Shown here in pieces: positions 1 to 50,751 of a stretch of 50,751 nt of DNA. The notes under the pieces are model-generated. The model made no database searches, had not been told where the DNA came from, and saw only the letters and a program-made list of their open reading frames with translations. The stretch is from the NCBI RefSeq assembly GCF_013166655.1, contig NZ_JABKCA010000038.1, positions 1 to 50,751 of the forward strand, in the 5' to 3' direction. Positions within the stretch are counted from its first letter, which is position 1. Every line of letters begins with the position of its first letter. A program made the translations under genes and the position numbers. The DNA comes from Lentimicrobium sp. L6. GTDB taxonomy: Bacteria > Bacteroidota > Bacteroidia > Bacteroidales > UBA12170.

Positions 1-183
1 TAAAAAGCTAAAAAAACTGTCCATTTAAGGAATCCTTACGTTATGCAACGGTCTTAACTTACAAATCTAACATATATTACACCCTGCGGTTATTACTGCC
101 TAATAAGAGCCTATCTGTAAACTAAGGAGTTTGATTCAGAAAGTTCGAATTCAAGTCTTGTGAAGAACTGAATAGCAATAAGC

Positions 184-267
184 CCCGAAAGAAATCGTCG
201 GGATGTTTGTTTTCAGTGCAAGTCTGCCTAGTCGTCAGACAGGCGCAACGAAGAAGTCGGACTTTAT
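184..267. repeat. palindrome-rich intergenic repeat
   Basis: This stretch downstream of the first fucosidase holds the inverted repeat CCCGA/TCGGG (184-188 with 198-202), a GTCTG...CAGAC palindrome, and at 243-267 the reverse complement of a motif close to ATAAAGTCNGACTTCTTCG. Related motifs occur at 19960-19985 and 21198-21223. No coding sequence is visible in bases 1-276. Confidence 0.4.
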
Positions 268-276
268 GGACAAACA

Positions 277-1596
277 CTAATTACTCTCAATCGCTCGTAT
301 TTCTTCCTTGAACAAATCCACTGGACCATCAAGCAAAACTGCTATTACAGTTACATCTTTATCTTGAACCTCCTCTGGTACGTCAATATACAATAGGCCC
401 GGAACAGAACTCCAATATTGTTTCCCCACCACTTTATGTGAAAGCTTGGTTCCATTGCCCACAACCCAAATCCTATTGATTTTATTCTTCAGTCCTTTTA
501 TAAGTAATGGTCCATTGGGTTTGTTGTCTACATATAAATAAAGGATGGTTTTATCTTTTGATAAAGCGGTGTATCCATTAAAATGTTCTTTGGGAATTCC
601 TTTTCTGGTTCCATAAATGGCTTTCTCATGCTTGTTGGTCCAACGGCCTAAATCTTCTAAAATAGCCACTTGTTCTTTGGGAATGCTGCCATCTGCTTTT
701 GGTCCAATATCTAATAATAAGTTTCCGCCCATGCTGATGCAATCTACCAATATTCTAATGATTTGGTTACTGGTTTTATATTCTTTGTCATTATGCTGAA
801 ATCCCCAAGAATTATTCATGGTCATGCACAATTCCCAATATTCGTCGTGAGGAGGGTAAACAGGAACACCTTGCTCTGGAGTAGCATAATCTCCATAACC
901 TTGTAATCGAGAGTTGATAATGGTCGTTGGAGTGGCTTTGAGTAAGGAAGCTCTTATATCTTTGGCTTTCCACATTTCGGCACTTTGTTCCCAATCGCCA
1001 TCGAACCACCATAAATCGGGATGGTACTGATTAAGCTCATCCAACTGAGCAAAATTGAAGTCCACAAACTGATTCCATCTTTTAGCATCCTCCTCATATC
1101 GCTTTTGCTCACGTGTGGCATTTGGATAATTGGGATGAGACCAATCGAGTAATGAATAATAAAATCCAAGTTTTAAACCTTGCTCTCTAATGGCAGATAC
1201 AAAAGGCTTGAGCAAATCCTTTTTGGCTTTGCTTTTATCCACCACATTTAAATCTCCAGCCTTGCTATCCCAAAGCGCCACTCCATCGTGATGCTTGGTG
1301 GTGAGTACCGCATACTTTGCTCCACTTTTTTTGATTAACTCAGCCCACTCCTTAGGCTCGTATTTTTTGGCATTAAAACCATTGAGCTGTTTCATATAAT
1401 CTTCATGGGAGATATATCCATTAAAAAAAGACCAGGACTCATCAATGCCATCCACTGAATAAATCCCCCAGTGGATAAAGATTCCGAGTTTCGCATCTTT
1501 AAACCATGCTAGTCTTTCTTCTTTTGGAATTTCTTGGGCTTGTAGGCTTGAAAAGCCAAGTGTTAAGAGTAATAATAGAATTAGGTTATTTTTCAT
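277..1596 (-). CDS. alpha-L-fucosidase, GH29, exported
   Basis: Glycoside hydrolase family 29 enzyme that removes alpha-L-fucose from glycans. The 439-residue product begins with a signal peptide (about residues 1-20, ending LQAQ), so it acts in the periplasm or on the surface. GH29 landmarks are GIFIHWGIYS (38-47), the KHHDG motif (101-105) and DLWWFDGDW, where Asp199 is the likely nucleophile by family analogy. The C-terminal part looks like the usual beta-sandwich domain. It is the last of three minus-strand glycan genes; a 229-base repeat-bearing gap separates it from the PNGase F-like gene, so it may have its own promoter. The family is clear. Linkage specificity (alpha-1,3/1,6 core or antennary) cannot be read from the sequence. 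Confidence 0.93.
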   Translation of the reverse strand: MKNNLILLLLLTLGFSSLQAQEIPKEERLAWFKDAKLGIFIHWGIYSVDGIDESWSFFNGYISHEDYMKQLNGFNAKKYEPKEWAELIKKSGAKYAVLTTKHHDGVALWDSKAGDLNVVDKSKAKKDLLKPFVSAIREQGLKLGFYYSLLDWSHPNYPNATREQKRYEEDAKRWNQFVDFNFAQLDELNQYHPDLWWFDGDWEQSAEMWKAKDIRASLLKATPTTIINSRLQGYGDYATPEQGVPVYPPHDEYWELCMTMNNSWGFQHNDKEYKTSNQIIRILVDCISMGGNLLLDIGPKADGSIPKEQVAILEDLGRWTNKHEKAIYGTRKGIPKEHFNGYTALSKDKTILYLYVDNKPNGPLLIKGLKNKINRIWVVGNGTKLSHKVVGKQYWSSVPGLLYIDVPEEVQDKDVTVIAVLLDGPVDLFKEEIRAIESN

Positions 1597-1670
1597 GTTT
1601 TTTCTTATTTAAAAATAGATTCCTCCCTCGCTTATGCAAGGTCGGAATGACATTCCTTTTATTCTTTTGG

Positions 1671-1713
1671 GGAGAGATGTTTGTGGCGGCTTTGCCGCCA
1701 CAAACATCTCTCC
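1671..1713. repeat. 20-bp perfect hairpin
   Basis: A perfect inverted repeat: the left arm GGAGAGATGTTTGTGGCGGC (1671-1690) is complementary to 1694-1713, with a TTT loop. It lies between the PNGase F-like gene and the downstream fucosidase. No T-run follows on either strand, so it is not a standard intrinsic terminator. It may fold in mRNA and separate expression of the two genes, or be a dispersed palindromic element. Confidence 0.75.
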
Positions 1714-1791
1714 ATATATCGCTGACCTCGGGTCATTTCGAAAGACCGCAGGGATTGAGAAATCTTTTCTTCACGGATTTGCCATTATTAA

Positions 1792-1828
1792 CCAAGGACG
1801 CTATCCCCTACGGGGTTATCATCCTTTA
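1792..1828. repeat. dispersed gene-end palindrome, copy A
   Basis: An imperfect palindrome with arms GGACGCTATCCCC and GGGGTTATCATCC. The same element with a different loop occurs at 41647-41713 and 50198-50239. Its edge TTTA (TAAA on the minus strand) supplies the TAA stop of the PNGase F-like gene. The adjoining text at about 1725-1775 resembles another common Bacteroidota intergenic repeat. Confidence 0.6.
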
Positions 1829-3484
1829 CTTTGTCTTTTCCCCAACCAAAACTCCAGAAACACACCAAGAGCTAAAGCTAGAGCCTTCATTTTCTCCTTG
1901 TTCTATCACCACTTCTACTTTGTGTTTCCCTGGTTTAAGCTCATAAAGATTAATGAAATATGGAGGAGTTAATGTTGCTGGGCACCAATTGGAGCGACTC
2001 AAATCGGAGGAGGATAAACCATTCTCAAAATTCCCGGAAGCAGGATTCGACATGCGATAAGTTCCACAATCGGTACGCCAAGGAATATGACTAAACACTA
2101 ATTCTCCATCGATGAAGACCTGATTGAGTTTAGGGTTAAACTCGTCTCCTCCACCCCAACCACCATGACCAGTTGTAGTAAAAAGCATTTCTAAATTCTC
2201 AATATTTTCAGGCAAATCAAATTCCATTTCTAGAGTGTCATTTCCGAAGAGCTTTCCATAATTCTGCCCCGACATTTCCATAATATTTACCGTATTGAAC
2301 AATGGCTGAATATATTTCTCTGCTACCTCTCCTTCGCTCCAAGGCGGATAAAACTGCAGATTGAGGCTTACATAATGCCCTCCTCCATCATAATTACCAA
2401 TAAAAACGCCTATCCAAACTTCATCTTCATCATTGGGAAAAACAGAAGTAATTTCTTGCTTATAGACCACAGAATCTTGCCACAGATAATTCTCAATTTC
2501 TCTGATATGATTAAAATGCGAAACGCCAAAAGAAGTAAAAAACCGCATCAGTTCAACAGGCGTATCGTATTGTTCATTACTAATAATTCCTTGGTAATGA
2601 TTATCCATATTATCCATAAATACTGGCAATACTTCAAGGCTATCCTCTAAAGCATTTAGCATTGACATTTCTTTGTCTTGAGTAATGAGGAATAAAGAAC
2701 CTGTTCTATCGTAGGCATCACCATTAGACCAATTGGTGATTGTGGCAAAAACACTGGCTCCTTGCTTGGCAATCTCTGGAACTTTTATCTTTTTCAGAAT
2801 CACCGTTCCATTTGATAAGCGATAAACCACATCGGATTGTCCATGAGGAGGGTTTTCAATATCACCTTCAAAATTGATTTGTTGATGGTCGAAAACCGGA
2901 AAATTGGTATAGCGAGCCCTAATTTGAAGTTCACGAGCTTTGGCTTCGGAGATTTCTTTGGCCTCTTTAAATGGATAAGGGAGTTCCAAGGACTCGTCCA
3001 ACTCAATAATCTCTGTTGCTCTTATTTCTCTACTTCCATTAATGACAATCTTTAAAGCCAATGCATTTGCTGGTAAATAGCTTTTATAGGGACTCCCTTT
3101 GGCTTGAGCATCCTCCGTAAACCAAACTTCTATGGTATTGGAAAAAGCTTTAAAAATAGCCTTCTTACATTTATAACCCAGTATTTTTTCGGCCTTCTCC
3201 ATTTTCTCAGGAGCAGCAATTTCCGCAAAAGGAATCACCGTTTTATATAAGACTTCATCATAAGTCATGATGTCCACATTCACCTTTCTATTGAAATCGA
3301 TATAGGCTTTATTTTCAGACCCCTCCGAAGACAAATAAGCCACTCCATCCATATATTTAAAAGAATAGGAATAGGTGGAATCGAGTTTATTATTATTAAG
3401 CCTTTGATATTTCACTTCATAGTTTTGAGCCCATAAAAGATTCGAAAAACCAAATACTATAATCGCTATTAATATTGACCTCAT
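1826..3484 (-). CDS. GLPGLI + PNGase F-like peptide-N-glycosidase
   Basis: Predicted peptide-N4-(N-acetylglucosaminyl)asparagine amidase, which releases whole N-glycans from Asn. The product is 552 residues with a signal peptide ending LLWAQ. Residues about 20-165 resemble the Bacteroidota GLPGLI domain. The last ~150 residues carry a strong PNGase F C-terminal signature: TTGHGGWGGGDEFNP, IPWRTDCGTYR, NPASGNF and SSDLSRSNWCP. A PNGase F N-terminal jelly-roll domain must lie in the middle (about 190-400), but I could not place its catalytic Asp/Glu residues with certainty. The start lies 17 bases after the upstream fucosidase stop, so the two are very likely co-transcribed. It is longer than classical PNGase F (about 350 residues) and closer in size to multi-domain forms such as PNGase F-II. 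Family call strong, activity inferred. Confidence 0.88.
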   Translation of the reverse strand: MRSILIAIIVFGFSNLLWAQNYEVKYQRLNNNKLDSTYSYSFKYMDGVAYLSSEGSENKAYIDFNRKVNVDIMTYDEVLYKTVIPFAEIAAPEKMEKAEKILGYKCKKAIFKAFSNTIEVWFTEDAQAKGSPYKSYLPANALALKIVINGSREIRATEIIELDESLELPYPFKEAKEISEAKARELQIRARYTNFPVFDHQQINFEGDIENPPHGQSDVVYRLSNGTVILKKIKVPEIAKQGASVFATITNWSNGDAYDRTGSLFLITQDKEMSMLNALEDSLEVLPVFMDNMDNHYQGIISNEQYDTPVELMRFFTSFGVSHFNHIREIENYLWQDSVVYKQEITSVFPNDEDEVWIGVFIGNYDGGGHYVSLNLQFYPPWSEGEVAEKYIQPLFNTVNIMEMSGQNYGKLFGNDTLEMEFDLPENIENLEMLFTTTGHGGWGGGDEFNPKLNQVFIDGELVFSHIPWRTDCGTYRMSNPASGNFENGLSSSDLSRSNWCPATLTPPYFINLYELKPGKHKVEVVIEQGENEGSSFSSWCVSGVLVGEKTK

Positions 3485-3501
3485 TTTTATCTTTCTAATG
3501 A

Positions 3502-4980
3502 TTATTTACTGATGGTTTTAAATACCCAAACATATTTACAAGGCGCTTGCTTCTGTAATGATTTAGGAATTTCTATATCAAAGCCCTCCTCTGTCTTTTT
3601 CCATTTTAGTTTTTTAGGAGAACCCAATAATTGGATGTTTTTAATTTTGGAATCCTGTGGAACTGGAATATGAATTTTTGTAGGCAAACTGCCTTCGTCT
3701 TCTTCTGCCATATAAAAATAATATACTTGCCCTTCTTCACCTTGAGTTAAGCAAATATTATCAACTTTATAGGGGAAGATAGCTTTGCTTCTATAAATAG
3801 CTTCACTATTGACAGCCATCCAATCGCCATATTCTTTCAATAAATCGTAAGCCCCTTGCTGCCATTTTCCTTCTGGAGTTGGCGCTACATTTAAGAGTAA
3901 ATTCCCTCCTTTGGCTACGATGTCAACCAAAAGTTGCACCCCTTCTCTACCACTCATATATTTGGCATTCTTGGTATGTGCCCAACCTCCACCACTGATG
4001 ATACAAGATTCCCAAGGATAGTCTAAGGTAGATTCTGGAACTCGATTTTCTGGCGTCAAATAATTCTGATTAATGCCATGAACGGCTCTATCCACGACTA
4101 ATAAATCAGGACGGATTTGTCTGGCTTTCGCCACCAACTCGTCCATCTTAATGTCTTGATTCACCATGCGATGTTTAATATAGCCATTTTCTGTGGCTGC
4201 TAGTTGTTTGTCGTACCAAGAGGTGATGGTTTCTTTACTGTCTTTGGCCACCCATCCTCCGTCGAGCCAAAGAATATCAACTTTACCATAATCTGTCAGT
4301 AATTCTAGAATCTGATTATGGGTGAAATCCATATATTTCTGCCATTTTTCAGGATTGGCTTCTGGCTCATAATTCACATTTCTATCACGTGGCGGATAAT
4401 AAGGGTCCCAATATTGAGGATGGTGCCAATCGGGTTTAGAGAAATAAGCTCCAGCCCACATTCCTTTTTCTCTAAAAGCATCAAATATTTCTAAAGTCAC
4501 ATTCGATCTGGGATTAGGGGAGAAAGCGCATCCCTCATCGGTAATTTTATAATCGGTATATTTAGAATCGAACATACAAAATCCATCGTGATGCTTGGTG
4601 GTGAAAATCATGTATCTAACCCCTGCATAATCAGCCGCTTCTGCCCATTTCTCTGGGGCAAATTTCACAGGATTAAAAGTCGTTTTTAAAGCCTCATATT
4701 CTTTCACATAAGCATTATAGTTCTCTGGATTTTCTCCCATTTTTCTTTCGCACCAGCCATATTCTTCTGGTGATAATGACCAAGATTCTACTATTCCCCA
4801 TTGGCTATAAGCTCCCCAGTGCATCAATAAGCCGAACTTCAAATCCTGCCATTGGGCAAGTTTTGCTAGAACCTCTGGATTGGTTTCTGGCACATATCTC
4901 TCCTCCTCGTAAATGGCTTGAGAATAAGACATGGAAATAAAAAATATTGAAATAAAAAATAAAAGAATAGATTTTCTCAT
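3502..4980 (-). CDS. alpha-L-fucosidase, GH29, exported
   Basis: Second GH29 fucosidase, 492 residues from the ATG at 4980. An upstream in-frame GTG (4998) overlaps the promoter -7 box and is less likely as the start. The signal peptide covers about residues 1-21. Family motifs are LLMHWGAYSQW (51-61), TTKHHDGFCMFDSKYTDY, and VDILWLDGGW with Asp240 as probable nucleophile. The sequence is clearly different from the neighbouring fucosidase (longer loops, different motif spacing), so the two probably cleave different linkages. It leads a tight pair with the PNGase F-like gene (17-base gap). Confidence 0.93.
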   Translation of the reverse strand: MRKSILLFFISIFFISMSYSQAIYEEERYVPETNPEVLAKLAQWQDLKFGLLMHWGAYSQWGIVESWSLSPEEYGWCERKMGENPENYNAYVKEYEALKTTFNPVKFAPEKWAEAADYAGVRYMIFTTKHHDGFCMFDSKYTDYKITDEGCAFSPNPRSNVTLEIFDAFREKGMWAGAYFSKPDWHHPQYWDPYYPPRDRNVNYEPEANPEKWQKYMDFTHNQILELLTDYGKVDILWLDGGWVAKDSKETITSWYDKQLAATENGYIKHRMVNQDIKMDELVAKARQIRPDLLVVDRAVHGINQNYLTPENRVPESTLDYPWESCIISGGGWAHTKNAKYMSGREGVQLLVDIVAKGGNLLLNVAPTPEGKWQQGAYDLLKEYGDWMAVNSEAIYRSKAIFPYKVDNICLTQGEEGQVYYFYMAEEDEGSLPTKIHIPVPQDSKIKNIQLLGSPKKLKWKKTEEGFDIEIPKSLQKQAPCKYVWVFKTISK

Positions 4981-4997
4981 GATTGTTTGTGTTTGCA

Positions 4998-5005
4998 CAA
5001 ATCTA
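4998..5005 (-). promoter_or_regulatory. Bacteroidota -7 box upstream of fucosidase
   Basis: On the minus strand this reads TAGATTTG, matching the Bacteroidota -7 consensus TAnnTTTG. It sits 17 bases before the ATG at 4980. No clear -33 TTTG is present at the usual distance. Candidate only. Confidence 0.45.
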
Positions 5006-5100
5006 AAGAGAATTTTGGGGATATGGAATTGGTGGTTTTCTGATTTTTAAACTATAGCTTATTCCAAAATAATCAATTTATATAGCATGTTAATGCACTT

Positions 5101-5802
5101 TTAATTATCATTTTTCTCACTTTTTAGCATCACATAAACGGTACTCCCCTGACCCTTTGTACTTTCTATATTGAATTCGCCTCCTAAAAGCTCAATAAAC
5201 TCTTTACAAATAATGAGACCTAAACCTGTCCCCTTCTCTCTTTCAGTACCATAATTTATTTTTATTTCATTGCCCCCTAAAATCTCGTGTATTTGATTTT
5301 CATCCATTCCTATGCCCTTATCTGTAATGCTAACTTTCAGATAGTTTATATCATTTACAGTAAGCTCTTGGCTACTTATTATTATCTCACCACCAGAATA
5401 AGAGAATTTTATGGAATTAACGACAAGGTTCCTGATAATGGTATGAAACAGCTTTTTATCAACCATAGCATAGCTATCTTCATTCATCCCATTAACAATC
5501 TTAATATTTTTAGCTATGGCTAGGTAATTCAATTGAGTAATAATAACATCTACTTGAGGTTTTATATCTTCTGACCTTAATATAATATGGTTTGAGTTTT
5601 TACGAGTAAGCTGCCAATTAAGAATATTTTCAAGTAAGTCATAGGTGTTTTTACTGGATTCATTAATACCTATTAGATGGCTTAATATTTCCTCTCTCTC
5701 AAAAGAACTAAAATCTTCGACTAAAAAATTGGTCATTTGCATAAAGTGACCCAATGGATTTCTAAGATCATGGGCCAAAACCGAAATCAAATTGTCCTTC
5801 AT
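5101..5802 (-). CDS. sensor histidine kinase, C-terminal half (frameshifted)
   Basis: HisKA and HATPase_c region of a two-component sensor kinase. The H-box SVLAHDLRNPLGH gives the phosphoacceptor His. ATP-binding motifs are the N box (NLVVNSIKFS), G1 (DKGIGMDENQ) and G2 (GTGLGLIICKEF). Its apparent ATG overlaps the TGA of the upstream reading frame (ATGA), but this frame stays open further upstream and encodes a PAS-to-HisKA linker (AIDITKNKENEESILQ). I therefore read it as the second half of one kinase gene broken by a single-base indel near 5855-5865, not as a separate protein. No response regulator is adjacent. If the frameshift is a sequencing error, the gene is intact from 7040 to 5101. 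Confidence 0.85.
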   Translation of the reverse strand: MKDNLISVLAHDLRNPLGHFMQMTNFLVEDFSSFEREEILSHLIGINESSKNTYDLLENILNWQLTRKNSNHIILRSEDIKPQVDVIITQLNYLAIAKNIKIVNGMNEDSYAMVDKKLFHTIIRNLVVNSIKFSYSGGEIIISSQELTVNDINYLKVSITDKGIGMDENQIHEILGGNEIKINYGTEREKGTGLGLIICKEFIELLGGEFNIESTKGQGSTVYVMLKSEKNDN

Positions 5803-7040
5803 TTGATTCGATTGTAGAATTGATTCCTCATTCTCTTTATTTTTGGTGATATCAATGGCATTAAAATTACAGAATTAGCATTCTTATAGGATACCCTTCC
5901 TTGGAACCACCGTTTTTTACCCTCAATAATCAATGGGTATTCAAAAACCACTAATTCTTTGTTTTTCAGACACTTTAAAAAAGCGTTTCTATATAGAACA
6001 GCTGTATCAACATCCACAATTTCTGTAATATTCATACCTATTAATTCATTCGCAGGTTTTGCCAAAAGACCAGGTTGAGTGGCGGCAACACTTAAGTATT
6101 TACCATTTTTATCGAATTCAATAATAAGACTATCTAAAGAATTAAAAATCGCTTTCAACCTTCGCTCATTCAATTGTATTTTTAAAATAGCATGGACTAA
6201 AAGACCCAATAGAAGGCTGATAACAAAAGAGCTGAAAATAAGAGATAAATACAAAAAGCGATCTTGATCATAAAAGGCTTCCCAACCGTCTACAGGCTTT
6301 GATGCCATAACCCAAATCCCATAGGGGAGATTAATGATTACCGTTTCCGGATCACTATTAAAAACCTCCTCCTTACCATAAAATACTTTCCCTTTAATCC
6401 CCGTACCGTTATATCCTCTTAAAGCAAATTCAAAATCATTTTCAACCGTTTTTAATTCCGCCTCATTAAATAAAGCATTCATATTTATAACGATATCGGC
6501 AACTCCCCAAAAAACACCAGTTTCGGTAATGGTTTTATCAAAAACCGGAGTGTAACTAATGAAGGCAACGCCTCCTTCAACCAAATCTACTGGACCAGCT
6601 ACAAATGTCTTTCGAGTTTCAATGGTTTTATTCACTATTTCGGCTCGTTCAGGATGATTTAGTAAATCGAGTCCTATAGCAGCTTCATGACCTTCGAGTG
6701 GATAAATAGCTCCAATAATACAGTCTTTAGACAAGGCCAAAGAACCAATAATAGTATCATCTTTTGCAAAGTCCTGTGCAAGGATATTGAATTCTTCAGT
6801 GGTAATATTGGGATTTAATGAAACAAAGGAAGCTAATCCTTTAGTATAATAGATACGCGAATATAATGCTTTTTCAAGTTTTGATTTTTTTCCAATTAAT
6901 ACATCAAGTGCAGCCGTTCTAACATCTCTTTCCCACTGCCCACGTTGAAAACTGGTATATCTGTAAGCCATAAAAAACAGAAATAAAAAACTTAAAATGG
7001 TTACGAATATGGCTCGAATATAATTATTTTTGAATATCAT
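5799..7040 (-). CDS. sensor histidine kinase, N-terminal half (CHASE-PAS, frameshifted)
   Basis: Sensor part of the same kinase. The ATG at 7040 is preferred over an in-frame GTG at 7061. An N-terminal membrane segment (FVTILSFLFLFFMAYRY) precedes an extracytoplasmic CHASE-type domain (about residues 50-240, including FVSLNPNITTEEF and GGVAFISYTPVFD). A second membrane helix (LSLIFSSFVISLLLGLLVHAIL) and a PAS domain (about 300-385) follow. The frame then changes to unrelated residues and stops at 5799, just where the PAS-to-HisKA linker should continue. One extra A in the TTTTAA tract on the minus strand would restore the frame. CHASE domains sense small molecules; the ligand is unknown. Confidence 0.82.
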   Translation of the reverse strand: MIFKNNYIRAIFVTILSFLFLFFMAYRYTSFQRGQWERDVRTAALDVLIGKKSKLEKALYSRIYYTKGLASFVSLNPNITTEEFNILAQDFAKDDTIIGSLALSKDCIIGAIYPLEGHEAAIGLDLLNHPERAEIVNKTIETRKTFVAGPVDLVEGGVAFISYTPVFDKTITETGVFWGVADIVINMNALFNEAELKTVENDFEFALRGYNGTGIKGKVFYGKEEVFNSDPETVIINLPYGIWVMASKPVDGWEAFYDQDRFLYLSLIFSSFVISLLLGLLVHAILKIQLNERRLKAIFNSLDSLIIEFDKNGKYLSVAATQPGLLAKPANELIGMNITEIVDVDTAVLYRNAFLKCLKNKELVVFEYPLIIEGKKRWFQGRVSYKNANSVILMPLISPKIKRMRNQFYNRIK

Positions 7041-7061
7041 AGATCCTGTTTGTTGTTTCAC

Positions 7062-7495
7062 GCTCTACTACACGAGCTAAATTAACTTTACATAAGGAAG
7101 CATGGTAAAAATAAGTCAAATAATTATACAATCAAAAGGATATGGAGATATTTTTGAGTTCCCCTATGGTCAGGTGATATATAATGATATGAACCACTAT
7201 AGAATAAGATTATATTGCTTATGATGAAATATTTTTCTTAATCCTTAAATATTTCATTAAGCCTCTAGCTCAGATCTTCATGTTATATGTTTTTCGCCAA
7301 AATCTCACCATCTGGACTTATTAAGACAGAACTAGGATTTCAGAGTTTTCTATAAATATTCTCACCTAGCCTGAAACACCTTCTATTTTTTTATTATGTT
7401 GAGAATCTATTCAGATTACTTTGGAGTCCTTAAATTCAAACAACTTTATTTCACGATTATTTAATCCGGCTTCATGATTATATTATTTGATTCAT
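7062..7495. other. intergenic region, nothing recognised
   Basis: About 430 AT-rich bases between the kinase start and the peptidase stop. I see no convincing open frame, RNA gene, strong hairpin or promoter box. It could be decayed sequence. Confidence 0.5.
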
Positions 7496-9367
7496 TTAGT
7501 AGGAAAGAATATTATTCACATAATAGGCTTCAGGTGTATTGGTATCCAAAACTATTTCTGCAATTTCACCTTTTGGGACTAATATTTGACAGGATTTAAT
7601 TCCAGATTTCCAGATATCCATCCTCTTGTTCACAGAAAAAGATTCCCCATTTTTATAATTTACCAACATGTGCACAGGTATTGGAAAAGAACCAAGGTTT
7701 TCTACATTGATTGTTATTTCATCTGTCCCATAATCAATCCTTCCTATTCCGATATCAGCATATCCTAGATCAAAAAACCAAGGCTCCCAAAACCAGCCCA
7801 AATCCTCATTAGCTACTTTATTGAAGGCATAAAACATATCATATGGAATTGGGTGTTTGTCTTTCCATTGTTCGGTGAACTCTCTAATGGCCTGATAAAA
7901 TTTATCTTTTCCCATATAATCAAATAACAAACTGAAAGCTGTTATTGGACGAACATAGGTCATGAATCCAGAAGTAAAATCTCCAGCACTATGGGTTCCT
8001 GTCATAAGTGGAATATCTATGGCTAGTTTGGCCGATTCTGCATGATACTTTTTATTGACTAATGGGAATATTGATGCTTCATCAGATTCCATGAATTCTA
8101 CTAATGCTGAAATTCCAATGATAGAAACCAAGCCTTCATCCATCCAGCCATATTCCTGCTCATTGGTGCCAACATAAAAAGGGAAATAGGTATGGGCAAT
8201 TTCATGTGTGGTGGTAAACAAGGTACTAAACTCATCTTCTTCTCGATCGTTAATCATAGCGGGGAATTCCATTCCTTTTGCTTCTCCGTTAAAGGCAGTG
8301 AATAGTGGGTATGGATAAAGAATGGCAGGCACAATATTTGAATAATATTCAATGGATTTTTTACTGATTTCAGTCACCTTTCGAAAATTTTCAGAATTCT
8401 TATTATAAACCGAATTTACCAATACTCTACTATCTCCAACTTTTGCACTTGTCGCATCCCATAAATACTTATTACTCACGATAAATGCAAAATCAGGCAA
8501 ATTACTGGCCTTAAATCTCCAAATATGTTTTTTACCCGCTAATGTAATTTTATTTTCATCTCTATCATTTTCATCGATAATATGAATGACTTCATCTGAT
8601 TTGGAAGCCTCCTCTATTCTCTGAATATATTTATCACGAAATATTTCTTTGGTGTTTTGCAATACACCCGATGACCACACATTATATTCTGCCGGAACAG
8701 TTATCTCCACATCAAAACCACCATAATCACTGTAAAACTCAGCATTTCCAGTATGTCCAAAAGTATTCCAACCCACAATGTCGTCATATACACTCATTTT
8801 TGGATACCAATACCCCACGCAAAAGCTGCTTTCATCATAAGTTCCAATTCTACGCATGGCAGAAAGCGGCATCAATTGTTGCCATTCAACTTCAATTTTA
8901 GTTTCCGAAGCAGGATGAACTTTATCTGGAACTGGAAAAACCAATATGGTGGAATAATAGGTCATAGATTCCAGTTCTATTTCCATCCCATTAACTTTTA
9001 TGCTTTTAATTTGAACTCCATCGTGAATACTATTGGCATCCAAATAAGAATCTCTAGCTTCTCCTTTCTTATATAAATTTTGGAACAAATTCATATAAAT
9101 CCATGATAAGGTATCTGGGCTATTATTATAATATCTAATGATTTCGCTACCAACTAATAATTTGGTGTCGGGAAAAAATTCTGCCTTAATTACATAATCG
9201 GTTTTGTTTTGGAAATAGTTTTTCCCAGCCCTTCCTTCATGTGTCCTTGTTTCATTCTCATAAGCTTGTTTATACTCCCTAGGCATATATAACTCATTGG
9301 TTTTTTGCGCCAAAACAGGCCCTATGCATAATGCAAGAACGACCATCATTAAAAATCTCACTTTCAT
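7496..9367 (-). CDS. M1 family zinc metallopeptidase, exported
   Basis: Gluzincin of the M1 (aminopeptidase N) family, 623 residues, with a signal peptide ending VLAQ. The zinc motif is HEIAH with His388 and His392, and the third ligand lies in WMDEG about 20 residues on. The substrate-side motif is GMEFPAMI in place of GAMEN, as in many Bacteroidota M1 proteins. Residues about 50-250 look like the N-terminal saddle domain. A short C-terminal beta domain follows the catalytic part, so it lacks the long helical C-domain of PepN. It probably trims peptides in the periplasm. It stands alone, with gaps on both sides. Confidence 0.92.
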   Translation of the reverse strand: MKVRFLMMVVLALCIGPVLAQKTNELYMPREYKQAYENETRTHEGRAGKNYFQNKTDYVIKAEFFPDTKLLVGSEIIRYYNNSPDTLSWIYMNLFQNLYKKGEARDSYLDANSIHDGVQIKSIKVNGMEIELESMTYYSTILVFPVPDKVHPASETKIEVEWQQLMPLSAMRRIGTYDESSFCVGYWYPKMSVYDDIVGWNTFGHTGNAEFYSDYGGFDVEITVPAEYNVWSSGVLQNTKEIFRDKYIQRIEEASKSDEVIHIIDENDRDENKITLAGKKHIWRFKASNLPDFAFIVSNKYLWDATSAKVGDSRVLVNSVYNKNSENFRKVTEISKKSIEYYSNIVPAILYPYPLFTAFNGEAKGMEFPAMINDREEDEFSTLFTTTHEIAHTYFPFYVGTNEQEYGWMDEGLVSIIGISALVEFMESDEASIFPLVNKKYHAESAKLAIDIPLMTGTHSAGDFTSGFMTYVRPITAFSLLFDYMGKDKFYQAIREFTEQWKDKHPIPYDMFYAFNKVANEDLGWFWEPWFFDLGYADIGIGRIDYGTDEITINVENLGSFPIPVHMLVNYKNGESFSVNKRMDIWKSGIKSCQILVPKGEIAEIVLDTNTPEAYYVNNILSY

Positions 9368-9545
9368 CTTTTATCATTTACATCCACTTACAGGACTATT
9401 CCATAAAAAATAGTTACAGTTTTTAGATTAATTGTGTCTGAAAATTGATATTTGTGTGCTTGGCTTGATCTGTACCAGATTTGTTATATGCTATATTATT
9501 TCCTAAAATCCCCTCCATAGAAATAAGAATATCCCAAAGTATAGA

Positions 9546-10127
9546 TCACGAAAACGCCTTAGGCAAAAGATGCTCCCCAGCCTTTTCAGCAACTTCTCTT
9601 ACTCGTTTTTCTCTGGTTTCAGCTCGTTTAGCCATCACTATCCATGCCAATAATCCTTTGCGCACGGATTTACTCAAGCTCAGAAAGAAATCTTTGGAGG
9701 ATGGATATATTTTAAAAGACTCCTCTAAATCATTGGGGATGATAAGTTTTTCCACATCATCTAAAAGGACCCAATTTCCGTTTTGTTTTGCCTTTTCAAT
9801 AATTTCTAATCCGGCAGGGAATATCAAATCTTGTTGCGATAAGTGGGCTACTTTATCCTTATTGATTTTTGACCAGATGCTATTGGCTTTTCTTTTGCCA
9901 TAATACTGCATATACCTCTCCGAATCGATGGACTTTTTTACACTATCAATCCAGCCAAAACACAAGGCTTCGTCAACGGCATCACTCCAAGAAATGGTTG
10001 GCGTTTTTGAGCTTTTCTTGAATACGATCAGCCACACAGCATCCTCAATTAAATGATTTCGTTCTAGCCATTTTCTCCATTCTTGTTTATTGGTAGGGCA
10101 GATGCTTTTTAATTCGGATTTGCTCAT
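9546..10127 (-). CDS. YdeI/OmpD-associated family protein
   Basis: A 193-residue cytoplasmic protein that fits the YdeI/OmpD-associated family. The N-terminal half contains ERNHLIEDAVWLIVFKK and DEALCFGWIDS, which are family hallmarks. The C-terminal half (KSVRKGLLAWIVMAKRAETR) matches the bacteriocin-protection/OmdA helical region. Members are linked to envelope stress and antimicrobial peptide tolerance in some bacteria, but the biochemical role is unsettled. It lies 29 bases downstream of the pseudouridine synthase gene's ATG-side region boundary on the opposite flank, with all neighbours on the minus strand. Confidence 0.85.
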   Translation of the reverse strand: MSKSELKSICPTNKQEWRKWLERNHLIEDAVWLIVFKKSSKTPTISWSDAVDEALCFGWIDSVKKSIDSERYMQYYGKRKANSIWSKINKDKVAHLSQQDLIFPAGLEIIEKAKQNGNWVLLDDVEKLIIPNDLEESFKIYPSSKDFFLSLSKSVRKGLLAWIVMAKRAETREKRVREVAEKAGEHLLPKAFS

Positions 10128-10156
10128 CAGGTTTAATGGCTTTATAATTTAGTTTA

Positions 10157-10870
10157 TCAAGCTTTATAATTGACCAGCGTTTTAAAATACTGAGGAATCT
10201 CTGTATCAAAAGTCATTTCTTCGTTGGTCAGAGGGTGAAACAAAGTCAATGAAGCAGCATGAAGCGTCAATCTTTTAATGCCTTTATCTATCCTTCCGTA
10301 TACTTTATCACCTAGCACAGGATGTTCCTTTTCTGCTAAGTGAACACGAATTTGATTTTTCCTCCCTGTAAATAGCTGTATTTCGAGCAAACTATATTTA
10401 CCCGATTCCTTAAGCACTTTATAGCCAGTTTTGGCTAGTTTACCTTTAGCAGGGTCTTTTACAGAATACACTATATACACCTTGTTTTCTGCAAGATAAG
10501 AGATCATCTCGCCTTCTCTATCATCTAGCTGACCATGTACCACCGCAAAATAGGTTTTGCTAAAAGTAGCCCATTCGTCTTGTAAATAGCGTTTCACTTT
10601 TTCGCTTTTGGCAAAAACCAAAATTCCAGAGGTGTCTCTGTCCAATCGATGCACTATAAATACTCTGTTCTTGGATCTTGCATTTCCCTTTTTCACGTAA
10701 TCATTCAGAATAAAATGGGCTGTTTTATCTTTTTCCTTATCAGTACTCACCGCTAACAAGCCACTTTCTTTATTCACCACGATAATATCCTGATCTTCGT
10801 AAAGAATGACCATTCCCTTAGGTGCATGTTTTTTAGAGGGCTTACTAAATATGATTCTTTTTTTCTGCAA
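10157..10870 (-). CDS. RluA-family pseudouridine synthase
   Basis: Converts uridine to pseudouridine in rRNA or tRNA. The catalytic motif HRLDRDTSGILVFAKS carries the essential Asp (the D after HRL). GRKNQIRVHLAEKEHPVLGDKVYG is the second conserved block. It lacks an N-terminal S4 domain, as in short RluA/TruC-like members, so the target position cannot be assigned. The start at 10870 is TTG and is favoured because the PKG...ILYEDQD lead-in is typical of homologues; an ATG at 10813 would give a 218-residue form. It is followed, 29 bases on, by the YdeI-like gene in the same direction. Confidence 0.9.
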   Translation of the reverse strand: MQKKRIIFSKPSKKHAPKGMVILYEDQDIIVVNKESGLLAVSTDKEKDKTAHFILNDYVKKGNARSKNRVFIVHRLDRDTSGILVFAKSEKVKRYLQDEWATFSKTYFAVVHGQLDDREGEMISYLAENKVYIVYSVKDPAKGKLAKTGYKVLKESGKYSLLEIQLFTGRKNQIRVHLAEKEHPVLGDKVYGRIDKGIKRLTLHAASLTLFHPLTNEEMTFDTEIPQYFKTLVNYKA

Positions 10871-11120
10871 TATTATGATTATTAAGAGGTTATTAAATGG
10901 TTCATACCGATAAGATATTTCTCGATCGTGAAGCCAAAAGTATGGAAAGAAATTATAAAGGGAGCAATTATCTTAATTTATTTAGTGAAGGATTTCGAGA
11001 GGAATGAAAAATGACTTTCTGTATATCTCAAATAGCTGAATCAGGTATTTCCATTTGTTTTATCATAAATGACCTGCTACTTATAATATATCTTTTTCAA
11101 TATTTGCTTCACCATATTTT

Positions 11121-11657
11121 CTATTTCATTTGGCAACCTAGGATCATATTGAGAGGAATCATTATGGTATTACTCTTTAATTGGGCATTTCTAAAATAAT
11201 GAGGAGGATAAGCGGCAAGATGATGACCTTCTAAAAATATCATTATAGCATATTTGCTTTCCCAAATTATTTCCTGTTTCATAAAAATATTTTGTGCCGA
11301 AATATTATTCAAATATTTTGGGGAGGCTTCTAATTTTTCAAATAAATCAGACAAACCTAAAGCATCTGGTTTTAGAGTAATATTCTTAAATACATACTTC
11401 CTATCCAATATATCTTTGCTAACACTATCTATTAAGTTTTCATTTAATATGGATAGCTCAATATCCATAAATACCTCTTCATTGTCATGAGCAAAAACCT
11501 GCACATAAGGCATGTTCATGATTAAGGTATCCACCTTCTGTTTATCCTTCTTGAAAATCTTATCGTATTTAATGGGTGTGAAACTCATTAAAAATAAGGT
11601 GAGTATTCCTAGTAGGAGTATTTTTGAAATTCGGGAAATGGCTTTTTTTATCTGCAT
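11121..11657 (-). CDS. hypothetical exported or anchored protein
   Basis: A 178-residue protein of no family I recognise. Residues about 10-28 (ISKILLLGILTLFLMSF) form a signal peptide or membrane anchor after a basic N-terminus; there is no lipobox. The rest is a mixed alpha/beta soluble part with no Cys cluster or enzyme motif. It is isolated: about 250 bases from the pseudouridine synthase start and 311 bases from the next gene. Confidence 0.6.
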   Translation of the reverse strand: MQIKKAISRISKILLLGILTLFLMSFTPIKYDKIFKKDKQKVDTLIMNMPYVQVFAHDNEEVFMDIELSILNENLIDSVSKDILDRKYVFKNITLKPDALGLSDLFEKLEASPKYLNNISAQNIFMKQEIIWESKYAIMIFLEGHHLAAYPPHYFRNAQLKSNTIMIPLNMILGCQMK

Positions 11658-11968
11658 TTGTTTTTCTAAATATGAATAAGGAAGATAGTGTTTTAATGTT
11701 TTTCATTTGCTATGTGGGGAAATTACTAACGTGTTGGCATATATTTACGTGGCGGATTTGTCTGCTGTAATTTTTCTGTCCACGAATATACTATATTATC
11801 TGCCATAATCATAAAAAGTTGCGACTGAAATCGCCATGAAATATGATGCCTTGTTGGCAAACTGGGCGTTATTGATTCACATTATGCTGATAGCTTTGGA
11901 ACAACCAAGCTCTACCCGAATTTTACTCGGGATGTGCTTGGTTGTGAAGGGTGGATAATTCGTTTGTA
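11658..11968. other. intergenic region with a long hairpin
   Basis: No gene seen. It contains the hairpin at 11901-11945 (listed separately) and a GCCTTGTTGGCAAACT motif (11848-11863). A similar motif, GCCTTGTTGCCAACTT, lies beyond the other end of the two T9SS genes (16557-16572). Confidence 0.5.
11901..11945. repeat. hairpin downstream of the caspase-like gene
   Basis: Outer arms ACAACCAAGC (11901-11910) and GCTTGGTTGT (11936-11945) are perfectly complementary. An inner CCCGA/TCGGG pair (11915-11919 with 11927-11931) extends the stem. It sits 24 bases beyond the stop of the caspase-like gene and could end its mRNA, although no T-run follows. Confidence 0.6.
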
Positions 11969-14839
11969 TTATCTCATAATCGTCATCTTTTTAGAATCTG
12001 TTATTTGTCCGTTAATACTTATTGAATAAAGATATATTCCATTTTTCAAACCATTTGCATCAAAATCAATATAATGAATGCCTTTAGTTTTTGTTCCCTC
12101 TATGTATGTCTTTATTAATTGTCCAGTATAATTGTAAATACTTATCTGCACATTTGATTCCTCCTCCATTTTATAGTAAATCTGAGTAGTACCATTAAAA
12201 GGATTCGGATTATTTTGCAATAGCCCTCCTGCTTCTAAGACATCAATATTTCCTTTTAAGGTAGTGCTCATTTTCTCTTCAGGAATTAATGATAAAAGAA
12301 AGTCTCTATGTTCAAAAAAATGATTTTTTGATTCTGGTTTAAACTCTACTAACTTACCGGAATAGTTAGATTTATCACCTTCATTTTCCATCAAAAAGTA
12401 AACATAACCCAAATCGATTATTGCAAATATACTGTCTTCTATTGTTTCTGGATTAATGATAGTTGCCTCAAAAAAGTTAATTGCTTCTTGATAATTACCT
12501 AATTTTATTTCGCAAACATTTACAAGACGAGTTGCCAAATTTGCAAGAGTTGTATCAAGTACAATACTATCGGTTGTTAGAAAATATTCTTTCAATAACG
12601 AGTAATCGTTAGTAGAAAACTTTTCTATATTAATTAATTCTTTCATAGCAGACTCGGCATATTTTGTTTTGGGGTACTGCTCAATTAGCAATTGAAATGT
12701 AGCTTTTGAATTTGAGTATTGCTGATCGTCAAATTGTTCTTTTCCATCAAAATACATTTGCTCGGCTAATCCTATTGGAATTGGAGAACCATTAGGGCAC
12801 CAAGTTGGACTATATGTAAAATACTCATATGGATATAAATCTTCACTAGCTACAAAATTATTATTTGCTGTCCAGCAGTTATATCGTATATCTTTTTGAT
12901 TTATTTTACCTCCTGTAGGATAGGCGAAATATAATAACGGATCGCTTGGATTACCAATATTATAGTCGTCAATAATAGCGTTATACCGAAAATACCATGG
13001 GAAACTGTATTTTGAGATATACAGCTCATAGCTGGTATTATTTGTTATATAATTCATTTCGTTATACGAAGTAGCATTATAAGCACCATACATTGCTACG
13101 TTACATTTATTATTTAAACGAATGCCATATGCATTATTGTGAATATGATTCATTGAAATGGACACCTTTGAATCGTAAGCAGTAATACCAGTTAAATTAG
13201 AATTGAATATTTCATTGTTATGAATATGATGGTAGTTCGCCATATTTCCATCGCCCGACTGCCATAGCTGAATACCATTATAAAAACCATTCATGGTATT
13301 GTTTTCTATACGATAATTATCGTAGTTGCAAAGATCTATGGCGGCCATAGTAATATCTGTTGTGAAATTACAATTAGCTACTATTGCAGTTTTGTCATTT
13401 TCATCGGTATTTTCAATATAAAGCCAAGTACGGCTAAAATCAGAATTTGTATAAGTTACTGTACCTCTATGAGAACGTATAATATAGCAGTCATCAAAAT
13501 TACAATCATTAACAATAAGATTATCGCCATAATTATGCATGCGAGCTTTTGTAAAAATAGTTTGATTAAGTGTAGTGCTTGCATTTTGATTGTTGATATG
13601 TAAACCGCCAAAATATCCTGAATTACCCGATCGGTTAAAATTGACATTATTTCCTATTTGAATATTGCCTTCTACGATGATTTTGTTAGATGAATTTCCA
13701 CTTATGCTTACGTTGTCTTCTATAATTAAAGTTGCTCCAGCATCAACAATCAAATTAGCATTATTTAGTAGATAAACATCAGCATTGGAAAATAGTTGAA
13801 GTTGTTTACCGGGAAAGACATGTATATCTTTCGAAATTCCTATCAAACCCCGGTATGATTCATTATCTGTAATATCCACGTGGAGTAAGGTTGGGTATTC
13901 TAGTGAAGTATATTCTCCAATGTCACCCTCATCGGATAGTAAGGATTCTGCATCTGGATTATCTTCCTGATCATCTGCCCATTCCCATATTTCATATAAA
14001 CTAAGATAATTATCGTTATTTTCATCGGCATCAGTATAAGGAGTATCGTCATATTCAAGGTTGCCGGTTGGGGATGAACCATTAGCAACGGAAAAAACAT
14101 GAAAAAAAAACTCGCCATGGTGATATGGAATATTATTTATAATTTCATTTTCAATTTCCGGGGTATCATTTGCTCTCCAAGCACTTTCTTCTTCCTCACA
14201 AGCTGATTGGAAAAAGGTAGTAGGCCCTTCAAGTTCATCGGCAAAACCACCTGAATGACATTGCTCCATCCAAAATGCTTTCTTGTTAGCCTGTATTGGA
14301 TTTACAAGTGAAGCAAAGTCGTCGTCAGTAATGACACCATCAATAAGATGAAGCGTAGCATTACCATTTACAAGACCTCCGTGGTCAAATGTCCAAACTA
14401 AAAGAAAATCATCGGGTGTTATCTGGGGAAAATCACCTGTTCCATTAGCCAGACCATTGAAAACAGTGTTTACATTGGCTATGCTTGCAGAATAATCGGT
14501 TACGGTTTCAGTAGGATCAACTGGTTTGTATCTGGCAGCAATATTTGGATTAGTAACTGAGTAATCTTCTCCTCCAGCAAACAGTACAATAATATTCTCC
14601 TGTGAAAAACCTTTTTCCTGCAGCATTTCCCACATTAAATAGGTGTCGTTCCAAAATTCGTCGTAATCTTCAGGTTCATCCTTGTTAATACCTCCATTCC
14701 ATAAATCACTCTCAGGAATGGAATTTTGAGTGGCAGCATAATCACCGGTAATTAAGACAGCATACTTTTTCTGTGCATTTGCTAGATGGCTAATGCCGAA
14801 AGCCATAAATACTACAAATAAAATTTTTACTTTAATCAT
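11969..14839 (-). CDS. T9SS cargo: caspase-like peptidase, EF-hand, beta-helix, sorting domain
   Basis: Large secreted protein of 956 residues with a signal peptide ending ANAQ. Residues about 24-250 look like a clan CD (caspase/legumain-type) cysteine peptidase fold: a beta-strand with KKYAVLITGDYA, the catalytic His in FDHGG (His153) and the Cys in MEQCHSGGF (Cys194). Residues 272-283 (DENNDNYLSLYE) fit an EF-hand calcium loop. Then comes a right-handed beta-helix with N/I-rich repeats (about 330-660), a helical TPR-like part (about 690-850), and a type A T9SS sorting domain starting NNPNPFNG. Export across the outer membrane and sorting-domain removal by the T9SS sortase are expected. Peptidase activity and target are inferred. 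The 481-residue gene upstream shares the sorting domain. Confidence 0.85.
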   Translation of the reverse strand: MIKVKILFVVFMAFGISHLANAQKKYAVLITGDYAATQNSIPESDLWNGGINKDEPEDYDEFWNDTYLMWEMLQEKGFSQENIIVLFAGGEDYSVTNPNIAARYKPVDPTETVTDYSASIANVNTVFNGLANGTGDFPQITPDDFLLVWTFDHGGLVNGNATLHLIDGVITDDDFASLVNPIQANKKAFWMEQCHSGGFADELEGPTTFFQSACEEEESAWRANDTPEIENEIINNIPYHHGEFFFHVFSVANGSSPTGNLEYDDTPYTDADENNDNYLSLYEIWEWADDQEDNPDAESLLSDEGDIGEYTSLEYPTLLHVDITDNESYRGLIGISKDIHVFPGKQLQLFSNADVYLLNNANLIVDAGATLIIEDNVSISGNSSNKIIVEGNIQIGNNVNFNRSGNSGYFGGLHINNQNASTTLNQTIFTKARMHNYGDNLIVNDCNFDDCYIIRSHRGTVTYTNSDFSRTWLYIENTDENDKTAIVANCNFTTDITMAAIDLCNYDNYRIENNTMNGFYNGIQLWQSGDGNMANYHHIHNNEIFNSNLTGITAYDSKVSISMNHIHNNAYGIRLNNKCNVAMYGAYNATSYNEMNYITNNTSYELYISKYSFPWYFRYNAIIDDYNIGNPSDPLLYFAYPTGGKINQKDIRYNCWTANNNFVASEDLYPYEYFTYSPTWCPNGSPIPIGLAEQMYFDGKEQFDDQQYSNSKATFQLLIEQYPKTKYAESAMKELINIEKFSTNDYSLLKEYFLTTDSIVLDTTLANLATRLVNVCEIKLGNYQEAINFFEATIINPETIEDSIFAIIDLGYVYFLMENEGDKSNYSGKLVEFKPESKNHFFEHRDFLLSLIPEEKMSTTLKGNIDVLEAGGLLQNNPNPFNGTTQIYYKMEEESNVQISIYNYTGQLIKTYIEGTKTKGIHYIDFDANGLKNGIYLYSISINGQITDSKKMTIMR

Positions 14840-14945
14840 AATTTCTAAATTTGCGACTCAAACTGGTTGCTGGAGCAGTATGATTTTTTCTTTCGCGATG
14901 ATTAGTCATACTTGCTCCTTTTAGCCGGTTTTGTCAGTTAACTTT

Positions 14946-16391
14946 TTATTTTATTATTTCCACTAAACGTGTTATAAATTGCCTGCCAGTTTGCAGACGG
15001 ATTAGGTACAAGCCGCTTTTAACCTCCTTATTGTTTTTATCTGTACCCTTCCATATAATTTGATACTTGTTAGGCGTTTGTTTTTTTTCTAATAAAGTGT
15101 TTATTAATTTACCCTGTATATCATAGATTTTTATTGAAATGAGTTCTGTTTCTTTTATTGAATATGAAATTGTTGTATGAGCTTTTGTGGGATTGGGATA
15201 AATATTGTATAAATCAATGACTATGGGGCTATTTTCTACACTGGTTGTTATTTCGTGTTTTCTTATTACGATAGGTATGTCAGGGTTAGGGGAAGAGCTA
15301 TACGCTTTGGCACTTACAAGATATAAATAATTAGCTTTACTAATTAATTTATTACCATAATTTCCAAAATCACCTTCATCAATTATTTCTCCCACCCATT
15401 CATTATTCAGTAATTGATAATGAACCAATCGATATCCATCTTCAAATTCTTCGTTATCAATAATGTGGGTTTTGTTGTTTAAATCAACAATAATGGCTTG
15501 CTCGCTTGCATCTTCAGCTAATATTATCGGATTTGACCAATTAGTACCGTCAAATTTTGTAAAGAGCGTTCCGTTATCTGGAGGAATATTGTCATTTATC
15601 ATTTGTCTCCAAACAATTTGGGGGTTGTTATCATTATCAAGTGTGATATCATTTCCCGCCCAGGCATCATAATCATAACTTACTTGCAATAAATCCGACC
15701 ATGCATTATTCCAATATGTGCAATAAACTATCCTTTGATCATAAGCAGACTGACCCTCAAAATACCTATAACCGGAACAGTGTATCTTATTTGTATTGTC
15801 AACTACTGCTCTTTCCAAATAATAACTATCATTATTATTATATGGGATTTGTATTTCACCCCAAACACCATTTTCCAACACTCGGTAAAATGTAGTTCCA
15901 TTTTGGAAATCATGAAACCAGAAGCAGTATAGTTTATCGTTGTGGTCAATTACCAGTCGATTGTGCCTGGCTCCGGTCCAAGCAATTGAAACAGTATCAT
16001 AAGAACTCCACATATTGTCTTCATATTTCCTGTATACAATAAGTGTACCTCCTGGGTTGATTACATCATAATCGTAAGTTAAATGCAAATTGTTTTCTGA
16101 GTCGGCCACAATATGTGGGTTTTCCATCCAAAGACTAGTGTTTTGTGATACATTTTCTGGTGTGCTCCAAGTCTGTCCATCATCAGTAGATTTACTGTAA
16201 TATATATGCTTATAGTTTGATTCAACTTTATAACTCCATACGCAATGTATAATTCCTAAATTGTCAATACAAAAGTCGGAATTATTATTTACACCTTGCA
16301 AAGTGCTTATTTGTATTGGTTCTGTCCAGTTTTGTGCAATAGTATTTATTGTTAATGTACTTAATAATAATATGTATAGTATTTTTTTCAT
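14946..16391 (-). CDS. T9SS cargo with Asp-box (sialidase-like) propeller
   Basis: A 481-residue secreted protein with a signal peptide ending TIAQ. The body consists of repeated W-rich, D/N-rich strands like a six-bladed sialidase-type propeller, with at least one canonical Asp box (STDDGQTW). Catalytic Arg-triad residues of true sialidases were not identified, so a non-enzymatic or unknown glycan-related role is as likely. The C-terminus (IDLYNIYPNPTKAHTTISY ... GLYLIRLQTG) is a type A T9SS sorting domain. It lies 106 bases upstream of the caspase-like gene in the same direction; the two may form one secreted-protein unit. Confidence 0.85.
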   Translation of the reverse strand: MKKILYILLLSTLTINTIAQNWTEPIQISTLQGVNNNSDFCIDNLGIIHCVWSYKVESNYKHIYYSKSTDDGQTWSTPENVSQNTSLWMENPHIVADSENNLHLTYDYDVINPGGTLIVYRKYEDNMWSSYDTVSIAWTGARHNRLVIDHNDKLYCFWFHDFQNGTTFYRVLENGVWGEIQIPYNNNDSYYLERAVVDNTNKIHCSGYRYFEGQSAYDQRIVYCTYWNNAWSDLLQVSYDYDAWAGNDITLDNDNNPQIVWRQMINDNIPPDNGTLFTKFDGTNWSNPIILAEDASEQAIIVDLNNKTHIIDNEEFEDGYRLVHYQLLNNEWVGEIIDEGDFGNYGNKLISKANYLYLVSAKAYSSSPNPDIPIVIRKHEITTSVENSPIVIDLYNIYPNPTKAHTTISYSIKETELISIKIYDIQGKLINTLLEKKQTPNKYQIIWKGTDKNNKEVKSGLYLIRLQTGRQFITRLVEIIK

Positions 16392-16590
16392 TTTAATAAG
16401 TTTTAAAAAATATATCTATTATTGACATTTTAATATTCACTTTAGCCATTTCATTATTTATTTGGTGTCAGCCCTAATTTAAGCTCTTTTGGCTTTCTCT
16501 TTGTTTGTTTTGTGGTTTGAGAAAACCAAATGTGCTTAAATGTGCTGTGGGCTTTCGCCTTGTTGCCAACTTGTTTATATAAGTAAGTTT

Positions 16591-16630
16591 CTTCAGTATA
16601 CTTGCCGCCATATGAGTAGGTATACTGAAG
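16591..16630. repeat. 11-bp inverted repeat upstream of the aromatic operon
   Basis: CTTCAGTATAC (16591-16601) and GTATACTGAAG (16620-16630) are perfect inverted copies around an 18-base loop. They lie about 180 bases upstream of the first leader peptide, in the otherwise gene-free part 16392-16806. It could be an operator or simply a hairpin. The rest of that stretch shows only weak palindromes and no gene. Confidence 0.5.
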
Positions 16631-16806
16631 TTTGGTAAAATTAACCCAAATACCTATACCACCAAAAGGATGTACTTAAAAACTTTCAATTTATTCAAAT
16701 TATGATTGACATGTAATCTCTTAGAAATTAAAATTTTCACATTTCTAAAAAAAACCATCTCTCATTCCAAAAAAAAGTTCTTTATTTGCAATCAGAAACA
16801 AACAAC

Positions 16807-16860
16807 ATGATTTTAAACATTGCTACATATTTTTATTTCTTCTTTTATTGGACACAATAA
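16807..16860 (+). CDS. aromatic leader peptide 1 (attenuator)
   Basis: A 17-codon open frame, MILNIATYFYFFFYWTQ, ending in TAA. Eight consecutive codons (16828-16851) specify Tyr, Phe or Trp. It ends 36 bases before an intrinsic terminator (16897-16923) and lies upstream of pheA. This is the arrangement of a classical ribosome-mediated attenuator: shortage of charged tRNA-Phe/Tyr stalls the ribosome and prevents termination. Stalling should leave GGGG (16865-16868) free to pair with CCCC (16899-16902) in the terminator's left arm, with an optional ATA/TAT inner pairing; this antiterminator is weaker than that of the second unit. The peptide itself is probably not functional. Confidence 0.85.
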   Translation: MILNIATYFYFFFYWTQ

Positions 16861-16896
16861 GAGCGGGGAATTTATATGTAGTCATACAAAATATAG

Positions 16897-16923
16897 AGCC
16901 CCTTTTTGAAAGGGGCTTTTTTT
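16897..16923 (+). terminator. attenuator terminator 1
   Basis: The stem AGCCCCTTT/AAAGGGGCT (16897-16905 with 16909-16917) has a 3-base loop and is followed by seven T residues. It is placed between leader peptide 1 and leader peptide 2, on the sense strand of the aromatic operon. Confidence 0.92.
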
Positions 16924-16935
16924 ATGCAAAATATT

Positions 16936-17016
16936 ATGAATTTATATAGCAGCATTTTTTCTTATTTCTTTTTCTGGTATTTCTATTATGGAAACACCCG
17001 AGACTGTATTGTATAG
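16936..17016 (+). CDS. aromatic leader peptide 2 (attenuator)
   Basis: A 26-codon open frame ending in TAG; an in-frame ATG at 16924 would add four residues. It contains nine consecutive aromatic codons (16963-16989, YFFFWYFYY) plus earlier Tyr and Phe codons. Directly after them the message reads CCCGAGAC (16997-17004), which is the exact complement of the left arm of terminator 2. A ribosome stalled on the aromatic codons would leave it exposed, while one that reaches the stop codon would cover it. That is the geometry expected for attenuation by Phe/Tyr/Trp availability. It shares no long nucleotide identity with leader 1, so the two units may be an old duplication or may have arisen independently. 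Confidence 0.88.
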   Translation: MNLYSSIFSYFFFWYFYYGNTRDCIV

Positions 17017-17050
17017 AAAAAATGAATTATACAAATCAAAGCGTCTCGGG
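16997..17050 (+). promoter_or_regulatory. antiterminator of attenuator 2
   Basis: CCCGAGAC (16997-17004) pairs over 8 uninterrupted bases with GTCTCGGG (17043-17050). The second segment is also the left arm of terminator 2, so the two structures exclude each other. Confidence 0.8.
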
Positions 17051-17074
17051 AAAATATCCTGAGGCGCTTTTTTT
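17040..17074 (+). terminator. attenuator terminator 2
   Basis: An 11-pair stem (17040-17050 with 17058-17068, including two G-T pairs) with a 7-base loop, followed by TTTTTTT. It ends 25 bases before the pheA start codon, so readthrough is needed to express the operon. Confidence 0.92.
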
Positions 17075-17099
17075 ATTTAAGAATACTTAATCAAAAAAA

Positions 17100-17960
17100 A
17101 TGGTAGTAAGCATACAAGGAATTAAAGGGGCATTTCATCAAGAAGCTGCTGAAGAATACTTCGGACAGAAAACAGAGATATTACCGCAAGTCACCTTTCA
17201 GGGTTTAGTGGATTCGGTGAGCCATGAGGAGGCTGAATTTGGGATTATGGCTATAGAAAATACCATTTCGGGTACCATTCATAATAACTTCAACTTGATT
17301 CGTCAAGCCAACTTGCAGATTATAGGTGAGGTATATTTGCGTATTGAACAAAACTTGGTAGCACTCCCCGGAACTCGTCTCGACCAACTCACACAAGTAG
17401 AATCACACTATATGGCCATCAATCAATGCCGTGAGTTTTTCCGAAGCCATCCTCATATTAAACTAGTGGATGCAGAAGATACCGCTATGAGCATGAGAAA
17501 TATTGCGGAAAACAATCTTCAAAATGCGGGAGCCATAGGTAGTAGATTGGGTGCAGAGCAATATGGTCTGGAAATCATAGCTCCAAGTATTGAAACCAAT
17601 AAGCAAAACTATACTCGTTTTCTCACCCTAAGAAAGCGAGGAGGGCAAAGTCCAGAAGATTTCAATAAAGCTTCATTAGCACTTTTACTACCACATCAAC
17701 AAGGTAGTTTGGCAAAAATCTTAAGCATTATTGATATTTACGGAGTCAATCTGAGCAAAATAGAATCCATGCCTGTTATAGGAGAACCTTGGCACTACCT
17801 CTTTTACATCGATGTGCTTTTTGATAAAGTGAAAATATATCAAGATATGTTACAAGCCATCCGCCCACTCATAGATGAGCTGCATATTCTAGGTGAATAC
17901 CCTTTTGGACAAAAATCATTTAATAATATTAATAATACCGATTATGACACCAGCAAATAG
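17100..17960 (+). CDS. pheA: prephenate dehydratase
   Basis: Converts prephenate to phenylpyruvate, the committed step to phenylalanine. The protein has 286 residues. The catalytic domain (about 1-185) starts SIQGIKGAFHQEAA and holds the conserved Thr-Arg-Phe in NYTRFL. A C-terminal ACT domain (about 195-275, GSLAKILSIIDIYGVNLSKIES) gives feedback control by Phe. There is no fused chorismate mutase; that activity is on the DAHP synthase gene downstream. First gene of the aromatic operon, read only if both upstream attenuators are passed. Its last 17 bases overlap the aminotransferase start. Confidence 0.95.
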   Translation: MVVSIQGIKGAFHQEAAEEYFGQKTEILPQVTFQGLVDSVSHEEAEFGIMAIENTISGTIHNNFNLIRQANLQIIGEVYLRIEQNLVALPGTRLDQLTQVESHYMAINQCREFFRSHPHIKLVDAEDTAMSMRNIAENNLQNAGAIGSRLGAEQYGLEIIAPSIETNKQNYTRFLTLRKRGGQSPEDFNKASLALLLPHQQGSLAKILSIIDIYGVNLSKIESMPVIGEPWHYLFYIDVLFDKVKIYQDMLQAIRPLIDELHILGEYPFGQKSFNNINNTDYDTSK

Positions 17961-19104
17961 ACTACAAACTGTAGAAGAATACTATTTCTCTAAAAAAAGA
18001 GAAGAGATTCTAGCTCTGGAAGAAAAAGGCATGAATATCATCAATATGGGAATTGGAAATCCTGACCTTCCTACTCATCCACAGGTGATTGCAGAATTGG
18101 AGCAAGCGGCTTCTGAAATGGGCGCCAACTATTACCAATCCTATAAAGGATTGCCTGAGTTGAGAAATGCTTTTCAAAATTGGTATCTGAAAACCTATCA
18201 AGTTCAGCTGAATCCTGAAACAGAGATTTTGCCTTTAATGGGTTCCAAAGAGGCCATCATGCACATCCACATGGCCTTTTGTAATCCAGGTGATGAAATA
18301 CTGATTCCCAACCCGGGTTATCCTACCTATGCCTCAACGGCCAAACTTTTGGCAGTGAATGTAAAAGAATATGGTATAAAAGAAGAGCATAATTGGCAAC
18401 CCGATTTTGAGGAGTTAGAAGGCCTTGTTAATGAAAAAACCAAAATTCTTTGGATGAATTATCCTCATATGCCAACTGGTGCAAAAGCTCAAAAAGAAAG
18501 CCTAAAATCTTTGGTGGCCTTTGCCAAAAAATATCAAATACTATTGGTGAATGACAATCCATATAGCTCCATTTTAAATGATGAAGCCATAAGTATTCAT
18601 TCTTTTTGCGATAGAAACGACCCTGTTATTGAGCTCAACTCATTAAGCAAATCCCATAATATGGCGGGCTGGAGAGTAGGAATGGTTTCCGGAAAAGCAG
18701 AAATCATTAACCATATTTTAAAGGTAAAAAGCAATTTTGATTCTGGGATGTTTAAACCCATTCAGAAAGCAGCTATAAAAGCCATGGATTTAGGACAAGT
18801 TTGGTTTGATAGCATCAATGCGGAATACGGCAATAGAAGAGAAAAAATTTGGAGGATGCTAGATATTTTAGAATGTGAGTATAAAAAAGATGGAGCTGGG
18901 CTTTTTGTTTGGGCTAAGATTCCCAAGTCTTTTGAGTCGGGTGAGAAATTTAGTGATCACCTACTTTATGAAAAGGGCATTTTCGCTAGTCCGGGGAGCA
19001 TATTTGGCAGCAATGGGAAACAATACATCCGTTTTTCTTTATGTGCACCTCAAGCAGACATAGACCAATCCATGGAGCGTATCACACAAAAAACTACCGC
19101 CTAA
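17944..19104 (+). CDS. class I/II aminotransferase, probable aromatic
   Basis: PLP-dependent fold-type I aminotransferase of 386 residues. The PLP-lysine lies in SLSKSHNMAGWRVG, with NPGYPTY and MNYPHMPTG as further family blocks. The start is placed at the ATG of MTPANRLQTVEEYYF (17944), which overlaps pheA by 17 bases; a longer upstream frame has no homologous look. Position between pheA and tyrA suggests transamination of phenylpyruvate, 4-hydroxyphenylpyruvate or prephenate, completing Phe and Tyr synthesis. The sequence resembles the LL-DAP/aspartate aminotransferase group, so substrate choice rests on context. Confidence 0.9.
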   Translation: MTPANRLQTVEEYYFSKKREEILALEEKGMNIINMGIGNPDLPTHPQVIAELEQAASEMGANYYQSYKGLPELRNAFQNWYLKTYQVQLNPETEILPLMGSKEAIMHIHMAFCNPGDEILIPNPGYPTYASTAKLLAVNVKEYGIKEEHNWQPDFEELEGLVNEKTKILWMNYPHMPTGAKAQKESLKSLVAFAKKYQILLVNDNPYSSILNDEAISIHSFCDRNDPVIELNSLSKSHNMAGWRVGMVSGKAEIINHILKVKSNFDSGMFKPIQKAAIKAMDLGQVWFDSINAEYGNRREKIWRMLDILECEYKKDGAGLFVWAKIPKSFESGEKFSDHLLYEKGIFASPGSIFGSNGKQYIRFSLCAPQADIDQSMERITQKTTA

Positions 19105-19946
19105 TGAAAGTTTGTATTATAGGATTAGGACTCATGGGTGGCTCTATGGCCATCGACCTAAAAAAGCGAGGATTTACCAAGCATATCATAGGAGTGGATA
19201 ATAATAAGCTTCATGCCCATACCGCAGAGAAACTAGGCTTAGCTGATGAAATATGTGATTTAGAGGAGGGTGTAAAAAAAGCTGATTTAATCGTATTAGC
19301 CACTCCTGCCAATGTGAGTTTACATCTGCTTCCGAAAATCTTAGATATGGTGGAAGAACAAGTCATTACCGATGTGGGGTCCATTAAAAAGAACATCTGT
19401 GAACGAGTAAAGAGTCACAGCAAAAGAAGTCAGTATGTAGCAGCCCATCCAATGGCCGGTACCGAACATTCCGGACCATGGGCTGCTATTCCTAATCTCT
19501 TCGATGCCAAGGCTGTTATTTTTACAGAAGCCGAAAACAGCAGTAAAGAAGCTATAGAAATGGTGAGTCAACTCTACGAAACTCTAAATATGCCTATAGT
19601 TTATATGAGCGCCAGCAATCATGATATTCATGCAGCTTATGTGTCTCATATTTCTCATATCAGCTCCTTTGCTTTGGCTTTAACAGTTTTAGAAAAGGAA
19701 AAGAATGAAAAGAATATTTTCAATTTAGCCAGTGGTGGCTTTGATTCCACGGTAAGATTGGCCAAAAGTTCAGCTGAAATGTGGACGCCCATTTTTGAGC
19801 AAAATTCAGAGAATATAACGGCTGTTTTGGATAATTACATTCAGCAACTCCAATTATTTAAAGAAAATATCCTCCAAAGAAAAACGGAGGATTTAAACCA
19901 AATGATAAATAAAGCAAATAGTATTAAACGCGTTTTAAAAGCCTAA
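19104..19946 (+). CDS. tyrA: prephenate dehydrogenase
   Basis: Oxidatively decarboxylates prephenate to 4-hydroxyphenylpyruvate for tyrosine. The 280-residue protein starts with a Rossmann motif, IIGLGLMGGS (5-14). HPMAGTEHSG carries the catalytic His region, and SHISHISSFALA belongs to the helical dimerisation domain. The start ATG shares one base with the aminotransferase stop (TAATG), which indicates translational coupling. There is no ACT or chorismate mutase extension. Confidence 0.94.
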   Translation: MKVCIIGLGLMGGSMAIDLKKRGFTKHIIGVDNNKLHAHTAEKLGLADEICDLEEGVKKADLIVLATPANVSLHLLPKILDMVEEQVITDVGSIKKNICERVKSHSKRSQYVAAHPMAGTEHSGPWAAIPNLFDAKAVIFTEAENSSKEAIEMVSQLYETLNMPIVYMSASNHDIHAAYVSHISHISSFALALTVLEKEKNEKNIFNLASGGFDSTVRLAKSSAEMWTPIFEQNSENITAVLDNYIQQLQLFKENILQRKTEDLNQMINKANSIKRVLKA

Positions 19947-19959
19947 ATAGTGTTCGGCT

Positions 19960-19985
19960 ATAAAGTCAGACTTCATTGTTGTTGC
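19960..19985 (+). repeat. short dispersed repeat
   Basis: ATAAAGTCAGACTTCATTG and following bases resemble the motif at 21198-21223 and the inverted copy at 243-267. It lies in the 159-base gap between tyrA and the DAHP synthase gene. No terminator or open frame is visible in the gap. Confidence 0.35.
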
Positions 19986-20105
19986 TCAAAATCCAAATCC
20001 TCAAATACTCCAGTATTCTGCGGTTTGAATTTCTCACACGCCTCGAACCTTAACTTTATAGCTCAAACACTCAACTTTATAGAAAAGCTCTAAATAAAAG
20101 ATATT

Positions 20106-21191
20106 ATGGAACAACATATAGAAATTAAAAAATTAGAAGATTGGGGAATCAGCTCCATAGAAAAGCCACTATTCATTTCAGGCCCTTGTAGCGCTGAAAC
20201 AGAAGAACAAGTGGTCAATACCGCCAAAGAATTAAAGAACACTGGAGTTCAAGTGTACCGAGCCGGAATCTGGAAACCTAGAACCCGCGCCAATACCTTT
20301 GAAGGAGTAGGTAGCCAAGGATTAGAATGGCTAAAAACGGCAAAGCAAGAAACTGGTCTACTCACTTCCACCGAAGTGGCTCAGGTAAAACACGTTTATG
20401 AAGCCTTAAAAGCTGGCGTTGATATCATTTGGATTGGGGCTCGAACCTCTGCAAATCCGTTTGCTATGCAAGAAATAGCCGACTCTTTAAGAGGCGTTAA
20501 TATTCCTGTTTTTGTAAAAAACCCCATTAATCCTGATGTGGAGCTGTGGATTGGAGCCATTGAGAGACTCAATCAAGCAGGAATTGATAAAATTGGAGCC
20601 ATTCACCGAGGATTCTCCACTTATGAGCAAAGTCTATTTAGAAATATACCTAAATGGCAAATCCCCATTGAATTGAAACGCCGACTTCCAAACTTACCTT
20701 TGATTTGTGATCCAAGTCATATTGGTGGTAGAAGGAGTCTTATTCAAAGTTTATCACAAAAGGCATTAGATTTAAATTTCGATGGATTGATGGTAGAAGT
20801 ACACCCCGACCCAGATTGTGCTTGGAGCGATGCCAAACAACAAATTACTCCAGCAGCTTTTGATGAAATGCTTGAGAAATTAGTTTTCCGCCAAGTAAAA
20901 CCAGAGAATGTGAGTTTGGATGAATTGGAGGATTTACGTTATAAAATAGACATATACGATCAAGAAATCATCAAGATAATTGGTAAGAGAATGGAGGAAG
21001 TGGAAGCCATTGGTAGGTATAAAAAAGAGAATAATATGACTGTCTTACAATCGAAGCGATGGGATCATCTTTTAGATAAAAACATTAAAAAAGGAGAAGA
21101 AGCTCAGTTGAGTCCAGAAATCATTGCGGCTGTATTTAAGGCTATACATCAGGAGTCTATTAACAAACAAACACAGATTCTAAATGGTTAA
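20106..21191 (+). CDS. bifunctional DAHP synthase / chorismate mutase
   Basis: Catalyses the first step of the shikimate pathway and also chorismate to prephenate. Residues about 1-260 form a class I DAHP synthase of the KDO8P-like subgroup: FISGPCSAETEEQ, GIWKPRTRANTFEGVG, WIGARTSANPF and ICDPSHIGGRR. Residues about 268-355 form an AroQ-type chorismate mutase (LEDLRYKIDIYDQEIIKIIG...). This domain order is common in Bacteroidota. Fusion to chorismate mutase usually makes the synthase sensitive to prephenate. It belongs with pheA and tyrA. Confidence 0.94.
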   Translation: MEQHIEIKKLEDWGISSIEKPLFISGPCSAETEEQVVNTAKELKNTGVQVYRAGIWKPRTRANTFEGVGSQGLEWLKTAKQETGLLTSTEVAQVKHVYEALKAGVDIIWIGARTSANPFAMQEIADSLRGVNIPVFVKNPINPDVELWIGAIERLNQAGIDKIGAIHRGFSTYEQSLFRNIPKWQIPIELKRRLPNLPLICDPSHIGGRRSLIQSLSQKALDLNFDGLMVEVHPDPDCAWSDAKQQITPAAFDEMLEKLVFRQVKPENVSLDELEDLRYKIDIYDQEIIKIIGKRMEEVEAIGRYKKENNMTVLQSKRWDHLLDKNIKKGEEAQLSPEIIAAVFKAIHQESINKQTQILNG

Positions 21192-21197
21192 TTAGAA

Positions 21198-21223
21198 ATT
21201 CAGACTTCTTCGTTACGCTTGCA
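21198..21223 (+). repeat. short dispersed repeat
   Basis: ATTCAGACTTCTTCGTTACG and following bases, related to 19960-19985 and 243-267. It sits at the start of the 215-base gap before aroA; nothing else is recognised in the gap. Confidence 0.35.
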
Positions 21224-21406
21224 CATAAAATGGTCATTTACAACAGTAAACTCACATTTTAATGACTGCACAAGCCTCGAATTTGAGATTATAATTAAGC
21301 TATTTAATATCGAGCCGACCAGGTAAAAGAAAAACGCACCCATTTTTAGTCTCTTCATAATAGATAAGGCTTAGAAAGATGACAACCCCCAAAAAAAACT
21401 AGAATA

Positions 21407-22663
21407 ATGAACAAAACAATTTATCCTTCAAAATATCAGCGTGTTGTTAAAGCACCCTCCTCAAAAAGTTATATGCAAAGAGCTATCGCTATAGCTTTAT
21501 TAGCTGATGGGGAAACTCAGATTAGTAATGCCGATTTTAGTAATGATAGCATGTCCATTTTAAAAGTAGCAGAGCAATTGGGTGCTGAGGTTCATATTTC
21601 TGGTGATCAGGTATGTATTTTAGGAAAGCGAGACTTCAAAGGAAAAACCTTATCGGCTGGGGAGTCTGGCTTGGGTATTCGGACCTTCACTCCTATTGCT
21701 GCATTATTCCCTCAAACCATAAAGCTTACTGGGGAGGGCTCGCTATTAAAACGCCCTATCAACATGGTAGAAACTCCTTTGAGAGATTTAGGAGTAACAG
21801 TGGAAAGTCATAATGGATATCTTCCTCTTACTGTTTCTGGGCCCTTAAAAGGTGGAGTAGCAGAAGTTGACGGGAGTATTAGTTCACAAGTCCTCACAGG
21901 CCTACTGATTGCCCTACCCATGGCAGAAAACGATAGCCTTTTAAAAGTCAATAAACTCCAAAGTATTCCCTATATCGACATGACTTTAGACATCCTCAAA
22001 GCATTTGGAGCCCAAGTGGAGCAAGAGAATTACGAAACTTTCAAAATAAAAGGAAGCCAAAAATACAAAGCCAGAAACTATAAGATAGAAGGCGATTGGA
22101 GTGGCGCGGCTTTTCACTTGGTGGCTGGAGCCATTGCTGGTGAAGTAGATGTAAAAGGCTTAAACCCTCAATCACTTCAAGCAGACAGAGCCCTACTCGA
22201 TGCATTAGAGAAATCAGGTGCAAAAGTTGAAATCTCTGAGGAGTCTATAAAAATCAGCAAAGCTCCCTTGCAGGCTTTCGATTTTGATGCCACCCATTGT
22301 CCTGATCTATTCCCTCCTCTGGTTGTTTTAGCAGCAGCTTGCAAAGGTGAAACAAGAATAACAGGCGTCACAAGATTGTATCATAAAGAAAGCAATAGAG
22401 CTTTGGTTCTTCAGCAAGAGATGGGGAAATTAGGCATAAAAATAAAACTAGATGGAGATGTGATGATTATAAAAGGAGGAGAAATCAGTGGAGGAAAAAT
22501 CCATTCCAATAATGACCATAGAATTGCCATGGCAGGTGCAATTGCTGCATTAATTGCTTCAGGGCCCATTGAAATTGAACATGCAGAGGCTATTAATAAG
22601 AGTTATCCTGGTTTTTTTGAGGATTTAGGGTCGTCGACCCCTTTAGCGGGTCGACGAACCTAG
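21407..22663 (+). CDS. aroA: EPSP synthase (3-phosphoshikimate 1-carboxyvinyltransferase)
   Basis: Joins shikimate-3-phosphate and PEP, the sixth step of the shikimate pathway. The 418-residue protein has KAPSSKSYMQRAIA (substrate Lys/Ser/Arg), GESGLGIRTFTPIAAL in place of the proteobacterial SGTTLR block, the conserved Asp in CPDLFPPLVVLAA, and NNDHRIAMA near the C-terminus. The end is odd: after YPGFFEDL the last 11 residues (GSSTPLAGRRT) and the stop are encoded by the REP palindrome at 22625-22663, so the native C-terminus has been replaced by repeat sequence. The enzyme core is complete. Probably the last gene of the aromatic operon. Confidence 0.95.
   Translation: MNKTIYPSKYQRVVKAPSSKSYMQRAIAIALLADGETQISNADFSNDSMSILKVAEQLGAEVHISGDQVCILGKRDFKGKTLSAGESGLGIRTFTPIAALFPQTIKLTGEGSLLKRPINMVETPLRDLGVTVESHNGYLPLTVSGPLKGGVAEVDGSISSQVLTGLLIALPMAENDSLLKVNKLQSIPYIDMTLDILKAFGAQVEQENYETFKIKGSQKYKARNYKIEGDWSGAAFHLVAGAIAGEVDVKGLNPQSLQADRALLDALEKSGAKVEISEESIKISKAPLQAFDFDATHCPDLFPPLVVLAAACKGETRITGVTRLYHKESNRALVLQQEMGKLGIKIKLDGDVMIIKGGEISGGKIHSNNDHRIAMAGAIAALIASGPIEIEHAEAINKSYPGFFEDLGSSTPLAGRRT
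22625..22663. repeat. REP palindrome, left copy
   Basis: Stem AGGGTCGTCGACCC (22627-22640) pairs with GGGTCGACGAACCT (22648-22661) with one mismatch and a 7-base loop. The copy at 23276-23315 has the same orientation. Its right edge CTAG provides the TAG stop of aroA on the plus strand and of the RAYT gene on the minus strand. Confidence 0.9.
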
Positions 22664-23235
22664 TCTTCTAGAAGATACCTCCGTATTTTGAAATCTTCAT
22701 GACGGAAATTGTGGTACTCAACAAATTCTTCCTTGTTGTTGAATATCTGAAACACCTTTTCTCTAGCAACAATAGTATCTTCATCAGATAACATGGCTGG
22801 ATAGGAACTGAATTTATAATCTCTGAAGTTTTTCACTAAGTCATGCTTTGCAGCATTGTGATTTACATAAAATATAAGCCTTTTTAAATAGTCCTCTCTT
22901 CTGACCAGAATCCTTCTAAATGGTTTCATGAATAATCCTCCGATTCTATCCTTTCGCAAATTAACTTTGTTGGTATAACTCACGATGAGGCTTCCTATTT
23001 GTCTACTAAATTGATCTCCATTTTCATCATTCACTCGTAATACAAAATGGTAATGGTTGGGTATAAGACAATAGGCATATAAATCGCAGTAATCATAAAG
23101 GTATTCAATAAATTTATCCAGAAACATATAATAATCCTTCTCTCGAAAGAATACTTTCTGATGATTCAATCCTCTATTATAGATGTGATATACATTCCCA
23201 GGTTCGATGCGCGTTAAAATCTTTTCTGAGGGCAT
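22660..23235 (-). CDS. REP-associated tyrosine transposase (RAYT)
   Basis: HUH/Y1 transposase of the IS200-like superfamily, about 191 residues. The metal-binding HUH motif is HYH in LIPNHYHFVLRV. The nucleophilic Tyr is probably that of SYTNKVNLRKDRIGG, and KPFRRILVRREDYLKRLIFYVNHN is the typical RAYT helix region. I place the start at the ATG of MPSEKILTRIEPG (23235) because the longer open frame runs into the REP palindrome and would encode repeat-derived residues. The stop shares CTAG with the aroA stop. Confidence 0.9.
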   Translation of the reverse strand: MPSEKILTRIEPGNVYHIYNRGLNHQKVFFREKDYYMFLDKFIEYLYDYCDLYAYCLIPNHYHFVLRVNDENGDQFSRQIGSLIVSYTNKVNLRKDRIGGLFMKPFRRILVRREDYLKRLIFYVNHNAAKHDLVKNFRDYKFSSYPAMLSDEDTIVAREKVFQIFNNKEEFVEYHNFRHEDFKIRRYLLED

Positions 23236-23275
23236 GATATTTTTTTGCCATAAAGATAAGGAAAAAAAGAAAGCT

Positions 23276-23315
23276 TTAGGGTCGTCGACCCTCTTAAGAG
23301 GGTCGACGACCCTAG
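23276..23315. repeat. REP palindrome, right copy
   Basis: A perfect 36-base palindrome (23278-23313) centred on CTTAAG, with arms beginning AGGGTCGTCGACCC. Its CTAG edge supplies the TAG stop of the PagL-like gene. Confidence 0.92.
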
Positions 23316-24436
23316 TAAATCGTATACCCAACAGCCCATTCAAAATAATCAGCAGCACCGGCATGAGCTTTTATAGTAACTCCCGCAAAGAAATGATCAG
23401 TGATGCGATAGCGCATACCTACTCTTTCGTAATACACTGTTTTTTCATCGTTTTCTTCATTGCGATGTAAATAGAAACCGATAGCGATTGGCACATATAA
23501 TTTCTTTGTTAAGGCCCACTCCCAAGAACCAGTAAGTGCATATGTATAGGATTTGGAAAAAGTAGATTGATCTGATTTATTTCTATAATTGGATTTATCA
23601 GAATAAAAAATATCCAAACCAGCTCCAATTCTATATTTATAATTAATCTGTCTTAAGAAATCGATAGTTAAAGTAGTTTTCAAGTAGTTATCTCCTCCAA
23701 CTTGATAGTTCTTACTTCCCACTCCAAGAGCTACATTCACCAGGTTATGTCTTTCGAATTTCGGGATAGGGCGACCTTCTTTAACAACCTCCACTTTGTC
23801 CATCTTATAACTTACACCAACTGTTATAGGAATTAGGTTTAAACCGTAGTTTGGTTGCTTGAAAGAGCCATTGGAAAAATGTTTGAATCCGAAAGAACCA
23901 TTAGCTGACCATCGGTCATTAAATTTATAATTAGCTACAAAAGCTAAATGTACATAACAGTTTTTATAGGAACCTACGAATACATTGGTTGGGTTTTTAA
24001 TAGGGTCGTAAGGATTGAATTTATAAGATAAACCAAATGCTCCAGAATAAGAGAAAGACCATTTTTTGAGGCCCTCAAATTTGAGGGGGATGGTTAAGAA
24101 GAAATATACCGCTCCCGGATTTCCGATGTCGGTATTATGGAAAGTAGAGGTATAAAGTCCAACTCCAAAATAAGGACGACGATATACATTACTATAAATA
24201 TCATCTGCATTAGCATTACGAAACCCCAAACGTATATCTGCACCATTATAATAGGATGCATCCACCACTTGCTGAGAAAATTCAGTATTATTACCCAACA
24301 TGGCACCATTCTCAAATCTTAGATCAAAGGTTTTTGAGAACTTCTTAGTTTTAACTTTAGCCTCCTCCGTTTGCGCATATACCGAAAAGGATAAACACAA
24401 GAATAGGATAGCAAGTATAAATTTGGATGATTTCAT
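23312..24436 (-). CDS. PagL-like acyloxyacyl hydrolase (lipid A deacylase family)
   Basis: Predicted outer-membrane beta-barrel of 374 residues with a signal peptide ending VYAQ. The motif FKHFSNGSFKQPNYGLNL matches the PagL active-site region (His and Ser in H-x-S, followed by the N/P-rich segment), so removal of the 3-O-acyl chain of lipid A is likely. It is about twice the length of PagL: after residue ~230 a second strand-rich part (KFERHNLVNVALGVGSKNYQ... to GYTIY) could be a further barrel section. The last Tyr codon and TAG stop abut the REP palindrome. A -7 box lies 26 bases upstream of the ATG. Confidence 0.8.
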   Translation of the reverse strand: MKSSKFILAILFLCLSFSVYAQTEEAKVKTKKFSKTFDLRFENGAMLGNNTEFSQQVVDASYYNGADIRLGFRNANADDIYSNVYRRPYFGVGLYTSTFHNTDIGNPGAVYFFLTIPLKFEGLKKWSFSYSGAFGLSYKFNPYDPIKNPTNVFVGSYKNCYVHLAFVANYKFNDRWSANGSFGFKHFSNGSFKQPNYGLNLIPITVGVSYKMDKVEVVKEGRPIPKFERHNLVNVALGVGSKNYQVGGDNYLKTTLTIDFLRQINYKYRIGAGLDIFYSDKSNYRNKSDQSTFSKSYTYALTGSWEWALTKKLYVPIAIGFYLHRNEENDEKTVYYERVGMRYRITDHFFAGVTIKAHAGAADYFEWAVGYTIY

Positions 24437-24461
24437 TATTTAATATTTGATTTTGTTAGAA

Positions 24462-24469
24462 CAAAGATA
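24462..24469 (-). promoter_or_regulatory. Bacteroidota -7 box for the PagL-like gene
   Basis: TATCTTTG on the minus strand (consensus TAnnTTTG), 26 bases upstream of the ATG. A TTTG lies 24 bases further upstream, slightly farther than the usual -33 spacing. Confidence 0.5.
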
Positions 24470-24530
24470 TTAGAATACTGGAATTAAAAAAATCAAACTC
24501 CCTATTCTGATAGTTAAGGTAGAACTTCAA

Positions 24531-25028
24531 TTAAACCAATAAAGTCATTCCTAAGGCTATTAAGAAAAGCATATTTCTAATCAATAAGCCCTTTCCTAAA
24601 ACATGATTTTCTTGCCATGATTTACTGGCAATAAGAAAACCGGTGCTAGTGACTAGAGTGATAATTGAAATTGATACCATTTTCTCAGAACCAGCTATAC
24701 TTGCGATGGCAAATAACAAACCAACACTTCCAATGGAAAAGGCCAAATAATTAAGCTTCGAGAGAAACAAAATCATTCCTTGTGATTGTAGTATAGACTC
24801 TGACTCTTGAGAGTCCTCAAATTTATAGGTTCTGAATGCCAATAAGAAATAGCTCATTGATAATAATATTCCTCCAAATGCCATTACATAAACTATAGCA
24901 TTTGTATAAAATATCAAAATGCCTAAACCAAATATACCCAGCGCTATTTTCTCCAATAGCTCTATTTTCTCAATCTGTTTATCAACGATTTTTGATAGGA
25001 CCAACATTGGTGTTTCTTGATTACTCAT
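24531..25028 (-). CDS. hypothetical four-helix membrane protein
   Basis: A 165-residue protein with four hydrophobic segments: about 27-65 (two helices, IALGIFGLGILIFYTNAIVYVMAFGGILLSMSYFLLAF), 95-113, and 118-135, with a further hydrophobic C-terminus (MLFLIALGMTLL). There are no catalytic or Cys motifs and no family is recognised. It is followed downstream by the PagL-like gene 94 bases on and preceded by the repeat cluster at 25087-25192. Confidence 0.65.
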   Translation of the reverse strand: MSNQETPMLVLSKIVDKQIEKIELLEKIALGIFGLGILIFYTNAIVYVMAFGGILLSMSYFLLAFRTYKFEDSQESESILQSQGMILFLSKLNYLAFSIGSVGLLFAIASIAGSEKMVSISIITLVTSTGFLIASKSWQENHVLGKGLLIRNMLFLIALGMTLLV

Positions 25029-25086
25029 AAATATTAATATTTGTTGTTAAATAATTCTGGCATCGATATTTCTTTCAAAAGGCAAA

Positions 25087-25192
25087 AAAAAGGTCAAGGG
25101 TTACCGACCTTCCAAAAAGGTCAAGGGTTGCCGACCTTCCAAAAAGGTCAAGGGTTGCCGACCTTCCAAAAAGGTCGACAACCCTTGATCGG
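25087..25192. repeat. 27-bp tandem repeats plus inverted copy
   Basis: Three head-to-tail 27-base units (25087, 25114 and 25141) each contain AAAAAGGTCAAGGGTT. A fourth unit (25168-25192) is an inverted core, GGTCGACAACCCTTGATC, so the last two can form a hairpin. The inverted core resembles the GGTCGACGACCCT half of the REP palindromes around the RAYT 2 kb away. The array ends directly at the stop of the MuiA-like gene. Confidence 0.88.
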
Positions 25193-27199
25193 CTAATCAA
25201 GATATAATTTTGAATATTTTGGATAGCGAACAGTATAAGTCACCTGTAATTCAACAGAGGCTTTAGGTTCAAGCTCCAAATCCCATGTGAGTTTTCCTGT
25301 TTTCGGTTCAGATTTAGCACCAGAAACTTCAATCAATTCAATTTCAATATTCTGATTGATGGCAAGTGGAAACTGGTCTTCTAAAATCACTTTTACAGCA
25401 GTGTTTTTATTATTCTTCACTTCAATATCCCAACTTAGGGTTTCTAGAATGCTCTTGCCTAATACTTTTCTTTCTAGTCTTTCTTTATTTCCTTTTCTGG
25501 TGACCATAATATCTCTATCTCTTCCTAGAGAAACATCCAAAGTATCACCTGCATAGGAGTCACTAATATAACTTTCTCCAACATAGGTGCCGCTATAATA
25601 GATATTCGATTTTCCGGAGAGCAAATTTAAATCTGTCCAATTGGGAATTTGTGCGGTTAGAAAAACATCATCATCCAATTTAGGAATAGCATAGTAAACG
25701 TAGTCTACTGGGACTTTTACTTCTTTAATCTTTAGGCTATAATCTTTCCCATCGGAAAGAACGGTGAATGGCGTTTTAACCTCATATTCTAGATTGCTCA
25801 ACTTTTGCTTTACATTTTCTGTAAGATAGTTTTCTGTTATAATGGAACTATTGGAACCTTTACTCCGATCTGAAAGATTTACACCTCCAACTGTTGTTAC
25901 AACAGATGAAGCATTTCTATTTGGCCTACGAGCATCATCATTAAATGAAAATGTGCCGCCTGTTGTAGTCTCATCTTTAGATATTAATGGTACTTCATAG
26001 GCTATAATTTCTACCGCGTCCAAATTTATTTCTCGAGAATTCATTTCAACATCCAAAAAATTAATTTTTCCTTCTTCTACAATCACATACTCAACTATAA
26101 CTGGCTGATAACCAATCGTACTTGCCTTAAGCGTAAACACACCATTAGGAATAGGTTTCATAGTATAATTCCCATCAAAATCTGTTGATGTACCAGCAAT
26201 TTGAGTACCATTATATTCAAGAATAACATTTGTAAAGGGAACCGGTTCATAAGTCTCAGCATCAACTAATTGTCCTTTTAACGATGCGTTTTTTTCAGTT
26301 CCAAGAACAGTAGAATTATATTTATTTTCTTTTGCCTTTCTCTTATCAATAAACCAGTCCTCCAACTCGGGCTTGGCACTCCCCAAACTTGGATCGCTTG
26401 TGGACAAAGTCAAAGCTACCTCTTTCCAATCTTCGCCAGAGTTTTGATAAATAATCGCATTATAATCAATGGCTAAAGGCTCGCCTAATTCTTTCACCCT
26501 AAAATCGTAAACAGGTTCCCAAGCTGCGGCGGTTAAATAATAGCTTAGCTTGAAAGTTTGCTTTAAAACCTCTTTCTCATTTTCTAAAAGAATATAAACT
26601 TGACTATACTCTTTGCTCCCTTCCATTTTGATTTTAGACCTCTTATTATCTAAGTCCACTATCTCTTCTTTTATATTATCCAGTTCCAAATCAAGTGCTG
26701 AAACCTTTTTACTGATCTCGGTCAGCTTGGTTCTATAAAATTCTGCGCCAGCTTTAATTTCGGCTATGGTAGCTCCTTTATCACCACCTAACACACCATT
26801 ATTTAAAATAAAATCCTTTTCCATTTGAAAGACCTGCTTTTCAATTCTATTGTCTTTTATCTTTTGCTTCAGATTTTTAATTTCTAATTCAATAGCTTTG
26901 ATTTGAGCTCTATCATCTACTTTTTTTGAACGCCCATTCTCTAACTTCACCGACAATATTTTGGCATTCTTCACATTACTCACTAGCAAACTCTGATGAT
27001 TAAATTGAACCGGTAATTCATCAACTAATAATAATTGCTTGCCTTTCTTGGCATTAAAAGTGACTTCACGACTCACTTCTGCACCACTAAAAAACAGATT
27101 GACTTCTTTAATTTTTGACTCTGCAATTAAGGTATCAGAACCTTGAGCAAAAGCTCCAAAGGTAAATAAGGATAGAAATAAAAAGAGAATATTCTTCAT
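25193..27199 (-). CDS. MuiA-like DUF4139 protein with inserted carboxypeptidase-regulatory domain
   Basis: Mucoidy-inhibitor A-like family, 668 residues, signal peptide ending AFAQ. The start at 27199 is preferred because the longer frame adds a non-homologous leader. The N-terminal DUF4140 part (EVNLFFSGAEVSREV) is followed by a charged coiled coil (about 95-190) and the DUF4139 beta domain at both ends of the remaining length (LSYYLTAAAWEPVYDFRV... and YAIPKLDDDVFLTA...WDIEVKNN). Between them, about 303-395, lies a CarboxypepD_reg-like domain (LKGQLVDAETYEPVPFTNV), then a segment like a TonB-receptor plug start (NLDAVEIIAYEVPLI). The biological role of the family is unclear. It is divergent from the M28 gene. 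Confidence 0.85.
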   Translation of the reverse strand: MKNILFLFLSLFTFGAFAQGSDTLIAESKIKEVNLFFSGAEVSREVTFNAKKGKQLLLVDELPVQFNHQSLLVSNVKNAKILSVKLENGRSKKVDDRAQIKAIELEIKNLKQKIKDNRIEKQVFQMEKDFILNNGVLGGDKGATIAEIKAGAEFYRTKLTEISKKVSALDLELDNIKEEIVDLDNKRSKIKMEGSKEYSQVYILLENEKEVLKQTFKLSYYLTAAAWEPVYDFRVKELGEPLAIDYNAIIYQNSGEDWKEVALTLSTSDPSLGSAKPELEDWFIDKRKAKENKYNSTVLGTEKNASLKGQLVDAETYEPVPFTNVILEYNGTQIAGTSTDFDGNYTMKPIPNGVFTLKASTIGYQPVIVEYVIVEEGKINFLDVEMNSREINLDAVEIIAYEVPLISKDETTTGGTFSFNDDARRPNRNASSVVTTVGGVNLSDRSKGSNSSIITENYLTENVKQKLSNLEYEVKTPFTVLSDGKDYSLKIKEVKVPVDYVYYAIPKLDDDVFLTAQIPNWTDLNLLSGKSNIYYSGTYVGESYISDSYAGDTLDVSLGRDRDIMVTRKGNKERLERKVLGKSILETLSWDIEVKNNKNTAVKVILEDQFPLAINQNIEIELIEVSGAKSEPKTGKLTWDLELEPKASVELQVTYTVRYPKYSKLYLD

Positions 27200-27298
27200 G
27201 AGATATGGTTTTACAATGTGTATACTACAGCAGTCAAATATAATATAAAGATTAATAGGATAAAACGAAGAAGAAAAATTATACATAACGATTATTTT

Positions 27299-27306
27299 TA
27301 TCTTTG
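27299..27306 (+). promoter_or_regulatory. Bacteroidota -7 box for the M28 gene
   Basis: TATCTTTG, 27 bases before the ATG at 27334, in the divergent region between the MuiA-like and M28 genes. No clear -33 element. Confidence 0.45.
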
Positions 27307-27333
27307 ACATCCTCAAAAACACATCAACTATCT

Positions 27334-28797
27334 ATGAAAAAACACATCCTAACTTTTTTAGTCATCCTCATCAGTGGAATTAATGTTATTGCACAAGTTG
27401 AAGTTTCAGCCGATTCATTAAAAAAACATGTTTATGTGTTGGCTAGTGATTCCTTAGAAGGTAGAGGCCTCTCCACTCACTCAGGATTAAAAGCCGCTCA
27501 CTATATTGCTGGCTATTTTAAAGAATTTGGTCTAGAAACCATTGGAGACTCTTATCTGCATCCTTTTAATACCTATTTCAGCACCACCAATCTTGTTGGT
27601 CACAACGTAATTGCTCTGATTGAAGGAAGTGATTCCAAATTAAAAGATGAATATATCGTTTTGGGTGCACATTATGATCATGTATCCTTTTATTATAATT
27701 CTAAAGGCGAAAAAATTATCTATAATGGGGCCGATGATAATGCATCGGGTACTTCAGGTGTGATAGAACTGGGGAGGGCATTAAAAGAAAATAGTCATTT
27801 ATTGAAACGTAGTGTTATTCTCATTGCATTTGATGGAGAAGAAAGTGGGTTGATTGGCTCTACTAAGGTATTAAAACAGGAATTCTTTCCTGCTGATGAT
27901 ATAAAGCTAATGATGAGTATCGATATGATAGGTCGATATTCGGAGAGCCAACAATGCGTGATTGGCGCTATGGCTAGTGTTAATGGAGGACATGACATCT
28001 TGGAAGAAGTGGCCAAAAACCATCAAATCAAGATTAAGAATTCCGGTAAGAAAGTATCACAAAGAACCGATTCGGGGCCATTTGGAGATTTTGGAATTCC
28101 TGCACTTTATATTTCTTCGGGAATTGTTGGCCCATACCACAAACCTCAAGATGATGCAGAAACCATCGACTATAATGGCATGAAGGAAATAACAGAGCTT
28201 CTTTTCGACTTGACGATAAAGTTAGCGGAACAAGAAAAACTAGAGCCAAGTAAATATCTAATCGCACAAACAAAAAATGGAGGAGTCCCAAGACTCAGAT
28301 ATGGTTTAAAAGCCAGTTTTGGAAGTAGCCATCATCATTATTCAGATGACTTTTATAATGGTAAAAACAAATTTAGCTATGAAATAGGTCTGATGACCCA
28401 ACTAAAAATTACCAAAAACATTTCTTTACTACCCGAAGTACTTTACTCTTCAATGGGAAGCGGATTCCCTGATGGAAACTTCAGAACACAAAGCATCAGT
28501 ACGCCTGTCAGTTTAGTATTGGCTTCTGGAATGGGACAAATGAATAGTCGTTTCTATGTTTCAGCAGGAGCTTACTATTCCTATCATTTTTCTGGAAAAG
28601 CAGGGGGAGAATCCTTAGATTTTGAAAATCGATTCCACCAATCAGAAACAGGCTTAGTATTTGGAATAGGACTGGAAGTGAGCTCCATATTTGTGAGTCT
28701 AAACTTCAAGAATGGCTTCTCCGAAATTATGAAAGAACAAGATGCGCCAAAGATGAGTTCCCGAGCTAGTTATTTTACGATTGGGTATATGTTTTAA
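27334..28797 (+). CDS. M28 zinc peptidase fused to an outer-membrane barrel domain
   Basis: A 487-residue exported protein with a signal peptide ending VIAQ. Residues about 20-300 are an M28 aminopeptidase-type domain with zinc and catalytic motifs GAHYDHV, NGADDNASG, DGEESG, SIDMIGR and YHKPQDD. After a short linker, residues about 312-487 are strand-rich with alternating aromatics and end ASYFTIGYMF, typical of an outer-membrane beta-barrel (PorT-like). The peptidase would thus be tethered to the outer membrane, facing the periplasm. The stop overlaps the stop of the convergent NrtR-like gene by 4 bases. Confidence 0.88.
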   Translation: MKKHILTFLVILISGINVIAQVEVSADSLKKHVYVLASDSLEGRGLSTHSGLKAAHYIAGYFKEFGLETIGDSYLHPFNTYFSTTNLVGHNVIALIEGSDSKLKDEYIVLGAHYDHVSFYYNSKGEKIIYNGADDNASGTSGVIELGRALKENSHLLKRSVILIAFDGEESGLIGSTKVLKQEFFPADDIKLMMSIDMIGRYSESQQCVIGAMASVNGGHDILEEVAKNHQIKIKNSGKKVSQRTDSGPFGDFGIPALYISSGIVGPYHKPQDDAETIDYNGMKEITELLFDLTIKLAEQEKLEPSKYLIAQTKNGGVPRLRYGLKASFGSSHHHYSDDFYNGKNKFSYEIGLMTQLKITKNISLLPEVLYSSMGSGFPDGNFRTQSISTPVSLVLASGMGQMNSRFYVSAGAYYSYHFSGKAGGESLDFENRFHQSETGLVFGIGLEVSSIFVSLNFKNGFSEIMKEQDAPKMSSRASYFTIGYMF

Positions 28798-29486
28798 AAC
28801 AAGAAATCATATCCCTTTAATGACATCTTAGCATACTTATCTTCATCAAATTTATAAAGCTTAGATTCTTTTCCATTTATTGATTCTACTGTCTTCTCTA
28901 AGTCAACGAGTAAATTGGAGTTAAAAATCTTTTTCCTGAAATTTCTTTTATCGAATGACTTGGACAGTGCTTCTTCGTAAAGCGCCTGTAGTTGCGTAAT
29001 GGTGAACTCTTTTGGCAAAAGGTTAAAACCAACCGGACGACGTTTTACCCTTCTCTTCAATCTCTCTTTGGCAAAATCGATGATATCATTGTGATCGAAA
29101 GCCAAATCGGGAATTTCATCGTAAGGAAACCATTTCAATCCTGTTTTCGACCATTTCATGGACTCATCACTATCATATCTGATTAGCCCATAATGACCAA
29201 TATTGACAACCCTTCCCAGAGGGTTACGAAACACCTTACCACTGGCATTGAGCTGTTCAATATAGGCTTCTTCGTTCCCTATAGATTCCTCCAAGAGGTG
29301 TTTGACACAAATATCGATACTTTCATCTGGTTTTATATATTTCGAGGGTAAAATATAGGCTCCTTTATAAGGGTTTTCATCTTTTAGTTTCAATAGTACG
29401 TGGAGTTTTTCCAAGTCGAAACCAAAAATAACTAGAGAGGTAGCTAGAGCTACATTAAAATACTCTTCAATGTCTTTTCGTTCCAT
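28794..29486 (-). CDS. NrtR-like Nudix-domain transcription regulator
   Basis: A 230-residue protein with an N-terminal Nudix fold (about 10-150) and a C-terminal winged helix (about 155-225, LPKEFTITQLQALYEEAL...FRKKI). This is the NrtR-type layout; such regulators control NAD or sugar-catabolism genes, sensing ADP-ribose-like ligands. The Nudix box (KYIKPDESIDICVKHLLEESIG) keeps the EE pair but lacks the lead Gly and the Arg of REUxEE, so hydrolase activity is doubtful, as usual in the regulatory subgroup. Targets are unknown; no NAD or arabinose genes lie nearby. Confidence 0.85.
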   Translation of the reverse strand: MERKDIEEYFNVALATSLVIFGFDLEKLHVLLKLKDENPYKGAYILPSKYIKPDESIDICVKHLLEESIGNEEAYIEQLNASGKVFRNPLGRVVNIGHYGLIRYDSDESMKWSKTGLKWFPYDEIPDLAFDHNDIIDFAKERLKRRVKRRPVGFNLLPKEFTITQLQALYEEALSKSFDKRNFRKKIFNSNLLVDLEKTVESINGKESKLYKFDEDKYAKMSLKGYDFLF

Positions 29487-29507
29487 GATATTAGTTTTTT
29501 GGTGCTA

Positions 29508-29515
29508 CAAATTTA
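29508..29515 (-). promoter_or_regulatory. Bacteroidota -7 box for the NrtR-like gene
   Basis: TAAATTTG on the minus strand (consensus TAnnTTTG), 21 bases before the ATG at 29486. Confidence 0.45.
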
Positions 29516-29558
29516 GTAAATCACAGAAATTGAAGAAATTAAATAGTGCTAAAATATT

Positions 29559-30635
29559 CTAATAAGTACGAAACTTAGATATTTGCCGACTGTCTTCTGT
29601 TAAATAATAGGCATTTAAATCCGCTGTCATGCAGCTATGAATGGGGATAATATCTAAAATATCTCCAATTTTTACTCTTTTGAGAAAGGCTTCAGAAACC
29701 CTGATAATTCCATGCTCTTGACTTAGGCTTATAACAGGAAATCCATTTGCTATACTTTCATTTTCATAATGGGCCCAGCCATAAATGGTTTCTTTTTGGT
29801 ATTGTATGGAATCTTTTGAGAGATGAACTCCACCACCATAAATGGCAATTTCTGTTCTTTTGAGGTAAATACCAATGACCGGACATTTTACTCGTACTGC
29901 GATTTCCTCTTCTGCACAAGCCCCTATAGCATATTGCATAAAATCGTAGAAGATGAAATTTCCGGGGCGCCACTCGTCAATCCCATCAAACTTGTCGGCG
30001 AAATTACTCGAAGGGGTATCTCCCATGCTGAGGATCATTTGAGGATATTGCTCCATATATTCCTTCTTAAGCTCCTCCATGTTTTTTCTGGCTTCCTCAA
30101 AAATACTTCTTCCTTTTTTAGCATTTAATGAATGATAGCTATTGCCGGTATGACTTAAAAATCCAGAGAATTCCAGATGTTCAGTAACATCAATCTTTTT
30201 GAGGAGGCTATTGATTAAAGTTCTGTCTTCATAATAAACCCCGCTCCTTCCATATCCCGTATCAATCTCTATAAAAACAAAAATGGGAGAATAGGTTTCT
30301 TGAGCCAAACGAGTGAGGGTTTCCAAATGGTCAACACATAAGGATAATTTCACTTGACTAGCTATTAGATTCGCTTTTTGCATTTCTCTCACATTTAGAG
30401 GAATAGCCACACAAATATCTTTCCATCCATGGTTTACAAATTCATAAGCCATATCTAATGATGAGCAAGTACACTTGTCAATGCCTTCTTGTCTGAACCA
30501 TTCCGCTATTTGAGGAGATTGATGCGTTTTAAAATGAGGTCGAAAATCCATTTCATGCTGCTCACAAATAGCCTTCATCTTCTGAATATTCTTTTTAGCC
30601 TGAAGGGTGTTTAAAGTTAAAGTTGGGCGAGTCAT
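29559..30635 (-). CDS. D-threonine aldolase / D-serine dehydratase-like PLP enzyme
   Basis: Fold-type III PLP enzyme of 358 residues, alanine racemase N-terminal domain family. The PLP-lysine lies in FRPHFKTHQS. EIDTGYGRSGV belongs to the barrel, and IPIHSCMTADL near the C-terminus gives the His/Cys metal site of the DSD1/D-threonine aldolase group. It would split or dehydrate D-hydroxy amino acids; the exact substrate is open. The start MTRPTLTLN (30635) is chosen because it follows the PQQ-type propeller stop by only 4 bases, so the two are probably co-transcribed. Confidence 0.88.
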   Translation of the reverse strand: MTRPTLTLNTLQAKKNIQKMKAICEQHEMDFRPHFKTHQSPQIAEWFRQEGIDKCTCSSLDMAYEFVNHGWKDICVAIPLNVREMQKANLIASQVKLSLCVDHLETLTRLAQETYSPIFVFIEIDTGYGRSGVYYEDRTLINSLLKKIDVTEHLEFSGFLSHTGNSYHSLNAKKGRSIFEEARKNMEELKKEYMEQYPQMILSMGDTPSSNFADKFDGIDEWRPGNFIFYDFMQYAIGACAEEEIAVRVKCPVIGIYLKRTEIAIYGGGVHLSKDSIQYQKETIYGWAHYENESIANGFPVISLSQEHGIIRVSEAFLKRVKIGDILDIIPIHSCMTADLNAYYLTEDSRQISKFRTY

Positions 30636-30639
30636 TTTT

Positions 30640-31743
30640 CTATTTTTTTTCGGTGAAACAAAATATACTACCATCTTGAGCTGCCACGATGATCATCTTC
30701 TTATTGATTGCAGGAGTTCCAATAATAGGGCTACCTATTTCGTAAGACCAGAGCCTCTCCCCTGTTTCAATATCAAGAACATATACTCTCCCATCAGTGG
30801 AGCTTACCAAGACTTTATCATGGGCAATAATCGGTGAACTGTCTACCTTTCTCAGGGTTTTAAATTTCCACAAAACATCTCCACTTTCTGTATCATAACA
30901 ATAGACATATCTGTTTTGAGAACCAATGATGGCTTTACTTTCATTAACAGCAGGAGAACCCACAAAAGAGCCTGTTTGCTCGTTCTTCCAAATGATCTTC
31001 ATTTCCTTTAAATCCGTTTTAAAAAAAGTTCCATCGTAATTTCCAAAATAGGCATAATGTTCATGAATGGCAGAAGACGAAGCAATATAAGTCCCCATCA
31101 TAATGGTGTCTTTTACTTTCCCTGTATAAACATCCACCAAATGAAGGTAGCCATCACAGCCTCCAAAAATGGCTAGATTTTCATAAATGGCAGCAGCTCC
31201 ATTTATATAATTATCGGTTTCATACTTCCAGAGGAGCTTTCCGGATTGAGCATCCACAGAATGAAGAAAGAAATCGTAGCTGCCGAAGAGAATTTGTTTG
31301 GTTTTTTGGTCGGACGAGTATGCCCAATTCACCGAGCCTGAAATCTGACCTTCGGTTTCATAGCTCCACTTTTCTTCTCCAGTTTTGGCATCAATAGCAT
31401 AAAGACCCCCCTCCAATGAACCAATATAAACCAATCCATCTAAATACATGGGTGGTGCTTCAAAACTGGTCTCCACTTGAAACTTCCATTCCTGCTCACC
31501 CTTCTTATTGAGGGCATATAAACTTCCATCATCACAGCCCACAAATATCAAATCCCCTCCAAAAACTGGCGAACTCTTGATCACATCATTTGCCTTAAAA
31601 GTCCATTTCACTTCAAGCTGATCGGCTATCTCAACATTTGTGACTCCACTTAAGTTTTGGTCTCCTCGGTTAATATTCCAACCAAAGGATTGACTAAAAT
31701 TCAATAATGGAAGGAATAACAAAAGAAAAAGTATTGGTTTCAT
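30640..31743 (-). CDS. PQQ-type (BamB-like) beta-propeller protein, exported
   Basis: A 367-residue protein with a signal peptide (MKPILFLLLFLPLLNFSQS). The rest consists of about seven repeats with the PQQ-type signature G-x-LYALNKKGEQEWKF, GLYAIDAKTGEEKWSY, LHSVDAQSGKLLWKY, VYVLDIETGERLW. These propellers can bind PQQ but many, such as BamB, are scaffolds. No cytochrome motif or quinoprotein dehydrogenase active site was noted. A longer frame starts at 31773, but the signal peptide supports 31743. Coupled to the D-threonine aldolase-like gene. Confidence 0.88.
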   Translation of the reverse strand: MKPILFLLLFLPLLNFSQSFGWNINRGDQNLSGVTNVEIADQLEVKWTFKANDVIKSSPVFGGDLIFVGCDDGSLYALNKKGEQEWKFQVETSFEAPPMYLDGLVYIGSLEGGLYAIDAKTGEEKWSYETEGQISGSVNWAYSSDQKTKQILFGSYDFFLHSVDAQSGKLLWKYETDNYINGAAAIYENLAIFGGCDGYLHLVDVYTGKVKDTIMMGTYIASSSAIHEHYAYFGNYDGTFFKTDLKEMKIIWKNEQTGSFVGSPAVNESKAIIGSQNRYVYCYDTESGDVLWKFKTLRKVDSSPIIAHDKVLVSSTDGRVYVLDIETGERLWSYEIGSPIIGTPAINKKMIIVAAQDGSIFCFTEKK

Positions 31744-31853
31744 AAACATATCTTTTGCCTCAAAATTACTCAATTTTTATGCATGACAATAGAATAGGCA
31801 TTGTCATTTTTTTACTATACTTGTAAAATATCTAAAAACCCAAAACAAAATTA

Positions 31854-33080
31854 ATGTTTATGCCCACCAAACAGTCCCCTACCAAAGGAAAAAACAGAGT
31901 AGAAGCCATTGATGCACTCAGAGGATTCGCCGTTTTAGGAATTTTACTGGCCAATATCATGAGTTTTAGTGGCGTTCGGTTTCTCCCTTTTACAGAGATT
32001 AAACTATGGCCCAGCTTCGAAACCGATTTGATGATTTATAAGCTTATCGGAATTTTTGTCGACACCAAGTTCTATACCATTTTCTCGCTTCTTTTTGGAA
32101 TTGGTTTCTATTTTCAGTTCCATAAAAACAGAAATAACCAAGCTGAGTTTATGCCCATTTATTATCGAAGACTCGGGTTTTTAATCCTTTTTGGAGCTAT
32201 TCATAGCTTCTTCTGGTCTGGCGATATTTTAATGATTTATGCTTTCGTTGGATTTCTTTTCACCTTGTTCAGAAACCTAAAACCCAAACAACTATTCACC
32301 GTTTCTGCTCTTGCATTTATGATGCCCTTACTTATTGACATCTTTATGCTGATGTGGAAACCTGGATTTATGAATCCTGAAAAGAGTTTGGCCTTAAAAA
32401 CCTATTTAGATATCGAACCCACACAACTCGTAGAACCCTTTATGAATGGCAGCTTCTGGGAAGTCACAAAAATGAATTGGCATAACTTGCTTTGGCGCTG
32501 GTTCGATTTATTGCCTTCTGGGCGTCCATTTAAATTACTATCACTGTTCATTTTAGGTTATTACTTAATGTACACAGGCTATTTTCAAGAGAAAGCACAT
32601 TCTGTGAAACGCCTTGTCATCTATTCTATTTTAGGTTTGGGGCTCACCCTCTTATCGAAACAAGTAGGTGGCAGCATGGGCCAATTTCCTAGCACTTGGA
32701 ACGATATCCTTTATAAATTCCTATTCAGTTTTGGGCAGATAAATATGGCTTTTGCCTATATCTCCATTATTACCATCCTCTATAAAACCAAGATAGGAGA
32801 AAATATGATGTCGGGATTAAAGTTTGCTGGAAGAATGTCGTTTACCAGTTACCTCAGTCATACTTTCTTTGGCATTTTAATTTTCTATCCTTATGCCTTA
32901 GGATATTTTGGGAAGATTACGCTATGGCAAGCGGAAATCATTGCTGTTATTATTTTCATTTTACAAGTGTATTTGGCTAAACTTTGGTTAAAGTATTACA
33001 CTTTTGGTCCATTAGAATGGCTATGGAGGAGTCTAACTTATGGAAAATTTCTATCGATGAAAAAAGAGGACAAAAGCTAG
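31854..33080 (+). CDS. DUF418 membrane protein
   Basis: Polytopic membrane protein of 408 residues. The N-terminal signature RVEAIDALRGFAVLGILLANI and the C-terminal half (FAGRMSFTSYLSHTFFGI ... FGPLEWLWRSLTYG) are typical of the DUF418/YeiB family. About eight to ten hydrophobic helices are visible. The family is related to acyltransferase-3 membrane proteins, but the reaction is unknown. The start could be 31854 or the ATG at 31860. The stop is only 4 bases before the porin remnant. Confidence 0.9.
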   Translation: MFMPTKQSPTKGKNRVEAIDALRGFAVLGILLANIMSFSGVRFLPFTEIKLWPSFETDLMIYKLIGIFVDTKFYTIFSLLFGIGFYFQFHKNRNNQAEFMPIYYRRLGFLILFGAIHSFFWSGDILMIYAFVGFLFTLFRNLKPKQLFTVSALAFMMPLLIDIFMLMWKPGFMNPEKSLALKTYLDIEPTQLVEPFMNGSFWEVTKMNWHNLLWRWFDLLPSGRPFKLLSLFILGYYLMYTGYFQEKAHSVKRLVIYSILGLGLTLLSKQVGGSMGQFPSTWNDILYKFLFSFGQINMAFAYISIITILYKTKIGENMMSGLKFAGRMSFTSYLSHTFFGILIFYPYALGYFGKITLWQAEIIAVIIFILQVYLAKLWLKYYTFGPLEWLWRSLTYGKFLSMKKEDKS

Positions 33081-33084
33081 AATC

Positions 33085-33565
33085 ATGAAACTAAAAGTTA
33101 TATTCCTGATCTTAATTAGTTGGAATTGTATTCACGAGTTTTGCACAAGTAGAACAAGATGATACTACAAGCACCAGCAGTATCATCACTATTGAGAAAC
33201 AAAAATTGTTTAAGAACATAGATGTATTGATGCATTTTCGTTCTGGTTTTACCAGTCGGTTTCAAGACGGAACACACCTTTCATCAAATTTAGTATGGAG
33301 CAATTCAGATTGGAAATTAAGGCTTATGTTCATGAAAAATTTTCCATTTCAAACAATAGATATACCTTCACCTTTGAACCTCAATCTATTGATAATATTT
33401 TTAAAGGCCTTAACTTTGCCTTTCTACGCTTCAATATTGCTCCAAAATGGCAACTTACTGTTGGTAAAACCTGGGCCGGCTGGGGAGGAATAGAATTCGG
33501 TTTAAACCCGATTTATGTATATGGATTTTCGGATATTATTCAACAAGCCGACAACTTCTTTGCTG
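33085..33565 (+). pseudogene. porin (OprP-like) remnant, frameshifted
   Basis: The 5' part of a phosphate-selective-porin-like gene in three successive frames. A signal peptide starts MKLKVIFLILIS, continues in another frame as VGIVFTSFAQ, then reads NIDVLMHFRSGFTSRFQDG. It changes frame again near 33290 to FSMEQFRLEIKAYVHEKF and WGGIEFGLNPIYVYGFSDII. The porin text ends around FFAGK, where sequence from a different gene begins. The barrel's remaining two thirds are absent. Confidence 0.85.
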
Positions 33566-34048
33566 GAAAAGAAGGAAAAGAGTTTGCCAAGTTAGCCAGT
33601 GCCACCATTCGCGGAGTAGTTCAAAGGTGTTGGGAACGACCGTATTGCAGACCATATTCTTAAGTATTGCTTTATTTGCCATTGGTTTTCCAGCTGCAGG
33701 AGTAGTATCCCTCATCATTCTATTCATAGCTATCATTCAACTGCCGCTAGCCTTTATTATTTTGCCAGTCATCATCGTGTATTCAGCTATGCCAACACCA
33801 CCCCCGCTGTGATTTTTGCCATTTGGAGTTTGGCTTGGGCCATCAGCGATTCTTTCATTAAACCTATCTTAAAGTGTAGAGGAGTTAATATTCTTATGTT
33901 GGCTATTTTATTGGGAGCTACTGGCGGGATGGTACTTGGTGGAATTATTGGATTATTTATTGGTGCGGTAGTTCTGGCTTTTACCTTCAAAACCTTTCAG
34001 GCTATATTCATGAGGAATGAAGAACTTGCTGAGCAATCAGAAAGCTAG
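33566..34048 (+). pseudogene. AI-2E family transporter C-terminal remnant, frameshifted
   Basis: Directly joined to the porin fragment is the C-terminal third of an AI-2E/PerM-type membrane protein: EFAKLASATIRGVVQ, then in a second frame LGTTVLQTIFLSIALFAIGF, then in a third frame VIFAIWSLAWAISDSFIKP and GGIIGLFIGAVVLAF. Frame changes lie near 33625 and 33775. The N-terminal two thirds are missing. It is a deletion fusion with later decay, not a functional fusion protein. Confidence 0.85.
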
Positions 34049-34123
34049 AACAACACCATTTTTAAGGGATTTTCACTTTTCAGAATCGAGAAAATGAATC
34101 ACCTTTGTAGCTAAATATTGTTT

Positions 34124-34900
34124 ATGAAACCTCAGACTAAATATATACTTGCCGCTCCTTTGGTGCTTCCCATTTTACCTATCATCTATATCCAAGGAGA
34201 AATCATTAAAAGAACCGTTCCTAGATTGCCCGAAGCCACAGGAATAGAAGGAAATGTAAAAGTTAATTCTGATAAAAGCCTCCGTTTACTATGTATTGGT
34301 GAGAGTAGTATGGCTGGTGTAGGAGCAGAAACCCATGAGGAGGCCATTGGAGGAACTATTGCCAAGGAAATATCGAGCCGATTAAATACTAATGTCTATT
34401 GGAGAGTTTATGCTAGGAATGGCTATACAGCAAAACGAGTTCGATTTAAGATCCTTCCTAAAATCACAGAACGGAATTTCGATATCATAGTGATTGCTTT
34501 GGGCGCAAACGATTCCTTTGCTATGAATAGCCCTAAGACTTGGCGAGAAAATATCATTGCGCTTTTAAAAGACACACAAGCACTATTTCCCAATACACCC
34601 ATCGTATTTATGAATATGCCTCCCATCAAAGAATTCCCAGCTTTTAGCAGGCTTATTCGTTTTTCAGTGGGGAATTTAGTGGATATGTTAGGAAAAGAAC
34701 TCGACGAAACCATCAAATCATTTGATGATGTATATTTCTCACAAGAACTGATCACCGTAGAATCTTGGAAAAAGAAATATCAAGTAGAAGGTAAAGCTTC
34801 TGAATTTTTCAGTGATGGGGTTCATCCATCAAAATTTACTTATCAGGTTTGGGCTAAGGATGTTGTGGATTTTATAATTGAAAAAAAGATATTAAAATAA
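34124..34900 (+). CDS. SGNH/GDSL-type hydrolase
   Basis: An esterase-like SGNH hydrolase of 258 residues with an N-terminal membrane anchor or signal (YILAAPLVLPILPIIYI). Block I is CIGESSMAGVG with the nucleophile Ser, block III is ALGANDSF (Gly and Asn of the oxyanion hole), and block V is DGVHPS with the catalytic Asp and His. It probably deacylates lipids or polysaccharides at the envelope; the substrate is unknown. The ATG at 34124 is used; an upstream TTG adds two residues. It is free-standing, after the pseudogene. Confidence 0.88.
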   Translation: MKPQTKYILAAPLVLPILPIIYIQGEIIKRTVPRLPEATGIEGNVKVNSDKSLRLLCIGESSMAGVGAETHEEAIGGTIAKEISSRLNTNVYWRVYARNGYTAKRVRFKILPKITERNFDIIVIALGANDSFAMNSPKTWRENIIALLKDTQALFPNTPIVFMNMPPIKEFPAFSRLIRFSVGNLVDMLGKELDETIKSFDDVYFSQELITVESWKKKYQVEGKASEFFSDGVHPSKFTYQVWAKDVVDFIIEKKILK

Positions 34901-34933
34901 TGCTCTGTTTATTCTTAGAACAGTTATTACAAA

Positions 34934-34980
34934 AGCGATTACACGAAGAAGCACAAAGGATTCACTAAGTTCCACAAAGA
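34934..34980. repeat. CACAAAG-type intergenic repeat
   Basis: GCGATTACACGAAGAAGCAC followed by AAAGGATTCACTAAG and CCACAAAG resembles a degenerate short-word repeat often seen between Bacteroidota genes. A similar wording (GCAAAGG...CGCAAAG) is at 35665-35705. Recognition is from memory of such repeats only. Confidence 0.3.
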
Positions 34981-34998
34981 AAATAAATCAACTTGATT

Positions 34999-35598
34999 CT
35001 ATTCCCCACAAACTATCTCATAAGACTCTCTATCCGCCATCAAACCAATATATAATTCTATCACTTGAATCTCTGCATCTTGTGGAGTTTCGAATCTAGA
35101 GTCATTATTAGCAATCAATTGATAGAGTTCATTACAACGTTCTGTATTTCCTCTATCTTTTTCGGTGATGGCTTTCATCCAAAGGCTGGCCACTTTATAA
35201 TCTTTATTATTAGAGAATTCTTGTTCTATAAAGTGAGTGATGGCTTCATCATGTTTGCATTCCATTAAATCTACATAGCCTAGCATATTGCTTTCTCCAT
35301 ATTTGTCAATCAAGAAGTCTACTTCACTTTGCAGTTGAGGATTATCTGAGCTTCCATTCACAGCTCCTGCCACTGCTCCTATTCCTGCGCCTATCATAGC
35401 TCCACCCACTACTCCACCAAAACCTCTCCCAAATACTAAACCCGATAGTCCTCCAATTAGGGCCCCATGGCCTATTGATTTACTGATTTGTGCATCCCTT
35501 TGACTTTTTGCACTAGATTGAGCATTGGTTTGCAAAGTAAAAACAGCCAATAAGCTGATTAGAAAAAATGATTTGAGGATGCTTGATATTTTCATCAT
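34999..35598 (-). CDS. glycine-zipper exported protein
   Basis: About 200 residues from MMKISSILKSF (35598; the second Met at 35595 is equally possible). A signal peptide ends TNAQS. Residues about 40-82 are a glycine-zipper segment (GALIGGLSGLVFGRGFGGVVGGAMIGAGIGAVAGA) likely to sit in a membrane. The remaining ~115 residues are helical with a Cys pair far apart (MECKHDEA, ERCNEL) and look like a TPR-type adaptor. The function is unknown. The longer upstream frame has no signal and was discarded. Confidence 0.75.
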   Translation of the reverse strand: MMKISSILKSFFLISLLAVFTLQTNAQSSAKSQRDAQISKSIGHGALIGGLSGLVFGRGFGGVVGGAMIGAGIGAVAGAVNGSSDNPQLQSEVDFLIDKYGESNMLGYVDLMECKHDEAITHFIEQEFSNNKDYKVASLWMKAITEKDRGNTERCNELYQLIANNDSRFETPQDAEIQVIELYIGLMADRESYEIVCGE

Positions 35599-35882
35599 TG
35601 TGGGCTTGATTAGTTTTGAGTGTAAAAGTAGATGAAATTGTTTTATGATTAAAAATAAGATTCCACGCAAAGGGGGCAGAGGAAAAACATGCAAAGGTCG
35701 CAAAGTGGTAATTCATAATGATTTCCAGTCATTGATTATCTGAATTAGTCTAATTGGCTCCATCCACAAAAATTAGTAGACCATCATCAAATCAAACTAT
35801 TAGCTCCCCTGGGACAATAAAAAAGTTTTAAAATTAGCTCTTACTAAAATCAATATGGCTTGCTTTTTGTAAGAATAAAAGC

Positions 35883-36527
35883 ATGAAAAGACTCCTACTC
35901 CTAATAATATTACTACCTCTTTTATCTTGTGAAAAAGATATTGAAACAGAGAATGAAAAAGCTATTGTTGCAACAATTCATTATTTAGAGGAATCAAATT
36001 TCTTAAATGGAACAGTATTCCCTAGGTTGGGACCACCTCCTCCATATCCATTTCCCGGAACAGAACTAGACTCCACAGTATTGAATCAACTTATAAGAAA
36101 TGATCGTGTATATAGAGAAAACATAAAATGGTATTATTTAAGGAGAATAAATACACCTATTCAAGATAGTTCCTATATTTTCTTATCAATGTCAGATAGT
36201 TTATTTTCAAATTATAGTTGGGCAACTATAAAAAACAATGATAATAAGATTTATCATTTTCTCATTGATAGTTTAAAATCAAACAGTAAAGAAAGGACAA
36301 AAGCTAGAGTTAAAAAATTAAATACAAGCCTATATATGAAGTATCGTTTAAAATCATTTTCTGAATTTGACAATGAATTTAAAGATCTATTCTATAACAT
36401 GTATCCTTTTTTATATGGTGGTCATATTCGTTTTTCAAGGTTCTTCCATGATGATCAACTTGGAATTATTATGTTTGAATATTGGGGATGCGAAATGGAT
36501 TGTGGCGTTGGGTTTATTGCTCTATAA
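35883..36527 (+). CDS. hypothetical lipoprotein, probably truncated by a nonsense codon
   Basis: A 214-residue predicted lipoprotein with lipobox LPLLSC (Cys16). No family is recognised; features are the proline run RLGPPPPYPFPG and the C-terminal GCEMDCGVGFIAL. The TAA at 36525 is followed in the same frame by 17 more codons, ending TAG at 36579, that encode a plausible C-terminal strand (EKQENWKVVKLERQW). The present stop therefore looks like a recent nonsense change or a sequencing error, and the ancestral protein was about 232 residues. Confidence 0.7.
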   Translation: MKRLLLLIILLPLLSCEKDIETENEKAIVATIHYLEESNFLNGTVFPRLGPPPPYPFPGTELDSTVLNQLIRNDRVYRENIKWYYLRRINTPIQDSSYIFLSMSDSLFSNYSWATIKNNDNKIYHFLIDSLKSNSKERTKARVKKLNTSLYMKYRLKSFSEFDNEFKDLFYNMYPFLYGGHIRFSRFFHDDQLGIIMFEYWGCEMDCGVGFIAL

Positions 36528-36589
36528 GAGAAACAAGAAAATTGGAAAGTAGTAAAATTAGAAAGACAATGGATTAATTAGTTAATTCA

Positions 36590-36626
36590 ATTAGTGAAAA
36601 TTAGTTTTATTCGCGAAAATTAGCGG
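36590..36626. repeat. AATTCGTGAAAATT-type intergenic repeat
   Basis: The text ATTAGTGAAAATTAG...TTCGCGAAAATTAGCGG is a degenerate relative of the inverted sequence at 40829-40856 (ATTCGTGAAAATCAGCG on the other strand). The two copies bracket the GltD-like and NuoEF genes. Confidence 0.4.
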
Positions 36627-36633
36627 ACCTCTT

Positions 36634-38253
36634 TTACTTCAAACTAATAGCTCCAGTAGGACAAGCCTCTGCACATTCCAAAGCGGTTTTATCAAAAATA
36701 TCTTTCATGTTTTTATTGAAGGGAATATTGATTTCAACAGTATATCCTCTACCAATACTCGTAAAGCCTAAACTGTCTTTTTGTAAGGCTGAAATATCCA
36801 CACAAAGATTACAACGGATGCATTTTTCTGGTTCGTAAACGATAAGTTCGTGCTGCATATGTTTCTTGAGGGTTTTGCGCTCTCCAAACATAAACTTTCT
36901 GCGGTCGGCTTTATATTCGTCAGAGTAGATTCTTAGTTTACAAGTATGGGGTTTCCGGCATTCACAATGCATACAGCGCTCGGCTTCTTCCACAGCTTGG
37001 TCCATTGAGAAAACTCTTGAACCCTTGTCTAACTCTAATCTTTCTTTTCTAGTATCAAATGTCCCTTCGACAGGCCTGTCTATCGACGAGGTAGACTCAG
37101 AAACCTTAGATGCACACTCTTTTAAATACTCACCCACCTCTTCCTGCTTTAACTTACCAAATCTAGAATTGAACATTCTATAGATTTTTTCTGGATTTTT
37201 TTTAGCTAAATGATCATGGATAGAGTGTGCCACTTGTTTTCCTTGTGCCACTGAAGTCACTGCCATTTTTCTAGAGCGAATCACATTTCCACAAGCAAAA
37301 ATGCCTTCTCCATTGACTTGAAAAGTGGCTTTATCAGCTAGTAAACCAAACTTATTATTCTCGAAGCCGAAGTCTTTCATTATACCATCCTCAAAATTGC
37401 CTAAGGCAAAAACGACAGCATCAAAATCCTTCTTTAATTCATCTTCAAAAATGGTTTTATCGATAGTGGTATTCAATCGGAATTCTGCTCCATAATTCTC
37501 TACCATTTTTACTTCTGCACCTACAGCAGAATTTGGTAATTTCTCCTCAGGGATATCATATCGGAGGCTTCCTCCAGCTTCTTCATTCTGATCAAAAATC
37601 ACTACCGAATGACCCAATTTAAGTAAATGAAAAGCAGCAGACAATCCTGCGGGGCCACTACCGATTACCGCAACATTTTTTTCTGAGGAGGCCAATTTTT
37701 CGGGTAAGTAGTAATCATCGGACTTTAAGTCTTCATCGGCAACCATTTTCTTCAATTCACAAATGCTAACAGGTGCTTCAGCCTGACTTCTTCTACAAGC
37801 ACCTTCGCAAGGAGCTGGGCAGATATAGCCAAGGATGAGTGGCAATGCAATCTCTTCTTTTACCAATTTCAATGCTTCATCAAACTTTCGCTCAGCAATC
37901 AATCGGTTCATTTTTGGAATGTCCATATAGGCCGGACAAGCAGTGCGACAAGGAGCTTCGCAATCTCCTACATGGTCGCTCAAGAGCAATTCTAAAGATT
38001 CTTTTCTGGCTTCAAAAATCTCCTCATCATCGGTAATGATTTCCATTCCTTCTTCAGCCGGCAAGGCACAAGAAGGATGTAATTGCCCATTTTTGGCATC
38101 TTTCACCAAACATAACATACAGCTGGGGTGATTGCCAAAACCATCTTTGAAACACATGGTAGGGATTTCAATGCCTAAGCTCTCTGCTACTTTAAGTACT
38201 GATATACCTTCAGCAACCTCCACAAATCGATTATTTATTTTGAGTTTAATCAT
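36634..38253 (-). CDS. GltD-like FAD oxidoreductase with [2Fe-2S] and [4Fe-4S] domains
   Basis: A 539-residue cytoplasmic electron-transfer flavoprotein. Residues 1-75 are a NuoG/HydA-type [2Fe-2S] domain (Cys34, Cys45, Cys48, Cys62). The 95-165 region is the GltD/PreT N-terminal [4Fe-4S] part (CEAPCRTACP, CPAPCEGACRR). Residues about 190-350 form the FAD/NAD(P) fold (AVIGSGPAGLSAAFHL; EGIFACGN). Further Cys clusters are CMHCECRKPHTC and, at the C-terminus, CIRCNLC with CAEACPTGA. It follows the NuoE-NuoF fusion gene in the same direction, suggesting one complex that exchanges electrons among NADH, NADPH and ferredoxin. A short Ser/Thr-rich insert at about 395-407 is encoded by palindromic DNA (37070-37100). 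Confidence 0.85.
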   Translation of the reverse strand: MIKLKINNRFVEVAEGISVLKVAESLGIEIPTMCFKDGFGNHPSCMLCLVKDAKNGQLHPSCALPAEEGMEIITDDEEIFEARKESLELLLSDHVGDCEAPCRTACPAYMDIPKMNRLIAERKFDEALKLVKEEIALPLILGYICPAPCEGACRRSQAEAPVSICELKKMVADEDLKSDDYYLPEKLASSEKNVAVIGSGPAGLSAAFHLLKLGHSVVIFDQNEEAGGSLRYDIPEEKLPNSAVGAEVKMVENYGAEFRLNTTIDKTIFEDELKKDFDAVVFALGNFEDGIMKDFGFENNKFGLLADKATFQVNGEGIFACGNVIRSRKMAVTSVAQGKQVAHSIHDHLAKKNPEKIYRMFNSRFGKLKQEEVGEYLKECASKVSESTSSIDRPVEGTFDTRKERLELDKGSRVFSMDQAVEEAERCMHCECRKPHTCKLRIYSDEYKADRRKFMFGERKTLKKHMQHELIVYEPEKCIRCNLCVDISALQKDSLGFTSIGRGYTVEINIPFNKNMKDIFDKTALECAEACPTGAISLK

Positions 38254-38287
38254 CTTTTTAAACTGAATTTTACTACCGTTCTACTAA

Positions 38288-38510
38288 CACGGATTTGTAA
38301 TCCGTGCACCAAACATTATTCTTTCATTATTACACGGATTGCAAATCCGCGCTAGCTTTTCATTAAAAATAATCATTATATGATTACTGCATTCTGCTTG
38401 CACGGATTTGCAATCCGTGTGCCTGACTTTAATCTTCATTTATTATGCAGATTACAAATCCGCATTAGCTTTTTATAGAAAATAATCATCGTATGATTAC
38501 AGCATTTACA
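38288..38510. repeat. tandem ~113-bp duplication with palindromic CACGGATT repeats
   Basis: Two adjacent diverged copies (38288-38400 and 38401-38510). Each starts with CACGGATTTG(T/C)AATCCG, contains a second palindromic word (ATTGCAAATCCGCGCTAGC or ATTACAAATCCGCATTAGC) and ends with a copy of the last codons of the NuoEF gene (ATGATTAC(T/A)GCATT on the plus strand). Only the second copy is the live gene end. A related word is at 45771-45796. Confidence 0.8.
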
Positions 38511-40822
38511 GGACAAACCTGGCGACAGATATCGCATTTAATACATTTCTCATTCTCCACCACATGTACTTCATAAGGTTTTAGGGCAATGGCTTGGGTG
38601 GGACAATCTTGTGCACATTTGGTACATCCAATACATTCTTCCTCTATGAAATACTCTATCATTTCATGGCATTTTCCAGTACTACAAGTGCCATTGATAT
38701 GCTCTAAATATTCTTCTCTGAAATATTTCAAGGTAGATAGAATAGGATTTGGTGCGGATTTCCCAAGACCGCATAAGCTCCCTTTTTTGGTACTATAAGC
38801 TAATTTTTCCAACACCTCTAAATCTTCCATATCCCCTTTCCCACTGGTGATTTTCTCTAGAACATCTAACATTCTAGTGGTTCCAATACGGCAGAAAGTA
38901 CATTTTCCACAACTCTGATCTTGGGTAAAGCTTAAGAAATACTTGGCAATATCTACCATACAATCGTCTTCATCTAAAACTACCAATCCACCAGAACCCA
39001 TCATGGCTCCCGCTTCTTTTAGAGATTCAAAATCTATAGGTGTATCCATCATAGAAGCAGGAATACATCCTCCAGATGGGCCGCCTATTTGCACCGCTTT
39101 AAAAGCCTTTCCATTGGGGATACCTCCACCAATACGCTCTACAATCTCCCGAATACTAATTCCAATGGGGACTTCTATTAATCCTCCCCTATTTATCTTT
39201 CCAGCCAAAGCAAACACCTTGGTTCCTTTGCTATTTTCTGTTCCTATTTCTTGGAATTTCTCGGCGCCTTTGCGTATAATCCAAGGTACCATAGCGAAAG
39301 TCTCTGTATTATTAATTAAAGTTGGCTTTTGGTTTAACCCTTTTACCGCAGGATAAGGCGGACGCATGCTAGGCAATCCTCTATTTCCTTCAACCGAAGC
39401 AATTAAAGCCGTTTCCTCTCCACAGATAAATGCACCGGCTCCTTCAAATACTTCTACAGGGAAGTCGAATCCACTACCTAAAATATTCTTGCCAATCAAA
39501 CCGGCTTTCTCACAATAATAAAGGGCTTCTTTAATTCGCTTTACTGCCAAAGGATATTCTGCTCTAATATAGAATATTCCTGAGGAAGCCTTCACAGCAA
39601 TAGCCGCTATCATTAAACCTTCAATCACTCTAAAAGGATAAGATTCCAATAGCATTCTATCCATAAAAGCCCCAGGATCACCTTCATCACCATTAACGAT
39701 AACATACTTCTCTTTATCGGTGGCATTCTTTACCATTTCCCACTTTCTATAGGTTGGGAAACCTCCTCCGCCTCTTCCTCTCAATCCACTCTTCTCAATG
39801 GATTTAATAATAGCATCCTGATCTAATTCCTTAAGACATTTTTTGAAAGCCTGGAATCCTCCTAGTTTTAAATATTCTTCTAAATCAGTGGGTTGTAAAA
39901 ATCCTCTATGCTCTGTGGCAATATTAATCTGACCATCTAAAAACTCAGCAACAGGTGTATCCACCTGCTCAGAATCATATCTTTTAACCGACTTTGGGAT
40001 GTCTTTCAATACATATTGGTCTATGATTCCAGAAATATCATTCTTCCATCGGGTCCAAATACTCTTGGACCTAAAATGTTTCCTGATGATTTCACTAACC
40101 TCTTCGGCTTTTATTTTTGTATAATAAGTTGGGCTTTCGTTGGGTTTATGAATTTCGAGCAAAGGCACCTGATTACAAATACCCACACAGCCCACTTCTT
40201 TCACATCCACATTGGCTTGGTTTTTCTGTAAAGATTCCTCTAGTTCTCTCTTCACATCGGAACTTCCACTAGCCACACAGCAAGAACCTAATCCGATTCT
40301 CACCTCTCCGTCTTTATTAGCATCACTTAAACTTGCTGCGAGTTTTGAGGTTGCTGGATTTACATCCGAGGAGAGAAAATCTTCGAGAATCTCTTTTACT
40401 TTGGAAGGCTCTACATGTCCGAAAGTAGTTTGGTCGATTTGCACAACGGGCGCAATGGTACAACACCCAAGACAAGCTACTTTATCTACTGTAAAAAGTC
40501 CATCTGAATCCGTTTCTTTTTGTTCTGGGATGTTTAATTCTCGTTTAAAAGCATCATAAACCTGCATGGCTCCTTTCACGTGGCAAGCGGTACCCACACA
40601 CACTTTTATCATGTGTTTCCCTACAGGTTCGTGACGAAACTGAGAGTAAAAAGTAGAAATCCCATAAATACGCTCCAATGTAATCTCGGTGTTATCGGCC
40701 ACATGCTGCAAAGCCTCTTCAGGCAAGTAATTATACTCGTCCTGAATGGCCTGTAGAATGGGTATGACCGCTTCTACCTTCCTGCCTTTTTCGGCTATTA
40801 TTTGATCTACTTTTTGTTTCAT
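38486..40822 (-). CDS. NuoE-NuoF fusion (HndA-HndC-like) NADH-binding flavoprotein
   Basis: A 778-residue fusion. Domain order: NuoE-type thioredoxin-like [2Fe-2S] domain (about 1-155; CVGTAC and CLGCC give C-x4-C and C-x3-C), a second thioredoxin-like [2Fe-2S] domain (about 170-260; GSCCVASG, CVGIC), NuoF FMN/NADH domain (about 325-690; GLRGRGGGGFPTYRKW, GDEGDPGAFMDR, CGEETALIASVEG, [4Fe-4S] CGKCTFC plus LCGLG), and two C-terminal [4Fe-4S] motifs (CIGCTKCAQDCP, CIKCDICRQVCP). HndC/HydB-type proteins have the last three modules; here the NuoE partner is fused in front. No Fe-hydrogenase or formate dehydrogenase gene lies nearby. The start at 40822 (MKQKVDQIIAEKG) is preferred. Confidence 0.92.
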   Translation of the reverse strand: MKQKVDQIIAEKGRKVEAVIPILQAIQDEYNYLPEEALQHVADNTEITLERIYGISTFYSQFRHEPVGKHMIKVCVGTACHVKGAMQVYDAFKRELNIPEQKETDSDGLFTVDKVACLGCCTIAPVVQIDQTTFGHVEPSKVKEILEDFLSSDVNPATSKLAASLSDANKDGEVRIGLGSCCVASGSSDVKRELEESLQKNQANVDVKEVGCVGICNQVPLLEIHKPNESPTYYTKIKAEEVSEIIRKHFRSKSIWTRWKNDISGIIDQYVLKDIPKSVKRYDSEQVDTPVAEFLDGQINIATEHRGFLQPTDLEEYLKLGGFQAFKKCLKELDQDAIIKSIEKSGLRGRGGGGFPTYRKWEMVKNATDKEKYVIVNGDEGDPGAFMDRMLLESYPFRVIEGLMIAAIAVKASSGIFYIRAEYPLAVKRIKEALYYCEKAGLIGKNILGSGFDFPVEVFEGAGAFICGEETALIASVEGNRGLPSMRPPYPAVKGLNQKPTLINNTETFAMVPWIIRKGAEKFQEIGTENSKGTKVFALAGKINRGGLIEVPIGISIREIVERIGGGIPNGKAFKAVQIGGPSGGCIPASMMDTPIDFESLKEAGAMMGSGGLVVLDEDDCMVDIAKYFLSFTQDQSCGKCTFCRIGTTRMLDVLEKITSGKGDMEDLEVLEKLAYSTKKGSLCGLGKSAPNPILSTLKYFREEYLEHINGTCSTGKCHEMIEYFIEEECIGCTKCAQDCPTQAIALKPYEVHVVENEKCIKCDICRQVCPVNAVIIR

Positions 40823-40828
40823 ATTTTG

Positions 40829-40856
40829 TCCGCGAATTACGCTGATTTTCACGAAT
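40829..40856. repeat. AATTCGTGAAAATT-type intergenic repeat, inverted copy
   Basis: TCCGCGAATTACGCTGATTT and the following CACGAAT, directly upstream of the NuoEF start; related to 36590-36626 in the opposite orientation. Confidence 0.4.
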
Positions 40857-40944
40857 ATTGATATCCATAAAATGAGAGGATGAAGATAGTAAAAACCAGC
40901 CTATTTGGCTCCAATTTTGTAAAGTTTAGAATACTTCTAAAAGA

Positions 40945-41265
40945 CTATGTATACTTTGAGATTCGCTTACCTATCCGCTTATTATATGGATTTCTCCTAC
41001 AATCCCAAATTAGAATCACCAAAATAAGTTGGTCGTAGATTTCATAGATAATTTGATAATCTCCAGTATTATAAATTTTAACTGATTCAAATCTGGTTTT
41101 CAGTCCTATATTGGGGTTTTTAGAGAGTGTGAGAAGTGTTTTAGAAATCTTATTATTTAGTTTTATGCTATACTTGTTCGATTCAATTCGATTTCTATAA
41201 AACTTGAGGATTCGGAATAAATCATTTCTTGCTTCTATAGACCATTCTATTCTTCTTTCAGCCAT
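40945..41265 (-). CDS. RelE/ParE-family toxin
   Basis: A 106-residue protein with the RelE/ParE fold pattern: EWSIEARNDLFRILKFY at the start, a central NTGDYQIIYEIYDQLILVILIWDCRRNPYNK with the conserved strand and Arg-Asn-Pro near the C-terminus. Such toxins cleave ribosome-bound mRNA or inhibit gyrase; the sequence does not decide between them. It overlaps the upstream antitoxin by 19 bases, as usual for a type II module. Confidence 0.87.
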   Translation of the reverse strand: MAERRIEWSIEARNDLFRILKFYRNRIESNKYSIKLNNKISKTLLTLSKNPNIGLKTRFESVKIYNTGDYQIIYEIYDQLILVILIWDCRRNPYNKRIGKRISKYT

Positions 41266-41483
41266 TCCCCTATTTCATTTTGGAGATCATCATTTGAAAT
41301 GGTTTTCTGATTCTTGAAATCCTCTCTTGCTTCATTTACTCTTCCTATTTCATAATCACTAAGTTCATAATAATCTGAAGAAACTTTAGATTCTATAATC
41401 GTTTTAATGGCATTTAAAAATGATACATCCTCGATTTTTGAAAGATGTTGCATGATATGATTTCGAATTTCTATTGTACTCAT
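41247..41483 (-). CDS. type II antitoxin
   Basis: A 78-residue acidic protein placed before the toxin and overlapping it by 19 bases. The N-terminal helices (EIRNHIMQHLSKIEDVSFLNAIKTII) could dimerise. The C-terminal tail (NEIGEWLKEE) is typical of toxin-wrapping antitoxin ends. No ribbon-helix-helix or helix-turn-helix motif is certain. The assignment depends largely on its partner. A -7 box (41501-41508) precedes it. Confidence 0.8.
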   Translation of the reverse strand: MSTIEIRNHIMQHLSKIEDVSFLNAIKTIIESKVSSDYYELSDYEIGRVNEAREDFKNQKTISNDDLQNEIGEWLKEE

Positions 41484-41500
41484 AATGAAGAATTATCTTA

Positions 41501-41508
41501 CAAAGATA
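41501..41508 (-). promoter_or_regulatory. Bacteroidota -7 box for the toxin-antitoxin pair
   Basis: TATCTTTG on the minus strand (consensus TAnnTTTG), 17 bases before the antitoxin ATG. Confidence 0.45.
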
Positions 41509-41646
41509 AGGAAATTGATGAATGGATATTTCGAACTTCTAATATCTTATTTTCGCCTAATACCAAGGATACGTTTCATCCTTTCAAATTAGCTAAGGGA
41601 TCAAAGCCTTGAGCATTGCGAAAGGATTGAGGCCCTGGTCTGAAAA

Positions 41647-41713
41647 CCAAGGACGCTATCCCTTTTTACATTTCACCTCCGCTCCATGTATACTTCAGGG
41701 CTATCATCCTTTA
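41647..41713. repeat. dispersed gene-end palindrome, copy B
   Basis: The arms CCAAGGACGCTATCCCT and AGGGCTATCATCCTTTA match copies A (1792-1828) and C (50198-50239), with a longer loop. The TTA at its right edge is the stop of the 650-residue propeller gene. The preceding text (41568-41646, with GGATACGTTTCATCC) looks like further repeat sequence. Confidence 0.65.
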
Positions 41714-43663
41714 CTTTTTCCCTATGCATACCAAACGTTTATTACCGCGAAGATAAATTCTTCCATCCATAAAAGCTGGGCTGGTCATGCCATCTTCTCC
41801 TAAAGGATTGGAGGCAATAGATACAAATTCTTTTCCTGCTTTAAACACATGAACAATTCCGCCCATATCCATTAAGTAAATATTTCCATCGGAATAAATG
41901 GGTGAACCATAAAAACCATTATCAAATTCGTTTTCCCAGTATTTTTCTCCGCTATTTGCATCGTAGCAAGCTACTACTCCATAGCTGGTGGCTAAATACA
42001 TCAACCCATCTTTTACAATTGGGCTTGGTACATCGGAGAGCAATTCATCATCTTCCCAAAGGATTTCTGCTGTTTCACCCAATTTGATGGCTACTAATTT
42101 GGCATATTCATTCACTCCAAAAACTAGTCCATCGCCATAGGCAACTGAAGGACCAACCTCTCCAAAAATGCAATCCACTTGCCAATTCTCTACTCCTGTT
42201 TTTGGATGATAGGAGGCGATGATTGGGTCGGCAGCTAGGATAACTTCCATCTCATTTCCGGTATTGACAAGAACCGGAGAAGCCCATGATACTTTTACTT
42301 TTCTAGGTGTTAAATAGATTTGTTCTCCTGTGAATATGTTCAAACCCATCAGTTTGGGATTTTTCTTAATGTCATATTGGACTATTAGAACCTCCTCATG
42401 AACTACTAAAGATGAGGAATGACCATAGTGGTTATTGGTAGCGCCGAGGTTCTTATCCCATAGTTTATTTCCTGATAAATCTAAGGCTACTAAATCTCCA
42501 TTTCCAAAGAGGGCAAAAACCTGAATTCCATTGGTAGTAAGACTAGGAGCTGCCAATCCTGTATCATCAGTTACTTTGGGTGATTTTTCTGGTGAGCCTG
42601 GGACAGCACTTACATCGTAAGTCCAAATGATTTCCCCAGTATTTCTATCGATGCAATAAACTTCTCGTTTATTAGCATCCGCTCCACTTAAAAATAGTTT
42701 ATCACCCCAAATTATTGGAGAATTATAACCATGAATGGGGATTTCTATTTTCCAGAGGATGTTATCTCCTGTGCTGGCATCCCAAGTGGTAGGAATGTTT
42801 TTATGGAAATCGATTCCATTGCTTCCAAATCCTCTGAATGCATTATAATTGGCTTTGAGTTCTGCTTCTGTTGGAAAACTTGGCGTGTTTGAGTTTTCCT
42901 CTTTCACTACTTTATCTTCTTCTACAATGGGCTCTGCTTTTACTTGTTCTTCTTGCTGTACTGATTCTTCTTTTTCAAGTTCTTTCTTCGGTGTTTTTTC
43001 TATTATCTTTTCTTCTATTTGTTCAGGTTTAGGCTCCTCTTGTTTTTCTTCAACTATTGCAGGAATTTCCTCTGGAGGAGTCTGGATAGGTTCATTCGGA
43101 TTTTCAATAATGGTTTCTTGAGAAGCTGGAGTGATTTGAGCTTCCGGAGTGGACTCAACTTCCGTTTTCTGAGCAATAGCATAGTTTAAATTCTCACCCA
43201 AATCTTTATGGTTTAAAAAAGCGAATGCTAAGGCTATTACCACAATAGTTCCTCCAGCAATACTCACCCACAGTCTGGTTTTCTTTTGGCTCGCAAATCC
43301 CTCTTCTCTTTCTGTAAAATCGACTTCTTTTCCTTTATTGGTCAGCTGCATTTGCTTGGAAATCACCAAAAGGATGATACTCATCAACAATAAATATCCA
43401 CCAGTTCGAACCTGCCACTGCTTGGTAAAATAGGCCTTGCGAGATAGCAGGTCTAAAGCTCGAATCTGATCGCGTAATTGTGCATCATCGGGGTTTTCAT
43501 TGAGTCGCTGTACCAAACCTAAAATGAGCTCCGACTCCACCGGATCCATGGTTTTGTATTGCGCATAGTTAGCGATTAACAACACGGATATGAGCAGGGC
43601 GAATGCTATGCTTATTCTTGCTATGGTTTCCCAGGTTTTTATGTTATTATTTCTTGTCTTCAT
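41711..43663 (-). CDS. membrane-anchored PQQ-type beta-propeller protein
   Basis: A 650-residue protein with three hydrophobic helices in the first 150 residues (about 15-33, 83-100, 129-148). Then comes a long Pro/Glu/Lys-rich linker (about 170-270) that could reach across the periplasm, followed by a PQQ-type propeller of about 350 residues (VYCIDRNTGEIIWTYDV, VACYDANSGEKYWENEF, VAIKLGETAEILWEDD). It has no heme motif. It lies on the same strand downstream of the NapGH-like cluster but is separated from it by the four-helix-bundle gene and repeats, so operon membership is uncertain. The resemblance to the 462-residue propeller suggests related roles. Confidence 0.85.
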   Translation of the reverse strand: MKTRNNNIKTWETIARISIAFALLISVLLIANYAQYKTMDPVESELILGLVQRLNENPDDAQLRDQIRALDLLSRKAYFTKQWQVRTGGYLLLMSIILLVISKQMQLTNKGKEVDFTEREEGFASQKKTRLWVSIAGGTIVVIALAFAFLNHKDLGENLNYAIAQKTEVESTPEAQITPASQETIIENPNEPIQTPPEEIPAIVEEKQEEPKPEQIEEKIIEKTPKKELEKEESVQQEEQVKAEPIVEEDKVVKEENSNTPSFPTEAELKANYNAFRGFGSNGIDFHKNIPTTWDASTGDNILWKIEIPIHGYNSPIIWGDKLFLSGADANKREVYCIDRNTGEIIWTYDVSAVPGSPEKSPKVTDDTGLAAPSLTTNGIQVFALFGNGDLVALDLSGNKLWDKNLGATNNHYGHSSSLVVHEEVLIVQYDIKKNPKLMGLNIFTGEQIYLTPRKVKVSWASPVLVNTGNEMEVILAADPIIASYHPKTGVENWQVDCIFGEVGPSVAYGDGLVFGVNEYAKLVAIKLGETAEILWEDDELLSDVPSPIVKDGLMYLATSYGVVACYDANSGEKYWENEFDNGFYGSPIYSDGNIYLMDMGGIVHVFKAGKEFVSIASNPLGEDGMTSPAFMDGRIYLRGNKRLVCIGKK

Positions 43664-43686
43664 TTTTTATTTGAAAGAGTTTTTAG

Positions 43687-43857
43687 TTAACAGTTAATAA
43701 CTAATAGTTAACAGTTTAGTATTCACTGGATTCATACAACTATTTCTTGTTCTTGTTTTTCTTTTTCATTTTATAAAAGTGAAAAACTAATAGTGAATAG
43801 GTAACAGTGTTTACCCTCCTGAAGTTCTTCCCTCTATTTCTTATTTTTCTTTTTCAT
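43687..43857. repeat. partial 3'-end duplication and AACAGTTAA repeats
   Basis: The bases 43740-43769 on the minus strand read as a second copy of the end of the four-helix-bundle gene (MKKKNKNKK and stop, against MKKKNKK and stop at 43834-43857). Around it are near-repeats of GTTAACAGTTAATAACTA (43687-43716) and CTATTCACTATTAG-type words; similar words recur at 44355-44385. Confidence 0.6.
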
Positions 43858-44193
43858 TGTATTTATTGTTGATATCAACATTCTCAATAATTCTTTTGCG
43901 TTATGAACTTGCTTTTTATATTCTTCTTTACCTAAATAATCTGTATCCTTCAGTAAATCTAACCAATAAATAGTTTCGTTAGCTTCTTTCAAAGATATGC
44001 TCATTTTATGAACAAAATCAGCATCACTTTGTGCAAACTCTGCCTCTCGAATATTAGCTCCAATACTAGTTCCACTTCTTATAATTTGCTTCGTTAATAT
44101 GTATTCTTTCTTTTCTTGCTGAAGCTTCTTCACTAATAAAACAATCTCTACAGCAAACAAATAACTCTTTTTTCTTAAAATCGATTCAGTCAT
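43834..44193 (-). CDS. four helix bundle protein (S23/IVP-like)
   Basis: A 119-residue protein of the four-helix-bundle family first seen in 23S rRNA intervening sequences. Hallmarks are SGTSIGANIREAEFAQSDADFVHKMSISLKEANETIYWLDLL. Many Bacteroidota carry scattered copies within repeat-rich gaps; the function is unknown. The C-terminus is a Lys-rich tail. It is isolated by repeat-bearing gaps on both sides and seems to have been inserted between the NapH-like gene and the 650-residue propeller gene. Confidence 0.9.
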   Translation of the reverse strand: MTESILRKKSYLFAVEIVLLVKKLQQEKKEYILTKQIIRSGTSIGANIREAEFAQSDADFVHKMSISLKEANETIYWLDLLKDTDYLGKEEYKKQVHNAKELLRMLISTINTMKKKNKK

Positions 44194-44384
44194 GACATTA
44201 TATTTAAGGCGTTTATAATTTTATCATTTCTAATATTTCAATTAAGCACAAACTAATATTCCTCAATTCCAAACAACTATTAACTTATAAATAAACTTCC
44301 TTACCAACCAGAAAGGAACATTCAAAACATGTATAAAACCTCCCAAGCTATCCCAACTGTTAGTTTTTCACTATTAACTGTTCC

Positions 44385-45968
44385 CTAATTTTCCACAGGA
44401 CAATAATCCATACACCTAGCACAACTTAAACATTCTCCTTTATTAGGCTCGTAATCTTCTCTATATCTAAATAAACTCAAACCTGCCAAGGTAAAACCGA
44501 ATACCAATCCTAGGAATCCTCCTAACCATATCCCACCTATATAAAACTGTTTTAATATAATATCTGCTTCAGCATATAGTTCTTCAGCAGCTTGCCCCGA
44601 CCTTCTATATGCATCTATTTCTAATGTTTCTTTTTTACTGCTGTTCTCATCAAATCCTCCATTTTCATTGATGATAAAAATCTCCTCCGCTAATTTCATT
44701 TTGGGATGAACCATAGCTAAATTCTCATGAAATTGTGCTCCTGTCCATGCTCCCAAAATGGCTAAAGCTGGAATAATCATAGCTAGAGACACAAACCTTC
44801 TCACACTTTTCTTTTTGGGTTCTTTTGGCACTGAGACTTCTGGAATTTCTATGGCTCCAAAAGGACAGGAATTTTCACAAAGCTTACATTGAATACACTC
44901 ACTTGGTGTGATGGTCATGTGATATTTTGAGAAACGACTCATCCAATTTAGTAAGACTCCATAAGGACAGAAAAACCGACAATAGGGCCTGGCAATAAAG
45001 ATACTGGTGAGTAAAAACAATCCTCCAAGAACAATCATGGTGAATTCTGCATTGATTCTATAAATACCCACAAATGGATCGTAGCGACAAATCACAAAAT
45101 CGGTGGCTGTAGCGGCATACAAAACGGCCAATCCTAAATAGATAAAAGGAATTAAACCCAACAATTTTTGTAGCCAAGGTTTGAGCTGCAAAGGCTTCCA
45201 AGCAAATATATCTTGAATGGCACCCAATGGGCAAACTCCTGCACAGAAAGTCCGGCCAAAGAAAAGAGCATAAATAAGTGGTATCAGAAAAAAGGCCAAT
45301 ACAGTAAGTGGGATTTTATAGCCAGGATTAAATAAGGCAAGTGCAATATTTTGTAAGGAGCCCACTGAGCAGACACAGCCTTCTCGATAAAAACCAAAAT
45401 AGAGGATGCTAAATAGGGACATCCAGAACACGCCTTTTCGAGATCTCTTTTTCAAAACCAACCAGGTGATTAAACTCATTGCCACCAGCAATACAAATAC
45501 ATCGAAGTATTCCATAAAGTCGGAACGAGGTAAGGTGAGTTGATGAGCTTCTTGCTCGAAGCCTGACTCGAACTCTGGTTTTGGGAACCTTTGGGCTGAA
45601 GCATTGAAGGAAAAGATGGATAAGAATAAGACTAGGAGAAGTGGTATTAATCTTGGTTTTAAATTTTTAGAAAAGCTAAAAACACGAGAGAATAGCCTTG
45701 TGATATACAAGAGGCTCGCGCGGAAATGTTTTCCGTGCAAACTTAAGGAAGTATTGAGAGTATTTTTATCGCACGGATTACAAATCCGCGCTAGCTTGGG
45801 TGCTAGCTTATTTTCTCTAATATATTTTTCAAAGAATCTTTGCCCCGACCCTAAAGGGAGGATTCTTTGAAAAAACTGTCTAAAGTCTAAGGAAGTTGTG
45901 TATTCTTTTTTGCTCCCTTTAGGGAAGGGGCAATCAAAAAAGTTAATATCCCAGTTAACCTTAAACAT
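44385..45968 (-). CDS. NapH/NosR-like membrane polyferredoxin
   Basis: Membrane iron-sulfur protein, probably a quinol-linked electron carrier. The conserved part begins at a signal-like helix (RLIPLLLVLFLSIFSFNASAQ). It has several further membrane helices, CVCSVG, two C-x3-CP motifs (FCAGVCPLGAIQD, YCRFFCPYGVLL), a ferredoxin motif CIQCKLCENSCPFGA and a C-terminal CLSCARCMDYCP. The 5' end is abnormal. The only ATG in frame near the upstream gene is at 45968 (ATGTTTAA overlap with the ferredoxin stop), and from there about 90 codons run through palindromic repeats before homology starts near 45690. Either the protein has a repeat-encoded N-terminus or it starts at a rare codon (TTG at about 45711). 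Confidence 0.85.
   Translation of the reverse strand: MFKVNWDINFFDCPFPKGSKKEYTTSLDFRQFFQRILPLGSGQRFFEKYIRENKLAPKLARICNPCDKNTLNTSLSLHGKHFRASLLYITRLFSRVFSFSKNLKPRLIPLLLVLFLSIFSFNASAQRFPKPEFESGFEQEAHQLTLPRSDFMEYFDVFVLLVAMSLITWLVLKKRSRKGVFWMSLFSILYFGFYREGCVCSVGSLQNIALALFNPGYKIPLTVLAFFLIPLIYALFFGRTFCAGVCPLGAIQDIFAWKPLQLKPWLQKLLGLIPFIYLGLAVLYAATATDFVICRYDPFVGIYRINAEFTMIVLGGLFLLTSIFIARPYCRFFCPYGVLLNWMSRFSKYHMTITPSECIQCKLCENSCPFGAIEIPEVSVPKEPKKKSVRRFVSLAMIIPALAILGAWTGAQFHENLAMVHPKMKLAEEIFIINENGGFDENSSKKETLEIDAYRRSGQAAEELYAEADIILKQFYIGGIWLGGFLGLVFGFTLAGLSLFRYREDYEPNKGECLSCARCMDYCPVEN
45718..45880. repeat. cluster of palindromic repeats inside the NapH-like 5' end
   Basis: Contains GCGCGGAAA/TTTCCGTGC at 45718-45738, the word GCACGGATTACAAATCCGCG at 45771-45790 (also found at 38332-38356 and 38447-38470), and a 14-base perfect inverted repeat TTTTTCAAAGAATC/GATTCTTTGAAAAA (45825-45838 with 45861-45874). 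Confidence 0.75.
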
Positions 45969-46542
45969 CTTCACCTCCGCTAAAACCTTTGGAAATATTC
46001 TTTTTACTGCTGGGCACTCGCTCAAAAGCGTCGGCAGGGCAATTGGTGGCAATGGCACATTGATTGCAATTCACACAAATATCGTGGCTTACTTGTAATT
46101 GTAAGGAGCCATTTCCGAAGGCATCGCAGCCTGCTACACATTTTCCACAGCCAATACAGAGTTCGTCAATGATTTCGTATTGAAAAAATGGATCTTCTAC
46201 AAAGTTTCGCTTGATGGCTCCTGTTGGACATAATTGATTTTCGGCGCCGGTATGTAATTGTTTAGCTTCGGGACGGAAATAGCCACCGCATAAATCGCAG
46301 TAGCCACACATATCGAAAACATGAAGACATTTTACTGCTGATGGAGTAACCACACAATGGGTAGCACAACGGCCACATTGTACACATTTGGCCGGATCGA
46401 GCTGCCAAAGCATATCCTCAGAGGAAGCATCTTTGGCTAAAAAGATTCCCAAACCTCCTAGCGACAATGCAGCTGTGAGCCGAAATCCCTTTTGTAGGAA
46501 ATCTCGCCTACTCAAATCCTTATTTTTCTCGTCCTTACTCAT
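45961..46542 (-). CDS. NapG-like Tat-exported ferredoxin
   Basis: A 193-residue iron-sulfur protein with a twin-arginine signal (SRRDFLQKGFRLTAALSLGGLG). Four Cys clusters follow: CVQCGRCATHC, CGYCDLCGG...LCPTGA, CIGCGKCVAGC and CVNCNQCAIATNCP, as in NapG/MauM-type proteins with four [4Fe-4S] centres. It should pass electrons in the periplasm between the NapH-like membrane protein downstream and unknown partners. Its start overlaps the small Tat protein by 8 bases and its stop overlaps an ATG of the NapH-like frame, so the genes are coupled. Confidence 0.92.
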   Translation of the reverse strand: MSKDEKNKDLSRRDFLQKGFRLTAALSLGGLGIFLAKDASSEDMLWQLDPAKCVQCGRCATHCVVTPSAVKCLHVFDMCGYCDLCGGYFRPEAKQLHTGAENQLCPTGAIKRNFVEDPFFQYEIIDELCIGCGKCVAGCDAFGNGSLQLQVSHDICVNCNQCAIATNCPADAFERVPSSKKNISKGFSGGEDV

Positions 46543-46738
46543 TTACTCTCTTTTCTTGAAATTCTCGTGCTTCTGGCAAACTACAATTGTCTTGCTTTTT
46601 GCAATTTCTACACACAAAACTAAAATCGCAGACCTCCTCCGTTTTCCTTCCGAATAGTAAATAACCACTCAATACTGCCAATGATAAAAGGCTAGTGGTT
46701 CTAAATATTTTTCTGATAAAATCTCTTCTGTTATACAT
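46535..46738 (-). CDS. small Tat-signal Cys protein
   Basis: A 67-residue protein with a twin-arginine signal (NRRDFIRKIFRTTSLLSLAVLSGYLLFG). Only about 35 residues follow, with four Cys in the pattern C-x5-C-x2-C-x5-C (VCDFSFVCRNCKKQDNC). The Cys could hold a metal or iron-sulfur centre, or the protein may be a Tat co-export partner for the ferredoxin. No named family is recognised. It is embedded between the NHL propeller gene (2-base gap) and the NapG-like gene (8-base overlap), so it is surely part of this operon. Confidence 0.78.
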   Translation of the reverse strand: MYNRRDFIRKIFRTTSLLSLAVLSGYLLFGRKTEEVCDFSFVCRNCKKQDNCSLPEAREFQEKRVNE

Positions 46739-46740
46739 GG

Positions 46741-47712
46741 CTACTCCTCCAATTTTGTAAAGATTCTTATCTGTTTTCTTTTAGGATCGATGGCCAATAT
46801 TCTATCCTTTGAATCCACCGCCAAATCAATTCCTTTAGTTCCTAAATCAAACGACTTAGGAGGAGCTACCACAGAAAGAAACTCTCCGGTTGGGCTTGTG
46901 ATTTTTATTCTTTCTATGCCCTTTTCACTAGTCACGAAAGAACCATTTGAGAGGATAGCAATATGAGAAGGGTTACAACATCCGCTAAATCCATCTACTC
47001 CCATGGAAGACTTTTTCCAAGAAGATATCAAACGACCATCTTCCTGATAAGACTCCAATTGATGTCGGCCTGAATTTACCGCCCAAAGCTCTCCATCCCT
47101 ACCTAAGGCCACATCAAAATAAGGACTTGGAATCACAAAACCATCAATACCTTGACTGGGGTCTTTTCTTCCTATTTCATTTTGAAACTCCCCATTCAAA
47201 TCATATCGGAAAATTATTTTGTTTCCAGCATCCGCCAGATAAATATTTTGTTCATTCACTGCCAAACTGGTGAGGATGGCATTTTCAGCATGTATTTTCC
47301 AAGTATCAATCAATTCTAGGCTTAAAGTGTATATCTGAATCTCTTTTCTGCTTCCCAAATATAATTTCCCTTGTTCAGAAATGGCCATACAAAAAGCATC
47401 AAAACCAGTTTCTATTTCATGGAGAAACTGACCAGATTTATCATATTTGATTAATTTATCAGCTCCACTTACATAGATATAATCGTCTTTATCTATAGCA
47501 ATAGCGCGTAATGCTTCTATTTGGGTGAAGATTTGCTGAATTTCCTTATGGGAAATATCTTGGGGTTTGACATCTTTAAAAGTATCTAAATTATACTCAT
47601 AAGGATTTTCGTTTGGCTTCTCGAAAACGCCAAAGAAATCCATAGCCATAAAACCAGTAATGGCTAATAATAGCACAATTGCAATGGGTATGATGATTTT
47701 ATTTCCTTTCAT
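46741..47712 (-). CDS. membrane-anchored NHL-repeat beta-propeller
   Basis: A 323-residue protein (start at 47712, MKGNKIIIPIAIVLLLAITGFMAMDF) with one N-terminal membrane anchor and a six-bladed NHL-type propeller: IAIDKDDYIYVSGADKLIKYDKSGQFL, LYLGSRKEIQIY, IYLADAGNKIIFRYDLNGEF, LWAVNSGRHQLESY, DSKDRILAIDPKRKQIRIF. A Cys pair occurs in GFSGCCNPSH. The role is likely structural or ligand binding near the ferredoxins. It follows the 462-residue propeller gene by 7 bases and precedes the small Tat protein by 2 bases. Confidence 0.87.
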   Translation of the reverse strand: MKGNKIIIPIAIVLLLAITGFMAMDFFGVFEKPNENPYEYNLDTFKDVKPQDISHKEIQQIFTQIEALRAIAIDKDDYIYVSGADKLIKYDKSGQFLHEIETGFDAFCMAISEQGKLYLGSRKEIQIYTLSLELIDTWKIHAENAILTSLAVNEQNIYLADAGNKIIFRYDLNGEFQNEIGRKDPSQGIDGFVIPSPYFDVALGRDGELWAVNSGRHQLESYQEDGRLISSWKKSSMGVDGFSGCCNPSHIAILSNGSFVTSEKGIERIKITSPTGEFLSVVAPPKSFDLGTKGIDLAVDSKDRILAIDPKRKQIRIFTKLEE

Positions 47713-47719
47713 AATATCC

Positions 47720-49108
47720 TTATCTTTTTTCAATATCAATGCATACTAATGTTTTAGAGTCGCGCATCAGCAATCGACCATCGGCAATAGCAATAGGTCC
47801 CCAAGCATCGTGACCATCTAGTATTTTATGCTTATCTAAAAGTACGAATTTTTTGGTAGAAGCTTTAGCTATGGATAAGGTTCCTTCATCTTTAAGAATG
47901 AAGAATTTTCCATCAGCAATCACATAAGGCCCGAGCCCGTAGCGCTCCTCTTTCCCACTTGTCCACAGAATATTCATGGCATCATCAGCCTGGCAACAGA
48001 CAAATTGATTTCTTTTGCTTCCGGCATCTTTGGGTAAAATGGTGAAGATATGGTCTTGAAAATATATGGCTGTTTGCTGTTCCGAAGCCATCCCCTGTTT
48101 GGGTTTGAATTCTTGTAATAGCTCTACTTTATAATTTCCTGCTGATTCTTTCACTTGAAACAATACAGAACCTGCACCATAACCTGCGGTCATAAATATT
48201 TTTCCATCTTTCAAAATCAGAGGAGAAGGTGCTACTACATTAGGTGCAAAATCTTTCATTTCCCAGAGCAGCTCTCCAGCATTATCGCCTTTGGCAGCCA
48301 CTCCACAAATACCACCCACCGCAGCATAAACCAACATTTCTTGGCCATTGAGTGCCATGGGCATCACCGAGGAGTGAGACATTTTCCAATGATTTGGATT
48401 TGGAGTTTTCCAGAGGATGTCTCCGGTTTTACAATCCACGCCCATAAGCAAACTATTTCCTCCGGGAGCTATTATCGCCACATTATCTATAATCAAAGGA
48501 CATTGACCGGTGTACCAAAATGGAATTTCTGCTTGGTAATCTTTCACCAAATCTAAACCCCAAATCAATTCACCGGTTTTTCTATCGCAGCACATCACTT
48601 GGGCTTTTGGACCTAAACTGACAATATAATCTTCATTTACAGCTGGAATGGTTCTTGAAATCCCATGATTCCTTTTAATATGGACTTTATAGCTTCTTCG
48701 CCAAAGCTCTTCTCCAGTTTCGAGAGAAAAGCAGCGCAGGGCATCGGCTTTTTCATCCTCCATATAATCGAGGATATAGGCTTCACCATTGTAGATGGCA
48801 GGAGCAGCATGGCCTTCTCCCAATTCCTTAGTCCATAAAATATTAGGACCAGATTCAGGAAATTTATCGATAAGAGGAATAGTTCCAGAGTAAATATTAT
48901 CTCTTTGCCCTCCTCTAAATTCTGTCCATTTTCCTTGCAGTTGACTAGAGGATTCAGCAAAACGAATAAAATCGGCTCCAATCTTCACTTTCTCTCCACT
49001 TCCAGAAATGCTATCAGGACGATTATCCATACCTGGCACACTCATTTCAAAATCCTTTACTGGATTATAAAATAGCCAAAATGCCAATAGCATCAGCGCT
49101 ATCAGCAC
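47720..49108 (-). CDS. membrane-anchored PQQ-type beta-propeller, first gene of the NapGH-like operon
   Basis: A propeller protein of about 460 residues with an N-terminal membrane helix (VLIALMLLAFWLFYNP). The body has PQQ-type repeats: LRCFSLETGEELWRRSYKV, VMCCDRKTGELIWGLDLVK, GVDCKTGDILWKTPNPNHWK, LLWEMKDFAP. The start is uncertain. GTG at 49108 is used here; the first ATG is 49093; the frame stays open upstream without an ATG to about 49195, and IKNQQTYLILSS may belong to the real N-terminus. Heme and dehydrogenase motifs were not seen. It heads a run of five tightly spaced genes. Confidence 0.87.
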   Translation of the reverse strand: MLIALMLLAFWLFYNPVKDFEMSVPGMDNRPDSISGSGEKVKIGADFIRFAESSSQLQGKWTEFRGGQRDNIYSGTIPLIDKFPESGPNILWTKELGEGHAAPAIYNGEAYILDYMEDEKADALRCFSLETGEELWRRSYKVHIKRNHGISRTIPAVNEDYIVSLGPKAQVMCCDRKTGELIWGLDLVKDYQAEIPFWYTGQCPLIIDNVAIIAPGGNSLLMGVDCKTGDILWKTPNPNHWKMSHSSVMPMALNGQEMLVYAAVGGICGVAAKGDNAGELLWEMKDFAPNVVAPSPLILKDGKIFMTAGYGAGSVLFQVKESAGNYKVELLQEFKPKQGMASEQQTAIYFQDHIFTILPKDAGSKRNQFVCCQADDAMNILWTSGKEERYGLGPYVIADGKFFILKDEGTLSIAKASTKKFVLLDKHKILDGHDAWGPIAIADGRLLMRDSKTLVCIDIEKR

Positions 49109-49390
49109 AGAGCTTAGGATTAGATATGTTTGTTGGTTCTTGATATGTATTAGTTTTTGTGAGTAGGAATAGTTTTGCAGGGTAAAAATACAAAACTATA
49201 TGAAGTTGGGCCTTAATGATAAATGGTTTGGGGCTTATTTTTACTTTGTATAAAGAAAAGGGGATTTAAGAAAACAGATGAAAATTATGCTGTTATCATG
49301 TCTAGTATTATGATTTTTTTTAGCTTTGAGTTTTATAAGATTTACTTCATGAAGTACCAAGCTATTTTATATCCATTATTCCAAATTAAC

Positions 49391-50191
49391 ATGAAAAACA
49401 AAACATCAGCCTTGCTAATATTTATATTATTGATTAGTTTCAATTCAACTGTTAAATCTCAAAACTATTCAGATTGGGTTTTGATTGAAAAAGATGATAC
49501 AATCGCATGTAAGATTACCCTAATTAATGAATACAATGTCTTCTATGAATTCAAGGATGGCAAAAAGGTAAAAAACAAAATCTCCTCCAAATTAGATCTT
49601 ATTGATTATCTATCTAACACACAAGAAAAAATTGAAATACATCAAAATATAGATTCAATACTATTTTATGGTTATGATTTTTCTAATTTCAAAATAATCG
49701 ATGAAAAAAGAACAAAACAAGACATCGTTAGCTTTATAATGATTTGGACAGAACAGATGGAACTTTCGCTAAAACCTGAAGATGTGCAAAGCTGGATGAA
49801 TATTGGTAGTTTTAATTACAATCTTGATTATATCAACAATTCAAACCTTAATTTGAACTCTAGACGTTTAGTAACAAAAAAGGTATATTCAATACATCCT
49901 GACTCCATCCAATCAATAATAAACAAATACCCAACAAATAACAGTAACTCTCTTGGATTCACTATTATATATGAATATTTTTCAAATTATCACAAAACAA
50001 TTTCCGCATATTATGTGTTTTTTGATACACGATCAAAAAAGATACTCCAAATTGATCAATACAAATCAAAATCAAATTACAGCTATAATAGAGTGAAAGA
50101 ATGGGGGTTTGCCATGTTTGAGGGATTTAAAAGCTATTCTAGACAATTAAAGTTCAACGAGGAAATCAAAAGATATCAAGACAATAAATAA
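49391..50191 (+). CDS. hypothetical exported protein
   Basis: A 266-residue protein with a signal peptide (MKNKTSALLIFILLISFNSTVKSQ) that starts at the ATG at 49391. The longer upstream frame has no supporting features. The mature part is Asn/Ser/Tyr-rich and mostly beta (SDWVLIEKDDTIACKITLINEYNVFYEFKDGKK), like small periplasmic proteins of Bacteroidota. No family was recognised. The dispersed palindrome copy C follows 7 bases after its stop. Confidence 0.65.
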   Translation: MKNKTSALLIFILLISFNSTVKSQNYSDWVLIEKDDTIACKITLINEYNVFYEFKDGKKVKNKISSKLDLIDYLSNTQEKIEIHQNIDSILFYGYDFSNFKIIDEKRTKQDIVSFIMIWTEQMELSLKPEDVQSWMNIGSFNYNLDYINNSNLNLNSRRLVTKKVYSIHPDSIQSIINKYPTNNSNSLGFTIIYEYFSNYHKTISAYYVFFDTRSKKILQIDQYKSKSNYSYNRVKEWGFAMFEGFKSYSRQLKFNEEIKRYQDNK

Positions 50192-50197
50192 AGGAAA

Positions 50198-50239
50198 CAA
50201 GGACGCTATCCCTTCATTCTTCAGGGCTATCATCCTTTA
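50198..50239. repeat. dispersed gene-end palindrome, copy C
   Basis: The arms CAAGGACGCTATCCCT and AGGGCTATCATCCTTTA match copies A and B, here just downstream of a plus-strand gene. The rest of the gap up to 50478 shows nothing recognisable. Confidence 0.65.
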
Positions 50240-50478
50240 GTTAGGACTAAATAGATTACTGCAAAATCTTTCACCTATTCTTGTATACGAAGTTGATATT
50301 AACTAAGAACCAGACAAGCATCCACAAAATTCAAAAAAGATTAATCATCACTCTCAAAAACCAAATCTTCGGAATAAATCATAGCCCTCTTAGTAACTTT
50401 TACTGAATACTATGGTTAATTTTATTTCAAGGATGATAAAGGAAAATAATTATTTAATTTTAAATTATAAATACAGTT

Positions 50479-50751
50479 ATGGAAAAAATTGAACAAATAG
50501 ACATAAAAAGTATCCTTACAAGAAAATGTTACAGTGTGTTTTCTAACATAATGTCTAAGTATGATGTGAATATTTTATCACATCCATGGAACGAACATTG
50601 GTGTATTTTTGCTAATCAATTAAAATTTGACTTCAATGATATTATAATAGGAAATATTACTGAATTATCAGGACTGTTTAGATCATTGGTTGACAGAGTG
50701 GATATACCGGCGTTATTGTGCCAGTCATACCGACGTTATTGTGCCAGTGTG
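50479..50751 (+). CDS. hypothetical protein, partial, probably interrupted
   Basis: An open frame from the ATG at 50479 to the window edge (91 codons). The first ~73 codons (MEKIEQIDIKSILTRKCYSV ... GLFRSLVDRV) read as a normal soluble protein with a Trp/His-rich stretch HPWNEHWCIF. The final ~18 codons fall in a sequence like an insertion-sequence end (50704-50748) and are unlikely to be native. No family recognised. Confidence 0.5.
   Translation, partial: MEKIEQIDIKSILTRKCYSVFSNIMSKYDVNILSHPWNEHWCIFANQLKFDFNDIIIGNITELSGLFRSLVDRVDIPALLCQSYRRYCASV
50704..50751. mobile_element. candidate insertion-sequence end (IS21-like)
   Basis: Two direct copies of ATACCG(G/A)CGTTATTGTGC...CAGT, 23 bases apart (50704-50725 and 50727-50748, one mismatch), run up to the last base of the window. 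Multiple short direct repeats at the terminus are typical of IS21-family elements. The transposase genes would lie beyond the window, so the family call is tentative. Confidence 0.5.

Follow-up and report, generated by a model that had tools for sequence, protein, structure and literature searches.

The region upstream of pheA in Lentimicrobium sp. L6 very probably carries two complete ribosome-mediated attenuators in series on one leader RNA, both responding to the same signal. Attenuation is a textbook switch, usually described with one leader and one terminator, and the arrangement reported here is probably a doubled version of this classic feedback switch. It was found in a window of 50,751 nucleotides (the whole stretch of DNA analysed; NCBI RefSeq assembly GCF_013166655.1, contig NZ_JABKCA010000038.1, positions 1 to 50,751 of the forward strand), for which a preliminary description had proposed two consecutive aromatic-amino-acid attenuators in front of pheA. 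This proposal remains the best reading of the locus, and both the recurrence of the units in relatives and the distribution of a promoter motif agree with it.

The leaders, terminators and operon genes all lie on the forward (+) strand, and both leaders are ATG frames read from the sequence. Leader peptide 1, MILNIATYFYFFFYWTQ, is encoded at 16807-16860 and contains eight consecutive aromatic codons (YFYFFFYW, 16828-16851), and leader peptide 2, MQNIMNLYSSIFSYFFFWYFYYGNTRDCIV, is encoded at 16924-17016 and contains nine (YFFFWYFYY, 16963-16989). The terminator scan placed intrinsic terminator 1 at 16895-16919 with a 7-T run at 16917-16923 (folding energy -14.9 kcal/mol, z -3.1), and intrinsic terminator 2 at 17038-17070 with a 7-T run at 17068-17074 (-21.5 kcal/mol, z -6.2). 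The ATG of leader 2 follows the T run of terminator 1 without a gap, both terminators lie ahead of the pheA start (17100), each behind its leader frame, and the whole element, counted from the start of leader 1 through the last T behind terminator 2, measures 268 bases. The two frames with blocks of 8 and 9 aromatic codons and the terminator with a 7-T run behind each of them were thereby confirmed as previously noted, and the extent, given earlier as within 270 bases, was borne out by measurement.

The position of the units ahead of a Phe/Tyr operon was likewise supported, as pheA, tyrA, the DAHP synthase/chorismate mutase gene and aroA were matched to Pfam. pheA encodes prephenate dehydratase (17100-17960; PF00800, E 5.6e-55) and is followed by the second gene of the cluster, for a class I/II aminotransferase (17944-19104; PF00155, E 4.2e-65), tyrA for prephenate dehydrogenase (19101-19946; PF02153 and PF20463), a DAHP synthase/chorismate mutase fusion (20106-21191; PF00793 and PF01817), and aroA for EPSP synthase (21407-22663; PF00275, E 6.1e-97), which is the last same-strand gene of the cluster. 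A minus-strand frame at 22660-23364 shares 4 bases with the 3' end of aroA, and its sequence resembles that of REP-associated transposases. Upstream, at 11969-16391 on the minus strand, two large frames (481 aa and 956 aa) run divergently from the operon, the 481-aa frame carrying a Por secretion tail (type IX sorting signal).

A candidate antiterminator was identified for each unit on the same strand. Antiterminator 2 (16997-17050, +) pairs CCCGAGAC (16997-17004) with GTCTCGGG (17043-17050) over 8 bp; its folding energy is -17.2 kcal/mol (z -6.0, equalled by 0 of 200 shuffles), that of terminator 2 being -21.5, and its 5' arm lies inside the tail of leader 2, ahead of the stop codon. Antiterminator 1 (16865-16902, +), in which GGGG (16865-16868) pairs with CCCC (16899-16902) together with an inner A-U rich helix, has its 5' arm 5-8 nt past the stop of leader 1 and is weaker (-10.6 kcal/mol, z -2.7, equalled by 3 of 200 shuffles) than terminator 1 (-14.9 kcal/mol). 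Unit 1 failed the ungapped antiterminator test described below, its G-C core being just 4 bp. As antiterminator 1 is weak and below terminator 1 in stability, unit 1 may be leaky or weakly regulated. A search for cross-pairing of 16853-16924 with 16997-17075 found no helix of at least 6 bp with 4 G-C pairs.

Several chance controls were applied. Scanning of 1.4 kb gave five terminator-like sites, compared with 0.7 ± 0.8 in shuffles, three of the five being overlapping or opposite-strand versions of terminator 1. The aromatic codon blocks emphasised in the preliminary description are present, but such a run by itself is nothing unusual here: the 5.1-Mb genome contains 66 runs of six Phe/Tyr codons and 73 instances of the reversed control pattern, so that a codon run was rejected as evidence in its own right. 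When 30 of the 66 runs were examined as loci, a short ATG frame with a terminator was found solely at the two overlapping pheA ones. The combination of leader and terminator is not a product of chance, because no such unit arose in 840 dinucleotide shuffles of pheA upstream regions (0/840) or on their reverse strands (0/280).

Upstream regions for this comparison were gathered with a PheA search, which gave matches in 32 of 60 relatives, 181 of 393 genomes of the order and 108 of 395 genomes of the class; the survey also took contigs of named genomes, from which 80 loci were kept. From 290 upstream sequences gathered, ten were removed because they fell below 150 nt or were identical to another, and the 280 kept (132 from the order, 78 from the class and 70 from named contigs) are non-identical and mostly from Bacteroidota. 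The unit caller accepted only ATG starts and a single type of terminator. It found one or more aromatic leaders with a terminator in 231 of the 280, a sample limited to genomes matching this PheA and picked from the best matches downward, not randomly, with some matching genomes omitted. One unit was called in 201 upstream regions, two in 30 (the window included) and none in 49, and 3 of the 261 units are doubtful, their terminator beginning ahead of the leader stop. Tandem counts are probably low because the caller misses some second units: G267 and Ancylomarina L031 were scored as single though two leaders are visible, and in L031 two leaders and two terminators had appeared in the first scan. 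Aromatic leader attenuation appears to be widespread before pheA in the sampled Bacteroidota, and conservation in relatives, which the preliminary description had asked to see examined, was found for the unit (231/280) and for the tandem (30).

The tandem is the minority state. Of the 210 family-labelled genomes, 25 were called tandem; they belong to 15 of the 62 families, and nine of these 15 families also contain single-called members, of which G267 (f61) is likely a caller miss. The remaining five tandems are on named contigs, of which three belong to MAGs (Salinivirgaceae, L032; Saprospiraceae, L055; Bacteroidales, L060) and two to Chitinophaga (L102 and L110). The closest relative, G003 (PheA identity 90%), has kept both leaders and both terminators: its leader 1 is MILNIATYFYSFFYWTQ, its leader 2 has two substitutions, the stem differences in its terminator 2 preserve pairing (judged by eye), and its antiterminator 2 helix of 8 bp is identical. 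Among eight genomes of the same genus, four yielded no called unit, and there the leader may have changed or another start may be used; in these (G004, G005, G007 and G010; loci L008, L021, L012 and L015, respectively) a terminator precedes pheA in three of the four. Recent tandem duplication was considered as the origin of the pairs and rejected, since the similarity between the two units within a genome is little higher than that between units from different genomes (score per base 0.13 within and 0.08 between genomes, standard deviation 0.07), L055 being perhaps an exception (0.32).

Antiterminators were sought throughout the set as pairing of the stretch after the aromatic run with the 5' arm of the terminator, at a score of at least 14 and with an ungapped minimum of 5 bp; three of the 261 units were too short, which left 258 testable. 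A helix of this score was found in 240 of the 258, compared with 24% in shuffles of the same stretch, and within the tandems (n = 30) it was present in 26 first and 27 second units. Measured from the leader stop, the 5' arm falls between -25 and +15 nt for 233 of these 240 helices, and none of the 240 arm midpoints exceeds +12, a limit passed by 368 of 1146 shuffled helices of any score. The range of -25 to +15 nt around a stop codon is about the footprint of a ribosome there, and because the pairing stretch sits near the stop codon, a ribosome at the stop would mask the arm. Arm positions are bimodal, falling either right after the stop or about 10-20 nt before its end, within the coding tail. 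Pairing of the antiterminator arm with the upstream leader (the classical 1:2 hairpin), taken as at least 60% paired, was seen in 82%, compared with 58% of shuffles, which is a modest excess.

The two units of a tandem are built alike in some respects and not in others. Distances from the aromatic run to the terminator are similar (medians 51 nt in unit 1 and 53.5 nt in unit 2), and the coding tail after the run has a median of 3 residues in unit 1 and 9 in unit 2 (paired p 1e-4). Second leaders mostly have a longer tail, which holds the antiterminator arm, and first leaders mostly end shortly after the run. Leader 2 starts 5-38 nt past the terminator 1 hairpin in 28 of the 30 tandems, with 5-6 nt in the window and G003; the two outliers have spacings of -33, where the start was probably misassigned, and 151.

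The features of an attenuator, namely short frames rich in the relevant codons, intrinsic terminators and antiterminators, are present in this locus, and the position of the antiterminators suggests control by the ribosome. From the leader frames, terminators, antiterminator pairing, recurrence and lack of a promoter motif between the units, as read in the sequence, we infer translation, stalling, masking and a multiplication of two steps. Both units would respond to charged tRNA for Phe and Tyr, with some contribution of Trp. While RNA polymerase transcribes either leader, a ribosome would trail behind it. When aromatic aminoacyl-tRNA is abundant, the ribosome would reach the leader stop and cover the 5' arm of the antiterminator, just ahead of the stop in unit 2 and just past it in unit 1, and the terminator would fold. 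When aminoacyl-tRNA is short, the ribosome would stall in the aromatic run and leave the arm free, so that the antiterminator could fold and the polymerase continue. The polymerase would have to clear both checkpoints before pheA, with read-through approximating the product of the two, and because read-through would roughly multiply over two checkpoints, lower basal expression and a steeper response are predicted.

A serial arrangement presupposes one transcript, and this was approached through the motif TAnnTTTG, which we take to be the Bacteroides-type -7 promoter consensus. In the 70 nt ahead of the leader it was present for 142 of 198 singles, 16 of 29 first leaders and 0 of 30 second leaders (three singles and one first leader having been excluded for scant upstream sequence), and mostly begins 21-40 nt ahead of the leader ATG. 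Shuffled first-leader upstreams contain it in 7.8%, which amounts to about 2 of 30 by chance; the value of 0/30 is therefore near chance level, and it is the contrast with first leaders that counts. No exact TAnnTTTG occurs at 16401-17100 of the window, where a weak candidate -7 element, TTTATTTG (16781-16788, +), has one mismatch to the motif and lies 18 nt upstream of leader 1. As the motif precedes first and not second leaders, the start is most likely ahead of unit 1, and one transcript with two checkpoints probably spans both units, the motif count covering promoters of the TAnnTTTG type only. The least probable of the alternatives is that unit 2 has a promoter of its own inside unit 1, in which case the attenuators would work in parallel on two transcripts and not in series. 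A sigma-70-like match (9/12) at 16906-16935 would suit such a promoter, although matches of this kind number 8, compared with 6.6 ± 2.7 in shuffles; against it stand the 30 tandems without TAnnTTTG in the 70 nt before leader 2, and the fact that leader 2 of the window begins directly at the T run of terminator 1. It is also very unlikely that the pair forms a two-input gate, in which the leaders sense different amino acids (for example Tyr in one and Phe or Trp in the other) and passage needs both to be short. The order of aromatic residues does differ between leader 1 and leader 2, and Tyr makes up a slightly larger share in unit 1 (0.46, compared with 0.42 in unit 2; p 0.07, no clear difference), but the Phe/Tyr/Trp totals of the 30 tandem pairs are similar, with 139/117/10 in first and 168/118/15 in second leaders. 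Trp is present in 10 first and 14 second leaders of these pairs, and the counts in the 201 single leaders are 1051/756/50. The eight trpE tandems described below also have Trp pairs in both units, which follows from the construction of the caller.

Because both units read the same Phe/Tyr/Trp mixture, a steeper one-signal switch appears to fit better than a gate with two inputs; where a "sharper or two-input switch" had been envisaged before, the sharper form is favoured and the two-input form is unsupported by the codon composition. An improbable explanation is that only one of the two units regulates, the other being a remnant of leader turnover that is decayed or constitutive and has a leaky terminator. 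The weakness of antiterminator 1 in the window and the coexistence of single and tandem forms within families would both fit turnover of this kind. However, G003 keeps both frames and both terminators at 90% PheA identity, an antiterminator (score of at least 14) is found in 26 of the first units and 27 of the second units among the 30 tandems, and the two units within one genome are not near-copies. Two attenuators acting in series on the same signal remain the preferred reading.

The enterobacterial Phe leader is single and Phe-rich. The window differs from it in having two units in series, Tyr and Trp codons besides Phe, and a Bacteroidota origin. No Rfam match above cut-off was obtained over the entire window. 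At a lax threshold, the leader-peptide attenuator model for Phe (Phe_leader, RF01859) aligned at full length to both units separately (16806-16925 and 16939-17076), a likeness that is a hint only, as its scores of 29.8 and 27.9 bits are below the cut-off of 55 and under the 32.1 bits of an unrelated sRNA model. Bacteroid-trp (RF01692; Weinberg et al. 2010, PMC2864571), which Rfam lists as a tryptophan peptide leader RNA from Bacteroidetes, differs in comprising Trp leaders; in the accessible part of that paper, Bacteroid-trp is named in a table and the mentions of tandems concern other motifs. Work on Flavobacterium psychrophilum reported clues to attenuation by leader peptides, together with a structured but unexplained 5' element at pheA (PMC9723704), and small ORFs resembling attenuation leaders, in one instance several within a single 5' UTR, were noted in long 5' UTRs of Bacteroides thetaiotaomicron (PMC7366714); the available text of these two papers gives no tandem attenuator and no pheA leader sequence.

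Tandem sensors described elsewhere resemble the window in part. The Salmonella mgtCBR leader (Lee and Groisman 2012, PMC3641672) likewise has two short leader ORFs on a single leader RNA, by which entry of transcription into the coding region is controlled; the available part of the paper describes two signals, ATP and proline, acting additively, and terms this tandem a singular example. Within that same text, two terminators are noted for tandem metE riboswitches and are lacking in mgtCBR, whereas the window has two terminators and, as it appears, one kind of signal. A different signal for each unit, as in mgtCBR, was not found at pheA, where the codon composition of the units suggests the same signal. 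ErmB (PMC8274638) also has two leader peptides before one gene and one signal, erythromycin, but there an antibiotic acts on a resistance gene through translational attenuation, with no transcription terminators mentioned in the text available. In tandem homologous riboswitches (PMC9481103), two complete switches for the same signal stand in series, each with its own termination decision, and a more digital response is expected according to the accessible portion of that paper; these sense ligands via aptamers, whereas the sensor in the window would be a ribosome translating a peptide leader. Within the openly accessible literature consulted (papers in part), no same-signal tandem of leader-peptide transcription attenuators was found. 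The novelty claimed in the preliminary description is accordingly narrower than stated: leader-peptide attenuation in Bacteroidota is known (RF01692, PMC9723704), and what appears to be new is the one-signal tandem of transcription attenuators.

A tandem was also found at the trpE locus of the window's genome (L338, G000 contig 45, 594-889), where two WW leaders, each with a terminator, lie in series in the order MSTFAFEMNNNMNINNWWLLDL, terminator (699-723), MTTTMTISAKYWWRYSGIQT, terminator (849-869) and trpE at 889. The trpE set comprised 90 upstream regions of the order, the window's genome included, from 295 genomes searched; one Trp unit was called in 44 of them, two in 8 and none in 38, and shuffles of these regions gave none (0/450). 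Two of the 60 units (G012 and G162) are doubtful, their terminator overlapping the leader. Fifty-five genomes are in both the pheA and the trpE set, with a pheA tandem in 11 and a trpE tandem in one, and the sole genome among them with tandems at both loci is that of the window. The trpE units of this genome scored 38.1 and 26.4 bits with Bacteroid-trp (cut-off 49) and 35.6 and 24.6 bits with Trp_leader (cut-off 41), all below the cut-offs, which none of 12 trpE loci (the 8 tandem ones among them) reached.

The pheA and trpE tandems suggest that leader-peptide control may be sharpened in the same manner as by tandem riboswitches, and families with single and tandem leaders form natural pairs for measuring the contribution of the second copy. 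More tentatively, and less likely than not, same-signal series attenuators at pheA and trpE may have been built repeatedly in Bacteroidota with their units interlocked, such that checkpoint 2 proofreads checkpoint 1. This possibility arises because leader 2 begins few bases past terminator 1. Once folded, the hairpin of terminator 1 would keep ribosomes from loading on leader 2, and leaky read-through of checkpoint 1 would then meet an untranslated unit 2 and end in termination by default.

Other amino-acid operons of the window's genome were also inspected. Three HMGL-like loci, which may not be leuA, had no Leu/Ile/Val leader. At hisG (L341, G000 contig 131, 124-238), one His-rich leader, MYLSQLHHHHFHICPQANRR, with a terminator was found, and a second leader could have been lost there because the contig offers only 290 nt upstream. 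In another genome (G034 contig 7, about 153134-153762; L023/L431), pheA and trpE are divergent neighbours, and their intergenic region carries a WWW leader frame toward trpE, with no terminator called, and tandem aromatic leaders toward pheA.
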